The notes beneath the pieces are model-generated. The model worked only from the letters and a program-made list of their open reading frames with translations, was not told where the DNA came from and made no database searches. From positions 1 to 64,000 of the forward strand of contig CAIVGL010000078.1 of NCBI GenBank assembly GCA_903905505.1: a stretch of DNA of 64,000 bases, written 5' to 3'. This DNA comes from an uncultured Bacteroidia bacterium. Lineage in GTDB: Bacteria; Bacteroidota; Bacteroidia; Bacteroidales; Prolixibacteraceae. Of the stretch, positions 1 through 64,000 are shown in pieces. Made by a program: the position numbers and the translations under genes. Within the stretch, counting starts at the first letter, position 1; every line of letters starts with the position of its first letter.

Positions 1-399
1 TGCCTTCTTGTCCTCATGGTCCCCAATCTCCAGACTGGTACAATCAGCCGTTAGTCCACTATGCAAGGCTGAGGATACCCTCGGACCTAAGTCTCTACCT
101 ATGGGGGTTGCCCCAAGCAAAACGATCTGAGGCTTTTCTTGCTGAAAGAGCTTTATGAGTATGGAGGCATGAGGAGCAGTGGTATACGGAGCCAATCGGG
201 GATCATCAAAGACATAAATAACATCGGCACCAAAAGGGGAGATTTGATCTTCAATCTGATCCAATGAAGAACCAATGACCACCGCTTCGAGCTGGCATTT
301 TAATTCATTCGCCAGATTACGACCTTTCGTTAGCAGCTCGAGGCTAACATCAGCCACAACACCATCTTCAACTTCACAATAAACAAACAGATTATTCAT
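1..399 (-). CDS. etfA: Electron transfer flavoprotein alpha subunit, N-terminal part (runs off the left edge)
   Basis: Minus-strand reading from ATG at 397-399 gives MNNLFVYCEVEDGVVADVSLELLTKGRNLANELKCQLEAVVIGSS..., typical of EtfA; adjacent to etfB. Not in the ORF track because it is truncated. Confidence 0.85.
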   Translation of the reverse strand, partial: MNNLFVYCEVEDGVVADVSLELLTKGRNLANELKCQLEAVVIGSSLDQIEDQISPFGADVIYVFDDPRLAPYTTAPHASILIKLFQQEKPQIVLLGATPIGRDLGPRVSSALHSGLTADCTSLEIGDHEDKKA

Positions 400-431
400 T
401 TCCTGAGTATTTGAGGTCTAATTAAATGCTT

Positions 432-1310
432 TTATCCAATCACATGGCTCTCGATCAACTCTTTCATTAAATTATGAATCCCTTCATCGTTGGTATTCAA
501 TCGCACGGCATCTTTAGCTTGAAGGACTACATTTTCTATCCGCTTAACTTTGGTAGGTGATCCCGATAAACCAAGCAGATCAGGAGTTGCAAAAATCTCA
601 CTAGCTGTTATCTCCAAGATGTTTAGAAACGGCCGTGAGTCGTAGAGGTAGAGATAATCCTCGGCAGCTTCTTGACGTTCGGTAACCGTTCGCGCATGTT
701 TGTAACGCATTAGTAGCTTAGCGTTGCGCGACCGACAATTAGGAGCCGAACTATTTACGGTCAATACCAAGGGCAGAGGCGCCTTTACCGTCTCTACACC
801 ATTGTCAAGACGACGTCTGACAACCAGAAACGCTGGATCGATTTGCAACACCTCTTCCACGTATGTGATTTGATTTATGTTTAATTTCTCCGCAACTTGA
901 GGCCCTACTTGAGCTGTATCTCCATCGATTGCCTGACGACCGGAGACAATCAGATCAAACTCCCCCATCACTTTAATAGTCTGAGATAATGCATAGGAAG
1001 TGGCTAAAGTGTCGGAGCCAGCGAAAGCCCTATCGGTCAATAGAACGCCGTCATCGGCACCTCTATAAAGCCCTTCACGAACAATCTCGGCTGCGCGACC
1101 AGGCCCCATCGTCAAAAGGGTAACAGTCGTGCCTGGGTAGTTATCCTTGATGCGCAAGGCCAACTCAAGGGCATTGAGATCTTCAGGATTAAATATCGCA
1201 GGAAGCGCAGCACGGTTAACTGTCCCATCGGCTTTCATGGCATCCTTACCCACATTTCGGGTATCTGGAACTTGCTTAGCAAGAACAATAATTCTAAAAC
1301 CCTTTTTCAT
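432..1310 (-). CDS. etfB: Electron transfer flavoprotein beta subunit
   Basis: MKKGFRIIVLAKQVPDTRNVGKDAMKADGTVNR..., GRQAIDGDTAQVGPQVAEKL motif; start trimmed from the ORF-track start at 1358. Confidence 0.92.
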   Translation of the reverse strand: MKKGFRIIVLAKQVPDTRNVGKDAMKADGTVNRAALPAIFNPEDLNALELALRIKDNYPGTTVTLLTMGPGRAAEIVREGLYRGADDGVLLTDRAFAGSDTLATSYALSQTIKVMGEFDLIVSGRQAIDGDTAQVGPQVAEKLNINQITYVEEVLQIDPAFLVVRRRLDNGVETVKAPLPLVLTVNSSAPNCRSRNAKLLMRYKHARTVTERQEAAEDYLYLYDSRPFLNILEITASEIFATPDLLGLSGSPTKVKRIENVVLQAKDAVRLNTNDEGIHNLMKELIESHVIG

Positions 1311-1580
1311 AGCTTGGTGTAGATTTAGGTGTCTAGGAGAGCAAATATAAAACATCAAATCGGGCTTACCAAGCCTCTAAAACTACTCAAACAACTAGCT
1401 ATCAATGTATTAAGAATGATTCTAAATTATCAATATTCAAATCAAACTGAATAACAAGTCATTAGAGACCAGCCTGGCTATTTAAAGAGGTTAAACATCA
1501 ATTAAGACTCTGATTTATAAGGGTATAATTTAGAATGATTATAGAATAAATTGCTGTCGTAGAGTTCCCTAAAGGGCAAA

Positions 1581-1611
1581 AAAAAGCTCTTCCCGTTAGA
1601 GAAGAGCTTTT
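1581..1611 (-). terminator. Intrinsic terminator-like hairpin downstream of the rpl-rpo operon / DUF3467 gene
   Basis: AAAAGCTCTTC-CCGTTAGA-GAAGAGCTTTT, 11-bp stem with A/T-rich flanks. Confidence 0.8.
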
Positions 1612-1632
1612 GAATTTGAATCAGCCAATTGT

Positions 1633-1947
1633 TTAAGCTTGTCCGGTAGGACCGCTATAGGTCATTGGTTTAATATTAACTTGTCCTTCATGAATTTGAA
1701 TTGGACCATGAATGGATTCGTATTTCGTAATGTTGTCTTGAATAGCCAACATTAGTCTTTTAGCATGTTCTGGAGTAAGAATAATCCGAGATTTTACATT
1801 AGCTTTAGGAATACCTGGCATTGCGAGCACAAAATCAACAACAAACTCTGAAGGAGAGTGGGTGATTATAGCAAGGTTTGAATAGGTTCCTTGAGCGATC
1901 TCTTCGGTAAGCTCTATATTGAGCTGTTCCTGAAATTCTTCATTCAT
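1633..1947 (-). CDS. DUF3467 family protein
   Basis: 104 aa, MNEEFQEQLNIELTEEIAQGTYSNLAIITHSPSEFVVDFV...; typical DUF3467 opening; directly downstream of rpoC. Confidence 0.85.
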   Translation of the reverse strand: MNEEFQEQLNIELTEEIAQGTYSNLAIITHSPSEFVVDFVLAMPGIPKANVKSRIILTPEHAKRLMLAIQDNITKYESIHGPIQIHEGQVNIKPMTYSGPTGQA

Positions 1948-1958
1948 AGCACAGAGTA

Positions 1959-4900
1959 TTAAAAATCTTCTTCTTCGATTTCTGTTGAATCCGATTTATT
2001 TGAATCGATCAAACGATCGTATTCATCTTTAGAGCCTACAACGATATTTTTAAACATCGGGTTACCAGTACCAGCAGGGATTAAGTGACCGCAAATAACG
2101 TTCTCTTTAAGTCCTTCCAGGTAGTCGATTTTGCCATTGATAGCAGCCTCGTTCAATACCTTAGTGGTTTCCTGGAACGAAGCCGCAGACATCCACGATT
2201 TCGTTTGAAGAGAGGCGCGAGTGATTCCTTGTAGCACTTGGCTAGAAGTTGCAGGGACTGCATCACGAGCGTCAACGGTTTTCTTATCCTTCCGTTTAAG
2301 CAATGAGTTTTCATCTCTTAAGCGACGTGCTGTGATAATCATACCTGGACGTAAAGTTTCAGAGTCACCTCCGTCTAGGACGATTTTCTTAGCAAAAACC
2401 CAATCGTTTTCGGTTGTAAAGTCATTCTTATCAACAATTTGTTTCTCAAGGAATCGAGTATCACCGGCATCTTCAATTTCAACCTTACGCATCATCTGAC
2501 GAACAATTACTTCGAAGTGTTTGTCATTGATTTTCACACCCTGCATACGATAAACGTCCTGTACTTCATTCACGATATACTCCTGAACTTTTGTTGGACC
2601 CTTAATAGCAAGGATATCTGAAGGTGTAATTGCGCCATCAGAGAGGGCAATACCAGCGCGTACATAGTCGCTTTCTTGCACTAGAATCTGGCGAGATAAT
2701 GGAACCAAGTATTTTTTCACTTCACCAGTACGTGATGAAATGACCACTTCGCGGTTACCTCTTTTAATTTTACCAAGGGTTACCTCTCCATCGATCTCAG
2801 ATACAACAGCTGGATTAGAAGGGTTACGAGCCTCGAAAAGCTCAGTAACTCGTGGAAGACCACCCGTGATATCACCAGCTTTACCTGATGCACGTGGAAT
2901 CTTAACCAATACTTCCCCACTTTTAACCACCTGGTTGTTGTCAACACTTAAGTGACCACCAACAGGAAGGTTATATGAGCGAATTTCTACACCATTATCA
3001 TCAACGATCTGAAGGGTTGGATTTTTGGTCTTATCCCTAGTTTCGATGATTACCTTCTCTTTGTATCCGGTTTGCTCATCCGATTCCTCACGACAGGTCA
3101 CACCATCAATTAAGTCGCTATACGAAACACGTCCGTTAAACTCATTGATAATAACCCCATTGTAAGGATCCCACTCGCAAATCACAGTATCTTTCTTAAT
3201 ATCGGCACCATTCTTTACAAATAGTTTAGAACCGTAAGGCATACTATGTGTAGAGAGGGTGATTCCTGTATTTTTATCGATAATTTTTAGTTCAGCAAGA
3301 CGGCTAACTACGATATCGATGATATCTCCCTTTTCGTCGATTGACTCAACGGAACGAAGTTCTTCGATTTCAGCAATACCATCATAACGAGCCACAACCG
3401 TTGATTGAGTAGAAACGTTACCTGCGATACCCCCTACGTGGAAGGTACGAAGTGTAAGCTGTGTTCCTGGCTCTCCGATTGACTGTGCAGATATTACACC
3501 AACAGCCTCTCCAAGTTGAATCATCTTCGCCGTGGCTAGATTTCGGCCATAACATTTGGCACAAACGCCATTATCAGCCTCACAAGTCAACACAGATCTA
3601 ATTTCAACCCGTTCGATTGGTGAGTCTTCAATAATTGCAGCAACTTCTTCGATAATCTCTTCACCAGAACTAACGATTAGCTTGCCAGTAAGTGGATGAT
3701 AGATATCGTGAACGGTCGTACGTCCGAGGATCCGTTCAGAAAGTGATGCGACTACTTCTTCATTGTTTTTTAGAGCCATAGCAATAAGACCACGAAGAGT
3801 ACCACAATCGTCAAGATTAATGATAACATCCTGAGCCACATCCACTAGACGACGAGTAAGATAACCCGCATCAGCCGTTTTTAACGCCGTATCAGCAAGT
3901 CCCTTACGAGCACCGTGAGTAGATATAAAGTACTCAAGTACGGATAGTCCCTCTTTAAAGTTAGCAAGGATTGGGTTTTCAATAATCTGAGAACCTGTAG
4001 AACCTGATTTTTGAGGCTTAGCCATCAATCCACGCATTCCACAAAGCTGACGAATCTGCTCTTTAGAACCACGGGCACCAGAATCCAACATCATGTATAC
4101 CGAGTTAAAACCTTGTTTATCGGTACTAATGGTCTGCATAACACTTTGTGTCAAACGAGCGTTCACATGTGTCCAGATATCGATTACACCATTGTATCGT
4201 TCGTTGTTGGTAATGAATCCCATGTTATAGTTATTCAAGACCTCTTCAACTTCTGCATACCCTTCAGCAACCATCGTAGATTTTACATCTGGAATGATCA
4301 CGTCATCAAGGTTAAACGAAAGACCGCCACGATAAGCCATTTTATAACCCAAATCTTTGATGTCATCCAAGAATTGAGCGGTAATTGAGTTATCTGTTCT
4401 TTTCAGAATATCAGCGATAATATCACGTAATGCTTTCTTTGTTAATATTTTATTGATATATCCAGCCGCTTCTGGAACGTGTTCATTAAATAGAATACGT
4501 CCTAAAGTGGTGTCGATCATCATGGTTTTAAGTTCGCCATTTTCGTCAAAATCTTGAGATCTTACGTTAACAATAGCGTGCATATCGACCTTACCTTCGT
4601 TGTAAGCAATAATTGCCTCTTCCGGAGAGTAGAACGATAAACCTTCACCCTTTGCACCTTTGCGAGCCTTGGTCATGTAATATAGACCAAGAACCATGTC
4701 CTGAGATGGAACGGTGATTGGAGCTCCGTTCGCAGGGTTTAAAAGGTTATGTGATGAAAGCATTAAAACTTGCGCTTCAAGGATTGCAGCATTTCCTAAT
4801 GGAAGATGGACTGCCATCTGGTCACCATCGAAATCGGCGTTGAAACCAGTACAAACTAGTGGGTGAAGACGAATTGCTTTACCTTCTACCAGAACGGGCT

Positions 4901-6248
4901 GGAACGATTGAATCGAAAGTCTATGTAGTGTTGGAGCACGGTTTAGAAGAACTGGATGACCTCTCATCACGTTTTCTAGGATATCCCAAACAACTGGATC
5001 TTTACGATCAACGATTTTCTTCGCAGACTTAACTGTTTTCACAATACCACGCTCAATCAGTTTACGGATTACGAATGGTTTGTAAAGCTCAGCAGCCATA
5101 TCTTTAGGGATCCCACACTCATGAAGTTTAAGGTGTGGTCCAACGACGATTACAGAACGAGCTGAATAATCGACACGTTTTCCCAATAAGTTTTGACGGA
5201 AACGTCCTTGTTTCCCTTTCAAGGAATCAGAAAGTGATTTCAATGGACGGTTGTTATCCGTTTTAACCGCATTTGATTTACGGCTATTATCGAATAATGA
5301 ATCTACAGCTTCTTGAAGCATACGTTTCTCGTTGCGGAGAATAACTTCTGGAGCTTTGATCTCGATTAAACGTTTAAGACGATTATTACGGATGATTACC
5401 CGGCGATAAAGGTCATTTAAATCAGATGTTGCAAAGCGACCTCCATCCAATGGCACCAAAGGACGTAAATCAGGTGGTATAACTGGAACGACCTTAACGA
5501 TCATCCATTCTGGCTGATTTTTTCCTTTAGAAGAACGGAAAGCTTCAACGACGTTAAGACGTTTTAGCGCCTCATTCTTACGTTGTTGAGATGTTTCGTT
5601 TCCAGCTTTGTGACGAAGATCATAAGAAAGCTCATCCAATTCAAGTCTTTCTAATAATTTATGTAATGCGATTGCACCCATGTCAGCAATAAACTTATCT
5701 GGATGGTCGTCATCTAATTGTTGATTCTCTTTTGGTAATGATTCTAGAATATCTATATACTCTTCCTCGGTCAAGAAATCAAGGTATTTAACACCGTCGT
5801 TTTCTTTGATCCCTGGGTTGATTACGACATAACGTTCGTAATAGATAATCATATCAAGTTTCTTGGTAGGAAGACCTAACAAGTAACCCACTTTATTCGG
5901 TAATGATTTGAAGTACCAAATATGCACCACTGGAACTACCAAAGAGATATGTCCCATTCTTTCGCGACGCACTTTCTTCTCTGTAACTTCGACACCACAA
6001 CGATCGCAAACAATACCACGGTAGCGAATACGTTTGTATTTTCCGCAATGACATTCGTAATCCTTTACAGGACCAAAAATTCGTTCGCAAAATAGACCGT
6101 CACGCTCTGGCTTATACGTTCTGTAGTTAATCGTCTCAGGCTTAAGTACTTCTCCGTGCGAACGTTCAAGAATCTCTTCTGGTGAAGCTAAACTGATACT
6201 AATCTTCGTGAAGTTACTTTTAACCTTATTATCTCGTCTGAATGCCAT
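1959..6248 (-). CDS. rpoC: DNA-directed RNA polymerase subunit beta'
   Basis: 1429 aa; [15 protein letters not shown] catalytic motif, Zn-binding [20 protein letters not shown], trigger-loop region. Confidence 0.99.
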
Positions 6249-6302
6249 AATTGTTTGAAAAAAAAATGTAGAATATAACTGATTTTATTCTCAATGACTG
6301 AT

Positions 6303-6336
6303 TAGAACCGATTACAGCGTGCTATAATCGGTTCTA
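6303..6336 (-). other. Perfect 12-bp inverted repeat (hairpin) in the rpoB-rpoC spacer
   Basis: TAGAACCGATTA ... TAATCGGTTCTA with a 10-nt loop. Confidence 0.75.
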
Positions 6337-6346
6337 TTCAATCGTA

Positions 6347-9300
6347 CTACTCCAGGTTTACACTTAATCCTAGACCTCTAAGTTCATGCAATAGCACGTT
6401 TAGTGATTCTGGGATTCCAGGTAGTGGAAGCGGATCGCCTTTGACAATTGCTTCATATGCTTTTGCTCTTCCGATTACATCATCCGATTTAACCGTTAGG
6501 ATCTCCTGAAGAATATTAGCTGCACCGAATGCTTCGAGTGCCCAAACCTCCATCTCACCAAAACGCTGGCCTCCAAATTGCGCTTTACCGCCAAGAGGTT
6601 GCTGAGTGATAAGAGAATATGGTCCGATCGAACGTGCGTGCATTTTATCTTCAACCATGTGGCCTAGTTTAAGCATATAGATCACACCAACTGTTGCTGG
6701 TTGATCGAATGGCTCACCAGTCTCACCGTCATAAAGATTGGTTTTTCCAAAACGAGGAATACCAGCTTTATCGGTATATTCAGAGATCTGTGTTAACGTA
6801 GCCCCATCAAAAATAGGAGTCGCAAAAGTAAGACCAAGCTCTTTACCTGCCCAACCTAAAACAGTTTCGTAAATCTGTCCAAGGTTCATACGAGAAGGCA
6901 CCCCAAGTGGGTTAAGAACGATATCGACAGGTGTTCCGTCAGCAAGGAAAGGAAGATCTTCATCACGTACAATACGTGAAACGATCCCTTTATTTCCGTG
7001 ACGACCAGCCATCTTATCACCGATCTGAAGTTTACGTTTTTTAGCAATATAAACCTTAGCCAACTGAAGAATTCCAGCTGGAAGCTCATCACCGATAGTT
7101 ACATTGTAACGTTTACGACGTGCTACCGCTTCAGCTTCTTTGTATTTCATGATGAAATTATTCGCTAAGGCAGCAATCATATCGTTTTTATCTTTGTCTG
7201 TGGTCCATTTATTTGGATTCACATTCAAGAAGTCGATACCTTGTAACTGTTTCAACGTGAATTTATTACCCTTAGTAATTAAATCAGCATTGAAATAATC
7301 TTTAACACCTTGTGATGTTTTACCATTCACAAGATTGAAAAGTTTATCAATAAGTACTTCACGAAGTCTAGCTGTTTCGGTCTCTAGCTCTGCATCAATA
7401 ATTTCCAACAATGGTTTGGTTGCGCTTTTCCCTTTTTTCTCTTTTACAACGCGAGAGAAAAGTTTTTTGTCGATAACCACACCATTTAATGAAGGAGAAG
7501 CTTTCAATGAAGCGTCTTTCACGTCGCCAGCTTTATCACCGAAGATCGCTCTTAAGAGTTTCTCTTCAGGAGATGGATCAGACTCACCCTTAGGGGTAAT
7601 TTTTCCAATTAAAATATCGCCTGGTTTAACGATAGCTCCAACACGAATTAGCCCATTCTCATCGAGGTTACGGGTTGCTTCTTCGCTAACATTAGGAATA
7701 TCAGAAGTAAACTCTTCAGCACCACGTTTTGTATCGCGCACTTCTAGAGAATATTCGTCAATATGAATTGAGGTAAAGATATCATCCCGCACAATACGTT
7801 CGGAGATCACGATAGCATCCTCGTAGTTATAACCTTGCCAAGGCATAAAGGCCACTTTCAAGTTACGTCCAAGAGCTAATTCTCCATTAGCTGTGGCATA
7901 ACCTTCAGTTAGGATATCGCCTGTATTTACGCGTTGTCCTTTACGAACAAGTGGTTTTAAGTCGACACAGGTACCTTGGTTGGTTTTTTTGTATTTTGAT
8001 AAATTGTAGCTTTTGAAATCAGGTTCGAAGCTAACATAACGCTCTTCTTCTGACATATCGTAGCGGATAACAATCTTAGAAGCGTCGACATAGTCAACAA
8101 CTCCAGGACCTTCAGCCGAGATATTAATACGAGCGTCACGAGCAATACTTGCTTCTAATCCAGTACCAACGATTGGTGCTTCAGGACGTAATAATGGAAC
8201 GGCCTGGCGCATCATGTTAGATCCCATCAATGCACGGTTGGCATCATCATGTTCTAAGAACGTGATAAGCGAAGCGGCTATTGAAGCGATTTGGTTAGGA
8301 CCTACATCCATCAGGTTTGCATCTTCTTTATTTGCCAATGGGTAATCGGCATCCAGACGAGCTTTAACTTTTGCATTTAGGAAATTACCATTTTCATCGA
8401 TCACAGCATTAGCCTGAGCGATAATCTTCCCTTCTTCCTCTTCTGCTGTGAAATAAGCGACATCGTCGTTATTCAAGTTTACTTTACCATTGCTAGCACT
8501 ACGATAAGGAGTTGAAATAAATCCTAGGTCGTTGATCTTAGCAAATACGCAAAGTGAAGAGATAAGACCGATATTCGGTCCCTCAGGAGTTTCAATTGGG
8601 CATAGACGGCCGTAGTGAGTATAATGCACATCTCGAACCTCGAAACCTGCACGTTCACGTGAAAGACCACCAGGTCCCAGTGCCGACATACGTCTTTTAT
8701 GTGTCATCTCGGCTAATGGATTTGTTTGATCCATAAACTGAGACAGAGCGTTTGTTCCAAAGAATGAGTTGATTACAGAGACTAATGTTTTCGAGTTAAT
8801 CAAGTCGATTGGTGTAAAGACTTCATTATCTCTCACATTCATCCGTTCGCGGATGGTACGAGCCATACGGGCAAGACCAACGCCAAATTGGGTGAACATT
8901 TGCTCACCTACTGTGCGAACTCTTCTGTTTGAAAGGTGATCAATATCATCAACATCAGTTTTTGAATTAATCAGCTTAATGAGGTACTTAATGATCTCGA
9001 TAATATCGAGTTTAGTAAGTACGCGAGTGGTGTTATCAATATTCAAACCTAATTTCCTATTGATACGGAACCGACCTACTTCGCCTAAGTCATAACGCAC
9101 TTCAGAGAAGAACAGCTTATCGATTACATCGCGAGCGGTTGCTTCATCAGGCGGTTCTGAGTTTCGAAGTTGACGGTAAATATGGAGTACAGCTTCCTTT
9201 TCTGAATTACAAGGATCTTTCTGTAGGGTGTTATAGATAATTGCGAAATCGCCAGAACCGGCCTCTTCTTTATGTAAAAGAATCGTTTTAGTGCCAGAAT

Positions 9301-10159
9301 CAAGGATCTCTTCAACGTGTTCGTTGGTAATAATCACCTCACGGTCGACAATTACTTCGTTACGTTCGATTGAAACCACCTCGCCAGTATCTTCATCCAC
9401 GAAATCTTCTACCCATGTTTTTAACACACGAGCGGCAAGTTTCCGACCGACATATTTTTTCAAGGCTGTTTTCGAAACTTTTATTTCGTCAGCAAGGTCA
9501 AATATTTCGAGGATGTCTTTATCACTTTCGTAGCCAATGGCACGAAGAAGGGTGGTAACCGGTAATTTTTTCTTTCGATCGATATAAGCAAACATCACAT
9601 TATTGATGTCGGTTGCAAATTCGATCCAAGAGCCTTTAAAAGGGATTACTCTTGCTGAATAAAGTTTTGTCCCATTTGCATGAACACTTTGTCCAAAGAA
9701 TACCCCAGGTGAACGGTGCAGCTGTGAAACCACAACTCGTTCTGCTCCATTGATCACGAATGAACCGGTAGAGGTCATATATGGGACGGTTCCCAGATAA
9801 ACATCTTGTACAACGGTGTCAAAATCTTCGTGTTCAGGGTCGGTACAGAAGAGCTTAAGTTTTGCCTTAAGGGGTACGCTATATGTCAAACCACGTTCGA
9901 TACACTCCTCGATACTATAGCGAGGGGGATCAACTTGGTAATCGATAAATTCGAGAACAAAATTATTTCTGGTATCTGAGATAGGGAAATTCTCCTGAAA
10001 AACCTGATAAAGATCTTCATTCTTACGATCTTCCGGAGAGGTTCCCAACTGGAAAAATTCTTTAAAAGATTTAATCTGCACCTCCAGAAAATCGGGGTAC
10101 TCTAGTTTGCTCTTGGTAGACGCAAAGCTAATCCTTTGATTTATGTTATTTGAGGACAT
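6347..10159 (-). CDS. rpoB: DNA-directed RNA polymerase subunit beta
   Basis: 1270 aa; [57 protein letters not shown] motifs. Confidence 0.99.
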
Positions 10160-10201
10160 TATAGGCCAAGATTAAGGAACCAAAATATAAAAACGTGAAA
10201 A

Positions 10202-10232
10202 GGTTTAGAATCCCTTGACGGGATTCTAAACC
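10202..10232 (-). other. Perfect 13-bp hairpin in the rplL-rpoB spacer (candidate attenuator or RNA-processing site)
   Basis: GGTTTAGAATCCC-TTGAC-GGGATTCTAAACC, no mismatches. Confidence 0.75.
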
Positions 10233-10260
10233 GTATAACCTTGTAGTACAGGTTGAAATA

Positions 10261-10638
10261 TTATTTAATTTCAACTTCTGCGCCAGCTTCTTCCAATTGA
10301 GCTTTAAGGGATTCTGCTTCTTCTTTTGAAGCTTTTTCTTTGATAGGCTTTGGAGCATTATCAACCAAGTCTTTAGCTTCTTTTAGTCCAAGACCTGTAA
10401 GGTCCTTAACAAGTTTCACAACTGCTAATTTTGATTGGCCACCGAATTTAAGGATAACATCAAATTCAGTTTTTTCAACAGCAACGTCAGCTTCAGCTGA
10501 AGCTGAAGGAGCTGCTACTGCAACTGCTGCTGCAGCTGGCTCAATACCGTACTCTGATTTTAGGATACCTGCAAGCTCGTTAACTTCTTTAACAGTTAGG
10601 TTAACTAGTTCTTCTGCAAGTTTTTTAAGATCTGCCAT
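10261..10638 (-). CDS. rplL: 50S ribosomal protein L7/L12
   Basis: 125 aa; [71 protein letters not shown]. Confidence 0.98.
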
Positions 10639-10690
10639 TTTACTTGAGATTTAAATATTTAATTGATTCTTTAATTACACTATTAATTAA

Positions 10691-11212
10691 CTAAGCTTTG
10701 CGAGCTTCCAACGTTTTAAGCACACCTGAGATCGTTTGTCCGCCAGATTGGAGGGCAGAGACCACATTTTTCATTGGTGACTGTAGCGTTGCAATGATAC
10801 CGCCAAGTAGTTCTTCTTTTGATTTAACATTGATCAATGCTTCTAATTGATTTGCACCTATATAGATACATTGTTCAACATAAGCCGCTTTCAAGACCGG
10901 TTTTTTATTGATCTTGCTAAACTCTTTAATAAGTTTGGCAGGAACATTACCGCTATTTGAGAACAGGATTGATGTGTTATTTACAAGTACATCATAAAGT
11001 TCTTCTGAATTCTTTTCAGAATTTTCAAGAGCTTTACGGAGGATGGTGTTCTTAACTACAACCAGTTTAACTTCCCTTTTGTGACATAACCTTCTGAGTT
11101 CAGTAGTGAGCTCAGCATTTAGGTTAGAGATATCGGCAAGGTAATAATGGTTGTATGAGTTGATCTCTTTGGTCAATTGTTCAATAACCTCTATTTTATC
11201 TGATCTTTTCAT
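10691..11212 (-). CDS. rplJ: 50S ribosomal protein L10
   Basis: 173 aa L10-like sequence in the canonical L1-L10-L7/L12 order. Confidence 0.96.
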   Translation of the reverse strand: MKRSDKIEVIEQLTKEINSYNHYYLADISNLNAELTTELRRLCHKREVKLVVVKNTILRKALENSEKNSEELYDVLVNNTSILFSNSGNVPAKLIKEFSKINKKPVLKAAYVEQCIYIGANQLEALINVKSKEELLGGIIATLQSPMKNVVSALQSGGQTISGVLKTLEARKA

Positions 11213-11227
11213 CTCAACATTAGTTAC

Positions 11228-11923
11228 TTATTCCAAGCAAGTTTTAGGTTCCACTTGGATGCCGGGGCTCATAGTACTAGACACAAAAATGCTTTTTATG
11301 TAAGTACCTTTTGCAGCAGCGGGTTTTAATTTCTGAATAGTATGAACGAATTCTCTAGTATTTTCCACAATTTGTTGTGGGTCGAAGGATACTTTACCTA
11401 CGGAAGCGTGTATGATACCGAACTTGTCAACTTTAAAATCGATTTTACCCATCTTAACTTCTCTGATGGCTTTACCGACTTCCATAGTCACAGTTCCGCT
11501 CTTCGGGTTAGGCATAAGACTACGAGGTCCTAAAATACGGCCTAACGCCCCAACTTTTCCCATTACCGGAGGCATGGTGATCACAACGTCGATATCGGTC
11601 CAACCATTTTTGATTTTATCGATATATTCGTCAAGACCAACAAAATCAGCTCCAGCTTCTAGCGCTTCAGCCTCCTTATCAGGAGTGACTAATGCTAAAA
11701 CCCGAACCTGTCTTCCGGTTCCATGGGGCAAAGTTACTACACCACGAACCATTTGATTAGCCTTACGAGGGTCTACCCCTAGCCTTACGTCAACATCTAC
11801 TGAAGCGTCGAATTTTGTAAAAGTAATTTTCTTTACTAATTCAGTAGCTTCAAGTAAACCATAGACCTTTTCAGCTTCGAGTATTGCCAATGCAGCCTTC
11901 TTATTCTTGGTAACTTTTGCCAT
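11228..11923 (-). CDS. rplA: 50S ribosomal protein L1
   Basis: 231 aa; [45 protein letters not shown]. Confidence 0.98.
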
Positions 11924-11940
11924 TACAACCTTAACTTTAA

Positions 11941-12384
11941 TTAGTTAATAATTGGTGATTTACCTGTTACGGTAATCCCCATGCTTCTTGCAGTACCAGC
12001 AACCATACTCATCGCCGCTTCTAAGGAGAAGCAGTTTAAGTCTGGCATTTTGATCTCTGCAATTTCTCTAACCTGATCCCAGGAAACAGAGCCGACTTTG
12101 TTAACATGAGGTTCTGAAGATCCTTTTTTAATCTTCGACAACTCAATTAACTGAACGGCTACAGGCGGGTTTTTTACAATAAAATCGAATGATTTATCGC
12201 CGTAAACGGTAATAACCACCGGTAATACTTTGCCAGCCTGATCTTGGGTTTTGGCATTGAAAAGCTTACAGAATTGCATGATATTCACGCCTTTAGAACC
12301 CAATGCGGGTCCTACTGGTGGTGAAGGATTCGCTGCACCACCTTTAATCTGTAACTTTATAAATCCAGCAATGTCTTTAGCCAT
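11941..12384 (-). CDS. rplK: 50S ribosomal protein L11
   Basis: 147 aa; [38 protein letters not shown]. Confidence 0.98.
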
Positions 12385-12405
12385 AACTTTTATTAAAAAA
12401 TTTAC

Positions 12406-12954
12406 TTATTCCTTTTCTACTTGCATAAAGCTAAGCTCCAAGGGAGTTTTACGACCGAAAATCTTAACCATAACTTTTAATTTCTTCTTCTCCACATTGA
12501 TCTCCTCAATGGTTCCGTTGAAACCGTTAAATGGCCCGTCGATCACTTTTACTGTCTCTCCTACGATGAAAGGGTTATCAAGCTCTACTAAGCCTTCCTG
12601 AAGCTCATCAACCTTACCTAAGATGCGGTTAATTTCAGATTGACGCATGGGAACAGGTTCGCCCCCTTTTGTATCTCCTAAAAAACCAATCACATTAGGA
12701 ATGTTTCTAAGCATATGGGATATTTCACCCACCAGTGCAGCTTCGATCAGAATGTAACCGGGGAAAAAGTTGCGGTCTTTTGCCACTTTTTTCCCATTCC
12801 GAATCTGATAAACCTTCTCCACAGGGATTAAGACTTGGGAAACAAATTCCTTAAGTCCAGAATTCGCAACTTCATTCTCGATATATTCCTTCACCTTTTT
12901 CTCTTTGCCTCCTATGGCTCGAAGAACATACCATCTTAGTTGATTATCGCTCAT
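12406..12954 (-). CDS. nusG: Transcription termination/antitermination protein NusG
   Basis: 182 aa; [23 protein letters not shown]..., KOW segment [25 protein letters not shown]. Confidence 0.97.
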
Positions 12955-12974
12955 TACTGACCTCCAGAATATAA

Positions 12975-13166
12975 TTAATAAAAAAAACTGTAAATTACTT
13001 TCATCATTCCGCGGAAGCCGGAGTCGATGAGAAATATCAACAGCGCAATTATAAAGGAAGCAACCATTACTACTATAGCACTATTACGCAGTTCATTCCA
13101 AGTCGGCCATGAAACCTTATGGACAAGCTCTGTGTAAGACTCGTTAAAATAATTTGTTAATTTCAT
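12975..13166 (-). CDS. secE: Preprotein translocase subunit SecE
   Basis: 63 aa; [38 protein letters not shown]; position between nusG and tuf. Confidence 0.95.
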
Positions 13167-13200
13167 TTTAGTGACAAGTTATGTTATAAAATAATGATCG

Positions 13201-13250
13201 TCGGATAGTAAGAATCGAACCTACTAAAACTCCCTATTGAGTCTATCCGT
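13201..13250 (-). pseudogene. 50-nt tRNA-like element lacking an anticodon arm; candidate degenerate tRNA-Trp
   Basis: Minus strand ACGGATAGACTCAATAGGGAGTTTTAGTAGGTTCGATTCTTACTATCCGA: 6-7 bp acceptor-like stem, canonical T-arm GTAGG-TTCGATT-CTTAC and one short D-arm-like hairpin ACTC..GAGT. About 23 nt shorter than a standard tRNA. Many bacteria carry tRNA-Trp in this spacer. Confidence 0.6.
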
Positions 13251-13253
13251 AAA

Positions 13254-13282
13254 TGCAGTCCCGAGCAATGCTCAGGACTGCA
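13254..13282 (-). terminator. Strong hairpin downstream of tuf (terminator or attenuator)
   Basis: Minus strand TGCAGTCCTGAGC-ATT-GCTCGGGACTGCA, 13 bp with one G.T wobble; followed by only a weak T run (ATTTA). Confidence 0.7.
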
Positions 13283-13303
13283 ATTATAGAATACTTATAA
13301 TTC

Positions 13304-14491
13304 TTATTTCAAGATCTCAGTCACCTGACCTGCACCTACGGTACGACCACCTTCGCGGATCGCGAAACGAAGACCAAGGTTCAAAGCAACCGGATAGATC
13401 AAATCAACCGTAATGGTTACGTTATCACCTGGCATAATCATTTCCGTTCCAGTAGGAAGGTTGATCTCACCGGTAATATCCAAGGTACGGATATAGAATT
13501 GTGGACGATATTTGTTGTGGAATGGAGTATGACGACCACCCTCTTCTTTTTTCAAGATATAAACCTCTGCTTTAAAGGTAGTATGAGGAGTGATAGAACC
13601 AGACTTAGCCAAAATTTGACCACGTTTGATCTCTTTCTTGTCAACACCACGAAGCAATAGACCTACGTTATCACCAGCTTGTCCATCATCAAGAATCTTA
13701 CGGAACATCTCTACTCCAGTACAGATTGTTTTGCGATTTTCAGCACCTAGACCGATAATTTCAATCTCATCACCAGTGTGGATCTTACCAGTTTCGATAC
13801 GACCTGTAGCAACAGTACCACGACCTGTGATCGAGAATACATCTTCTACTGGCATCAAGAATGGTTTATCAACATCACGTGGAGGAATTGGAATCCAAGT
13901 GTCAACAGCAGCCATAAGCTCCATCACTTTATCTTCCCATGCTGGCTCACCGTTCAATGCACCAAGTGCAGAACCCATGATAACAGGAGTGTTGTCACCA
14001 TCAAAATCATAAAATGATAATAGGTCACGAATTTCCATCTCAACTAGTTCAAGAATCTCAGGATCCTCAACCATATCAACTTTATTCATGAAAACAACCA
14101 AACGAGGTACGTTTACCTGACGAGCAAGCAAGATATGCTCGCGAGTCTGTGGCATAGGACCATCAGTTGCAGCAACAACGATAATTGCGCCGTCCATTTG
14201 GGCAGCACCAGTTACCATGTTCTTCACGTAGTCAGCATGCCCAGGGCAGTCAACGTGCGCGTAGTGACGGTTTTCTGTAGCGTACTCAACGTGTGCAGTA
14301 TTAATAGTAATACCACGCTCTTTTTCTTCAGGTGCGTTGTCGATAGAATCGAATGATTTAACCTCGCAAAGACCTTTTTTTGACAATACCATGGTAATTG
14401 CAGAAGTAAGAGTTGTCTTCCCGTGATCAACGTGACCGATTGTCCCAATGTTTACATGGGGTTTCGATCTGTCATAATGCTCTTTAGCCAT
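13304..14491 (-). CDS. tuf: Elongation factor Tu
   Basis: 395 aa; [43 protein letters not shown]. Confidence 0.99.
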
Positions 14492-14546
14492 AATTTTAAT
14501 TTTTTTTTTGCGTTTAATACTTATTTTCTAGTCATCTTTCATTCAG

Positions 14547-14618
14547 AGCCTGTGATGAGAATTGAACTCATGACCTCTTCCTTACCAAGGAAGCGCTCTA
14601 CCCCTGAGCTACACTGGC
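14547..14618 (-). tRNA. tRNA-Thr (anticodon GGT)
   Basis: Cloverleaf GCCAGTGTAGCTCAGGGGTAGAGCGCTTCCTTGGTAAGGAAGAGGTCATGAGTTCAATTCTCATCACAGGCT; anticodon loop TTGGTAA; one A.A mismatch in the acceptor stem. Confidence 0.9.
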
Positions 14619-14625
14619 AAACTTG

Positions 14626-14698
14626 AGCGGGAGACGGGACTCAAACCCGCGACCCTCAGCTTGGAAGGCTAATGCTCTATCAACTGAGCTACTCCCGC
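14626..14698 (-). tRNA. tRNA-Gly (anticodon TCC)
   Basis: GCGGGAGTAGCTCAGTTGATAGAGCATTAGCCTTCCAAGCTGAGGGTCGCGGGTTTGAGTCCCGTCTCCCGCT; loop CTTCCAA. Confidence 0.95.
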
Positions 14699-14733
14699 TT
14701 AATACTCCTTTTATGGTTTGCCAAAAGAAATCG

Positions 14734-14816
14734 TGGGGAAAGCAGGATTCGAACCTACGAAGGCGTACGCCAGCAGATTTACAGTCTGCCCCAGTTGGCC
14801 GCTTTGGTATTTCCCC
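14734..14816 (-). tRNA. tRNA-Tyr (anticodon GTA)
   Basis: Class II tRNA with long variable arm; anticodon stem-loop GCAGA-CTGTAAA-TCTGC; acceptor GGGGAAA/TTTCCCC. Confidence 0.95.
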
Positions 14817-14939
14817 AAGAGTATTTATTCAATCATATAAAAAGAACAGACCATTTAATTAGAATCTCTCCTCAAAAATGGTCTGCAAATTTAATCTATT
14901 TTTTTTTCTTAGAAGCTATTTAGAATACTTTTTTAAAAA

Positions 14940-15242
14940 TTATTTAGATTTGACTTTCATTTTGTATTTATCTAGCTGTTTACGAAGCGCATCCACCGCT
15001 AAATCAACAGCCTCTTCAAACGTTTTTGCCTGCTTTTTTGCAAAAAGATACTCATTTAACGGCACAGAAAGTTTAATCTCAGCCACTTTATTCTCGTGAT
15101 CTTCGTCTTTTTCAAGTTTTAAGATCACCTCAGACGCAATAACACCTTCAAAAAACAGATCCAATTTGCCGATTCTCTTTTCACAAAAATCAATCAGCTT
15201 TTGATCCGCTTTAAAATGAACACTCTGAAAAGTTACTTCCAT
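14940..15242 (-). CDS. hpf: Ribosome hibernation-promoting factor (HPF/YfiA family, short form)
   Basis: 100 aa; MEVTFQSVHFKADQKLIDFCEKRIGKLDLFFEGV...AKTFEEAVDLAVDALRKQLDKYK. Confidence 0.9.
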   Translation of the reverse strand: MEVTFQSVHFKADQKLIDFCEKRIGKLDLFFEGVIASEVILKLEKDEDHENKVAEIKLSVPLNEYLFAKKQAKTFEEAVDLAVDALRKQLDKYKMKVKSK

Positions 15243-15261
15243 AATTTTTCCTCCTTTAAAT

Positions 15262-16146
15262 TTAAGCTCGCGGATGAGCTTGTTTGTAAACTTTCTTTAA
15301 CTGTTCAAAAGAGGTATGGGTATAAACCTGCGTAGCCGCTAAATTAGCATGTCCCAATAACTCCTTAATCGCATTTAAGTCAGCTCCTCGATTTAATAAA
15401 TGGGTAGCATAACTATGCCTTAATATATGTGGACTCTTCTTATCGATAGTTGTCACAAGCGATAAATGCTTGTTCACCACACGGTAAATCAACTTAGAAT
15501 AGACGGGATCACCCTTGCTGGTTAAAAAAAGGATGTATCCAGCATCTGGGAAAAGGGCATTTCTCATTTGGATATAAACCTTAAGTACCTGGCTCATTTC
15601 AACAGGAAAAGGGATCAGCCGATCCTTATTGCGCTTCCCCGTAACTTTAACGACTTGCGTATCTAGGTTAAGATCCGCAAAACGAAGATTTACTAATTCA
15701 GACAACCGAATTCCTGAACTGTAAAAAAAAGTGAGTATCGCTCGATCCCGAACACCTTCAAAGTCAGTGCCAAAAAACTGTCCATCTAATAAAAAGTTAA
15801 TCTCCTTCTCTTGAACAAACTCAGGCAACTTCTTCGCCATCTTAGGCATGATCACATGATCTGTAGGATTTGTCGCGATAAGACCCTCCCGATGCAAGAA
15901 ACGATAAAATGATTTGAGGGTAGAAATTTTTCGATTGACAGTCCGAGACACTGAACCTTCATTCATCAAGGATATTATCCATTGACGTATCAGATGATAA
16001 TCGACTTGCTCCAGGGAGAAATCGTCGACTAGATTAGTCCCAAAAAGAATAAACTGATGTAAATCGTTCTCGTAAGCAGTAATGGTATGCGCAGAATACC
16101 GCTTTTCGTACTTCAGGAAGTTAAGAAATATTTCGAGATTCATCAT
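15262..16146 (-). CDS. xerC: Tyrosine recombinase XerC/XerD-like
   Basis: 294 aa; core-binding domain, IRLSELVNLRFADLN, HILRHSYATHLLNRGADLNAIKELLGHANLAATQVYTH. Confidence 0.9.
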   Translation of the reverse strand: MMNLEIFLNFLKYEKRYSAHTITAYENDLHQFILFGTNLVDDFSLEQVDYHLIRQWIISLMNEGSVSRTVNRKISTLKSFYRFLHREGLIATNPTDHVIMPKMAKKLPEFVQEKEINFLLDGQFFGTDFEGVRDRAILTFFYSSGIRLSELVNLRFADLNLDTQVVKVTGKRNKDRLIPFPVEMSQVLKVYIQMRNALFPDAGYILFLTSKGDPVYSKLIYRVVNKHLSLVTTIDKKSPHILRHSYATHLLNRGADLNAIKELLGHANLAATQVYTHTSFEQLKKVYKQAHPRA

Positions 16147-16219
16147 TTAAAACGAGCAAGATTTCGCAATCAAGATACGAAAAAAACCGGTTAACCCAAA
16201 ATATTTCTTCGGGGCGGAA

Positions 16220-16411
16220 TTACTCTTCTGTACGCTGTAAATTCTCGATATAGATCGCCTTTTTAATCTCAGTACGGCGAGTAATAGATGGTTTTTCGAA
16301 AGCCTGGCGGCCACGAAGCTCCTTTACAACTCCTGTTTTTTCTACTTTTCTTTTGAAACGCTTTAATGCACGCTCAATGTTTTCGCCGTCTTTAACTGGA
16401 ATAACAATCAT
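16220..16411 (-). CDS. rpsU: 30S ribosomal protein S21
   Basis: 63 aa; MIVIPVKDGENIERALKRFKRKVEKTGVVKELRGRQAFEKPSITRR. Confidence 0.95.
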   Translation of the reverse strand: MIVIPVKDGENIERALKRFKRKVEKTGVVKELRGRQAFEKPSITRRTEIKKAIYIENLQRTEE

Positions 16412-16544
16412 ACAATTCTTATTTTGTTTTTATTTTAAAAATTCAATATTTCGGTCGGCAAATCTATGAATTTTCTATAACTATTCAAACTATCCGAATA
16501 AATAATTATAAAAATGAATTTACAGAAGCCAAATCTTGAAAATT

Positions 16545-17465
16545 CTAATCAGAAAATCGCAAATATGGCTTTAGACGATCTAAAGAATCGGCTCCGATTA
16601 ACGATGAAAGATCGGTCACGTAGGAAAACTTCCCTTTTTGATTTCTTAACCGAATGATTTTTTTTGCAAGTTTATAGCCAACATAAGGATGATGACAGAG
16701 CTCTTGAAAGGTGGAAAAATTCAGATTGAAATTTACAACCGTTGACTGATCAATGGTCAGATAAGGGGAAAGAGTTTCATAATTCGTCGGCCGCAAGCCA
16801 TAAACATCTCTAAGCTGATCAACGGCATAAAAACCACCGAGCATCTTTCGGTAGCGAATAATCCGAGATGCTAAAATTGAACCAATACCCGGTATTCGAA
16901 TCAAAGAGATGGAATCTGCTCCATTTAATTCTAAGCTTCCAAGAGCAGGTTTGGACTTCGGAACATATCGATCAACTGAAACCTTGTATTGTTTAAGACT
17001 ATCAGTCTGCACTCGAACCCCTAGAATAGGTTTGAACTTCACTTGAGGTGCAGCAGGTTTTTCAAAGACCAATAGACCTTGAAGTTTTTGAAAAACCATT
17101 GGGGTCAGACCATAGATTCGCCTGACACCGGCCATATCGCGAAATACCCCACCTTTTCTTCGATAATTCAACCAATACCCAACCACTCGAACTGGAACTC
17201 CTGCACGGACAAGGGTTAAAGAATCAACGCTGTTTGGATCAAAAGGGATTATTCGAATGGTATCAGATATTTTTACTTCTTGCGACTTCAGAAATTGATC
17301 AACCTCGACATTCCACTTAGAGGTATTAACTTCTCGAATTGGGATTAGGAAAGGGAGGGATATTCGAAGCACTAACAGGATTAGGATGACAACAAGAAGT
17401 ATTAAAATGCCATTGCGGTCTTTACGCGAAAAATCAAATAGTCCAGTTAGCCATTCGAATCTCAT
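16545..17465 (-). CDS. Helix-hairpin-helix (ComEA-like) domain protein with N-terminal membrane anchor
   Basis: 306 aa; N-terminal TM segment and repeated HhH-like motifs (NGADSISLIRIPGIGSILASRIIRYRKMLGGF). Confidence 0.8.
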   Translation of the reverse strand: MRFEWLTGLFDFSRKDRNGILILLVVILILLVLRISLPFLIPIREVNTSKWNVEVDQFLKSQEVKISDTIRIIPFDPNSVDSLTLVRAGVPVRVVGYWLNYRRKGGVFRDMAGVRRIYGLTPMVFQKLQGLLVFEKPAAPQVKFKPILGVRVQTDSLKQYKVSVDRYVPKSKPALGSLELNGADSISLIRIPGIGSILASRIIRYRKMLGGFYAVDQLRDVYGLRPTNYETLSPYLTIDQSTVVNFNLNFSTFQELCHHPYVGYKLAKKIIRLRNQKGKFSYVTDLSSLIGADSLDRLKPYLRFSD

Positions 17466-17641
17466 TAGTGCAAAATTTAATTTCGGCTAAAAAACAAAGC
17501 ACTCAACTACACCAACTAATCCTTTTTAAATCAATGAAGGTCTTAAAGTTGAAATAATTGACTTACTTCAACTAAGTTAAACAAAGTGAACATGAAAGGG
17601 AAATCAACTAATGCGCATATGGCATTGATGAAGGAAATGGA

Positions 17642-20056
17642 TCAGAATGGGTATCCAATCGCAAAAGCTAGATTTACATTGTTTTTGGTCAGCATATTAT
17701 GAGCCGGAATCCACCGATACCCTTCATCCAGCGAAGGGTCATGTAATTTCACTCCGAGGTCTACTCGTATGATAACAAACGAAAAATCATAGCGCAATCC
17801 AGCACCGCTACCTATAGCTATCTCTTTATAAAAGCGAGAGAAAGCAAACTCAGCGCCTGGTCGATTATCCTTTAGGGACCAGATATTGCCCATATCAACA
17901 AAAAGAGCACCCTCTAAGGGTCCAAACATTTTAAATCGGTATTCCGCATTAGATTCTAATTTAATGTCGCCCGATTGATTTGGAAACTCATTTGAATTTG
18001 CTTTGAATGATCCTGGTCCTAACGTGCGGACAGTCCAAGCACGAATGCCATTGGCACCACCCGTAAAATATTTACGTTCAAATGGAACCTGATCAGAGTT
18101 ACCAAATGGAACAGCGATACCTGAGAAACCTCTAATTACAAAAGTATTATACTTATCAATGACGAAACCTTTGCGGTACTCAAAATCAGTCTTAACATAT
18201 TGAGCAAATGGGGTGCCAAGGAAATGGTACTTTAGATTCCCAATTGAATCAATGGCATGCAGTTTTCGATCAAAGAGCTTACTTGCGCCATTAAGAACTG
18301 TTCCAGCCGTCTCAAAATTAGCACGGATATAGGAGTAATTCGACTGTTTCTGAATATTTTGGGTATTACGAATAAAGCTATAATTCCAAGCAGAAATCGT
18401 ATGGTCGGTATAGGAGCTTTTAATGTATAGGTTTTCAATCCGTGCAACGAATGTTGAATCGTAGGCAAACATCTTGACCATATTCATATCAATAACATTG
18501 AAACGATGAGAGGTTATATCTGATGTTTTCCATTGATAGCCCATGCTGGCACGCAAAATAGTTCGAGTATAATCAGGTCGACTCTGATAGTTATAGGACA
18601 GGCCCATTAAGGTTTGGGGAGTAGCAAACTTGAAGAAATTCAAAGGTTTTATGGGAGCTAAAAATTTCGGCAAGGTTATCTTTGTTTCAATGCCCGACTC
18701 ATAGGAATGAAACGTATTAATACTATCACCTCTGCCATATTTCTGTTTCTGTGTAGCCCCTACTAAGTTAACATCTAACAATTCACCACCACCAAAAATA
18801 TTTTTATACTGGTAGCCTAGATTACCAGCTACCCCGAGGTTACCAAGTGAATTTGTCCCCTCCGCAGAGACTGAATACGACTGTCGGATCGCGGGAGAGA
18901 GCTGAATGATGCAATCTAGTGTAGGATTTCCTAAAGAATCGACCTTATTTGTTTCGACAAATCGAATATTAATAAGTTTAAATAACCGGAGTAAAAAAAG
19001 GTCATTGTATGTGCGCTCAACTAGGTGAAGATTATAATAGCCCAGATCTCCAATATGATTCATATTAGATAATAATTCAGGGCGATATTTCATCTTTCCT
19101 TTGGAAATAAAATATTGATTGCCAATATGAATAGTATCATTTTTAAGCTCCTGATTAAAGCCATTTTCAATAGCTCCAGTAGATTTTCGTGCATCAAAAT
19201 CGGTATGGAAATAAAAATTTCGGAACGTAAACCGTTGATGATCTCTTACTTTAACCACCGTAGGATCATCCGATATATTTTCCTTTTCAACAACTAATTT
19301 AAGGTTTACACGATTAGGCTTAAAGGTGGTGTCGGCCTCAAAATAGATCTGATTCTTATTCAACCGGTAAAAACCATTATTTTGATAAGCGCTTAATACT
19401 TTTTTACTTTCAGCAGACAATACATCGGTATCAAATAGATCGTTTTGTTTAATCGATGACTTTAATGAATCGTGCCTTTGGAAAGGCTGAATTGCACCAT
19501 CGCGAATTTCAGTCTTATAGGCATTAATGGTTGTGGGAGTTCGAGTCGAGACCTTATAAAATATTTCAGCTTTTTTATTTTTCTTGAAAATAACGGAGTC
19601 TATCACTAGAGCTTGATAATATCCTTTATTATGCAGGTAGCGGGTCATCTCATTCATGGACTTGCTTGTAAGTTCAGCACTGTAGATTACTGGCGCCTCC
19701 CCTATCCGTTTGAATATTCCGTCCTCTTTTTTTGAGTTAGAGAGATTATAAAGCCCTAGATGAAACTTCCAGAACCCAAATATTTTAGTGTTTGATCGTT
19801 GCTTAAGTAATATTTTCAATTCCTGATTGTCAATTATTTTATGATCAACTAAAATCTTAGATTTAGCCAATAAAAACTGATTATCAGGAATATACTTAAC
19901 CGTCTGACAGGAAGACAACCCCATTAGCATCCCTGTCAAGATGAAAAATATAGACTTATATGAGCTGCGCAAAACCAAATTTATACCATTTTTAAAACTT
20001 AAACAAAGATAATTAACCTGACCTATTAAAAATGAATTATTTTTGAGATCTACCAA
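17642..20056 (-). CDS. BamA/TamA-family outer-membrane protein (TamL-like lipoprotein)
   Basis: LSSCQTVKYIPDNQFLLAKSKI lipoprotein signal, POTRA-like repeats, C-terminal barrel with GGANGIRAWTVRTLGPGSF. True start may be internal. Confidence 0.85.
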   Translation of the reverse strand: MVDLKNNSFLIGQVNYLCLSFKNGINLVLRSSYKSIFFILTGMLMGLSSCQTVKYIPDNQFLLAKSKILVDHKIIDNQELKILLKQRSNTKIFGFWKFHLGLYNLSNSKKEDGIFKRIGEAPVIYSAELTSKSMNEMTRYLHNKGYYQALVIDSVIFKKNKKAEIFYKVSTRTPTTINAYKTEIRDGAIQPFQRHDSLKSSIKQNDLFDTDVLSAESKKVLSAYQNNGFYRLNKNQIYFEADTTFKPNRVNLKLVVEKENISDDPTVVKVRDHQRFTFRNFYFHTDFDARKSTGAIENGFNQELKNDTIHIGNQYFISKGKMKYRPELLSNMNHIGDLGYYNLHLVERTYNDLFLLRLFKLINIRFVETNKVDSLGNPTLDCIIQLSPAIRQSYSVSAEGTNSLGNLGVAGNLGYQYKNIFGGGELLDVNLVGATQKQKYGRGDSINTFHSYESGIETKITLPKFLAPIKPLNFFKFATPQTLMGLSYNYQSRPDYTRTILRASMGYQWKTSDITSHRFNVIDMNMVKMFAYDSTFVARIENLYIKSSYTDHTISAWNYSFIRNTQNIQKQSNYSYIRANFETAGTVLNGASKLFDRKLHAIDSIGNLKYHFLGTPFAQYVKTDFEYRKGFVIDKYNTFVIRGFSGIAVPFGNSDQVPFERKYFTGGANGIRAWTVRTLGPGSFKANSNEFPNQSGDIKLESNAEYRFKMFGPLEGALFVDMGNIWSLKDNRPGAEFAFSRFYKEIAIGSGAGLRYDFSFVIIRVDLGVKLHDPSLDEGYRWIPAHNMLTKNNVNLAFAIGYPF

Positions 20057-20070
20057 TTAAACCCAGATTT

Positions 20071-20835
20071 GTGCTTTCAAAAAACAAAATTAAACTTATT
20101 CGCTCTCTTGAATCAAAGAAAAACAGAACAGCCACAGGACTATTTGTTGCTGAAGGTGAGAAAATGATTTTTGATTTATTGCAGAGTGGAATCGTAATAT
20201 CGGAGCTTTTTTACACGAAAAAACTAGAAGAAGCTTTGATTAAAGTGAAATCAAGTGCCAGTATAGAACTGGTTTCAAAAGAAGAGATTTCAAAAATTAG
20301 TTTTTTAAAAACACCATCAGAGATCGTTGCAATTTGCAAAATTCCAACGCTAGAATTGGATTGGAACAGACTTAAACAAGAGCTTATCCTGGTGCTTGAT
20401 GAGATTCAGGATCCTGGAAACTTGGGGACAATTGTTCGACTTGCCGACTGGTTTGGAATTCGGACTATTATTTGCTCCGAAAATAGTGTTGATCTATTTA
20501 ATCCTAAAGTTATTCAGTCTACGATGGGGAGCTTTGCCCGAGTAAATGTTCACTATACGGATCTTGAAATTTTTCTAGCTCAAGCATCGAAACTTAATAT
20601 ACCAGTCTACGGAACATTTTTAGAAGGTGAGAATATTTACAATGCCAAATTAGAAGCATCTGGCATTGTGATTATGGGGAATGAAGGGAACGGTATTTCA
20701 AAAGAACTAACGGCTAAGATCTCAAAAAGATTAACGATTCCGCCCTATCCTCTAAATCAACCAACATCAGAATCGTTAAATGTAGCTATCGCCACGGCCA
20801 TTGTATGCGCTGAATTTAGAAGACAAATCCGATAA
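20071..20835 (+). CDS. TrmH/SpoU-family RNA 2'-O-methyltransferase
   Basis: 254 aa; LVLDEIQDPGNLGTIVRLADWFGI, IVIMGNEGNGIS, LTIPPYPLNQPTSESLNVAIATAI motifs. Confidence 0.92.
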   Translation: MLSKNKIKLIRSLESKKNRTATGLFVAEGEKMIFDLLQSGIVISELFYTKKLEEALIKVKSSASIELVSKEEISKISFLKTPSEIVAICKIPTLELDWNRLKQELILVLDEIQDPGNLGTIVRLADWFGIRTIICSENSVDLFNPKVIQSTMGSFARVNVHYTDLEIFLAQASKLNIPVYGTFLEGENIYNAKLEASGIVIMGNEGNGISKELTAKISKRLTIPPYPLNQPTSESLNVAIATAIVCAEFRRQIR

Positions 20836-20846
20836 GCCTTCTCCCG

Positions 20847-21635
20847 TTACTCGAAATAAAAGATCAGCGTGAACAAGTTTGAGTTAACCTCTTTAAAGAT
20901 ATAGCCATAATAAGGGGTATTCATTGGGTCTATATCATGGCGAATCAGATTATCCAAACCATAAGAGAAGCGAAATTCCACTGTAAATCGGAAATACTCA
21001 AGGTATGAATCAAGTCCCAATCCCATTTCGGCATAAGCCCCCGTTTTTCGCAGATGGATTACACTTTCTGAGATTCGTTTATTTTCAAGGTCTATACGAT
21101 AGGCCGCACCACCGTAGATAAAAGGTCTTAAGTTCCGATGACGAAAACCTTTATACCTGACACCAAAGGGTAAGTCAACATAAGAGGATGCGATTGAAAG
21201 GTAGGTATCTAGATCTTGGCCATTGGTAGGCAAAGGGGTAACTCCTATATAATTAAAGTGTCTATTTCCGAGCGACATGCCGGGAGTAAATCGAAGATCA
21301 AAATCGCGATCTAACCTCTGATTAACAACACCTCCAACGGTAAATCCTGGCATCATCTGATAGATCTCAGCAGCAAAACTAGTCTTTCCTTCATACTTTA
21401 AAGCGGCATTGGCTTTAAGAGGATCATTATCTAAAAATACCGGATTGTCAAATACATTTTTATAATTCCTTAGCCGGTAGTCCATGGTATTCAGACCCAG
21501 ATAAAAGCCAAAATGGATCTTTCTATCGTCAAAATAGGTCAGATTATCGAAACCTTTCAACTGGGCACTCGCATAAAATGAGCTAACGAGTAACGGTAGC
21601 AGAACCAAAACATATCTTAACTTAAGAAATTTCAA
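20847..21635 (-). CDS. porT: PorT-family outer membrane protein (type IX secretion associated)
   Basis: 262 aa with signal peptide; LTYFDDRKIHFGFYLGLNTMDYRL..., adjacent to menG/ubiE. Confidence 0.85.
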   Translation of the reverse strand: MKFLKLRYVLVLLPLLVSSFYASAQLKGFDNLTYFDDRKIHFGFYLGLNTMDYRLRNYKNVFDNPVFLDNDPLKANAALKYEGKTSFAAEIYQMMPGFTVGGVVNQRLDRDFDLRFTPGMSLGNRHFNYIGVTPLPTNGQDLDTYLSIASSYVDLPFGVRYKGFRHRNLRPFIYGGAAYRIDLENKRISESVIHLRKTGAYAEMGLGLDSYLEYFRFTVEFRFSYGLDNLIRHDIDPMNTPYYGYIFKEVNSNLFTLIFYFE

Positions 21636-21697
21636 TCTAAAAATAGTTAGTTTAACTCTGGTCGAAGAAATCGTGCAAACGGTTAACTTCGAGAAGC

Positions 21698-22423
21698 TTA
21701 CCGAATACCTATATATATGGTGGCGATGCCAAATGTTTGTCTATGTTGCCTTGCCTGCGTAAAACCAATCTGCTTCAACACCTCAAGGAAATGCTCTCCA
21801 TCGGGAAATTGCTCAACCGATTCAGGCAGATAACGATAAGCAGAATTGTCTTTCGAAAACAATCGACCTAAGAGAGGGAGGATATAGAATGAATAAAAGG
21901 TATACAATTGTTTCACTGGAAAGAGTGTTGGTTTTGAAAATTCAAGGACACAAATCATTCCTCCAGGCTTAAGAACTCGATAAATCTCCCCGATTCCCTT
22001 CGAGAGATTTTCAAAATTACGCACCCCAAATGCCACAGTTACAGCATCAAAATACCCATCGGAGAAAGCTAAATTTTCGGCATCCCCACTTTGGAGTACC
22101 ACGCGATCGCCAACTCCTAAGTTTTGAATTTTAGTCCGACCCACGTTAAGCATCTCTTCTGATATGTCGACGCCAACAATTTGTTTAGCTCCGGTCTTTA
22201 AAGACTCGAGCGCAAAATCGGCGGTGCCAGTTGCGACATCGAGTACCGACTCAGGCTTATGCTTAATCACCAGTTTAATTGCCTTTTTACGCCAAAGCTT
22301 GTCAATACCAAAAGACAAAAAATGGTTTAGAAAGTCATATTTGGGGGCAATATTATCAAACATTTCAGCCACTTGTTCCTTTTTTCCTTTGGCTGAATCA
22401 CGATAGGGAGTTATCACAGGCAT
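21698..22423 (-). CDS. menG: Demethylmenaquinone methyltransferase (UbiE/MenG)
   Basis: FDNIAPKYDFLNHFLSFGIDKLWRKKAIK, SVLDVATGTADFALES; start trimmed to MPVITPYRDSAKGKKEQ. Confidence 0.95.
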   Translation of the reverse strand: MPVITPYRDSAKGKKEQVAEMFDNIAPKYDFLNHFLSFGIDKLWRKKAIKLVIKHKPESVLDVATGTADFALESLKTGAKQIVGVDISEEMLNVGRTKIQNLGVGDRVVLQSGDAENLAFSDGYFDAVTVAFGVRNFENLSKGIGEIYRVLKPGGMICVLEFSKPTLFPVKQLYTFYSFYILPLLGRLFSKDNSAYRYLPESVEQFPDGEHFLEVLKQIGFTQARQHRQTFGIATIYIGIR

Positions 22424-22427
22424 AAAA

Positions 22428-23474
22428 TTATTCTGAATATTCACCAATAATACCCTTGTCGACGAAGCCCAACGACTGATCATCGATTCGAATCTCACCT
22501 TTGGTAACATGCCCCAAAGTCATAACAGGTATTTTTTGATCGTATAAAAAGTCAACAAAATCATTCTCTTTCTCCTCCTCAACAGAGACCACAATTCGCC
22601 CCATTGCTTCTCCGAAAAGAAATGCATCGGTGCGAATCTCAGCATCGGTGGTAATATCAAATCCTAACTCATGAGGTAATGCACCACGGAGAAGTGTAAA
22701 AAACAATCCTCCCATTCCCACCGGGCTTGCCGAGACAACTAAATTATTTTTGATCAACTCCTTGATGGCTGTCATTAACTTATGTTCAAAGCTTAAATTA
22801 AAAGGCATCAAAGGAGTGTCGTTCACTTCATGAATATGAGTTAAATATTCAGAAGCATTAATATTATTGGCAGAACGACCAATTAACAAAATATGATTCC
22901 CTTTTTTCTTTAGGCTATTTTTCTCTTGCTTTATCGGAGTTATTAGCTTACCCACCAAACTAACAATTAAGGTTGGTGGAGCTGCAACAGTGCTGTTCGC
23001 ATGTTCATAATAAATCTTCGAATTAGGAAATTGAAGATTGAAGGCAGTAGCTGCAGCATTCAGACCTAATCGTGCAGCGGTCACCATCTCTTCAGCCAGC
23101 GGACTAGCAAAATCAACGTTATTGATAAATGCACTCATCGCAATTGGCTCAGCACCATTACAGACTAATCGCCTAACGGCCTTTGCCACGATGATCTGCG
23201 CAGCCACAAATGGATCTATTGCAAGCCGCTTATAGTCAACATAAATGGTCTGCGAGAACGAGTTTCCAGACTCATCAGTTTTGAAAACGCCAACACCACT
23301 TAAATCATCTTTCCCAATTTGATTTGAGTCAATGGATGCTGGAGAAAATTCATTGAAGATATTGACCGGCGACAAATGTGGAATAGCGATCATGGAATAA
23401 ATCACATTTCGCAAATCGTCAGGCTCTGGAATCTGATCGATGGTGAAAGCAGTACCGTTTAGTTCAGACATCAT
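22428..23474 (-). CDS. AIR synthase-related (PurM/PurL-like) protein
   Basis: 348 aa; DPFVAAQIIVAKAVRRLVCNGAEPIAMSAFINN resembles PurL/PurM N-domain; SASPVGMGGLFFTLLRGALPHELGFDI. Confidence 0.7.
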   Translation of the reverse strand: MMSELNGTAFTIDQIPEPDDLRNVIYSMIAIPHLSPVNIFNEFSPASIDSNQIGKDDLSGVGVFKTDESGNSFSQTIYVDYKRLAIDPFVAAQIIVAKAVRRLVCNGAEPIAMSAFINNVDFASPLAEEMVTAARLGLNAAATAFNLQFPNSKIYYEHANSTVAAPPTLIVSLVGKLITPIKQEKNSLKKKGNHILLIGRSANNINASEYLTHIHEVNDTPLMPFNLSFEHKLMTAIKELIKNNLVVSASPVGMGGLFFTLLRGALPHELGFDITTDAEIRTDAFLFGEAMGRIVVSVEEEKENDFVDFLYDQKIPVMTLGHVTKGEIRIDDQSLGFVDKGIIGEYSE

Positions 23475-23586
23475 AATAATTTTTAAATCTATACAAATTT
23501 AATCCTTTAAATTGAACGAAAGCAACTTTGCGCGCTTTATAATCATCGATTATTATTATTTTAGCAGTTCAATTAATTGAATCTTA

Positions 23587-24345
23587 ATGAGAAAAATTGC
23601 TTTAATTACTGGGGCCACTTCTGGAATTGGGAAAGCTACCGCTGAAATACTAGCCCAAAATGGGTTTAACTTAATTTTAACGGGAAGACGCTTAGAATTG
23701 CTCAACGATTTATCTGATTCGATTCACAAAGAGACTGATGCTAAGGTATATCTATTAAATTTCGATGTAAGAGATCTAGAAGCGACAGAAAAAGCCCTTG
23801 CCTCAATACCAGTAGAGTGGAGTGATATTTGTGTCCTGATCAACAATGCGGGATTAGCCGTTGGACTAAACCCTGTTCATGAAGGGGTAATCGAGGATTG
23901 GGAAAGGATGATTGACACCAACATCAAAGGGCTGCTTTACGTTTCAAAATTGATCTCACCGCGTATGGTCACCAAACAGGCTGGCCACATCATCAACATC
24001 TCGTCGATAGCAGGTCATGAGTATTATCCCAATGGAGCTGCTTACTGTGGAACAAAGCATGCGGTAAAAGCAATCACTAAAGCGATGCGCATGGAGCTCC
24101 TCCCTTATGGAGTAAAAGTTAGCGCGATCAGTCCAGGCATGGTCGATACCGAATTTTCCCTGGTACGCTTCAAAGGAGATCAGAACAAGGCCGACACGGT
24201 ATATCAAGGCTTAACACCTCTATATGCACAGGACATTGCTGAATCGATCCTTTTTATGGTCAATCGACCTTCACATGTCAACATTGAAGAGCTGATCATT
24301 ATGCCTACCGATCAAGCCAGCGCAAGAGATTATCGCAGAAGGTAA
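23587..24345 (+). CDS. SDR-family NAD(P)-dependent oxidoreductase (YdfG-like)
   Basis: ALITGATSGIGKATAEILA, NNAG, YCGTKHAVKA motifs. Confidence 0.93.
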   Translation: MRKIALITGATSGIGKATAEILAQNGFNLILTGRRLELLNDLSDSIHKETDAKVYLLNFDVRDLEATEKALASIPVEWSDICVLINNAGLAVGLNPVHEGVIEDWERMIDTNIKGLLYVSKLISPRMVTKQAGHIINISSIAGHEYYPNGAAYCGTKHAVKAITKAMRMELLPYGVKVSAISPGMVDTEFSLVRFKGDQNKADTVYQGLTPLYAQDIAESILFMVNRPSHVNIEELIIMPTDQASARDYRRR

Positions 24346-24405
24346 TTCGTTTTAGCAATACCATTGAAAAGAATAAATAAGTACCTTTGTTAAAAATTTT
24401 TCAAG

Positions 24406-24777
24406 ATGAAAATTGAAGTATCAAATGGTGAAATTGTCGATAAGCTTACAATTATTGAGCTTAAACTTTCAAAAATCAAAGATCCAGCAAAGCTTGAGAA
24501 TTTGCAAAAAGAGTTTATCGTTCTAAACGATGCGGTATCTGAAATCATCGACAAGAAACACCCCTTATACCTTGACCTATATCGCATTAATGGCAATCTT
24601 TGGGATATCGAAGATCACATTAGAGATTTAGAACGTGTCAAAGATTTTGGTGACGATTTTATTCAGACTGCCCGTTCAGTATATGTTATAAACGACCAGC
24701 GTTCTGATGTAAAGCGCGCCATTAATGAACTCACAGGATCTAACTTAATCGAAGAAAAAAGCTACGAACAATATTAA
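24406..24777 (+). CDS. DUF6165-like protein linked to LPS core glycosyltransferase genes
   Basis: 123 aa; MKIEVSNGEIVDKLTIIELKLSKI...HPLYLDLYRINGNLWDIEDHIRDLE; 37 bp upstream of a GT9 gene. Confidence 0.65.
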   Translation: MKIEVSNGEIVDKLTIIELKLSKIKDPAKLENLQKEFIVLNDAVSEIIDKKHPLYLDLYRINGNLWDIEDHIRDLERVKDFGDDFIQTARSVYVINDQRSDVKRAINELTGSNLIEEKSYEQY

Positions 24778-24814
24778 ACGATCTTGTTTGTAAGACCTTA
24801 CTGCTAAACTTACC

Positions 24815-25876
24815 ATGAAAAAGATTATCGTATTCAGATTGTCTGCGATGGGCGATGTTTTGCTAACCGTTCCAGTTATCAAAGGGATTCTCGAGGCCAA
24901 TTCGGATGTTGAAATAACCCTAGTAACGCGCCAATTTTTTGCTCCATTTTTTTACGGCATACCTCGTTTACACCTAATATACCCAGATTTAAAAGGGAAG
25001 CACAACGGATTTCTGGGATTAATTAAACTATTCTTCGAACTTAAGAAACAAGGACCTTTCGAAAGTGTCGTTGATTTGCATGGTGTGATCAGAACCCAAT
25101 TAATCTCCCTGTTATTTAAACTTACAGGTTCAAAAAGTTTTGCCATTGACAAAGGGCGAAAAGAGAAGAAATTTCTGCTTAAATCGAAATATATTCGAAT
25201 CCTGAAACATTCAACTGTCCGTTATTTCGAAACATTTGAAAAAGCTGGACTCAAAGGGAGTCTTGGCAAAGCACCCTATTTAGCAGTCGAAGCGGAGGCG
25301 AGAACAAATGCCAATTTATTTCTCGAAAAAACTCAAGTCACCGGTTCTAAACTTAAGATTGGCCTAGCTCCATTTGCGACCTACCAGACTAAAATGTGGG
25401 GTATTGAAAATTTCAAAGCCCTTATTAACCTTATCAATGCTGAATTCGAGGTCGATTTTCTACTCTTTGGGGGTGGAGACCAAGAGATCAGAGAGCTTAA
25501 CAAATTAAAAACCTGTGCTCCAAACGTCCATCTTGCAGCTGGGGTATTAAAACTCTCGGAAGAGATTGCCTTGGTGCAAAGTCTAGATCTGATGATCTCA
25601 ATGGACTCATCCAATATGCATTTGGCTACCCTCTGCGCTGTTCCTACGGTATCGATCTGGGGAGGGACACACCCAGCTTTTGGATTCTTTGCACTTGGTC
25701 ATTCGTTAGAGCACCATATCCAAACTCCTGCCTCCTCCTTGAAATGCAGGCCATGTTCTGTTTTTGGAAACAAACCATGTATTTATGACAAACCTAAATG
25801 TATGGAGATGGTAACACCCTCAGATGTTTTGAAAAGACTTATTCAATTGAAACTTTTAAAAAACAAAACAGAATAG
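24815..25876 (+). CDS. Glycosyltransferase family 9 (heptosyltransferase-like)
   Basis: KKIIVFRLSAMGDVLLTVPVIKGIL, DLMISMDSSNMHLATLCAVPTVSIWGGTHPAFGF. Confidence 0.9.
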   Translation: MKKIIVFRLSAMGDVLLTVPVIKGILEANSDVEITLVTRQFFAPFFYGIPRLHLIYPDLKGKHNGFLGLIKLFFELKKQGPFESVVDLHGVIRTQLISLLFKLTGSKSFAIDKGRKEKKFLLKSKYIRILKHSTVRYFETFEKAGLKGSLGKAPYLAVEAEARTNANLFLEKTQVTGSKLKIGLAPFATYQTKMWGIENFKALINLINAEFEVDFLLFGGGDQEIRELNKLKTCAPNVHLAAGVLKLSEEIALVQSLDLMISMDSSNMHLATLCAVPTVSIWGGTHPAFGFFALGHSLEHHIQTPASSLKCRPCSVFGNKPCIYDKPKCMEMVTPSDVLKRLIQLKLLKNKTE

Positions 25877-25885
25877 CTGAGCTGT

Positions 25886-26671
25886 TTATTCTTCAGAACC
25901 TGACTTTAGACCAAAAAAGGATCTGAAGATTCGCTTTAGATCTCCTCTAAATTTACGACTTGCCTTATTCTTTTGGTCCAAAGTAAGAAGCAAATTTATG
26001 GCAGTCGTCTTATCTTGCTGACAAATCAGTGCATATTGAGTTGCAATCCATTCCAGAGTTTGGATATCTGTATCAAGCTGTCGGAAATTACTCAACCCTT
26101 TAACAAAATCAATTGGGCCAAAGCTCATCCGATTAAGGTCAACAATCTGAAAAACATAACGACCGTCAATAGCGCTTATCAGGGTATTTCCAGGAGAGTA
26201 ATCGAGATGGAAAATGTTATTTTGATGTAAATTCTCATAGGTAAAGATCACCCATTGCCTTAAGATCTCTTCCCGATTGTCGACTTTGTAGTTTAAAACC
26301 TCACGCAAGGTATAATCAGCATTAAAATGAAGGGATACATAGTAGCTCTGTTTAAGAAGTCCGCGTTCAACAACATCTAAATAGCCAATTGCATGAGGGG
26401 TATTTACGCCAAGAGAAAGGAATTTTCGGGCATACCTAAACGAACGCTCAGCTTTTGATCCACGGAAGTAGACATATACTATTCGATTAATAAGATTGGG
26501 AATTTTAAATGCTTTAACATTTAGCTCATAGGAGCCAACGGTGAAAATCTTCACTTCATTTCTTGACTTAAAGATGGAGACACCCGAATTTGAAAAGGTT
26601 GAATTCAATTCACTGACCCAACCTTTTAATTCAGCATATGCAGGAGCTACTTCAAATCTGTTTTTCACCAT
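25886..26671 (-). CDS. Lipopolysaccharide (Kdo/InaA-like) kinase family protein
   Basis: NNIFHLDYSPGNTLI catalytic loop and FQIVDLNRMSFGPIDF; convergent with the GT9 gene. Confidence 0.8.
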   Translation of the reverse strand: MVKNRFEVAPAYAELKGWVSELNSTFSNSGVSIFKSRNEVKIFTVGSYELNVKAFKIPNLINRIVYVYFRGSKAERSFRYARKFLSLGVNTPHAIGYLDVVERGLLKQSYYVSLHFNADYTLREVLNYKVDNREEILRQWVIFTYENLHQNNIFHLDYSPGNTLISAIDGRYVFQIVDLNRMSFGPIDFVKGLSNFRQLDTDIQTLEWIATQYALICQQDKTTAINLLLTLDQKNKASRKFRGDLKRIFRSFFGLKSGSEE

Positions 26672-26829
26672 GGTTAAATACGTTGCACCAATTAAGCAGC
26701 TAAAATAGCTTAATTAAACGTCTACTTTTAGCACTAATATCTCATTTTAATTACCAACAAAGATAGAAAACCATCACTTTAAATGGATAACTAATTTTAT
26801 TTTAGAGAAATAGTCGTTAATTTTGCTGT

Positions 26830-26958
26830 ATGAAAATAAAACTCATCATTCCAATCGTCCTGCTTCTCGCCTGTTTTTTACTAGTGAGATGCAAATCGTG
26901 TAGCTGTGGCTTTCAACCTCCAAAGGCAAAAAGACCTATGACTTGGGTTAAACATTAA
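26830..26958 (+). CDS. Small Cys-rich putative lipoprotein (42 aa)
   Basis: MKIKLIIPIVLLLACFLLVRCKSCSCGFQPPKAKRPMTWVKH*; hydrophobic signal followed by Cys. Below the ORF-track length cutoff. Confidence 0.5.
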   Translation: MKIKLIIPIVLLLACFLLVRCKSCSCGFQPPKAKRPMTWVKH

Positions 26959-27052
26959 GATTAGGGTATTGCGATAGAACAGGCAACGTTAAGTAATATG
27001 TAAAACCTTTGAATACACCATAAATATTCTGAAAATTTCAAATAATTTTTCT

Positions 27053-27060
27053 TACTTTTG
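27053..27060 (+). promoter_or_regulatory. Bacteroidota -7 box (TACTTTTG) upstream of gapA
   Basis: TAnnTTTG match 55 bp before the gapA ATG; no clear -33 TTTG. Confidence 0.45.
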
Positions 27061-27112
27061 TGGTCAAATTTATATGAGGTTCGATTCAATCTATAATTCT
27101 CAAAACGAATAA

Positions 27113-28129
<1,017 letters not shown>

Positions 28130-28150
28130 GGTTAATCTTTTACTACATAC

Positions 28151-28182
28151 AAAAAGCTGTCGGAAATTCCGACAGCTTTTTT
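28151..28182. terminator. Bidirectional intrinsic terminator
   Basis: AAAAAGCTGTCGGAA-ATT-CCGACAGCTTTTTT between convergent genes. Confidence 0.85.
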
Positions 28183-28205
28183 ATTTCCCCAAATAGCTCC
28201 GAAGA

Positions 28206-28595
28206 TTAAATACCTCCACCATCTTGGTTGGTCGGCTTATTTTTCTTCCCCTTTATCTCTTCAAGCTGATCATCAACAGCATCTCCAATTTTCTGACTCG
28301 TCTGTTTCGCCTTATTTAAAAATGAGGTCGTCTTCTCTTCTGCTTGCTCCTTTAGCACTTCTATTTTCCGAGCCACTTCCCCACTATGCAACTCCTCTGA
28401 CTTCTTATCGAGATAAGTGCCAACCTTGTCAAAAAAGCGAGACATTGATCCTACCGTTTCACTCTTTTCAATTTCCTTAGCCTTATCTACTAAAAAGTCA
28501 GCAGCTTGATCGGCTAAGACCTTTCCCTTGGCAATCAATTTAGCAGCTTTTTCCTCCAACTCATTTTCTGATTTAGGCTTATCTGTAGACATCAC
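28206..28595 (-). CDS. Hypothetical helical, charge-rich protein
   Basis: 129 aa; repeating amphipathic Ala/Lys/Glu-rich helices; no motif recognised. Confidence 0.6.
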   Translation of the reverse strand: MMSTDKPKSENELEEKAAKLIAKGKVLADQAADFLVDKAKEIEKSETVGSMSRFFDKVGTYLDKKSEELHSGEVARKIEVLKEQAEEKTTSFLNKAKQTSQKIGDAVDDQLEEIKGKKNKPTNQDGGGI

Positions 28596-28709
28596 GTTGA
28601 GATTTATAAGGTTTAAAATTATATTTCTCTAAAATTACGACTAAATTTCCTAATTAAGAATGGCTATCTTTACCTGCAGAATAACCCTTTGAGGCTAAAA
28701 TATAATTAG

Positions 28710-29951
28710 ATGATTGCATTTGAAAAAATAACCCTATCCAATGGGCTCCGGGTGATTGTGCATGTCGACAGAAGCACTCCGTTTGTCGCAGTTAATGTCT
28801 GCTATCATGTTGGTGCAAAAAACGAAAGTCCAACTCGAACGGGTTTTGCTCATCTATTCGAGCATTTAACCTTTGGCGGAACCAAGCATATACGTGATTT
28901 CGATACTCCCACGCAAAATGTGGGTGGGACGAACAATGCCTTTACAACCAATGACATAACGAACTATTACATCACCGTTCCGGCAAACAACATCGAAACA
29001 GCCTTGTGGTTGGAATCGGACCGAATGGTTGGTCCGAAGTTCACAAAAAAAGGGTTGGATGTTCAGCGAAACGTGGTGATTGAAGAGTTCAGGCAACGCA
29101 ACCTGAACAGACCTTATGGCGACACTTGGCACCTATTGCGGGATCTAGCCTATAAAGTACACCCCTATCGATGGCCGACAATTGGTTTAACGCCTCAACA
29201 CATTGAAGAAGCGACCATGGAGGAGGTCAAAGAGTTCTTTTTCCACCACTATGCCCCTAATAATGCCGTGTTAGTTATTTCAGGAAATATTGATGCAGAC
29301 AAAGCCTTTACCTTGGCAGAAAAATGGTTTGGCGGTATTCCACAAAGGGAGATTAAAAGTCACCTTATCGTGCAAGAACCTTTGCAAACAGAAGATCGAG
29401 AGCTTACGGTACAAAGAGCTGTTCCAATCGACTGCTTTTATGTAGCTTGGCATATGGGATCGAGGTTAGATCCAGACTATTATGCGGCTGATTTACTCTC
29501 CGATATATTATCCGGAGGGAACTCCTCTCGCATCGAAGAAAAACTCGTAAAAGGTGAAAAGTTATTTACCGAAGCTGACATTTTCTTAAGTGGGGAGAAT
29601 GATCCTGGATTATTTATTGCAACTGGCAAACTAAACGAAGGGGTCGATTTCAATCTGGGACGCGAGAAAATCGTTGCCGAGGCGATGAAAACTACCGAAA
29701 CACTTGTGACCGAAAAAGAACTGGAGAAAGTAAAAAACAAGATAGAGGCAGAGCAGGTATTCAACGAAATAGGATACCTTGAAAAGGCTATGCAGCTGGC
29801 ATCATTTGAAATTTTAGGTGATGTAGATCTAATCAACACGCAGCTGGATCATTACCGAGCTGTTACTGCAGATCAAATTCGTCTGGTTGCCGAAAAAATA
29901 CTTAGACCAGGGAATAAAAATACGCTTAACTACTTATCCTTAACGAAATAA
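28710..29951 (+). CDS. M16-family zinc metallopeptidase
   Basis: 413 aa; HLFEHLTF (HxxEH zinc motif). Confidence 0.93.
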   Translation: MIAFEKITLSNGLRVIVHVDRSTPFVAVNVCYHVGAKNESPTRTGFAHLFEHLTFGGTKHIRDFDTPTQNVGGTNNAFTTNDITNYYITVPANNIETALWLESDRMVGPKFTKKGLDVQRNVVIEEFRQRNLNRPYGDTWHLLRDLAYKVHPYRWPTIGLTPQHIEEATMEEVKEFFFHHYAPNNAVLVISGNIDADKAFTLAEKWFGGIPQREIKSHLIVQEPLQTEDRELTVQRAVPIDCFYVAWHMGSRLDPDYYAADLLSDILSGGNSSRIEEKLVKGEKLFTEADIFLSGENDPGLFIATGKLNEGVDFNLGREKIVAEAMKTTETLVTEKELEKVKNKIEAEQVFNEIGYLEKAMQLASFEILGDVDLINTQLDHYRAVTADQIRLVAEKILRPGNKNTLNYLSLTK

Positions 29952-29954
29952 TTC

Positions 29955-31235
29955 ATGAACTTAAACAGAAACACTCCACCGCAAATCTACAGTGTTGATG
30001 GGGTCGAATATATCGAACCCAAGAGTCATGCACTTTCAAACGGAGTCGAATTATTTACCATGAAAAGTGGTGACCAAGAGGTTGTGAAGATTGACTTTAT
30101 GTTTAAGGCTGGAAGTTGGTATGCCAAATCGCGTTTAGACAGTATGATGGCAGCCTTGATGCTTCAGGAAGGGACTGAGACCTTAAATGCTTCTCAGATC
30201 GCGAATACATTTGATTTTTTTGGGGCTCAATTTTCATCGAACTCCTCTTATGATAATAATTATGTGACCCTCGTGGCGCTAAATAAATATCTACCAGAGC
30301 TCTTGCCTCTTGTTTCTGACATTCTGAGAAACGCCTCTTTCCCTGAATCAGAATTTGAAATACTTCGACAGAAAAGAAAACAAAAAGCCCTTGTTGATGC
30401 AGAAAGAGTAGGGCTAGTGGCACAACGAGGTTTCTTACGTAATTTATTTGGCGAAGGCCATCCCTACGCTCCCGTAGCCTCACCAGCTGCTTATGACACC
30501 CTATTACTATCTGACGTTAAGCAGCATTACAGAAACTTTTACCGATCAGACAACATGTCCATAATAGCTTCTGGATTTATCGATTCTTCTGTAATTGATT
30601 TAATAGCAGCCAATTTTAGTCTATCCTGGGGAGAGAAAGACTCGGTAACAACGAACGACAGCTATCGCCTACCTAAAGCTCAAAAGAGTATTTACATTGA
30701 AAAAGAGGGGGCCAACCAAAATGCTATCGCGATAGGGAAGTTATTTCCAAAACAAGATCATCCCGATTTTCCAGGATTAAAATTACTCTGCACAATTCTA
30801 GGTGGCTATTTTGGCTCTCGCTTAATGACCAATGTCCGAGAAGAAAAAGGGTATACCTATGGCATTCAAGCCTCTCCCATTAGCTTTCAGCAAGAAGGGG
30901 TATTGCTAATTTTTGCAGAAGTAAAAATGGATAAGACCTCAGAAGCCATTAAGGAGGTCTTTTACGAGATGGATCGATTAACGAAAGAACTAATTACCGA
31001 AGAGGAGTTAATACCAATTCAAAACTATTTATTGGGAAGAATCCTAGAGGATTTTGATGGTCCATTTGCACGTGCTCAGACCTTTGCCTCACTTCGAGAA
31101 GTTGATCTTGATTTTGATTATTACACCAAACTTATTGAGACATTCAAAATAACAACGCCTCAACAAATCAGAGCGCTAGCTAAGAAATATTTAAAAGCAG
31201 ATTCGATGTCCACCATTATTGCAGGGACAAAGTAG
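29955..31235 (+). CDS. M16-family peptidase-like protein (non-catalytic partner)
   Basis: 426 aa; M16 fold signature GGYFGSRLMTNVREEKGYTYGI; no HxxEH; 3 bp after the catalytic M16. Confidence 0.88.
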   Translation: MNLNRNTPPQIYSVDGVEYIEPKSHALSNGVELFTMKSGDQEVVKIDFMFKAGSWYAKSRLDSMMAALMLQEGTETLNASQIANTFDFFGAQFSSNSSYDNNYVTLVALNKYLPELLPLVSDILRNASFPESEFEILRQKRKQKALVDAERVGLVAQRGFLRNLFGEGHPYAPVASPAAYDTLLLSDVKQHYRNFYRSDNMSIIASGFIDSSVIDLIAANFSLSWGEKDSVTTNDSYRLPKAQKSIYIEKEGANQNAIAIGKLFPKQDHPDFPGLKLLCTILGGYFGSRLMTNVREEKGYTYGIQASPISFQQEGVLLIFAEVKMDKTSEAIKEVFYEMDRLTKELITEEELIPIQNYLLGRILEDFDGPFARAQTFASLREVDLDFDYYTKLIETFKITTPQQIRALAKKYLKADSMSTIIAGTK

Positions 31236-31247
31236 GAAGAGAAAGGA

Positions 31248-32201
31248 TTAAAGATTAACCTTCTTGTCAACCAAGTAATGGTTCCGCTCGGATCCCGTGC
31301 GCGAGATTAGTTCTCCTAAGAATCCGGCAAGGAACAGTTGAGTCCCAAGTATCATCAAGGTCAGAGACAGATAAAAATATGGGTTCTGTGTGATGCGCTC
31401 AATTAAAATCCCATTTGCTAGATGCACCATTTTCGATATCCCCAGCCAAGCGGCCGAAAGAAAGCCTCCCAAAAACATTAACGAGCCCAATGTTCCAAAG
31501 AGATGCATAGGGCGTTTACCAAACTTAGAGATAAATGAAATTGACATCAGATCGAGGTATCCAAAGATAAATCGACTTAATCCAAATTTAGTCACACCAT
31601 ATTTTCGGGCCTGATGCTGCACTATGCATTCGCCAATATTCCCAAACCCTGCTTGTTTGGCCATATAAGGGATATAACGATGCATTTCACCGTACACTTC
31701 AATACTCCTGACCACTTCGAGCTTATAAGCCTTTAAACCGCAGTTAAAATCGTGCAGTTTAATTCCAGTCACATAGCTTGCCGTAGCATTATATAATTTA
31801 CTTGGTAAAGTTTTAGAGATCGGGTCAAACCGTTTTTTCTTCCAGCCAGAGACCAGGTCGTAACCTTGTTCTTTAATCATGGCATAAAGGGCAGGTATTT
31901 CGTCGGGACTATCTTGCAGATCGGCATCCATGGTGATTACCACATCGCCTGAGGCTTCAATAAATCCAGTATGAAGGGCTGCTGACTTCCCATAATTGCG
32001 TCGAAACCGAACACCTTTAACGTTAGGGTCTTTTACAGATAACTCTTCAACGACGCTCCATGATCCATCGTTACTTCCATCATCAACTAAGATTATCTCA
32101 TACGAATAACCATTTAACTTCATAACCTTTGCAATCCACTGATGCAATTCAGGTAATGACTCAACCTCGTTATAGAGTGGGATGACGACTGATATATCCA
32201 T
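31248..32201 (-). CDS. Glycosyltransferase family 2 with C-terminal TM helices (GtrB/DPM1-like)
   Basis: MDISVVIPLYNEVESLPELHQW, DDGSNDGSW, TMDADLQDSP. Confidence 0.92.
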   Translation of the reverse strand: MDISVVIPLYNEVESLPELHQWIAKVMKLNGYSYEIILVDDGSNDGSWSVVEELSVKDPNVKGVRFRRNYGKSAALHTGFIEASGDVVITMDADLQDSPDEIPALYAMIKEQGYDLVSGWKKKRFDPISKTLPSKLYNATASYVTGIKLHDFNCGLKAYKLEVVRSIEVYGEMHRYIPYMAKQAGFGNIGECIVQHQARKYGVTKFGLSRFIFGYLDLMSISFISKFGKRPMHLFGTLGSLMFLGGFLSAAWLGISKMVHLANGILIERITQNPYFYLSLTLMILGTQLFLAGFLGELISRTGSERNHYLVDKKVNL

Positions 32202-32223
32202 GTGAATATTTTAGTAACGATTG

Positions 32224-32757
32224 TTATTCAACTCCAGCAAAGGGGTTTGTCGTTTTTTTAGTAAAGAAGATAGCCAGGATCAACGAAAAGAAGAATCCCA
32301 TAAATGTATACGATAAAATTTGTGCGATGGAATAGGTAGCGGGCGTCAAAACTTTTCGGTACATCACCATCATGGTTTCGACTTGGCTTTCTGGTGTTCC
32401 TGATTTGAGAAGTTGTTCCTCCATAAAAACCATGAATTTATCCATTAGCGACTTATCGACGAGTTTAAACAAGACATAGGTAAAGAATGAATAAACCAAC
32501 GAGGAGTAAAATGAGAGTTTTGTACCTAGACCAAGCGCTTTTCCATAACTAACTCCCAGTTCTGTGCTATTGTCGCGGTATTCGCGCATCACAAAAGCTG
32601 TTGCCCCAATAATAATAGCATAAGCGATATACCCAGTCGCAACAGAAAATGGGGTTCCCATCACATAAAATACAACACTATTTAAAATAAGTGCCAATCC
32701 CATGTAAAGACCATAAGTCATGGTTAAATGGTTGACTGAACCCGGTTGATTTTCCAT
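32224..32757 (-). CDS. DUF4199-like membrane protein
   Basis: Multiple TM segments; start trimmed to MENQPGSVNHLTMTYGLYMG. Confidence 0.75.
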   Translation of the reverse strand: MENQPGSVNHLTMTYGLYMGLALILNSVVFYVMGTPFSVATGYIAYAIIIGATAFVMREYRDNSTELGVSYGKALGLGTKLSFYSSLVYSFFTYVLFKLVDKSLMDKFMVFMEEQLLKSGTPESQVETMMVMYRKVLTPATYSIAQILSYTFMGFFFSLILAIFFTKKTTNPFAGVE

Positions 32758-32920
32758 ATCTGCTCTATTTTTACTGCAAACATATAACAATTATACCTTA
32801 TTCTCATCAAAACACGGCACTAAAAGAGAGATCATGAAAATAGTTTCATTTTATATCACTCTGATATCAAATCAATTAATTACGATTCGAAAAATAATTG
32901 CGCACTAATTTTTTCTTTTG

Positions 32921-32951
32921 TTTGGCACGAGTCGTTTTTTTCATACTTTTG
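32921..32951 (+). promoter_or_regulatory. Bacteroidota-type promoter for the SRP RNA gene
   Basis: TTTG (32921-32924), 19-nt spacer, TACTTTTG (32944-32951); SRP RNA begins a few nt downstream. Confidence 0.7.
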
Positions 32952-32955
32952 CGGC

Positions 32956-33053
32956 GGGTAAGTCCTGCACGATCAGCTCCTATTGAACTCCCCCAGGGCC
33001 GGAAGGCAGCAAGGGTAGATGGTTGTAGCGGTGCGATGTAGGTAGCTTACCCA
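32956..33053 (+). ncRNA. ffs: Signal recognition particle RNA, small bacterial type (4.5S)
   Basis: Conserved apical motif AGGGCCGGAAGGCAGCAAGGGTA; closing stem GGGTAAG...CTTACCC. Confidence 0.93.
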
Positions 33054-33056
33054 CTT

Positions 33057-33130
33057 GCCGGATTAGCTCAGTTGGCCAGAGCACGTGATTTGTAATCTCG
33101 GGGTCGTCAGTTCGAATCTGACATTCGGCT
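33057..33130 (+). tRNA. tRNA-Thr (anticodon TGT)
   Basis: GCCGGATTAGCTCAGTTGGCCAGAGCACGTGATTTGTAATCTCGGGGTCGTCAGTTCGAATCTGACATTCGGCT; loop TTTGTAA. Confidence 0.93.
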
Positions 33131-33180
33131 CATCAAGTTCTTACCATTTAAAAGGGAAATTATTACTCTTAAGAATTAAA

Positions 33181-33218
33181 TGAAATGCCAATCCGATTAA
33201 AATCAGATTGGCATTTCA
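33181..33218 (+). terminator. Hairpin between tRNA-Thr and tRNA-Gly (terminator-like)
   Basis: TGAAATGCCAATCcGAT-TAAA-ATCaGATTGGCATTTCA, long stem with one mismatch. Confidence 0.75.
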
Positions 33219-33256
33219 AATTCATTTCCTTTCAACACGATGAAACAGATATAAAA

Positions 33257-33329
33257 GCGGGAGTAGCTCAGTTGATAGAGCATTAGCCTTCCAAGCTGAG
33301 GGTCGCGGGTTTGAGTCCCGTCTCCCGCT
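33257..33329 (+). tRNA. tRNA-Gly (anticodon TCC), identical to the copy at 14626-14698
   Basis: Base-for-base reverse complement match to the first copy over the whole tRNA. Confidence 0.95.
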
Positions 33330-33953
33330 CTAGTATAGTCCGGGGGCGACTTCAGTCGCCCCCGGACTATTTATCTGAAGCCCAAACTCCTCAATTCTTT
33401 CTCTGTTAATTAACTTTAGATTTCTGATGGCCATGATATCTAAATAGGAAGAAAACTCCCAATCCTCGACTCTTTTAACCAATTTCGCTCTTAAGGGATT
33501 AGAAAGTATATAATTAAAACAAACATTGGGATATTCGGAACTGAATTGAGCTGCTCCAGTATTTGTTTTACAACTGAACGATATTCCCTTTGATTCACTG
33601 AGAATAATAGCTTTGGTTCCATTGCGAAAAAGCGAACCTGTCCAATTTTCTTGCTTATTAATTGCCCTTGTATATGAGGCAAGCATAATACCAATCGATT
33701 TATTGAACGTCACATTAGTCCGAGTACAACTTTGAGTTGCTCTCGGACTAACAACAAGCCCAACACAGTTTACATAAACCATCAAATGAAAATGATTCGG
33801 CATTAAACACCAAGCTAATATATCAGCATAGGGTAAAACATGCACTCGAATTTTCCGAATAAAATACAGGTAATTTTCACGTTTCAGGAAAATTGGCTGA
33901 CGATTATTGCCCTGATTATAAATATGATATAAATGCCCTGGTTCAAATTGCAT
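33330..33953 (-). CDS. REP-associated tyrosine transposase (RAYT; IS200-like Y1 transposase)
   Basis: MQFEPGHLYHIYNQGNNRQPIFLKRENYLYFIRKI...AWCLMPNHFHLMVYV (HUH motif), ASYTRAINKQENWTGSLF; start trimmed to the internal ATG. Confidence 0.9.
   Translation of the reverse strand: MQFEPGHLYHIYNQGNNRQPIFLKRENYLYFIRKIRVHVLPYADILAWCLMPNHFHLMVYVNCVGLVVSPRATQSCTRTNVTFNKSIGIMLASYTRAINKQENWTGSLFRNGTKAIILSESKGISFSCKTNTGAAQFSSEYPNVCFNYILSNPLRAKLVKRVEDWEFSSYLDIMAIRNLKLINRERIEEFGLQINSPGATEVAPGLY
33335..33370. repeat. REP-like palindrome a (3' end of the RAYT CDS)
   Basis: ATAGTCCGGGGGCGACT-TC-AGTCGCCCCCGGACTAT, perfect 17-bp stem. Confidence 0.9.
33715..33751. repeat. REP-like palindrome b (inside the RAYT CDS)
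   Basis: TTAGTCCGAGTACAACT-TTG-AGTTGCTCTCGGACTAA, 10 + 5 bp stems with a 2-nt mismatch. Confidence 0.85.
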
Positions 33954-33984
33954 ATCAATTCGTATTAAGGTCCAAGTCACGCTT

Positions 33985-34018
33985 TAGTCCAAGTCCGACT
34001 CTAGTCGGCCTCGGACTT
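33985..34018. repeat. REP-like palindrome c (5' flank of RAYT), with a degenerate half copy at about 34023-34037
   Basis: TAGTCCAAGTCCGACTCTAGTCGGCCTCGGACTT; same TAGTCC...CGACT..AGTCG...GGACT architecture as palindrome a. Confidence 0.8.
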
Positions 34019-34071
34019 TAAATCGGCCTCCGACTATAATGTACGAAAAATAAGCGAGAATTAGAAGCTGT

Positions 34072-37000
34072 TTATTCAGTTGCAACAGGCAAGTCCCAGC
34101 TTACAGAAGCCATCCGCTGATAAGAACGATACCTCCACTTCGCATTCTCTTCGGCAGCCTTAAACAGCTCATCAGCCTCGGCTGGGAACGATTTCTTAAG
34201 TGCGGTATAGCGAACTTCCCCATTGAGATAATCTTGAAACTTAGTCCATTCAGGCTCTTTCGAATCAAGCTGGAATGGATTTTTACCCTCTGCTTCCAAT
34301 TGTGGATTGAAGCGATAAAGATGCCAATACCCACATTCAACAGCCAACTTCTCCTCTTCTTGGGTACGACCCATCGAACGCAAACCATGCGCAATACAAG
34401 GTGAATAGGCAATGATAATCGATGGACCTGGATAAGCCTCTGCTTCCCGTATCGTTTTAAGAACTTGAGAATTGCTCGCTCCCATGGAGACTTGCGCCAC
34501 ATAAATATATCCATAAGTCATGGAGATCGCCCCAAGATCCTTCTTGCGAATTCGTTTTCCTGAAGCGGCAAACTTAGCGACTGCACCAACAGGTGTTGAC
34601 TTAGAAGCCTGACCACCCGTATTGGAATAAACTTCGGTATCCAAAACCAAGACATTGATATCCTTACCCGAGGCCAGAACATGATCTAGACCACCATAAC
34701 CAATGTCGTAAGCCCAACCATCACCCCCAAAGATCCAAATAGATTTCTTGATAAGATATTGACTTAATGAGAATATCTCCTGAGCATACAAGGCATTGTT
34801 TCCTTTCAAGACTTCCAACACTTTTTGTGAAGCGACCACAGATGATTCAGCGATATCGCGCCCTTCGATCCACTCTGAAAAGACCAATTTCTCATTCTCT
34901 GGCACCCCTTCTTCAATAGCAGAAGCCATTATTGATTTCAAGCGATCGCGACTAGCAGCCACACCTTCCGACATTCCAAAGCCATACTCTGCATTGTCTT
35001 CAAATAAGGAGTTCGCCCAAGCTGGACCATTGCCGGTTTCGTTGCTCGAACAATATGAAGTGGAAGGGGCTGATCCACCATATATCGATGAACATCCCGT
35101 TGCATTGGCAACCATCATTCGCTCGCCAAATAATTGGGTCACTAATTTTATATAAGGAGTTTCACCACAACCTGCACAAGCACCCGAAAATTCGAATAAA
35201 GGCTGAGCAAACTGTGAATTCTTCACACTCTTATCTTTTTCAACTAACTTATCTTTATAAGTCACCTTCGCAGCAAAATGATCCCAGCGTGAAATCTCCT
35301 TATTTTGAGTCTCAATAGGCTTCATCACCAACGATTTCTCTTTAGAAGGACAAACATCGGCACAGTTACCGCAACCGGTACAATCAAGAGGTGCTACCTG
35401 AATCCGAAATTGAAGTCCAGCAAACTGCTTTCCGTTCGTTTTAATGGTTGTGGTACCATCTGGCAAGACCGCTAATTCCTGATCATCAATCAAGAATGGA
35501 CGAATCGCTGCGTGAGGACAGACATAAGAACACTGATTACATTGAATACAGTTTTCAGGAATCCATTCAGGAACCTCGACCGCAATACCCCGTTTTTCGA
35601 AGGCTGTAGTCCCAGGATGAAAGGTCCCATCTTCGATACCATTAAAGGTTGAAACTGGCAAGTCGTCCCCTTTTTGCGCATTAATAATATCGACCACATT
35701 TTTAATAAAGTCAGGTCGTGTACTTGATGAATCATCAGAATCCAGCTTAAGCTTAGCCCATTCTGCAGGGACCACAATTTTCTGCACATGGTCACCACCG
35801 GCATCGACAGCGGCAAAGTTCATCTTAACCATCGTCTCCCCTTTCATCCCATACGATTTAACGATCGCCTTTTTCATGTGATCTTGGGCTAATTCATAAG
35901 GTATAACCTGGGTTATTTTAAAGAATGCAGCCTGCATAATGGTGTTGGTCCGATTACCTAAACCAAGATCGGCAGCAAGCTTAGTGCCGTTGATGATGTA
36001 AAAATTAATCTCATTCTCGGCTAAATATTTCTTCATTCCAATTGGAAGCCGATTCTTAACCTCTTGCTCATCCCAAATGGTATTTAAAAGGAAGGAACCA
36101 CCCTTTTTAAGCCCCTTAAGGACATCGTAAAGATTTATGTATGCTTGCACATGACAAGCCACAAAATCGGGTGTGGTGATCAAGTAAGTAGAACGAATAT
36201 GACTATTGCCAAAACGAAGATGCGAAGCGGTAAAACCACCCGACTTTTTAGAGTCGTAAGCAAAATAGGCTTGACAGTATTTATCGGTAGCAGTCCCAAT
36301 AATCTTGATCGAATTTTTATTTGCACCCACCGTACCATCAGAGCCTAAACCATAAAACTTAGCTTCATAAAGATCTTCGGCAGACACTTTTACTTCTGGC
36401 AACAAGGGAAGCGAATGGAATGTCACATCGTCTACAATCCCTAAAGTGAAGTTATTTTTAGGTTCCTTCATCTCCAGATTCTTGTACACCGCAATAATTT
36501 GTGAAGGGGTAACATCTTTTGAGCCTAAGCCATAACGACCCCCTACAATGATAGGGGCATTCTCTTTATCGTAGAAAGCGTCGCGCATATCGAGATGCAA
36601 CGGTTCACCATTAGCACCAGGCTCTTTCGTCCGATCAAGCACGGCAATTTTCTTAACCGTAGCTGGTATTATTTTAAACAGATATTTAAGCGAGAAAGGA
36701 CGGTAGAGATGAACGGTGATCAATCCATAATTATGCCCCTGGGCATTTAGATAATCTATTGTTTCACGGATAGTTTCGGTAACTGAACCCATTGCAACAA
36801 TCACATTTTCAGCATCTGGAGCTCCATAATAGGTAAACGGATGATACTCGCGACCTGTAATCCGAGTAATCTCCTGCATATACCCTTCCACGATATCGGG
36901 AACAGCGTCGTAATATTTGTTTCCGGCCTCGCGAGCTTGAAAGAAGATATCCGGATTTTGTGCTGTACCACGTGTTACCGGGTGCTCTGGATTTAAGGCG

Positions 37001-37623
37001 CGATCTCTAAATTCTTGCAACGCTTCTAAATCGAGCAAAGCAGCCAAATCATTTTGATCTATCGCTTCAATTTTCTGAACCTCATGAGAAGTTCGGAAAC
37101 CATCAAAGAAATTCATAAAAGGGACTCTACTCTTGATCGTTGTTAGATGCGAAACACCGCTAAGATCCATCACCTCTTGCACCGAACCAGAAGCTAACAT
37201 GGCAAATCCAGCCTGACGACAAGAATAGACGTCGCTGTGATCGCCAAAGATCGACAAGGCATGACTGGCTAATGCTCGGGCACTAACATGAAATACCGTT
37301 GGCAACAACTCACCGGCAATCTTATACATATTCGGGATCATCAGCAGCAAACCCTGTGAAGCGGTATAGGTTGTTGTTAAAGAACCGGATTGCAAAGCAC
37401 CATGCACAGCACCAGCGGCTCCCCCTTCGCTTTGCATTTCGGCAAGGCGAACGGGTTGACCAAAGATGTTTTTACGGCCGTTTGCTGCCCATTCATCCAC
37501 CACCTCAGCCATCGTTGAAGAGGGGGTAATCGGGTATATACAAGCAACCTCACTAAACATATAGCTAATATAAGAGGCCGCATAGTTACCATCACATGTA
37601 ATAAATTTTTTCTCTTTTGCCAT
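34072..37623 (-). CDS. nifJ: Pyruvate:ferredoxin (flavodoxin) oxidoreductase
   Basis: About 1183 aa; CIQCNQCSYVCPHAAIRP and CTGCGNCADVCPSK ferredoxin motifs; ACAGCGETPYIKLVTQLFG; GDGWAYDIGYGGLDHVLASG. Start trimmed to MAKEKKFITCDGN. Confidence 0.97.
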   Translation of the reverse strand: MAKEKKFITCDGNYAASYISYMFSEVACIYPITPSSTMAEVVDEWAANGRKNIFGQPVRLAEMQSEGGAAGAVHGALQSGSLTTTYTASQGLLLMIPNMYKIAGELLPTVFHVSARALASHALSIFGDHSDVYSCRQAGFAMLASGSVQEVMDLSGVSHLTTIKSRVPFMNFFDGFRTSHEVQKIEAIDQNDLAALLDLEALQEFRDRALNPEHPVTRGTAQNPDIFFQAREAGNKYYDAVPDIVEGYMQEITRITGREYHPFTYYGAPDAENVIVAMGSVTETIRETIDYLNAQGHNYGLITVHLYRPFSLKYLFKIIPATVKKIAVLDRTKEPGANGEPLHLDMRDAFYDKENAPIIVGGRYGLGSKDVTPSQIIAVYKNLEMKEPKNNFTLGIVDDVTFHSLPLLPEVKVSAEDLYEAKFYGLGSDGTVGANKNSIKIIGTATDKYCQAYFAYDSKKSGGFTASHLRFGNSHIRSTYLITTPDFVACHVQAYINLYDVLKGLKKGGSFLLNTIWDEQEVKNRLPIGMKKYLAENEINFYIINGTKLAADLGLGNRTNTIMQAAFFKITQVIPYELAQDHMKKAIVKSYGMKGETMVKMNFAAVDAGGDHVQKIVVPAEWAKLKLDSDDSSSTRPDFIKNVVDIINAQKGDDLPVSTFNGIEDGTFHPGTTAFEKRGIAVEVPEWIPENCIQCNQCSYVCPHAAIRPFLIDDQELAVLPDGTTTIKTNGKQFAGLQFRIQVAPLDCTGCGNCADVCPSKEKSLVMKPIETQNKEISRWDHFAAKVTYKDKLVEKDKSVKNSQFAQPLFEFSGACAGCGETPYIKLVTQLFGERMMVANATGCSSIYGGSAPSTSYCSSNETGNGPAWANSLFEDNAEYGFGMSEGVAASRDRLKSIMASAIEEGVPENEKLVFSEWIEGRDIAESSVVASQKVLEVLKGNNALYAQEIFSLSQYLIKKSIWIFGGDGWAYDIGYGGLDHVLASGKDINVLVLDTEVYSNTGGQASKSTPVGAVAKFAASGKRIRKKDLGAISMTYGYIYVAQVSMGASNSQVLKTIREAEAYPGPSIIIAYSPCIAHGLRSMGRTQEEEKLAVECGYWHLYRFNPQLEAEGKNPFQLDSKEPEWTKFQDYLNGEVRYTALKKSFPAEADELFKAAEENAKWRYRSYQRMASVSWDLPVATE

Positions 37624-37679
37624 TTTAGTTAAATTTTTATTCAATAAAAAAAAATCGTATATCATTAAAATCTAGATCG

Positions 37680-38894
37680 TTAATAAAGAAACCCAAATAA
37701 CCACAACGGGATTACATGGCCTGTTCCAAGCTCAATCATATCTGCAGCAGCATAACTACTTTCATCCAGTGGTTGAGTATGTTTTCCTCCAACCATAAAT
37801 TTCAAGTTGCCATCAACGATAAAATCAACCTCGTCAGCCGTTGAGATCGCATGAGAGTAGGCTACCTGATTTGAGAAAAATGTCAATCTAAGATTTCGAT
37901 TATTCACATTCTCTGGTGCCACCACATGGAGTAAATTGGTGTTCTGAAGCAACACCTGATCGGGTTTCTGAAGCTGACTATTGGTAGCCTCATCAAAGAA
38001 CAAACTTACCAAGCGCGCATTTTTAAGATAGTGCAAGTAATTAAGAATAGTCGTTCTTGAAAGATCAACTTCTTGACTTATCTTACTCACATTGGGCGAA
38101 AATGGCATCTGACTACCCACTAGCTGAAGCAGCTTACGAAGTCTTGAGAGATATTTCAAATCAAGTTGATTGAGGTAAGTCACCTCAACTTCGAGAGCTA
38201 AGTTGGTATGTCTAAGCAAATTTTCCCGGTAGAACTCCGGATTTTTCATAAAATAAGGGTAGAACCCATGTTGTAAATACTCAGAAAAATAGGCCAATGG
38301 TCTAACTTTAGCTGATATCGCGGGCGCTATCTTAATGTGTGATTGCAACAGATCAGAAAGTCTATATTTTTCAAAGTGCAATCCTGTTTTGAAATTCAGA
38401 AATTCGCGAAACGATAATCCTTCCAAGTGATATACTTTGGCTCTATTGGCTAGATCACCTTCTAAAATAGGCAAGGCGGGTGAACAAGCAAAGACAATCT
38501 TTAAATCAGGAAGCTGTGTGTAGCACTCTTTTAAATCTTTTGACCAATCTTCGTATTTCTGAATCTGGTCTAAAACCAAAACCTTACCACCTCGTTTGTA
38601 AAACTCATCAGCAAAAGAGAAAATTCGACGCTTCGTAAAATAGAAATCATTCAGATTTACATATAGGCAGTCTCGTGAAATTCCAAAATTTTTACGGATG
38701 TAATCGAGTAAGAATGTCGTTTTGCCCACTCCCCGAAATCCTTTGATTCCAATCAGGCGATCAGACCAATCTATTTCCGTTGACAACTCCCGATTTATTA
38801 GGTCGGAAGATGCTTCTATTAATACCTTATGAGCCTCGAAGAAATATTCCACAGCAGCTAATTTATGGAACAAAAATATACAAAGAAAAATCAA
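37680..38894 (-). CDS. AAA-family ATPase with DUF4143-like C-terminus
   Basis: GIKGFRGVGKTTFLLDYI Walker A, KVLVLDQIQKYEDW Walker B-like; the true start may be GTG near 38852. Confidence 0.8.
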   Translation of the reverse strand: MIFLCIFLFHKLAAVEYFFEAHKVLIEASSDLINRELSTEIDWSDRLIGIKGFRGVGKTTFLLDYIRKNFGISRDCLYVNLNDFYFTKRRIFSFADEFYKRGGKVLVLDQIQKYEDWSKDLKECYTQLPDLKIVFACSPALPILEGDLANRAKVYHLEGLSFREFLNFKTGLHFEKYRLSDLLQSHIKIAPAISAKVRPLAYFSEYLQHGFYPYFMKNPEFYRENLLRHTNLALEVEVTYLNQLDLKYLSRLRKLLQLVGSQMPFSPNVSKISQEVDLSRTTILNYLHYLKNARLVSLFFDEATNSQLQKPDQVLLQNTNLLHVVAPENVNNRNLRLTFFSNQVAYSHAISTADEVDFIVDGNLKFMVGGKHTQPLDESSYAAADMIELGTGHVIPLWLFGFLY

Positions 38895-39030
38895 TTATGC
38901 AATCTATACTTAACATTTTTAGCGATTTATGTAATTTATATTTATTAAAAATAAAAATACTAAGTAGTCAGAATGGGGTAAATACGTTAGTGTAAGGGCT
39001 TCCATACAGATTCAATTAGGGACAAAAAAA

Positions 39031-39054
39031 AAGAGGAACCCGAAGGCTCCTCTT
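39031..39054 (-). terminator. Terminator-like hairpin downstream of rho
   Basis: AAGAGGAaCC-CGAA-GGcTCCTCTT next to an A tract on the plus strand. Confidence 0.7.
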
Positions 39055-39082
39055 AGTGGTATTAAATACGTTATGGTGAAGA

Positions 39083-40813
39083 TTAATCACTATTCATGGA
39101 GACCAGAAACTCTTCATTAGAAGAGGTTTTCAGAAGACGATCTTTTACAAAATCCATCGCTTCTACAGGATTCATACCATTGAGGTAGTTCCGTAGCACC
39201 CAGATCTTATCAAGCATTGCCTTATCCAACAGCAGGTCTTCACGACGTGTGCTTGAAGCAATAATATCGACAGATGGGAATATACGGCGATTAGAGAGCT
39301 TACGATCGAGCTGAAGCTCCATGTTGCCGGTACCTTTAAACTCTTCGAAAATCACATCATCCATCTTAGAGCCAGTATCGGTAAGTGCAGTGGCGAGAAT
39401 GGTTAATGAGCCTCCCTCCTCGATATTACGAGCAGCACCGAAGAACCGTTTTGGTTTGTGCAAAGCATTCGCATCAACCCCACCAGAAAGTACTTTACCT
39501 GAAGCTGGAGCCACGGTATTATAAGCTCTAGCCAGACGAGTGATGGAATCAAGCAGGATAACCACATCGTGGCCACACTCAACTAATCTTTTTGCTTTTT
39601 CAAGGACCATATTCGCCACCCGCACATGACGTTCTGCAGGTTCATCAAATGTAGAGGCGATTACCTCAGCATTCACACTTCTCGACATATCGGTAACCTC
39701 TTCAGGTCGTTCATCGATCAGCAAGACGATCATATAGACTTCGGGGTGGTTCGCTGCAATAGCATTTGCGATATCTTTTAGAAGGACAGTCTTTCCCGTT
39801 TTCGGTTGAGCGACAATCAATCCACGCTGACCTTTACCGATTGGCGCAAAAAGATCGACTACTCGAGCCGACAGGTTACTTGACTTGCCCGTGATATTAA
39901 ATTTCTCATCCGGGAAAAGGGGTGTAAGGTGTTCGAAAGGAACCCGATCACGGATATATTCTGGACTGCGTCCATTGATTTCAATAACTTTTACCAGTGG
40001 AAAATATTTCTCACCCTCTTTAGGAGGACGTATAATACCATTAACGGTATCGCCAGTCTTTAATCCAAAAAGTTTGATTTGTGATTGGGAAACATAGACA
40101 TCATCTGGAGAGGTCAGGTAGTTATAGTCTGCAGAGCGCAAGAAGCCATACCCCTCCTGCATAATTTCAAGTACACCTGTCGTATCGATAATACCCTCGA
40201 AATCGTATGATTTCTCAGGCTCTCTATGTTTATGTTGAGGATGATTTGGCTTTGGCGGATTTACCCCTTGGGACTGAGAAGTTTTCTTAGGGATCAATGT
40301 CCGTGGTGCAGGGGGCTCAAGTTCGCTCTTCTCTTCCACGGGAATCTCAGCATCTTGTGGAGTTGAAGAGGCAGTCTCAAATTCAGAGACTTCATTCTCA
40401 GCTGGCTCGACTAAAACCTTTTCAACAGGTTTAATTTTAGCCCCTTCAGTACGGAGTACGCGAGGGCGACGTTCATTTGATTCAACACGAGGTGTATCTA
40501 CTTGATTCGAAGAAGTTTCTTGCAGTGTTCTTTCGGGAGCGCTATCTTGTACCGGATCAGCTGCAGGCTCTATCGCCGGAGCCTTTTTCAGCTCTGTATT
40601 TTTGATAATGACAGCAGGTTCAGATTTAACAATCCGAGGTGCAACTTTAACCTCTGGTTTTTTTAGCTCAGAAGCTATTATCGCTTGGTTATCAAGGATT
40701 TTATAAATTAACTCTTGCTTTTTAAACGATTCGATCCGTTTAATGTTTAACTCTTTGCCTATTTCACGTAATTCGGGCAATAGTTTCTTGTTTAATTCAA
40801 GAATGTCGTACAT
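39083..40813 (-). CDS. rho: Transcription termination factor Rho with long N-terminal insertion
   Basis: [57 protein letters not shown]-like motifs; acidic/Pro-rich insert between N-terminal and RNA-binding domains. Confidence 0.97.
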
Positions 40814-41179
40814 GTTTTGATTTATGATTATTTAAGGCTTGCTGTGCTTTGACCAATAGGAGTTATTGCAAAGGCAGTCAAAAAAAAATTCTATTTAATT
40901 TATGGAAGCAATACTGGATTCAAAAAGAAGGTTACGATTACAGTTGAGATGTAATTCCACTACAAAAGTAAGGAATTGATTTGAATTTACAAACTATCGA
41001 ATTATTTTTTATTCGGATTTACATAAGCATTGATTTTGATAGGTAATTAGCTACAACTAATTTGAATTTAGACTCAATATAATTAAAACAAAACTATGAT
41101 TTTTCGCACCCTAATGCTTTGATTCTAATACGAATAATTGTATATTAGTACATTCATAAAAATCCTAAACTGATTTTCC

Positions 41180-42046
41180 ATGAGACAACTACGGATCACT
41201 AAGCAAATAACCAACAGAGATGCCGCCTCCCTCGACTTTTACCTTCATGAGATCAGCAGGCTCTCGTTAATCACAGCCGACGAAGAAGCCTCTTTAGCTC
41301 GTTCTATACGCAAAGGTGACCGCAAAGCCTTTGAGACACTTATTCGTTCAAATTTACGATTTGTGGTATCTGTTGCTAAACAATATCAAAATCAAGGCCT
41401 AACACTGCCCGACCTCATAAACGAGGGGAATTTAGGGTTAATTAAGGCGGCAGAACGTTTTGATGAGACTCGAGGATTTAAATTTATCTCCTATGCGGTT
41501 TGGTGGATTAGGCAATCGATCTTGCAAGCCATAGCGGAGCAATCAAGGATTGTAAGACTACCTCTAAACAAAATTGGCTCAATTCTGAAGATTAACAATG
41601 CGTTTATCATGTTAGAGCAGGCCTTTCAGCGGGAGCCGATGCCAGAGGAGATTGCCGAAATGCTTCATGTGGAGTCACAACTTATTGAAGAGGCTTTATC
41701 TACTTCAAGTTTCCATATCTCTGCTGATGCGCCAATACATGAAAATGAGGGAGAAGAGTTCACCCTTTACGACACGTTGATCAATACCGACGAATCGGTA
41801 CCAGACGCAGAGCTAATTGATCGAGACTTAAAAGTGGAGATTCAACGGGCTTTAAAATCACTGGATCAGCGCGAGGCAGAAATTCTGCAATATAACTTTG
41901 GACTGATCGGTGAATACCCTTTAGCCATTGAAGAGATTGCCATCAAGCTGAATCTCACACGCGAAAGGGTACGCCAACTGAAGATGAAGGCGTTAAAGAA
42001 ACTAAAAAACACCCATCGAAATCGACTATTAAGAACTTACTTATAA
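41180..42046 (+). CDS. RpoD/SigA-family sigma-70 factor
   Basis: 288 aa; SNLRFVVSVAKQYQNQGLTLPDLINEGNLGLIKAAERFDETRGFKFISYAVWWIRQSILQAIAEQSRIVRLP; region 4.2 LTRERVRQLKMKALKKLK. Confidence 0.93.
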   Translation: MRQLRITKQITNRDAASLDFYLHEISRLSLITADEEASLARSIRKGDRKAFETLIRSNLRFVVSVAKQYQNQGLTLPDLINEGNLGLIKAAERFDETRGFKFISYAVWWIRQSILQAIAEQSRIVRLPLNKIGSILKINNAFIMLEQAFQREPMPEEIAEMLHVESQLIEEALSTSSFHISADAPIHENEGEEFTLYDTLINTDESVPDAELIDRDLKVEIQRALKSLDQREAEILQYNFGLIGEYPLAIEEIAIKLNLTRERVRQLKMKALKKLKNTHRNRLLRTYL

Positions 42047-42068
42047 ATTAAGGAATCGTACTCAAATT

Positions 42069-42102
42069 AAAAGCCGACTTATCAGATGATAGGTCGGCTT
42101 TT
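42069..42102. terminator. Bidirectional terminator between the sigma factor gene and ssrA
   Basis: AAAAGCCGAC ... GTCGGCTTTT. Confidence 0.85.
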
Positions 42103-42110
42103 AGTTTTCG

Positions 42111-42503
42111 TGGAGCTGGCGGGAGTCGAACCCGCGTCCAAACGAGGAAGCAATACGCTTTCTACATGCTTATCCAAGATTTAGTTTTCGAATAAAGACT
42201 GGATCAAGGCCACCGATCTTTACCTTATCTCCTTTATTTCATCGACTTGCCGGAGCATCTAGTCAACTATTTCCGATATTACAGCATCTCCGGTTCAGGC
42301 CGCTTCGGATCTACAGCACCCGGGAGATGTCCCACTCCAGCATCTAATGCCGGATTAGCATAATCTACTTAATTCGATTAAGCGGCAAGAGCAAAATTAT
42401 TTTCGCCAATTATTGGTTTGGATATTAAGATTTACGGGCCAATAATCCAATGCCCAGCATGCTTACATACCTCTCCTGCCCGCTGTCAATACCGGTCAGC
42501 CCC
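42111..42503 (-). ncRNA. ssrA: Transfer-messenger RNA (tmRNA)
   Basis: 5' GGGGCTGACCGGTATTGACAGCGGGCAGG; 3' ACGCGGGTTCGACTCCCGCCAGCTCCA; acceptor stem pairs; tag ORF at 42378-42407 reads GENNFALAA*. Confidence 0.95.
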
Positions 42504-42671
42504 AGGTAAGTTTGTCCTGCAAAATTACAATATAAAACAGTCAATTTTAGCGATTAATCGATTTTTAATTTAGGCCTAGTTATTTCAGCCCAATAAACTT
42601 GAGAACAAAGCAAAAGATCAAAATAGATTTGAAGGTTATTCGTCGAGAGACCAATGTTTATGACCGAAGCA

Positions 42672-43361
42672 CTAAAGTGATTTTAATTGATGTATGGCCA
42701 ACGTTGGATCAGAAGCACCAAAAATTGAGTTTCCAGCAACCAACACATCGGCACCGGCCTCAAAAAGCAGTTTGCCATTCTCCAGATTTACCCCTCCATC
42801 AATCTCGATTAAGGCCGAACTATTTTTCTCCTCAATTAAGCGACGTAAGGCAGCCACTTTGCGCAAGGTATTTTGAATAAATTTCTGTCCACCAAAGCCG
42901 GGATTTACAGACATCAACAAAACCACATCAACCTCATTGATAATATTTTCCAACACCGAAATAGGGGTATGCGGATTTAAACAAATACCAGCTTTCATCC
43001 CCTCGTCGTGTATGGCACTAACGGTGCGATGCAGATGCTTGCAAACTTCATAATGAACAGTTAGAATATCGGCACCAGAATCCTTGAAAGGCTTGATATA
43101 TGGATCAGGATTGACAATCATTAGGTGAACATCTAGAGGCTTAGTAGACAATTTCTTAACTGCCTGAATAACTGGTATTCCAAAAGAAATGTTTGGAACA
43201 AAAACGCCATCCATCACATCGAAATGAATCCAATCGGCTTCACTCTGATTAATCATAAGGATATCGCGACCCAGGTTATTAAAGTCGGCAGATAAGATTG
43301 AAGGTGCTATTAAACGGTTCACAGCGTAAGTTTTAAGATTCAAATCGTATTTTCTATTCAA
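42672..43361 (-). CDS. rpe: Ribulose-phosphate 3-epimerase
   Basis: LIAPSILSADFNNLG, HFDVMDGVFVPNISFG, MSVNPGFGGQKF, IEIDGGVN. Confidence 0.96.
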   Translation of the reverse strand: MNRKYDLNLKTYAVNRLIAPSILSADFNNLGRDILMINQSEADWIHFDVMDGVFVPNISFGIPVIQAVKKLSTKPLDVHLMIVNPDPYIKPFKDSGADILTVHYEVCKHLHRTVSAIHDEGMKAGICLNPHTPISVLENIINEVDVVLLMSVNPGFGGQKFIQNTLRKVAALRRLIEEKNSSALIEIDGGVNLENGKLLFEAGADVLVAGNSIFGASDPTLAIHQLKSL

Positions 43362-43384
43362 AAGTAATTATAAACATCAAATAA

Positions 43385-44923
43385 TCAATCTTTGGGAGGA
43401 GGTGAAAACTTAGGATTTGTCCCCTTATACCGTGGATAGGATTCCCAGAGATCAGGATCTGGACCTAATATTCGAGTATCGCCACTCTTTCGAAGCTGAT
43501 TCATAAGTCTATCGGAGAGTTGTTTTTTAACTTCCGAATAGTTCGGATCTAAGGCTAGGTTGATCAAGCAATCTTTATCGGTTACAATCTGATACAGCTC
43601 TTCCGCAGGTCTTTTCGCTGTTGCGGCAAGGAAAAACGGAGCAATCGCTGGGTCTTGCGTATTACTTTGGCCATAAAACCGATGTGTAGGACCTGGATCG
43701 ATATCGAGATATGCCTGATGCATTCCGCTCAAGGTGCCATCTTCCAAATAAACCTGAGGATCTCCTGCAGGCCAAAGATCTGAATGGAAATTTCGAATGT
43801 ATAAATATTCAGCGGTCCGAATAACTCGCTGTGGATACCCTTGATTGTTATACCTCGCGTTGGTATGTCTTTCACGACCAGCAAAAATTGCCTCTTTTTT
43901 GTTCATTTTAAATTTTGGCGAAACCAATTGCTTCAGCATACTTGATCCAGACATTGGAAATTTGCCATCGAATTTCAATTGAACACTCTCCAAAATGGTA
44001 GGGGCCAGATCAACCGTACTGATTAGATCGTTGGAAATTTGACCAGCGGCAACTTTATTCGCCCAGCAAATAGCCAAAGGGACGTGCAATCCCGCCTCAT
44101 AACAATTGGCTTTAGCACGTGGGAACGACATTCCATTATCCGCCGTTACAATAATGAGTGTATTCTCCAGTTCCCCATTGCGCTCGAGGGTACTTAACAT
44201 CTTCCCAAGTTGCTTATCATACCACTCAATCTCAACTGCATAATCAAGCAGGTCACCTCTTACGATAGGATGATCAGGCAAAAAATCTGGCACAACAGCA
44301 CTAGACTTCTCTTTGCCGTCTTTTTCACCAGAATCTTGTTGATAAGGCCGGTGAGGTTCAATGGCACCAAACCAAAAGAAAAATGGTTGCTCAGGTTTTC
44401 GCTGCTCCAAAAACTGATCGAAATTACCACTGTAATCAATTTTTGAAATACCGGAATATGGAGTTGCTAATTTCTTTTTATTGTATTCGGGACCAACAGG
44501 ATTTTGATTCCATCCAGAGACTTTCCAATCTCCTGGAGCCCATGGCTTACCAGTAAAACCTACTGCATAACCATGCTCGGCCAACACTTGTGTGAAGACT
44601 TTATATTTGGTTGGGAAAGTACTCCCATGTGTTCCCGCCTCTTCATTTTGCCAAGGATAGCGACCAGTTAAAATACTTGCTCGCGAGGGACTGCAGCCAG
44701 GTGAAGTTACGAAGGCATTGGTAAAAAGAATCCCTTGACTAGCAATCCGGTCAAAGTTTGGAGTCTTGATCCATTTGCAGCCGTATGCAGAGGCATGAGG
44801 ATACGACTGATCATCGCTAATCACAAATAGAATATTAGGTTTCGATGCCGAATGAGAAACCGATTTCGCTTGGATTCCAAAGGCCGCACTAACTAAGGCT
44901 ATTGAGAGTAATTTTTTAAGCAT
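43385..44923 (-). CDS. Sulfatase (S1 family)
   Basis: Signal peptide MLKKLLSIALVSAAFGIQAK; NILFVISDDQSYPHA; CSPSRASILTGR (C-x-P-S-R formylglycine motif). Confidence 0.93.
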   Translation of the reverse strand: MLKKLLSIALVSAAFGIQAKSVSHSASKPNILFVISDDQSYPHASAYGCKWIKTPNFDRIASQGILFTNAFVTSPGCSPSRASILTGRYPWQNEEAGTHGSTFPTKYKVFTQVLAEHGYAVGFTGKPWAPGDWKVSGWNQNPVGPEYNKKKLATPYSGISKIDYSGNFDQFLEQRKPEQPFFFWFGAIEPHRPYQQDSGEKDGKEKSSAVVPDFLPDHPIVRGDLLDYAVEIEWYDKQLGKMLSTLERNGELENTLIIVTADNGMSFPRAKANCYEAGLHVPLAICWANKVAAGQISNDLISTVDLAPTILESVQLKFDGKFPMSGSSMLKQLVSPKFKMNKKEAIFAGRERHTNARYNNQGYPQRVIRTAEYLYIRNFHSDLWPAGDPQVYLEDGTLSGMHQAYLDIDPGPTHRFYGQSNTQDPAIAPFFLAATAKRPAEELYQIVTDKDCLINLALDPNYSEVKKQLSDRLMNQLRKSGDTRILGPDPDLWESYPRYKGTNPKFSPPPKD

Positions 44924-45108
44924 AACTAAAAAATGTATGACTTCATTTAAGTGGTAAAAATAGCAATGTTTAAGCCCCTTTCTTAATCCCAACCAGAGCG
45001 CTTGATGCTTTTTTATAACAACCTATATTTCAATCTTTTAAGATTGCTATTTCTATTTAGACGCAATAAACATAGAAAATTTGATTAAAAATTGATAATT
45101 TTACAACT

Positions 45109-46251
45109 TTGACAAAAACAGATATAGAGATGGCCTGCAATGGATGCAATACAACAACTGATCTAGATCGACCAGCAATGCTGGGAACGTTCGACTGGAT
45201 GAGTGATATACCCGATACAGCAAATGAGACAGATATTGTTGAGATTCGCTTTAAAGGGACCCGCAAAGAGTTTTTCAAAAACGAGACTGGAATCCCCCTT
45301 AAACGTGATGAATTAGTGGTTGTTTCGTGCAATCCTGGTCATGACATTGGAGCGGTATCGCTAACTGGTCGTTTGGCTGAGATGCAATTTAAGCGCAAAG
45401 TTAAGAAGCAAGATCGTTACGAGTGGAATAAGATCTACCGCAAAGCTACTCCGGCCGATGTGGTCAAATGGGAAGAGGCTAAATCGCGTGAGAATAAAGT
45501 GATGATTCGGGCTCGCGTAATTGCCAATCAGCTCAATCTGAATATGAAGATTGGTGATGTTGAGTTTCGTGGCGACAATACCAAAGCGATCTTTTACTAC
45601 ATTGCTGATGGCCGTGTGGATTTCAGGGAGCTTATCAAGCAATATTCTCGTGAGTTTATGATCAAGATCGAGATGATGCAGATTGGTGTTCGTCAAGAAG
45701 CTGGTCGGATAGGTGGCATTGGCTCATGTGGCCGTTCACTATGCTGCTCGACTTGGAGAACCGACTTTACCAGTATCACCTCAGAAGCAGCTATCAAGCA
45801 GGGCTTATCGCCAAATGCTGAAAAAATGACTGGTCGTTGTGGAAAGCTAAAATGTTGCTTAACCTATGAACTAGATCAATACCTCGAAGCACAAAAAGAT
45901 TTCCCAAATGAGCTGTTATCTATCGAGACAGACAAAGGGTTAGCACGTCATTTAAAAACAGATATTCTACAAAAGAAAATCTGGTATAAATATGAGCATA
46001 ACGTAGGTCCTACTTTTGAACTTGATCTGGCCGATGTGATTAAATTTCTCAATATGAATAAACATGGGGAGAAACCAAACATCGAAGGGTTTGCAGAAAA
46101 AGAGGAACCAAAGCAAAATATGATGAACGTTGGTATTTTAGATCAGAAGTTCTTTACCAAGCCTGCACAAAGTCCAGGCAAACAGCACAAGCAGAATCCG
46201 AACCGATTTATGGGCAAACCAAAACTTGTGAAAAAGGATCCGATAGTTTAA
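45109..46251 (+). CDS. PSP1-domain (RicT/YaaT-like) protein
   Basis: IEMMQIGVRQEAGRIGGIGSCGRSLCCSTW...GRCGKLKCCLTYE. Confidence 0.85.
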   Translation: MTKTDIEMACNGCNTTTDLDRPAMLGTFDWMSDIPDTANETDIVEIRFKGTRKEFFKNETGIPLKRDELVVVSCNPGHDIGAVSLTGRLAEMQFKRKVKKQDRYEWNKIYRKATPADVVKWEEAKSRENKVMIRARVIANQLNLNMKIGDVEFRGDNTKAIFYYIADGRVDFRELIKQYSREFMIKIEMMQIGVRQEAGRIGGIGSCGRSLCCSTWRTDFTSITSEAAIKQGLSPNAEKMTGRCGKLKCCLTYELDQYLEAQKDFPNELLSIETDKGLARHLKTDILQKKIWYKYEHNVGPTFELDLADVIKFLNMNKHGEKPNIEGFAEKEEPKQNMMNVGILDQKFFTKPAQSPGKQHKQNPNRFMGKPKLVKKDPIV

Positions 46252-46293
46252 CTCGAACCATTGACGTATTCAACAGTAATTCAACACAATAGC

Positions 46294-47355
46294 ATGCAAC
46301 TTTACAATTCAATTGATCGGAAAGTTTTAAAAGAAAACCTGATGGCAGAATCTTTTATCAGGAGAACAATTTCGTTGTACCGTTATTTTATTCTAGAAAA
46401 TCCTCAAGAGTTTAGAGATCAACTTTATAAAGAATGGTCTGCACTAAACTGTTTTGGTCGTATTTACATTGCTCGCGAAGGGATTAACGCACAAATGAGT
46501 GTGCCAGAGGAGCAGTTCGAAGCATTTCTAGAAGGGATGAAAAATCACCCCATATTTGAAAATATCCCACTAAAATATGCCGTTGAAGACAATGGCAAGT
46601 CGTTCTATAAACTTTCGATGAAAGTAAAAGAGAAGCTTGTTGCAGATGGTCTTGACGACGATTCTTTCGATGTAACCAATGTCGGCAAGCATCTTGAGGC
46701 TAAAGAATTTCATGAATTAGTAGAATCCGGCGAACATATCGTTGTCGACGTGCGTAACCACTACGAATCAGAGATCGGTCATTTTAAAGGGGCCATTTGC
46801 CCAGAAGCCGATACTTTCAGAGAAGAGCTAGTGCTACTTACCGATCTACTAAAAGATAAAAAAGACTCAAAACTGCTTCTTTACTGCACTGGTGGTATTC
46901 GATGCGAAAAAGCAAGTGCATATTTGAAGCATCACGGTTTTAACGATGTGAATCAGTTGCATGGAGGGATCATCGATTATGCACAAAATATCAAACGGTT
47001 AAATATCCCTTCAAACTTCATTGGAAAGAACTTTGTTTTCGACGAACGGATGGGGGAATCAATTGACGGTCAGGTAATTTCAAGCTGTCATCAATGTGGC
47101 ACTGCCTGCGATGTGCATCTAAACTGCGCCAATGAGTTATGCCATTTACTATTTATTCAATGTGAATCTTGTGCTGCTAAATTTGAAAATTGTTGCTGCA
47201 CCGAGTGCAAGCAGATCAAGAATAGCTCTGATGAAGAGAAGCAAATCATCAGGGAATCGATGACGCCTAAATTTGGCAACAGAAGTATGTATCGCAAAAG
47301 TTTTAGACTTGTAAAAAACAGTAATTTTGCACCATCGGATTCCGAGCAAGGATAA
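46294..47355 (+). CDS. trhO: tRNA uridine(34) hydroxylase / rhodanese-like protein
   Basis: GRIYIAREGINAQMSVPEE; LLYCTGGIRCEKASAYLKHHGF; C-terminal Cys-rich segment. Start trimmed to MQLYNS. Confidence 0.88.
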   Translation: MQLYNSIDRKVLKENLMAESFIRRTISLYRYFILENPQEFRDQLYKEWSALNCFGRIYIAREGINAQMSVPEEQFEAFLEGMKNHPIFENIPLKYAVEDNGKSFYKLSMKVKEKLVADGLDDDSFDVTNVGKHLEAKEFHELVESGEHIVVDVRNHYESEIGHFKGAICPEADTFREELVLLTDLLKDKKDSKLLLYCTGGIRCEKASAYLKHHGFNDVNQLHGGIIDYAQNIKRLNIPSNFIGKNFVFDERMGESIDGQVISSCHQCGTACDVHLNCANELCHLLFIQCESCAAKFENCCCTECKQIKNSSDEEKQIIRESMTPKFGNRSMYRKSFRLVKNSNFAPSDSEQG

Positions 47356-47372
47356 AAATCTACTTTTTTAGC

Positions 47373-48383
47373 ATGTCGAATTTCTGGAAAGACCTCTCCA
47401 AGCCAATCTTTACTTTAGCTCCAATGGAAGATGTAACCGACACATCGTTCAGGGAGATTGTGGAGCGACTCTCCGACCCCAAGATATTGCAGATCTTGTT
47501 TACTGAGTTTACCTCGGTCGATGGGATGAACCATCCTAAAGGAAGACCTCGTGTATCGGAACGATTAGAGGTAAGTTCGACCGAAAGAGAGGTCTTAAAT
47601 CAAAAGAATTTCAAACTTGTGGCTCAGATCTGGGGAAACAAACCTGAGCTATTCCATTCCGTTGCTAAGATTATCACGGAGGAGTATAACTTCGATGGGA
47701 TCGACATTAACATGGGATGTCCGGTGAAAAATGTGGTTAAGAATGGCTGTTGTTCAGCACTTATTGATCAACCAGAGTTAGCCAAGGAGATCATTCTAGC
47801 CACCCAGGAAGCCACTCACCTACCCGTATCTGTAAAAACCAGAACTGGTATTCGTTCACATACTACTGAGGCTTGGATCGAACAAGTTGCTCAAACGAAG
47901 CCAGCCGCTATAATCCTGCATGGACGAACACAACGGCAGCTCTCCAATGGTTTAGCTGACTGGGAAGAGATCGCGAAAGGGGCACGTGTGCGTGATGCTG
48001 TAAGTCCGGACACCCGATTCTTAGGCAATGGAGATGTCCTTTCGATGGCTCATGGAGAAGAATTAACAACCCAATATGGTCTGGATGGCGTTATGGTTGG
48101 CCGGGGAATCTTTCATGATCCTTGGCTCTTTAATCCAACTGTTATAACCCCTTCTATTAATGACAAGCTGACACAGCTAATCTTGCACACCCAGTTATTC
48201 GAAAAGTATTGGGCAGGTAAAAAGAATTTCAATATTCTGAAACGTTTTTACAAAATCTACACCAACGACTTTCCCAATGCGGCGAAGTTGCGTGCCGAAC
48301 TAATGGAAACCTCCTCGTTTGAACAAGTATACCAGTTAGCCGAAGCGGCAAAACTTAGTTATGCCGAAAATCCGGTAGGCTAA
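47373..48383 (+). CDS. tRNA-dihydrouridine synthase
   Basis: FTLAPMEDVTDTSFREIV; GIDINMGCPVKNVVKNGCCSALI; GNGDV; DGVMVGRGIF. Confidence 0.95.
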   Translation: MSNFWKDLSKPIFTLAPMEDVTDTSFREIVERLSDPKILQILFTEFTSVDGMNHPKGRPRVSERLEVSSTEREVLNQKNFKLVAQIWGNKPELFHSVAKIITEEYNFDGIDINMGCPVKNVVKNGCCSALIDQPELAKEIILATQEATHLPVSVKTRTGIRSHTTEAWIEQVAQTKPAAIILHGRTQRQLSNGLADWEEIAKGARVRDAVSPDTRFLGNGDVLSMAHGEELTTQYGLDGVMVGRGIFHDPWLFNPTVITPSINDKLTQLILHTQLFEKYWAGKKNFNILKRFYKIYTNDFPNAAKLRAELMETSSFEQVYQLAEAAKLSYAENPVG

Positions 48384-48390
48384 TCTACCC

Positions 48391-50403
48391 TTATGGTTTA
48401 ACCTCAAGGATTGAATAGATTGACAATTCAGGGACAGTAACAGCTGATACCCCATCCTTAAAATCAACATCCAACGATCGACCTTCAGGCTGAAGCACAA
48501 TGGCGCTTGGTTTGACCCCAGTAGAAATACTTACTTTTAAATTCGTCAAAGGTGGAATCTCATCGAACCCAATAGCTTTAGGATTGGTATGATCGCCAGC
48601 GATATTGAGTAAGCTCACCATGGTGTGATTATTTTTTTGATTTACCGCCACATGAACCAAGTGTGATCCCTGAACTTTAACCAATGGTTGCGGAAATAAC
48701 TCACTTAATCGATTTTGCATAAAATCTCTCAATACATGTGACTTATGCTCCAGGTAGGTGCTTCCGGCGTTAAAATAGATTCCAGCAACCTTCCCTTTAC
48801 CAAAGCTAGTGCTCGACGAGGAGATCACTTCACCTTTACTTCTTAAATCACTACTAGTATAAAACGTTGAAGTAAGATTTGTTGAAGAGAGTAATTTCAC
48901 TGAAGATCCAACAGGTCCGACACCGCCAGATCGATTATCAGAGGCAATAAATAATGGGGCCTCCTCGATGGATTGGAACTCTTGAATACCTAACTCTTGC
49001 TTAAATACCTTAGCTGTGGAGGTCCCAATGACAAGCAACTTACCGCCTCCTTTTACATAGGCGTCTAATTCGGCTTTAAACGATGGTTCCATCTCATTGC
49101 ATTCTGGGATAACAATAAGAGGATATTGTTGCATTTTACCTCTTATATGGTGTTCCATAAGCACTTCAACCGGATACTGACTATCTAAAATCATATTTAA
49201 AGTGCCCTGTAACATAGCCGTTGAGCCCCAGAAAGGGCGCGAAGTACTTTTCTGATAGGATGTTGTGGGATATAACAAAGCGATCTGTGGTATGGCCTTA
49301 GCTTTATGGACATAGGCCTGACGAGCTCGACAAAATGCACCAATCTCTGAAAGAGTTGTAGCCAAATAGGTTCTCAGCGAAAGATCTCTATTTTGTTGGA
49401 AATAAAATTGCACACCACCACCCATGGCCATAATCTGAGACGCTTCCTGCTCCAACTGAACCGACGATTTAACGCTCAAAGGCATCTTCGCTCCATTCCA
49501 GGAGAAGCCCCAAGCCATTAAATCCCAAGGCTTACCTTGTGGCGCAAGACAACGCGCCTCAAAAGCGGAACGATAGACCCCATTTTGCGATGTTACATCA
49601 CCCGACAAATAATCGACATTCGTATTTACTGGCTCAGGCATCATCGACGAATACGACCAGTTACTGGTAATCTGAAATGCTGGATTATACTGATGAATGG
49701 CATTGATGTATTTAGCTAATCGCTCGCGAAATAGGCTTCGAGTATATTCCATCCATTCGGGATAGTACTTATCAGTTTGATTTCTTGGAATCTCAATGAT
49801 ACCAGTCTCCCGCGTAAAACGACTTATCGAGGCGGCGCAATAATCGGGCTCCACGGCCCAACAATCCCCATCAATCCAAGCCCCATCAACACCATAATCG
49901 CTAAGCTCTTTGAGCTCAGGGATCATCAATTTATCGAGATACGGACTAAACTCACAGGTCTTATCAACACTCACATCTCCATTACTTTTTAGAACTGCCC
50001 AGTCGGGATGCATCTTCACGGCTTTACTATCCCAAACACCTGAATAGTGCATAAATAGGGCCACATTATTTTTCGCTGTCACCTCACGGAAAAGCTTTAA
50101 AGGATCTTTCTCAAACCCTCCAACATGATAACCAACCTTGGTTGGATAACTAGTAATTCCAGGATGTCCTTTACAGTCTATTTGAATAAAGTCGGGGCGC
50201 ACTTTTGCAAGAAAAGTATCCACCATTTCGGGAGTTAGTGTTTTTCCTGCATCCATAATATCTTCACTAGCATGAAGGTCGAAATGGACACCAAAGAAAC
50301 AATCAACTCGTCGCAACTTAGTTTCCGGCTTAGGATTTTGAGCAAAAGCCATGACTTGAATAGAAAACAAAATAACACTTAAAATCAACTTAACTCTTTT
50401 CAT
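48391..50403 (-). CDS. Putative secreted glycoside hydrolase (TIM-barrel, GHL6/alpha-amylase-like, with beta-galactosidase-trimerisation-like domain)
   Basis: Signal peptide; YGVDGAWIDGDCWAVEPDYCAASISRFTRETGI; FWGSTAMLQGTLNMILDSQYPVEVLMEHHIRGKMQQYPLIVIPECNEME. Confidence 0.6.
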   Translation of the reverse strand: MKRVKLILSVILFSIQVMAFAQNPKPETKLRRVDCFFGVHFDLHASEDIMDAGKTLTPEMVDTFLAKVRPDFIQIDCKGHPGITSYPTKVGYHVGGFEKDPLKLFREVTAKNNVALFMHYSGVWDSKAVKMHPDWAVLKSNGDVSVDKTCEFSPYLDKLMIPELKELSDYGVDGAWIDGDCWAVEPDYCAASISRFTRETGIIEIPRNQTDKYYPEWMEYTRSLFRERLAKYINAIHQYNPAFQITSNWSYSSMMPEPVNTNVDYLSGDVTSQNGVYRSAFEARCLAPQGKPWDLMAWGFSWNGAKMPLSVKSSVQLEQEASQIMAMGGGVQFYFQQNRDLSLRTYLATTLSEIGAFCRARQAYVHKAKAIPQIALLYPTTSYQKSTSRPFWGSTAMLQGTLNMILDSQYPVEVLMEHHIRGKMQQYPLIVIPECNEMEPSFKAELDAYVKGGGKLLVIGTSTAKVFKQELGIQEFQSIEEAPLFIASDNRSGGVGPVGSSVKLLSSTNLTSTFYTSSDLRSKGEVISSSSTSFGKGKVAGIYFNAGSTYLEHKSHVLRDFMQNRLSELFPQPLVKVQGSHLVHVAVNQKNNHTMVSLLNIAGDHTNPKAIGFDEIPPLTNLKVSISTGVKPSAIVLQPEGRSLDVDFKDGVSAVTVPELSIYSILEVKP

Positions 50404-50451
50404 GATTAGCCTTATTTATTTGATTAACAGGATAAATTATACGGATTTAAT

Positions 50452-51816
50452 CTAGTGCAATAGCCAATCTTCACTGAAACTAGCATGGGCAATATTTTTG
50501 ACCTCTTTATTACCTTCAGCACCTTGAATCTGATTGGTATACGAAAGATGGATCATTCCATCACGACCTTGAATAATTGCTGGATAATGACCTCGAACTT
50601 TACTACCTACCAATCCATTGATGATAACTTTTTTGATTGGCCAGGTCTTTCCCTGGTCTTTTGAAAGGAGCACCGACATCCGATAACGGCCGTCTTCTAA
50701 ATCATTACAAACTAAAGCCCAGTTTCCGCTTTTTAAGACTACCACATCGGCAGCAGAGCCAGGATTTGGAACATCGGTATCTACGACTGAGCTCCACGTG
50801 TTTCCGCCATCTTTTGACACGCTTATCATTAACCGCTTAGGGGCAGGACCATTATCGCGCATCAATATTGAAAGAGATCCATCTTTGTTTAAAGCCAATG
50901 AAGGCTGAATTGCGCCTCCACCAAGGATTGGCTCACTAAATGTCCAATGTACTCCCTGATCCTCTGTAATAGCCATTAGGGATAGGTTTAGACCATCAGA
51001 ATAGAGCGGTAAGATCATTCGTTTGCCAATTTGAATGGGTTTATTACGTGTTTGCCAACCTAAGCGGCGCATCAACGGATAGCCTAATTGAGCTTTTGTT
51101 TTAGCCCCTTTTTCATCGGTAAGAGAACCATTACTGATCAGATTTTTCCCTTTAGCCACATCAAGGTAGAGATTCTTGACCTTGTTCCATTTTTCATCCG
51201 TGACCACATCTTCTCCAGAGGTCTTAACCTGCCCCGACTTTTTCAGATAATCATAATAGGCGTCAAATTTTTGATTTAGTTTAGCCACAAATGAGTCGTC
51301 TGGCGTAATGCCATCGGTCGATTTACCACCATCGGGTTTCATCTGAATAACATCTTGCCATTTCCAGTTAGGTGCGCCATCCTTCTGCATATAATTGGCA
51401 CTAACCTTATATTTTAATAGTGACGTACTCCATTGATAAGCGATAACGGAATACCAAAACAGCCAAAGTTGATTCTGATTATCCACATAAAGCACTGGAT
51501 TAATATCTGGAAAGTCAGGGGTGTCAGCCATTACAAAGGGCTCGCCCCACTTTTTGGTTTTGTGATTATAACGGGCTCCTTTAATGGCTACATCGTCAGC
51601 TGTTCGCTCGCCAGTTCCCTGAAACCAGGCAGCAAGCAGATCTTTATTTGGCAATTCCACGATTGTGGATCCATGGCAATGTTGACTTTGATACGGAAAC
51701 ATCGACTCTACAAGGAGTGAATCTGACTTATGTTTATTTACACCTCGCATGGCAAAGCTAGGCGACGTCAAACAAAGAGCAACAATACAGATCAATATGA
51801 CTTTAAAATTCTTCAT
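50452..51816 (-). CDS. BNR-repeat exo-sialidase-like protein
   Basis: HGSTIVELPNKDLLAAWFQGTGERTADDVAI; Asp-box-like SKDGGNTWSS and SKDQGKTWPI. Confidence 0.75.
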   Translation of the reverse strand: MKNFKVILICIVALCLTSPSFAMRGVNKHKSDSLLVESMFPYQSQHCHGSTIVELPNKDLLAAWFQGTGERTADDVAIKGARYNHKTKKWGEPFVMADTPDFPDINPVLYVDNQNQLWLFWYSVIAYQWSTSLLKYKVSANYMQKDGAPNWKWQDVIQMKPDGGKSTDGITPDDSFVAKLNQKFDAYYDYLKKSGQVKTSGEDVVTDEKWNKVKNLYLDVAKGKNLISNGSLTDEKGAKTKAQLGYPLMRRLGWQTRNKPIQIGKRMILPLYSDGLNLSLMAITEDQGVHWTFSEPILGGGAIQPSLALNKDGSLSILMRDNGPAPKRLMISVSKDGGNTWSSVVDTDVPNPGSAADVVVLKSGNWALVCNDLEDGRYRMSVLLSKDQGKTWPIKKVIINGLVGSKVRGHYPAIIQGRDGMIHLSYTNQIQGAEGNKEVKNIAHASFSEDWLLH

Positions 51817-51837
51817 TGAGTTATGTGTTTCGTGTAA

Positions 51838-53007
51838 TTATTTCAAGTTAACCGATTTAAATACGATTAACGAATAATCGGCTTTTTCATAAAGAACACC
51901 AATCTTTCGTTTATCTAATTTAACCAGATCGGCATATGCTGTATAATCGGCATCATTGGGAACTGGATTTTTATCAATTAGATAGCTCTCGGGCCAAGTA
52001 GCACCTTCATCGGCACTCAGACGCAAAGTAAGGTTGTTACGATCCTTTCGATCAGCATTATTGACAAAGGCTAAAGTTGCTTTACCTTTAACAAACCCAA
52101 CGGTTAAAATTGCACCCTGGCAGATTGGATCTGGAAGATTTGAATCAAAATAGGCCTTATCCCACTTCTCTCCCCCATCATGACTCAACGCAATTATTCG
52201 ATTTTGAACATCACCTTTTTGATTTCTACAATTCAAAAGCAATGAGCCATTTGAAAGTTCAGCGGCTGTGCTCTCATTGCTTCCTGCCAAGGGGACAGAT
52301 TGAGCCAATTTAAATGTTGCTCCGTGATCATCGGTATAAAACCCGTGAGAAAAATAATCCGTATTCGAGCTACTAATGTCACCTTGCGAGTGATTAGCCG
52401 CGACATAAATTCTTGCTTTGTAACGTGATCGCTCAAATTGCATGGCGTGACCAGGCGTATTGGCATAAGAGCGCCAATCTTCCTGGCAATTATAGGCAGG
52501 ATTAAATTTAGGTTGTTTAGGGTGATGCACCTGCAGCGTAATATTTGTAGGTTCCGACCAGGTAACACCTTCGTCAATAGAAGTTTTGTACCAAACTTCG
52601 CGACATCCATTTCCTTTACGCACTTCATTCTCGCTATTATTTCCAGTATTGTAGAACAGAAAGATTCTCCCTTTTGGAAAACGAGGATCGGTAAGATCGA
52701 CAACAGGAGCAGGATTACCGGCTTGCAAGTTTTTACAATCTACCACAACATTCATTGAGCTCCAGGTGGCACCTTGATCCAAACTTCGTTTAACCACGAG
52801 GTCGATATTTCCAAAATCATCGGCACTGTTTACTCTTCCTTCTGCAAAAGCCACCAAGGTTTCAGCTGGAGTTTTAACGATAGCCGGAATCCTAAAGCTC
52901 TTATAGCCTTGAGATCCAGAGGTGAAAACAGGAATAGATAGGCTTTGTGCAACCGCCTGAAAACAGAGCACAAAAGCCACAAAAAATACAATAACACGCT
53001 GACGCAT
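51838..53007 (-). CDS. Sialidase (GH33-like)
   Basis: YKSFRIPAIVKTPAETLVAFAEGR (FRIP box); Asp boxes SLDQGATW, SIDEGVTW, TDDHGATF, SHDGGEKW, SADEGATW. Confidence 0.9.
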   Translation of the reverse strand: MRQRVIVFFVAFVLCFQAVAQSLSIPVFTSGSQGYKSFRIPAIVKTPAETLVAFAEGRVNSADDFGNIDLVVKRSLDQGATWSSMNVVVDCKNLQAGNPAPVVDLTDPRFPKGRIFLFYNTGNNSENEVRKGNGCREVWYKTSIDEGVTWSEPTNITLQVHHPKQPKFNPAYNCQEDWRSYANTPGHAMQFERSRYKARIYVAANHSQGDISSSNTDYFSHGFYTDDHGATFKLAQSVPLAGSNESTAAELSNGSLLLNCRNQKGDVQNRIIALSHDGGEKWDKAYFDSNLPDPICQGAILTVGFVKGKATLAFVNNADRKDRNNLTLRLSADEGATWPESYLIDKNPVPNDADYTAYADLVKLDKRKIGVLYEKADYSLIVFKSVNLK

Positions 53008-53034
53008 AATAAACTATTTAATTAGAAACTGTTC

Positions 53035-55968
53035 CTACCACAAGACTTTTAAGGTAATCAGACCATTTGCAGGTACCGAAAGATCATTTGATATTTTGTC
53101 TCCAGGGATCTCCTCACGTTCACACAGATAAACAGACTTTGGAGTTCCTGAAGGCCATGATAATTTAATCAGCTCTGCTTTATTTGAAACTGACCGCAGG
53201 CGCAAGATCATCGTATTTGCTGTCGTTGTTGATTTCAAAATTGAGGTTGAAACAGCTGCAGACCCTTCAATTGCAACAAGAGGTTTCTGAACCGAATTAT
53301 TTTTCGCTGCAAACGAAACCAAAGGCTGAGCCTGTTCGATACCAAATCGGTTTGCCACAGCTGCATCATATCCATTGTGGGGTAAGATTCGGTAGCGGAA
53401 CGTAACTGGTCCCTCCTGGGTAAGTGGAAAATTTGTAAACCAATGATTATTCATCACCCAGGAGTAGATCGTAGACCCAGATTCAAGTTTCTTTAACCAA
53501 GGCTTACGTTCGCCACTCCAGCTACCAGTTTGGTTGGCCGTCATTGAGCCACTCTCAATTAGTGGAGCATCGAGTGAACACCAAGTAACACCCTCTTTAT
53601 CGTTTGATAGGTCGGCCCATCGTTGCATCGTTAGCCAATTGCGGTTTCCTGCAGGATGCTGATCTTTTTCAACCTCCACCACACCCCAAGGAATATCGAT
53701 CCGAGTTATCGCCTTAGGGATATTAAATCCAAAGCCAAGATGAACGCCATCTTTAGCCGGCAACGGAAGTTTATCAATAACATCTGAAATCTCAACCGAG
53801 GGGAGTCCATAAATCAAGCGTACCGAGCGTGAAACACTCCGACAGCCAGTGGCTTTAGAGGTTGCTTTCAATTCAACCACCAAAGGACCTGATTCAACGG
53901 TAGAAATCACAATAGCGGAGTCAGTTTGGGCGTTATCACTATCGCCAGGCATCCAACGAAAGGCATTCAGACCATTGGTTGTTTTTAGATCGACAAAATC
54001 CGTTCCAGTTTCTTTTTTTAGTAGTCGGCTAATATTTCCGGTCACAGGATCTACTTTTATCTCTAAAAGTTCATTAGAGATGGTGGTTCCCGAGAGAAAA
54101 CAGCCTTTATTCAATAGGCTTTTACCAGCTAAGACCTGATAATGAGCAGATCCAAGAGCCGGCACATCCAATGCCAAAAAAGCTAGTTCACCCGTTGAGA
54201 GTCTTTGCGACATCACCTCTTTTCCTTGGCTATCGTTAACACGGTCGCCTCGTTGACTCTCCGCTTTTGTAAGTGTGACCAATCCACTATGGGCCCACGA
54301 TTGGGTATTGATCACCGAAACACCTCCTCCAGATGGACCCTCGATTGGTCCCAGAGCACCAGCAGAGCGGTCTGTTGCCGGTGCTATAGCCTCTTCAAGA
54401 AGGCTTTGTGTCCGATCTTGGGCTTCATGGAAATAGTGCTGTTTGACTTTCCAAATGGCATCCTGGAAGAAAGGTTCAGTAGGATTTTCAGTGGTATAGG
54501 TGTGTTCTGAACCTAAGGCGATATACCGCCACGCTTCGTCAAAATCGGCACGAGGCGCTTTCTTACCATGACCCAGCATACTCCAGAGTGTTTCAGCTTG
54601 AACAAGTTGCTCCTTCGTATTCCGATTCATCGCAGTAAGTGCTGCAGCAGTCCCCAATCCATCGGTCCAATATTCGGTAAAATCACCTTTAACCTGTGGT
54701 AGCTTATCCCCATAATTTTTCTCAATCATCTGCATGATCTCTGTGCCACCGGCAATGATAAGATGAGGAAAAGCATAGGTTTCGTTCCATTTTTTCACGG
54801 CATCTGGTACATCGGCATCAAGTGGACAGTTATCCCATAAGCACCAAGAAACGACATAGAAACTATAAGGATTATCACTACGCTCGCGCTTGATCAATGC
54901 AGCCAAGAAATTCACATTAGCGCTATCTGTTTTAATGACAGCAGGAATTTTATCAATATCGCGCTGACCAAACCATGGACGACCAGTGGCACCACCTTTG
55001 GTCATACTGCCACTATTGGAGTAGCTGCCCGGCTGGAAATATAGAACCTTTGATTTTCCATCCGGACCGATCCACCAGAAAGGATTCTCATCCAACACAT
55101 GAGCATTACCGGCACGACAGCCGTTTGGCCAAGTCATAATATAACGCCCTCCTTGCTGAGCCAACACAGGGACTATGCCCCATGAAATTCCAGGGATATC
55201 CATCTGCTGATAGGTTCGCATAGGAACACCCGATAATTTCTCCATCTCACGGCTAAAGCGTAAAACCTGAAAAAGCTCCTCTCCAGAACTGCTGCTCGTA
55301 TTTAGATTCAAATAACTCGCATCAATACACAACGAACCATCCTTGATAGCTTTCACGACACGCTCTTTTTGCTCCGAAGTGGCACTCTGCCAGTATCTCT
55401 CCAGAGGCCAGGTAATTTCAGGGTTCCAGCGATACTTTGATCCTTCAGGATAATTCTTCGTAGCCTCACCAAGTTTAATCCCCTCATCAATATTCCGTTT
55501 ATGAAGAGTTTCTACATTGGCTTGGGTGTTCGTATAGCCAATATCGACATGAGAATGGGGATAGATATAGACCGACCACTGACGCATCATTGGTATTTTA
55601 AAAGAGCTTTTGAGTTGCTTCTTACCTTGGCGGATTAGAATAGTAGCCTGTGCATCTTTTTTTACCCCAACTTGATCTGGCAATAAGATCTTGCAGTTCG
55701 CCTCACCCTGAAGCGATAGCGAAAGATCGCTTTTTTCTGTTTTACCATTGACTGTAACTTCGATGTTAATCTTACCTGAGATTTTTTGACCTTTAAAATC
55801 GAGAATCACCTCTCGACCAGGTTTACCATCGCTGCGGAGTTTGTAATATGGCTGAACTGTATAACTTAACTGAGTAGGAAAAGCGTCTTTCGACTCTTCT
55901 GCTCTTAAGTCTAGACCACTCATCCCTAGCGAAGAAAACAGGACAAAGATTAAGGTAAATTGTCTCAT
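53035..55968 (-). CDS. Glycosyl hydrolase family 38-like alpha-mannosidase
   Basis: 977 aa; YIYPHSHVDIGYTNTQANVETLHKRNIDEGIKL; RWNPEITWPLERYW; large beta C-terminal domain. Confidence 0.8.
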   Translation of the reverse strand: MRQFTLIFVLFSSLGMSGLDLRAEESKDAFPTQLSYTVQPYYKLRSDGKPGREVILDFKGQKISGKINIEVTVNGKTEKSDLSLSLQGEANCKILLPDQVGVKKDAQATILIRQGKKQLKSSFKIPMMRQWSVYIYPHSHVDIGYTNTQANVETLHKRNIDEGIKLGEATKNYPEGSKYRWNPEITWPLERYWQSATSEQKERVVKAIKDGSLCIDASYLNLNTSSSSGEELFQVLRFSREMEKLSGVPMRTYQQMDIPGISWGIVPVLAQQGGRYIMTWPNGCRAGNAHVLDENPFWWIGPDGKSKVLYFQPGSYSNSGSMTKGGATGRPWFGQRDIDKIPAVIKTDSANVNFLAALIKRERSDNPYSFYVVSWCLWDNCPLDADVPDAVKKWNETYAFPHLIIAGGTEIMQMIEKNYGDKLPQVKGDFTEYWTDGLGTAAALTAMNRNTKEQLVQAETLWSMLGHGKKAPRADFDEAWRYIALGSEHTYTTENPTEPFFQDAIWKVKQHYFHEAQDRTQSLLEEAIAPATDRSAGALGPIEGPSGGGVSVINTQSWAHSGLVTLTKAESQRGDRVNDSQGKEVMSQRLSTGELAFLALDVPALGSAHYQVLAGKSLLNKGCFLSGTTISNELLEIKVDPVTGNISRLLKKETGTDFVDLKTTNGLNAFRWMPGDSDNAQTDSAIVISTVESGPLVVELKATSKATGCRSVSRSVRLIYGLPSVEISDVIDKLPLPAKDGVHLGFGFNIPKAITRIDIPWGVVEVEKDQHPAGNRNWLTMQRWADLSNDKEGVTWCSLDAPLIESGSMTANQTGSWSGERKPWLKKLESGSTIYSWVMNNHWFTNFPLTQEGPVTFRYRILPHNGYDAAVANRFGIEQAQPLVSFAAKNNSVQKPLVAIEGSAAVSTSILKSTTTANTMILRLRSVSNKAELIKLSWPSGTPKSVYLCEREEIPGDKISNDLSVPANGLITLKVLW

Positions 55969-55984
55969 GGTAATAGATTAAAAA

Positions 55985-57292
55985 TTAGTTATCGACCCGA
56001 GTTACTGGCTTATCAAAGGTTAATTCTACGATTGTATCCGGCGAATTGCGATCACTTTTAGTGCTTGAGATTTTCAATCGGCCCTCAACTTGGACAACCT
56101 GAACCTTAGCTCCACTCAGATTTTTTACACTTTTCAACTTTTGATTTAAAGCAGTAGGAATCTCTAGAATATCCGGCGAGTTAGCAAAGAGATGGAGGTA
56201 TACTTTTTTCCCCTTAAAGGTTGCTCCACCCCATTTCTCATTATGAAATGGTCCACCTTGAGTACCGTAAATCGTATGTCCATATTTTTTCATCCAGGCA
56301 CCAATCTCAACCAATCGGGCTGTTTGATCTTCTGGAATATTGCCAAATGAATCGGGACCCACATCGAGCAGCAAGTTACCATTGCCAGTTGCGCAATCGA
56401 CTAGGTTTTCAATACATTTTTCAAATTTCTTAACCGAGCCATCTTTACGATACGACCATCCACCACCCGGGGCATTTACGATGCACATACACGACTCCCA
56501 AGCACGATTGATCTTGTAGGCACCAATGCGCTGTTCTGGAGTATCGAAGTCAGCTTGCAAGGAAGGTACCTTTTCCGAAAAGAAAGAGCAACGATCGTTG
56601 ATAACAGACTGAGGTTGAAGCTTTCTAACCAACTCAAGCACCTTATCCGCATGCCAATATTCAATTGATTTGCCAGTTCCAAAGCTATCAAACCAAACCA
56701 CGTCAACCTTGCCATAATTAGACAATAACTCGGTAAGCTGTCCAGTCATAAAAGCCTCATATTTAGCATTATCACCAACTCCATAGTCTGGATGAAACCA
56801 ATCGCGAGGTGAATAATAAATTCCAAAATGTATTCCGGCCTTGTGACAAGCATCTGCTAATTCTTTAATTACATCGCGTTTAAATGGGGTATTCATGATT
56901 GAATAATCGGAAAATTTGGTATTCCACATACTAAAACCACCGTGGTGTTTAGCCGTGAATACTAGATATTTCATCCCCGTTTTCTTGGCCAAATCCACCC
57001 ATTGTTTTGCATTAAACTGGGTTGGATTAAACCGTTTATAGAGATTATCATAGACTGGATCACCCCCCGTACCCGCAGGACTTCCCCATGGTCCATCAAG
57101 AGGTTTTGGACCAAGTCGTGACCAGCTAATTTCGGTGCCTGCCACACTGGACATATCCCAGTGAATAAACATTCCAAAGCGAGCGTCTCTCCACCATTTC
57201 ATCCGATCTTGATTCTGATCAGATGATTTTCCGAAGGCATTAAGCAGTGCAAAAAAAGCAAAAAGGGTTAAGGTTAAACGTAATCGATTCAT
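55985..57292 (-). CDS. Alpha-L-fucosidase (GH29)
   Basis: WWRDARFGMFIHWDMSSVAGTEISW; KYLVFTAKHHGGFSMWNTKFSDY; VDVVWFDSFG. Confidence 0.93.
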   Translation of the reverse strand: MNRLRLTLTLFAFFALLNAFGKSSDQNQDRMKWWRDARFGMFIHWDMSSVAGTEISWSRLGPKPLDGPWGSPAGTGGDPVYDNLYKRFNPTQFNAKQWVDLAKKTGMKYLVFTAKHHGGFSMWNTKFSDYSIMNTPFKRDVIKELADACHKAGIHFGIYYSPRDWFHPDYGVGDNAKYEAFMTGQLTELLSNYGKVDVVWFDSFGTGKSIEYWHADKVLELVRKLQPQSVINDRCSFFSEKVPSLQADFDTPEQRIGAYKINRAWESCMCIVNAPGGGWSYRKDGSVKKFEKCIENLVDCATGNGNLLLDVGPDSFGNIPEDQTARLVEIGAWMKKYGHTIYGTQGGPFHNEKWGGATFKGKKVYLHLFANSPDILEIPTALNQKLKSVKNLSGAKVQVVQVEGRLKISSTKSDRNSPDTIVELTFDKPVTRVDN

Positions 57293-57329
57293 TGAATTAA
57301 AGTATTAAAGGTTAAGGTTAAAATGAATG

Positions 57330-58526
57330 TTAAAGGTTTTGATCAATCTGAACGGCTGCCTCAAGAATATCCCGATCCGTGTTTCGATCGAAGCCACAGA
57401 CTGAAATCAGCACCTCTTGAATTCCGCGCTGATAAATAGCATCAAAATCAAGATCGGAAGGTAAGCAATTTCCCGATTCGTTGGTAGCACGAAAGCGACA
57501 CCCTGCAACCAAGGTATTTAAGATTAAATCATACGGTAATCGAAGATCACGTGCAAGATAAATGGCTCCAGCAACACGATCTTCGGCACTTAATTTACGC
57601 TGCAAGTCACAACCGACTCTGAAAATTGTATCGCCAAGGGCTTTGTTTTGAAATCGACTAATCAAATCATCAATATGGGCAGTCAAAGCCTCAAGGGTAA
57701 ACTCTTCAGGATATTTCGCAAGTAAGAGTTCCGCAGCTTGAAGCATCGTAGCACGAACTTTCTCCCGAATAGTGTCATCTTCTAATACTTCAACTAAATA
57801 GGTTGCCTTTGGATAGGCCAAATAACCCCAGTAAGCCGTTGCGGCATGCCCTAGATTATGAATAAAGAGTTTGCGGTCGACCCAGGCTTTCATATTCTCT
57901 TTTGGTGCTAGACCTTTGATTGAAGGGATGGCATTCTTAAACGCTTTTTTATCGAGAACCAAGGTATTATATGGCTCAGCAAAAACCTGCAAAATATCGA
58001 CATCCATATCTTTTTTCGACATCAGCGGAACCATCTTGCCAATGCTTGTCTCGATTAAGCCGACTCTATCCTCAAGGGAAAAATCAGATGGGAGATAAAG
58101 TCGCAGTTCATCACGCATAAATTCTGCGGCATTACGCAGGTTCTCAGCAATGATAATATCTAAGGGAGAAGCATTCGGTGATTCAAAACGGCGCTGCAAT
58201 CCTTTGGCCAAAAGTGGCATCAAGGCCTTTAAGCCATGCAGACCAACCGATACGGCCACAATACGAGCAGTAGCTATTTCATGAATGACCAATTCTTGAT
58301 CACTAGCTAAAACGCCGCGAACATTGCGAACCTCAATAACTGATTCGACAGAATCTTTAACCACTACCGAATAACCCTTTCGACGATTTAGCTCATCGAT
58401 GACAGGCTTAAAAACATCGACAAAAACGACCTCATAGCCACCTTGACTAAATAGCTGTCCAATAAATGAGCGACCTATCTTGCCAGCGCCAAAGAGTAAT
58501 AGTTTTTCGAGGTTAATTAGACTCAT
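57330..58526 (-). CDS. Mannitol-1-phosphate 5-dehydrogenase-like protein
   Basis: LLLFGAGKIGRSFIGQLFSQGGYEVVFVDV; DRKLFIHNLGHAATAYWGYL. Confidence 0.85.
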   Translation of the reverse strand: MSLINLEKLLLFGAGKIGRSFIGQLFSQGGYEVVFVDVFKPVIDELNRRKGYSVVVKDSVESVIEVRNVRGVLASDQELVIHEIATARIVAVSVGLHGLKALMPLLAKGLQRRFESPNASPLDIIIAENLRNAAEFMRDELRLYLPSDFSLEDRVGLIETSIGKMVPLMSKKDMDVDILQVFAEPYNTLVLDKKAFKNAIPSIKGLAPKENMKAWVDRKLFIHNLGHAATAYWGYLAYPKATYLVEVLEDDTIREKVRATMLQAAELLLAKYPEEFTLEALTAHIDDLISRFQNKALGDTIFRVGCDLQRKLSAEDRVAGAIYLARDLRLPYDLILNTLVAGCRFRATNESGNCLPSDLDFDAIYQRGIQEVLISVCGFDRNTDRDILEAAVQIDQNL

Positions 58527-59725
58527 TTAGATTCTATTTGCTGAAGGTAATTATTCTTAAACTCTTCGACGATAGCCCTTTTCTCCCCTTGTACTTTCTC
58601 GATAAAGGTTCCGCCAAGATAATAACAAGTATATCCGCCAGAAGCAATTCCCCAAGCCAACGCATCTTTAAAATTTAAAGTTCCTTTAGCATGGTTACTT
58701 AATTGTGAAGCTAAAGAGGCAATCACCCCACCCACAAAATTATCACCACAACCGGTCGTATCACCTTTCAGAGCTGGATTGGATTTGAAATCTTCATTTA
58801 CCTTTTTAGATACGGGTAATTTCACAAGCGCTGTCTTTTCAAACAAGGCGCCATTCGAATAGGCATAAAGATCTTGAGCACCATTGGTAATGATCAAGGT
58901 TGAGATCCCAAGGTTTATAAAATATTCAGCTGCGCTATCGATGGTTTGCTGTCCGCTAATTTTCAGCGATTCTTCGCAATCCATAACTAACAAATCTATC
59001 AAATTATGTTGACTGGACTTAACAACTAATGGCCATGGTTGATCTGGATTTTTTTTCTCATTGCGGAAGTCAAATACGGTATTTACGACCGTAACACATC
59101 CATTATCCTTGGCTTTACTAAGCAAGTCAGTCAGACTATCATGAATCTGTGGTACTAAGGCAGTCCCTCCGAAGCAGACGATATCAGCCTTGAAAAAATC
59201 GGAACCTAATAGATCAGGGGTATAATCCCAAGCAGCACCGATATTATTGATAAAGGTACGCTCGCCATGGTTGTTATCGTAAGTCTGATCTGACAATACA
59301 TCAGTAAAGGGTGTTCGGCGCTGTGAAATACGTCGATAATGAGTAGTATTCAGCGGTGTTTTCTGAACCAATTGATGGATCCATTCAGCGGTATCATCCG
59401 AGCCAGTTCCGCCATAAAAGTGCACTTCAATATTTTCAGATGACAAAAGTTGAGCTGTATTTATCAGTGACACCAGACCTGGTCCACCAACATTAATAGC
59501 TGTAGGAGCTTTACCTCCTGTAATTTCCTTATGAATATCGGCATACGACTCTCCCGAAAATGCCTCTAACTCTTCAGTAAAGACAAGTCTTCCGGGTGCC
59601 AATCCCCCATCACCCGATTTTACAGAGCGATATTTCTGGAAAGCAGTTTCGTTAAACCGTATGTCGGTGAAGAGGTAATCAGCCAAAGCGCAGCCTGTAC
59701 CAGCCACAATGATTTTTTTGCTCAT
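58523..59725 (-). CDS. PfkB-family carbohydrate kinase
   Basis: PTAINVGGPGLVSLINTAQLL; C-terminal ALKGDTTGCGDNFVGGVIASL; 4-bp ATGA overlap with the downstream gene. Confidence 0.88.
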   Translation of the reverse strand: MSKKIIVAGTGCALADYLFTDIRFNETAFQKYRSVKSGDGGLAPGRLVFTEELEAFSGESYADIHKEITGGKAPTAINVGGPGLVSLINTAQLLSSENIEVHFYGGTGSDDTAEWIHQLVQKTPLNTTHYRRISQRRTPFTDVLSDQTYDNNHGERTFINNIGAAWDYTPDLLGSDFFKADIVCFGGTALVPQIHDSLTDLLSKAKDNGCVTVVNTVFDFRNEKKNPDQPWPLVVKSSQHNLIDLLVMDCEESLKISGQQTIDSAAEYFINLGISTLIITNGAQDLYAYSNGALFEKTALVKLPVSKKVNEDFKSNPALKGDTTGCGDNFVGGVIASLASQLSNHAKGTLNFKDALAWGIASGGYTCYYLGGTFIEKVQGEKRAIVEEFKNNYLQQIESK

Positions 59726-59727
59726 CC

Positions 59728-60402
59728 CTATAAAAAATTAGTGTAGTCAGAAGCTAGAAGATGAATTGGAAGCTCATCCTCTTCAATCACTGGGAAGCGT
59801 CCAATTATCTCATAAAAACGGTTATCGGATGCATCGTCATTCACGCTACTCACCTCACCAACAAGTACTTTTCCCTTACCCGGCTCACCATAAAAACGGT
59901 GGTAAACGCCTTGTTCTAAACAGATGCTCTCACCTGGTTTAAGAATTACAGATCCTCCAGCCTCAACGGTACGAACGACACCATCGGTCTTAACCCGCAA
60001 AGAGTCATTGGAGAAATTTTCATCTTTGTCCGACTGGTATAGGTCGATCACTAAGTTACCCCCACCGCGGTTGATGATATCTTCCATCTTAGCCCAATGG
60101 AAATGCATCGGTGTCTCTTGGTTCTCCTCAACGATCATAATCTTCTCGGCATAGGGCTTGCGATCTTTATTCAACTTACCATTTCGGATAGTAAATAGGA
60201 ATAATCCACGTTGATAGAAGTCACCAGAACCAAAGTCGGTGATATCCCAACCCAGCATATTATCAATAATTTCGTGAGTATCTAACTTATTATTTTTCCA
60301 ATCTTCAAGACTCCAGTAAGCCCATGGTGGCAGGATAAACTGCTTCTCTGCCATAAAAGCCTTAGCTTTCAATAGGATTTGATTTATTTCGCTACGTTTC
60401 AT
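59728..60402 (-). CDS. D-lyxose (D-mannose) ketol-isomerase family protein
   Basis: MKRSEINQILLKAKAFMAEKQFILPPWAYWS; cupin-like ETPMHFHWAKMEDIINRGGGNLVI; GESICLEQGVYHRFYGEPGKG. Confidence 0.85.
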   Translation of the reverse strand: MKRSEINQILLKAKAFMAEKQFILPPWAYWSLEDWKNNKLDTHEIIDNMLGWDITDFGSGDFYQRGLFLFTIRNGKLNKDRKPYAEKIMIVEENQETPMHFHWAKMEDIINRGGGNLVIDLYQSDKDENFSNDSLRVKTDGVVRTVEAGGSVILKPGESICLEQGVYHRFYGEPGKGKVLVGEVSSVNDDASDNRFYEIIGRFPVIEEDELPIHLLASDYTNFL

Positions 60403-60522
60403 TCGTCTATTTTAAAAATTTGAAATTTGAATAACTAATAATCCACCTTGATCAATTACATTTTAAACATCTATCTCTAGCAAAAAGCCAATACATAGAA
60501 GCATTTTATTATAAATTGCATT

Positions 60523-60644
60523 CTTAAGCCACAAAGTGGTTTAAGATACTTAACCCTCGGCAGAGCAAGGTTAAGCGCAATACTTAAGCCACAAAGTGGT
60601 TTAAGATACTTAACCCTCGGCAGAGCCGGGGGTTAAGCGCAACA
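60523..60644. repeat. Two tandem units of about 60 bp, each with two inverted repeats
   Basis: CTTAAGCCACAAAGTGGTTTAAGATACTTAACCCTCGGCAGAGC... starts at 60523 and again at 60583. Confidence 0.9.
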
Positions 60645-60653
60645 CATAAACAG

Positions 60654-60711
60654 CAGCCCCGAAGGGGTTGAATTTAGGCATCGTAATCAATATTCAACCC
60701 CTTCGGGGCTG
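60654..60711. repeat. Long perfect inverted repeat, 20-bp arms
   Basis: CAGCCCCGAAGGGGTTGAAT ... ATTCAACCCCTTCGGGGCTG; each arm also contains CCCCGAAGGGG. Confidence 0.9.
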
Positions 60712-60843
60712 ATTTGTCTTCTTTATTCTAAGCACCTCCAATTATATTGCAGGTTGCAATTATTTAGCACCTTCGGCGCAAACAAAACTGCAACAATTTT
60801 TCAAGATTATTATCGAATAAGTAGGTGCAAAAATTTCTATTTG

Positions 60844-61905
60844 CTACAGATTATTAATCTTTTTAATCATCGCATTAATCTCATCCAGACCGCTTAAAAT
60901 CTCAATAGTGAGATCAAAGTTTTTCACTGCACCTGGCTCAAGATAATCAACCACATTGGCATTACGAGGATCTATTCGACCGCCAACGTAACAATTGCAA
61001 GGCTCCATACCCATCACATAATCACCTTCGCCCATTTGTTTCCACTGGGTAAAATTAAACAGTTGATTTTTACTATAATGAAGAGCTACTCCGAGCTGAA
61101 GATTTTTGTTGATTAGGGCAACAGAGGTATTTCCAGCCTTATCGGTATTTAGATCGTGGTAGAAAACCTGTTCCGCATAATTAGGTGTTGGAGGCTGACA
61201 TAAGCCGACAGCGCTAGCACCATTTTGTGCCTCTTGATCACGAGGATCTAGTTTTTTGGTTGGTGTCACTAAGATAGCATCTGCATCTAACAATGGATAA
61301 CCCATATTAAAATGGAATAGCAGGTGAAGCTGTTCCCGTTTAAATCCCATGTTTTCAATGGAGTTTTGAAGTAGGATTTTATTCTCGCCATAGCGAACGG
61401 TAATCTTACGACTTAAGATTAGATTCTCGCCAAATAGACGAGCTTCGCGCATCTTCCCGCTGATCGTTAATTCAGGCACGTCGTTGATCCATTCTGTCGA
61501 TGCATTCACTTGTTCACCCGGGGTGTTAGCCATTCTGCCATGGAGCGGAAAAGATTCGCCATCTTGCTCGCAAGGAGATCCCACGTTGCGCAAGCCACAG
61601 GTGGTTAAAAATCCAGCTAGATAACTGCGCAAAAATCCGATACCCTGCTCGTCGTAATATTCAGGAGCGACAACACCAGTCTTGGTGATATAGCTACAGT
61701 TAACACCTTTAAACGAAAGTCCAGCAATGTCGAGACAGCGATCGGCAAGAATCGTAAATTCAAGTCCAGAGCCATTCTTCACATCATAAGCCCTTACCCC
61801 TTTCGATTTACCGTCAACGAGTATATATTCCTTAATTCCAAATATTTGACTAAAATCACCCACATGCCGAAGCAACTCTCTTTTGTTTGTATTTTTGATT
61901 GTCAT
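60844..61905 (-). CDS. DUF4432-like (aldose-1-epimerase superfamily) protein
   Basis: 353 aa; GLEFTILADRCLDIAGLSFKGVN, GLRNVGSPCEQDGESFPLHGRMANTP. Confidence 0.8.
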   Translation of the reverse strand: MTIKNTNKRELLRHVGDFSQIFGIKEYILVDGKSKGVRAYDVKNGSGLEFTILADRCLDIAGLSFKGVNCSYITKTGVVAPEYYDEQGIGFLRSYLAGFLTTCGLRNVGSPCEQDGESFPLHGRMANTPGEQVNASTEWINDVPELTISGKMREARLFGENLILSRKITVRYGENKILLQNSIENMGFKREQLHLLFHFNMGYPLLDADAILVTPTKKLDPRDQEAQNGASAVGLCQPPTPNYAEQVFYHDLNTDKAGNTSVALINKNLQLGVALHYSKNQLFNFTQWKQMGEGDYVMGMEPCNCYVGGRIDPRNANVVDYLEPGAVKNFDLTIEILSGLDEINAMIKKINNL

Positions 61906-61910
61906 ATCGA

Positions 61911-64000
61911 TTAAAATTTTATTCCTAACGTGATTATTTGATGTGGTTTAATTTTTACGCGAACGGTCTTACCTTGAAATTTAGGGCTTTGACTATTTCC
62001 AAGTGGAAGCTCAAGGATATTGAGTATTCGTGCAGCTTTTACATTCATAGGCAAGGTCAAGTCAGATGAAGATTCTTTGCCCGCGATCTCCACTAATCGA
62101 ACAATGAGTTCCTTGCCCTCTTCAGCTTGTTTCACTCCAGTCATCACCACATTAGAGGGTAACAAAGAGAAGAATGAAGCCTCTTCAGGACGTGTGGCAT
62201 GTTCCTTAACAAGAGCTAACGAAGGTGGTTCAGCAGCATAAACGGGAACATTAAAATCATCGCCTTCAGCCCAGACATCACTTTGCCAATCGGCACCGTG
62301 AGGATAGATCGCGTAGCTGATATTGAATTTACCCAGATTAGGATAAATATCAGGATCACCAGCTGATCGCAATAGCGAAATTCGCAACTCCCCTTTCTCA
62401 AATGAATGGCCATATTTTGTTTTATTGAGTAGGGCTATTCCTGATTGTCCATCGTTTACATCGACCCATTTCTGAGCCGGCACTTCCTGTCCATCATTGG
62501 GTTCAGAGATAACTCCATAATCATTTCGATGTTTTAGAGCCTCAGGCACTGGCAGGCCGTGAAGCATCCCATCGGCAGGTCTTTCCACGATGTCGAAGGG
62601 AACTTGACAGAAGAATTTAGATTTCTGGATCGCTAAAGGAAAAACTGCACGTAACATAGGCGATTCGGTAGAGTCGCTGCCTGTCTCAAGCCAATGCACT
62701 TCCATATCATAAGTTATACGAGGATATGCACGATAGATATAGGCGCGCTCAATAAACCGTGATTTACCCCAGCCTTTAACGGTTTCGATGCAAGCTCTAA
62801 CCGGTCCATTCTCTACAATTTTTACACTCTTGACATCGGTGACATCTTCAATTTTTATATTTTTATTCAGCACCCATGATTTCATCCCGCCTTTGCGATC
62901 TTCCAAAAACATCCGCAAAGTATTTAATCGTCCACCAGCCTTGACACACTCAATATTGCTCCGCTTATCGATTAAGCTTACGATACCGCCCGTTTTCAGA
63001 TCCACTTTAATCTTAAAGAAATCGGTATCAAATGTTTGATCTTTGTATGAAATTGGCTCATTAAATTCTCCAGCCTTAGTCACATCAACATAAAATGTTT
63101 TATATCCACCAGCAGGAAGATCGTCCACAACAAATTGAACTTTGGTGGAAAAACCTGGAGGAGTAACCTTAGACCAAACAATCTGTGCAGGGTAGCTCTT
63201 TCCTGATCCGTCACGCACCAATACTGTTGCCACCTTGCCTTGACCTTTATCTATGGGTTTAATCTTCTTCGAACCATAAAAGTCGCTCCAGCCATTTGCT
63301 TTAATGGTCAATGGTTCGGTATGACTATAAACGGTAGCTTCGACAATAGTCTTCCGTTTCAGCGGATGTTGATTGTAAGCCACCACAGGCTGGCCAAGGT
63401 CTTTTTTAAATTTAACCTCATCGGCCATATGGCGAAAAGCGATATCTCGAAGATCGGTTGATTTACGTAAGACATCAGCATAACGACCATAAGTCTCTTT
63501 ATTAGACTCGTTAATGGCCGAACCCGGAAGGATATCATGAAATTGGTTAAACGCCACATTAGTCCAACAGTCGCGCAGTTCGGCTGCAGGATATTGCTCG
63601 CCATTAATCCAGCGCAACGAATTAAAAAACTCACTACTATAAAGCATGTTTTCACAATTCCGATTTCCCTCTTTGTTATCCGAGACATTGGTATAGCAAC
63701 CCTCGAAGATAAACTGCATCTCCCCAAAATGAGTAGGTCTTCCGGTCATTTCGTGTGAAATCTTATTGAAGAAGCTACTTGCGGTGCTAAATTTAACGGC
63801 AGGATAATCGGGCATCTTATCTAGTGTATGAACCATATCAATTGCCGCACGTGTCGGTCCACCACCATGGTCACCAATACCGGTGATTTGTAGCATCCGA
63901 TGTTTATCGGGTGTAATTTTCTTCAGCTCATCCTTAAGTTTTAAATTGATCTCTCCATTATAGGTGTCGTTGGCATAACAGATGACTTTAGAAGAGTCGC
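61911..64000 (-). CDS. GH38-like alpha-mannosidase, C-terminal part (5' end beyond the right edge)
   Basis: Reading frame stays open from 63896 to the window edge (...KVICYANDTYNGEINLKLKDELKKITPDKHRMLQITGIGDHGGGPTRAAIDM); NVAFNQFHDILPGSAI typical of GH38. Confidence 0.88.
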   Translation of the reverse strand, partial: DSSKVICYANDTYNGEINLKLKDELKKITPDKHRMLQITGIGDHGGGPTRAAIDMVHTLDKMPDYPAVKFSTASSFFNKISHEMTGRPTHFGEMQFIFEGCYTNVSDNKEGNRNCENMLYSSEFFNSLRWINGEQYPAAELRDCWTNVAFNQFHDILPGSAINESNKETYGRYADVLRKSTDLRDIAFRHMADEVKFKKDLGQPVVAYNQHPLKRKTIVEATVYSHTEPLTIKANGWSDFYGSKKIKPIDKGQGKVATVLVRDGSGKSYPAQIVWSKVTPPGFSTKVQFVVDDLPAGGYKTFYVDVTKAGEFNEPISYKDQTFDTDFFKIKVDLKTGGIVSLIDKRSNIECVKAGGRLNTLRMFLEDRKGGMKSWVLNKNIKIEDVTDVKSVKIVENGPVRACIETVKGWGKSRFIERAYIYRAYPRITYDMEVHWLETGSDSTESPMLRAVFPLAIQKSKFFCQVPFDIVERPADGMLHGLPVPEALKHRNDYGVISEPNDGQEVPAQKWVDVNDGQSGIALLNKTKYGHSFEKGELRISLLRSAGDPDIYPNLGKFNISYAIYPHGADWQSDVWAEGDDFNVPVYAAEPPSLALVKEHATRPEEASFFSLLPSNVVMTGVKQAEEGKELIVRLVEIAGKESSSDLTLPMNVKAARILNILELPLGNSQSPKFQGKTVRVKIKPHQIITLGIKF

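Follow-up and report, generated by a model that had tools for sequence, protein, structure and literature searches.

The RAYT gene and its palindromes

The window, by which we mean the whole 64,000-nucleotide stretch of DNA analyzed here, carries an intact open reading frame for a RAYT (TnpA_REP) protein on its minus strand, together with several palindromes (Table 1). The listed start, GTG 33980, is doubtful because homologues begin at the methionine of an MQFE sequence (33953), and that ATG is probably the true start. The protein contains the motif HFH (residues 54 to 56), Tyr148, a Y---NP motif with Asn152 and Pro153, and a WEFSS tail. In our alignment (A1), the HUH motif, single tyrosine, N152, and P153 that mark class 2 Y1 HUH enzymes were invariant or nearly so, and S168 and S169 of the serine tail were invariant.

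Table 1. Coding sequence and palindromic features of the RAYT locus in the window
Feature	Position	Strand	Description
RAYT/TnpA_REP CDS	33330..33953	minus	207 aa; ATG 33953, TAG stop 33330-33332; profile, motif, and fold evidence
Internal REP-like hairpin	33715..33751 (33-nt core, 33717-33749)	minus	TTAGTCCGAGAGCAACT-CAA-AGTTGTACTCGGACTAA; 15/17 pairs; codons 69-79, SPRATQSCTRT
3' REP-like hairpin	33335..33370	minus	Perfect stem, 17/17 pairs; codes for C-terminal NSPGATEVAPGLY (residues 195-207)
Upstream REP-like hairpin	33985..34018	minus	13/15 pairs; 2-nt loop
Second upstream palindrome	34003..34035	minus	33 nt; overlaps the first via one common 15-nt arm

A Pfam search with the protein gave no match. 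The NCBIfam profile REP_Tyr_transpos matched with 52.3 bits (E value, 5.4e-14), short of its curated cut-off of 80, which is a database threshold rather than a biological definition. We therefore treat the gene as a divergent RAYT whose assignment is carried by fold and motifs. The AlphaFold2 model (mean pLDDT, 87) had as its top PDB match 4er8, the E. coli RAYT with a REP hairpin (E value, 1.8e-7), followed by ISDra2 and IS608 TnpA, which places it in the RAYT/IS200 transposase fold. The multiple near-identical mobile copies of IS200/IS605-type elements were not seen, as the window genome holds a single RAYT gene. Orthologue L005 lies at the same position, beside a tRNA-Gly gene, and RAYT genes of this kind are under purifying selection (dN/dS, 0.09 to 0.38). 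By motifs and modeled fold, then, the window gene is a RAYT of class 2 Y1 HUH, in agreement with the first-pass annotation, while binding and cleavage of single-stranded DNA hairpins are only predicted.

The three related minus-strand palindromes described in that annotation, lying upstream of the gene, inside it, and across its 3' end, were all found where it had placed them, and the two in-frame peptides were as it had read them. The window contains three occurrences of the pattern AGTCCG-N14-24-CGGACT, where 0.01 would be expected (0 of 100 shuffles reached three), and a genome-wide count, made by sequence patterns only, returned these three sites and no others. When the window gene was randomly recoded with synonymous codons, the score of the internal hairpin was reached in 1 of 3,000 trials and that of the 3' hairpin in none of 3,000. 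The internal hairpin codes for a loop between predicted beta strands 65-68 and 79-82; it is less perfect in this gene, and its similarity to its own flanks is only 0.77 to 0.80. The upstream hairpin falls under our stricter cut-off and was detected only at a looser one. Just upstream of it lies an extra 15-nt arm, AGTCGGAGGCCGATT (34021-34035), and the site as a whole consists of three 15-nt arms in a run, giving two overlapping palindromes. The same three-arm layout is present upstream of L005.

We considered whether the 3' palindrome supplies a functional C terminus and rejected this, as the palindrome of most relatives either contains the stop codon or follows it; read-through into the palindrome is therefore a local matter. 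This hairpin ends 5 nt short of the tRNA-Gly gene (33257-33330), the end of which is touched by the RAYT stop codon. A small SRP RNA of the Bacteroidales type (32949-33056) adjoins tRNA-Thr (33057-33131) without a gap, with tRNA-Gly next. A strong 18-bp palindrome (TGAAATGCCAATC...), located at 33181-33218 beyond tRNA-Gly and present in a longer version in L005, is possibly a terminator. The 15-nt arms are themselves nearly self-complementary, with a mean of 5.2 of 7 pairs across 25 arm types, chosen by hand and in many cases related to each other, compared to 1.9 in shuffled arms (maximum, 2.64). The 33-nt unit can thus be viewed as a palindrome made up of palindromes, two 15-nt ones in tandem, which could form either a single long hairpin or a pair of short hairpins.

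Relation to known RAYT subclasses

In-frame REPs within tnpA_REP, between the HuH and Y motifs, were reported by Quentin et al. in 2018 (PMC6006769), and the basic phenomenon is therefore already known. The accessible text of that paper calls them unique to subclass 2.4 (Bertels group 4), which has GT[AG]G-tagged REPs, the motif YIxNNP, no serine tail, and an insert that is highly variable in both length and sequence. It describes subclass 2.6 (Bertels group 5) as mostly from Bacteroidetes, with a serine tail and atypical flanking hairpins that lack GT[AG]G, and reports, in that same text, no REP within subclass 2.6 genes.

The window gene resembles subclass 2.4 in having a REP between HuH and Y, but its family has a WEFSS tail and mostly 33-nt hairpins that keep one phase and track their own flanks, and is nearly devoid of GT[AG]G at the hairpin foot (11 matches in 271 distinct family hairpins, both strands considered). 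As in subclass 2.6, the host is a member of Bacteroidetes, NHxH and the SS tail motif are present, the flanking hairpins lack GT[AG]G, and copies occur at other sites in the genome; the internal REP sets the gene apart from what the accessible text records for that subclass. The Y motif is YILSNP in the window gene and YIHxNP in most relatives; the published 2.6 motif is YIH[QN]NP. Judged on motif descriptions, the gene looks closer to subclass 2.6 than to 2.4 by its tail and absent GT[AG]G.

Two further systems are worth comparing. E. coli TnpA_REP (4er8), the best structural match, also combines HUH with a single tyrosine and has hairpin substrates with an internal mismatch, but E. coli REPs, which carry GTAG, occur in large numbers and outside genes, and sequence identity in the structural alignment is ~15%. 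Rickettsia palindromic elements (Ogata 2000/2002, via PMC10969869) are likewise palindromic mobile DNA that contributes an in-frame peptide to genes. These elements, however, are described as ~150 bp long and as entering unrelated genes, whereas here the host gene encodes the very enzyme for which the hairpin is the expected substrate. In the literature searched, we did not find an internal REP in a 2.6-like RAYT or the slot, flank, and constraint properties that follow. What is new here is the fixity of slot and phase, the match to own flanks, constraint at the DNA level, in-frame loop inversions, and loss of the hairpin in the closest orthologue.

A fixed slot and codon phase in relatives

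Relatives were pooled from 140 family-level genomes, 397 phylum-level genomes, and GTDB contigs. From 200 loci, we retained 173 distinct genes in which the slot, defined as the segment that runs from the HUH strand to helix C, was readable, and we counted as strong any hairpin with a score of at least 10. Named relatives belong to Bacteroidales and their neighbours, such as Sunxiuqinia, Maribellus, Paludibacter, and Prolixibacteraceae; a search of viral contigs gave one match. A strong slot hairpin was present in 86 of the 173 relatives. Slots held 94 hairpins in 17.8 kb (5.3 per kb), compared to 18 in 88 kb of other coding sequence (0.2 per kb). The codon phases of these 94 hairpins, measured from hairpin centres, were distributed 85/7/2, and the commonest layout was 15 + 3 + 15 nt, or 11 codons. 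Slots varied in copy number, from zero to several units, and in length. In L078, L074, and L077, the slot holds several peptide repeats of palindrome origin in tandem (DTDGFTL, SEAVSK; SEQVT-SHQLT), extending to as many as 76 codons. At another locus (L137, G085:C425), CRISPR-associated-looking open reading frames lie next to a related RAYT that has internal palindromes.

In a tree built without the slot (FastTree), one clade with support of 100 had 128 members, of which 83 carried the hairpin and 45 were without it. Only 2 of 38 rows outside that clade had one, both in a deep separate group, and the 28 nearest outgroup rows had none. The tree was midpoint rooted and has many weak inner branches, so its 31 label changes are not divisible into gains and losses. 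Because the hairpin occupies the same slot across so much of the clade, nearly always in one codon phase, the simplest reading of these sequences is a single ancestral acquisition followed by many losses, possibly with regains. The first-pass annotation had proposed that a REP invaded its own transposase gene. The element is indeed a REP-type hairpin, in frame and related to its own flanks; its spread and single phase across the clade speak against a recent or lineage-specific event. Dozens of relatives have a hairpin at this place, conserved as DNA and matched to their own flanks (see below), and this points to a working binding site rather more than to random insertion.

Constraint at the DNA level

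Random synonymous recoding of the hairpin-bearing slots of relatives left the hairpin standing in only 11 of 1,720 trials. Where two genes carried a hairpin at the same place, synonymous change in codons for the same residue was seen at 30 of 314 positions inside the hairpin (10%) and at 2,572 of 7,087 outside it (36%), a comparison in which the pairs share ancestry and their selection favours conserved hairpins. Three pairs (L012/L035, L147/L148, and L030/L042) had identical internal 33-mers at 69 to 78% coding sequence identity, with synonymous changes in 0 of 11 codons inside and in 40 to 52% of same-residue codons outside. Thus, some internal hairpins stayed unchanged though synonymous divergence in the rest of the gene was large or saturated. 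Where internal hairpins differed from their own flanks, there were 49 cases in which both members of a pair had changed and 21 in which one had, a compensatory pattern. In both internal and flanking hairpins, non-Watson-Crick pairs concentrated at pair 9. These comparisons show the internal hairpin to be maintained, at the sequence level, as a feature of the DNA.

The coding-strand mismatches also bear on the level at which the hairpin acts. An RNA hairpin is expected to favor G.U, and the observed numbers (21 G.T and 28 A.C) reveal no such bias, which is evidence against an mRNA hairpin. Regulation of the message, the other possibility raised in the first-pass annotation, found no support.

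Match to flanking hairpins and copies elsewhere

Internal hairpins resembled the flanks of their own gene, with a similarity of 0.85 compared to 0.54 after permutation in 46 representatives (<75% identity) and of 0.83 compared to 0.53 in 20 representatives; none of 20,000 permutations reached the observed value in either set. Simple homogenization by the flanks is insufficient to account for this, as position-specific differences persist; L010 to L012 and L035, for example, have AGTGAG inside and ACTCAG outside. In genome G125, the internal 33-mer differs from its own flanks and is the sole copy within one mismatch in the genome, and is the same as that of G019 and G020; local copying therefore fails to explain the identity there. 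In G019 and G020, both hairpin types are dispersed, with ~24 to 27 copies in all, and many genomes of relatives have dispersed copies of the internal type.

The window genome (G000) has three clusters (C2:24-256, C26:1063-1339, and C56:36046-36199; L129 to L131) that together contain seven related palindromes of 33 nt. These have no RAYT nearby and are of a sequence type unlike that of the RAYT's own hairpins, which makes for a small dispersed REP population. The gene accordingly has the attributes of a RAYT in being single copy, with hairpins on both sides and related palindromes elsewhere in the genome. For the two checks put forward in the first-pass annotation, comparison with the closest homologues and a genome scan for further copies, the outcome was mixed. 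The segment in the nearest relative (75% identity) is one codon shorter, with a decayed palindrome, and the scan returned no more of the exact sequence, only the related palindromes of these other clusters.

Turnover and loss of the internal hairpin

Between genes that are 90 to 96% identical, some hairpin loops were inverted to their exact reverse complement with the arms unchanged or nearly so, both internally (L010 versus L011/L012; L023/L027) and upstream (L011 versus L012/L015/L017). As the loop is 3 nt long, inversion leaves the frame intact, and a resulting change of Gln to Leu was tolerated. Exact inversion between intact arms indicates that the hairpin sites are actively reworked. In L005, L008, L015, and L017, the internal hairpin has decayed and the reading frame remains open; L005, which kept its frame and lost the hairpin, is the closest orthologue of the window gene. 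Given this decay and the many clade members without the hairpin, the element is, by comparison of these genes, dispensable over some time.

Interpretation of the internal hairpin

The reading we favor, at a probability of roughly 0.55, is that the internal hairpin is an ancient in-frame REP, maintained by selection as a DNA hairpin cognate to the gene's own RAYT, and that it has sometimes been lost. The locus itself is best read as a REPtron, with a single-copy RAYT, cognate-looking hairpins on both flanks, and one inside the gene. A REP unit would have entered the RAYT gene in an ancestor of the Bacteroidales clade, at a tolerant loop that joins the HUH beta strand to helix C and in a phase that adds 11 codons and no stop. 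It may have been retained mainly since its own RAYT recognizes the hairpin as single-stranded DNA, with internal and flanking hairpins following the specificity of the enzyme together, and occasional loss would account for cases such as the sister lineage of the window. Its likeliest role would be that of a third binding or cleavage site, in single-stranded processing of the element or in self-control, rather than that of an mRNA structure or a peptide determinant.

The main alternative, which we find possible but rather unlikely, holds that REPs insert or duplicate in the slot because a loop there does no harm. Copying from flanks or dispersed REPs (through gene conversion, template switching, or RAYT activity) would refresh them before they decay, and the internal hairpin would have no function. 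The variable number and length of units would fit such tolerated selfish insertion, as would in part the decayed copies in open frames, along with the exact loop inversions between intact arms (internally in L010 and L023/L027, upstream in L011) and the dispersed copies in relatives, a possible source for repeated copying; PMC6006769 likewise raises the possibility that the protein is little affected by REPs in such loops. Harder to reconcile with it are a single codon phase in 85 of 94 hairpins and internal hairpins that stay identical over saturated synonymous divergence and are unlike both flanks. G125 and the three identical pairs argue against it as the whole story. An artefact could be suspected in a draft genome of 129 contigs, but the arrangement recurs in dozens of independent genomes, named isolates such as Sunxiuqinia dokdonensis included, and three matches where 0.01 are expected speak against chance; recurrence had already refuted both, and we give them next to no weight.

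Selection on the transcript or the peptide might also have produced a palindrome. A hairpin that slows translation, alters mRNA stability, or lets the RAYT repress its own message would sit where this one does, in the transcript of its own enzyme, and REP hairpins could down-regulate RAYT expression (PMC3733652). We nonetheless consider this improbable, in view of the missing G.U bias, the freely inverting loops, and the flanking copies that share the architecture and even the mismatch position of the internal one. It seems more improbable still that selection acted on the peptide, for instance on a specificity loop of the protein, and yielded the palindrome as a side effect. The 11 codons do form the tip of a beta hairpin in the AlphaFold2 model, and the fixed phase yields recurring patterns such as S--VT-S---T, but recoding for the same amino acids abolishes the hairpin, synonymous sites within it are conserved, and the protein tolerates the Gln-to-Leu swap.

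With the hairpin thus read as a cognate DNA site that was kept by selection, we tentatively propose, as something these sequences make plausible rather than probable, that it is a working site that acts on the DNA of the gene, in self-control or as a third processing site, and that enzyme specificity, flanks, and in-gene hairpin evolve as a unit. A clean test of function is possible because synonymous changes alone can break and restore pairing. The finding bears on how RAYTs recognize hairpins and on whether they still act on cellular DNA. Each such family member has a likely substrate within its gene, and the dozens of sequence types amount to natural enzyme-substrate pairs, so that recognition and coevolution become directly testable in a RAYT family with in-gene hairpins.
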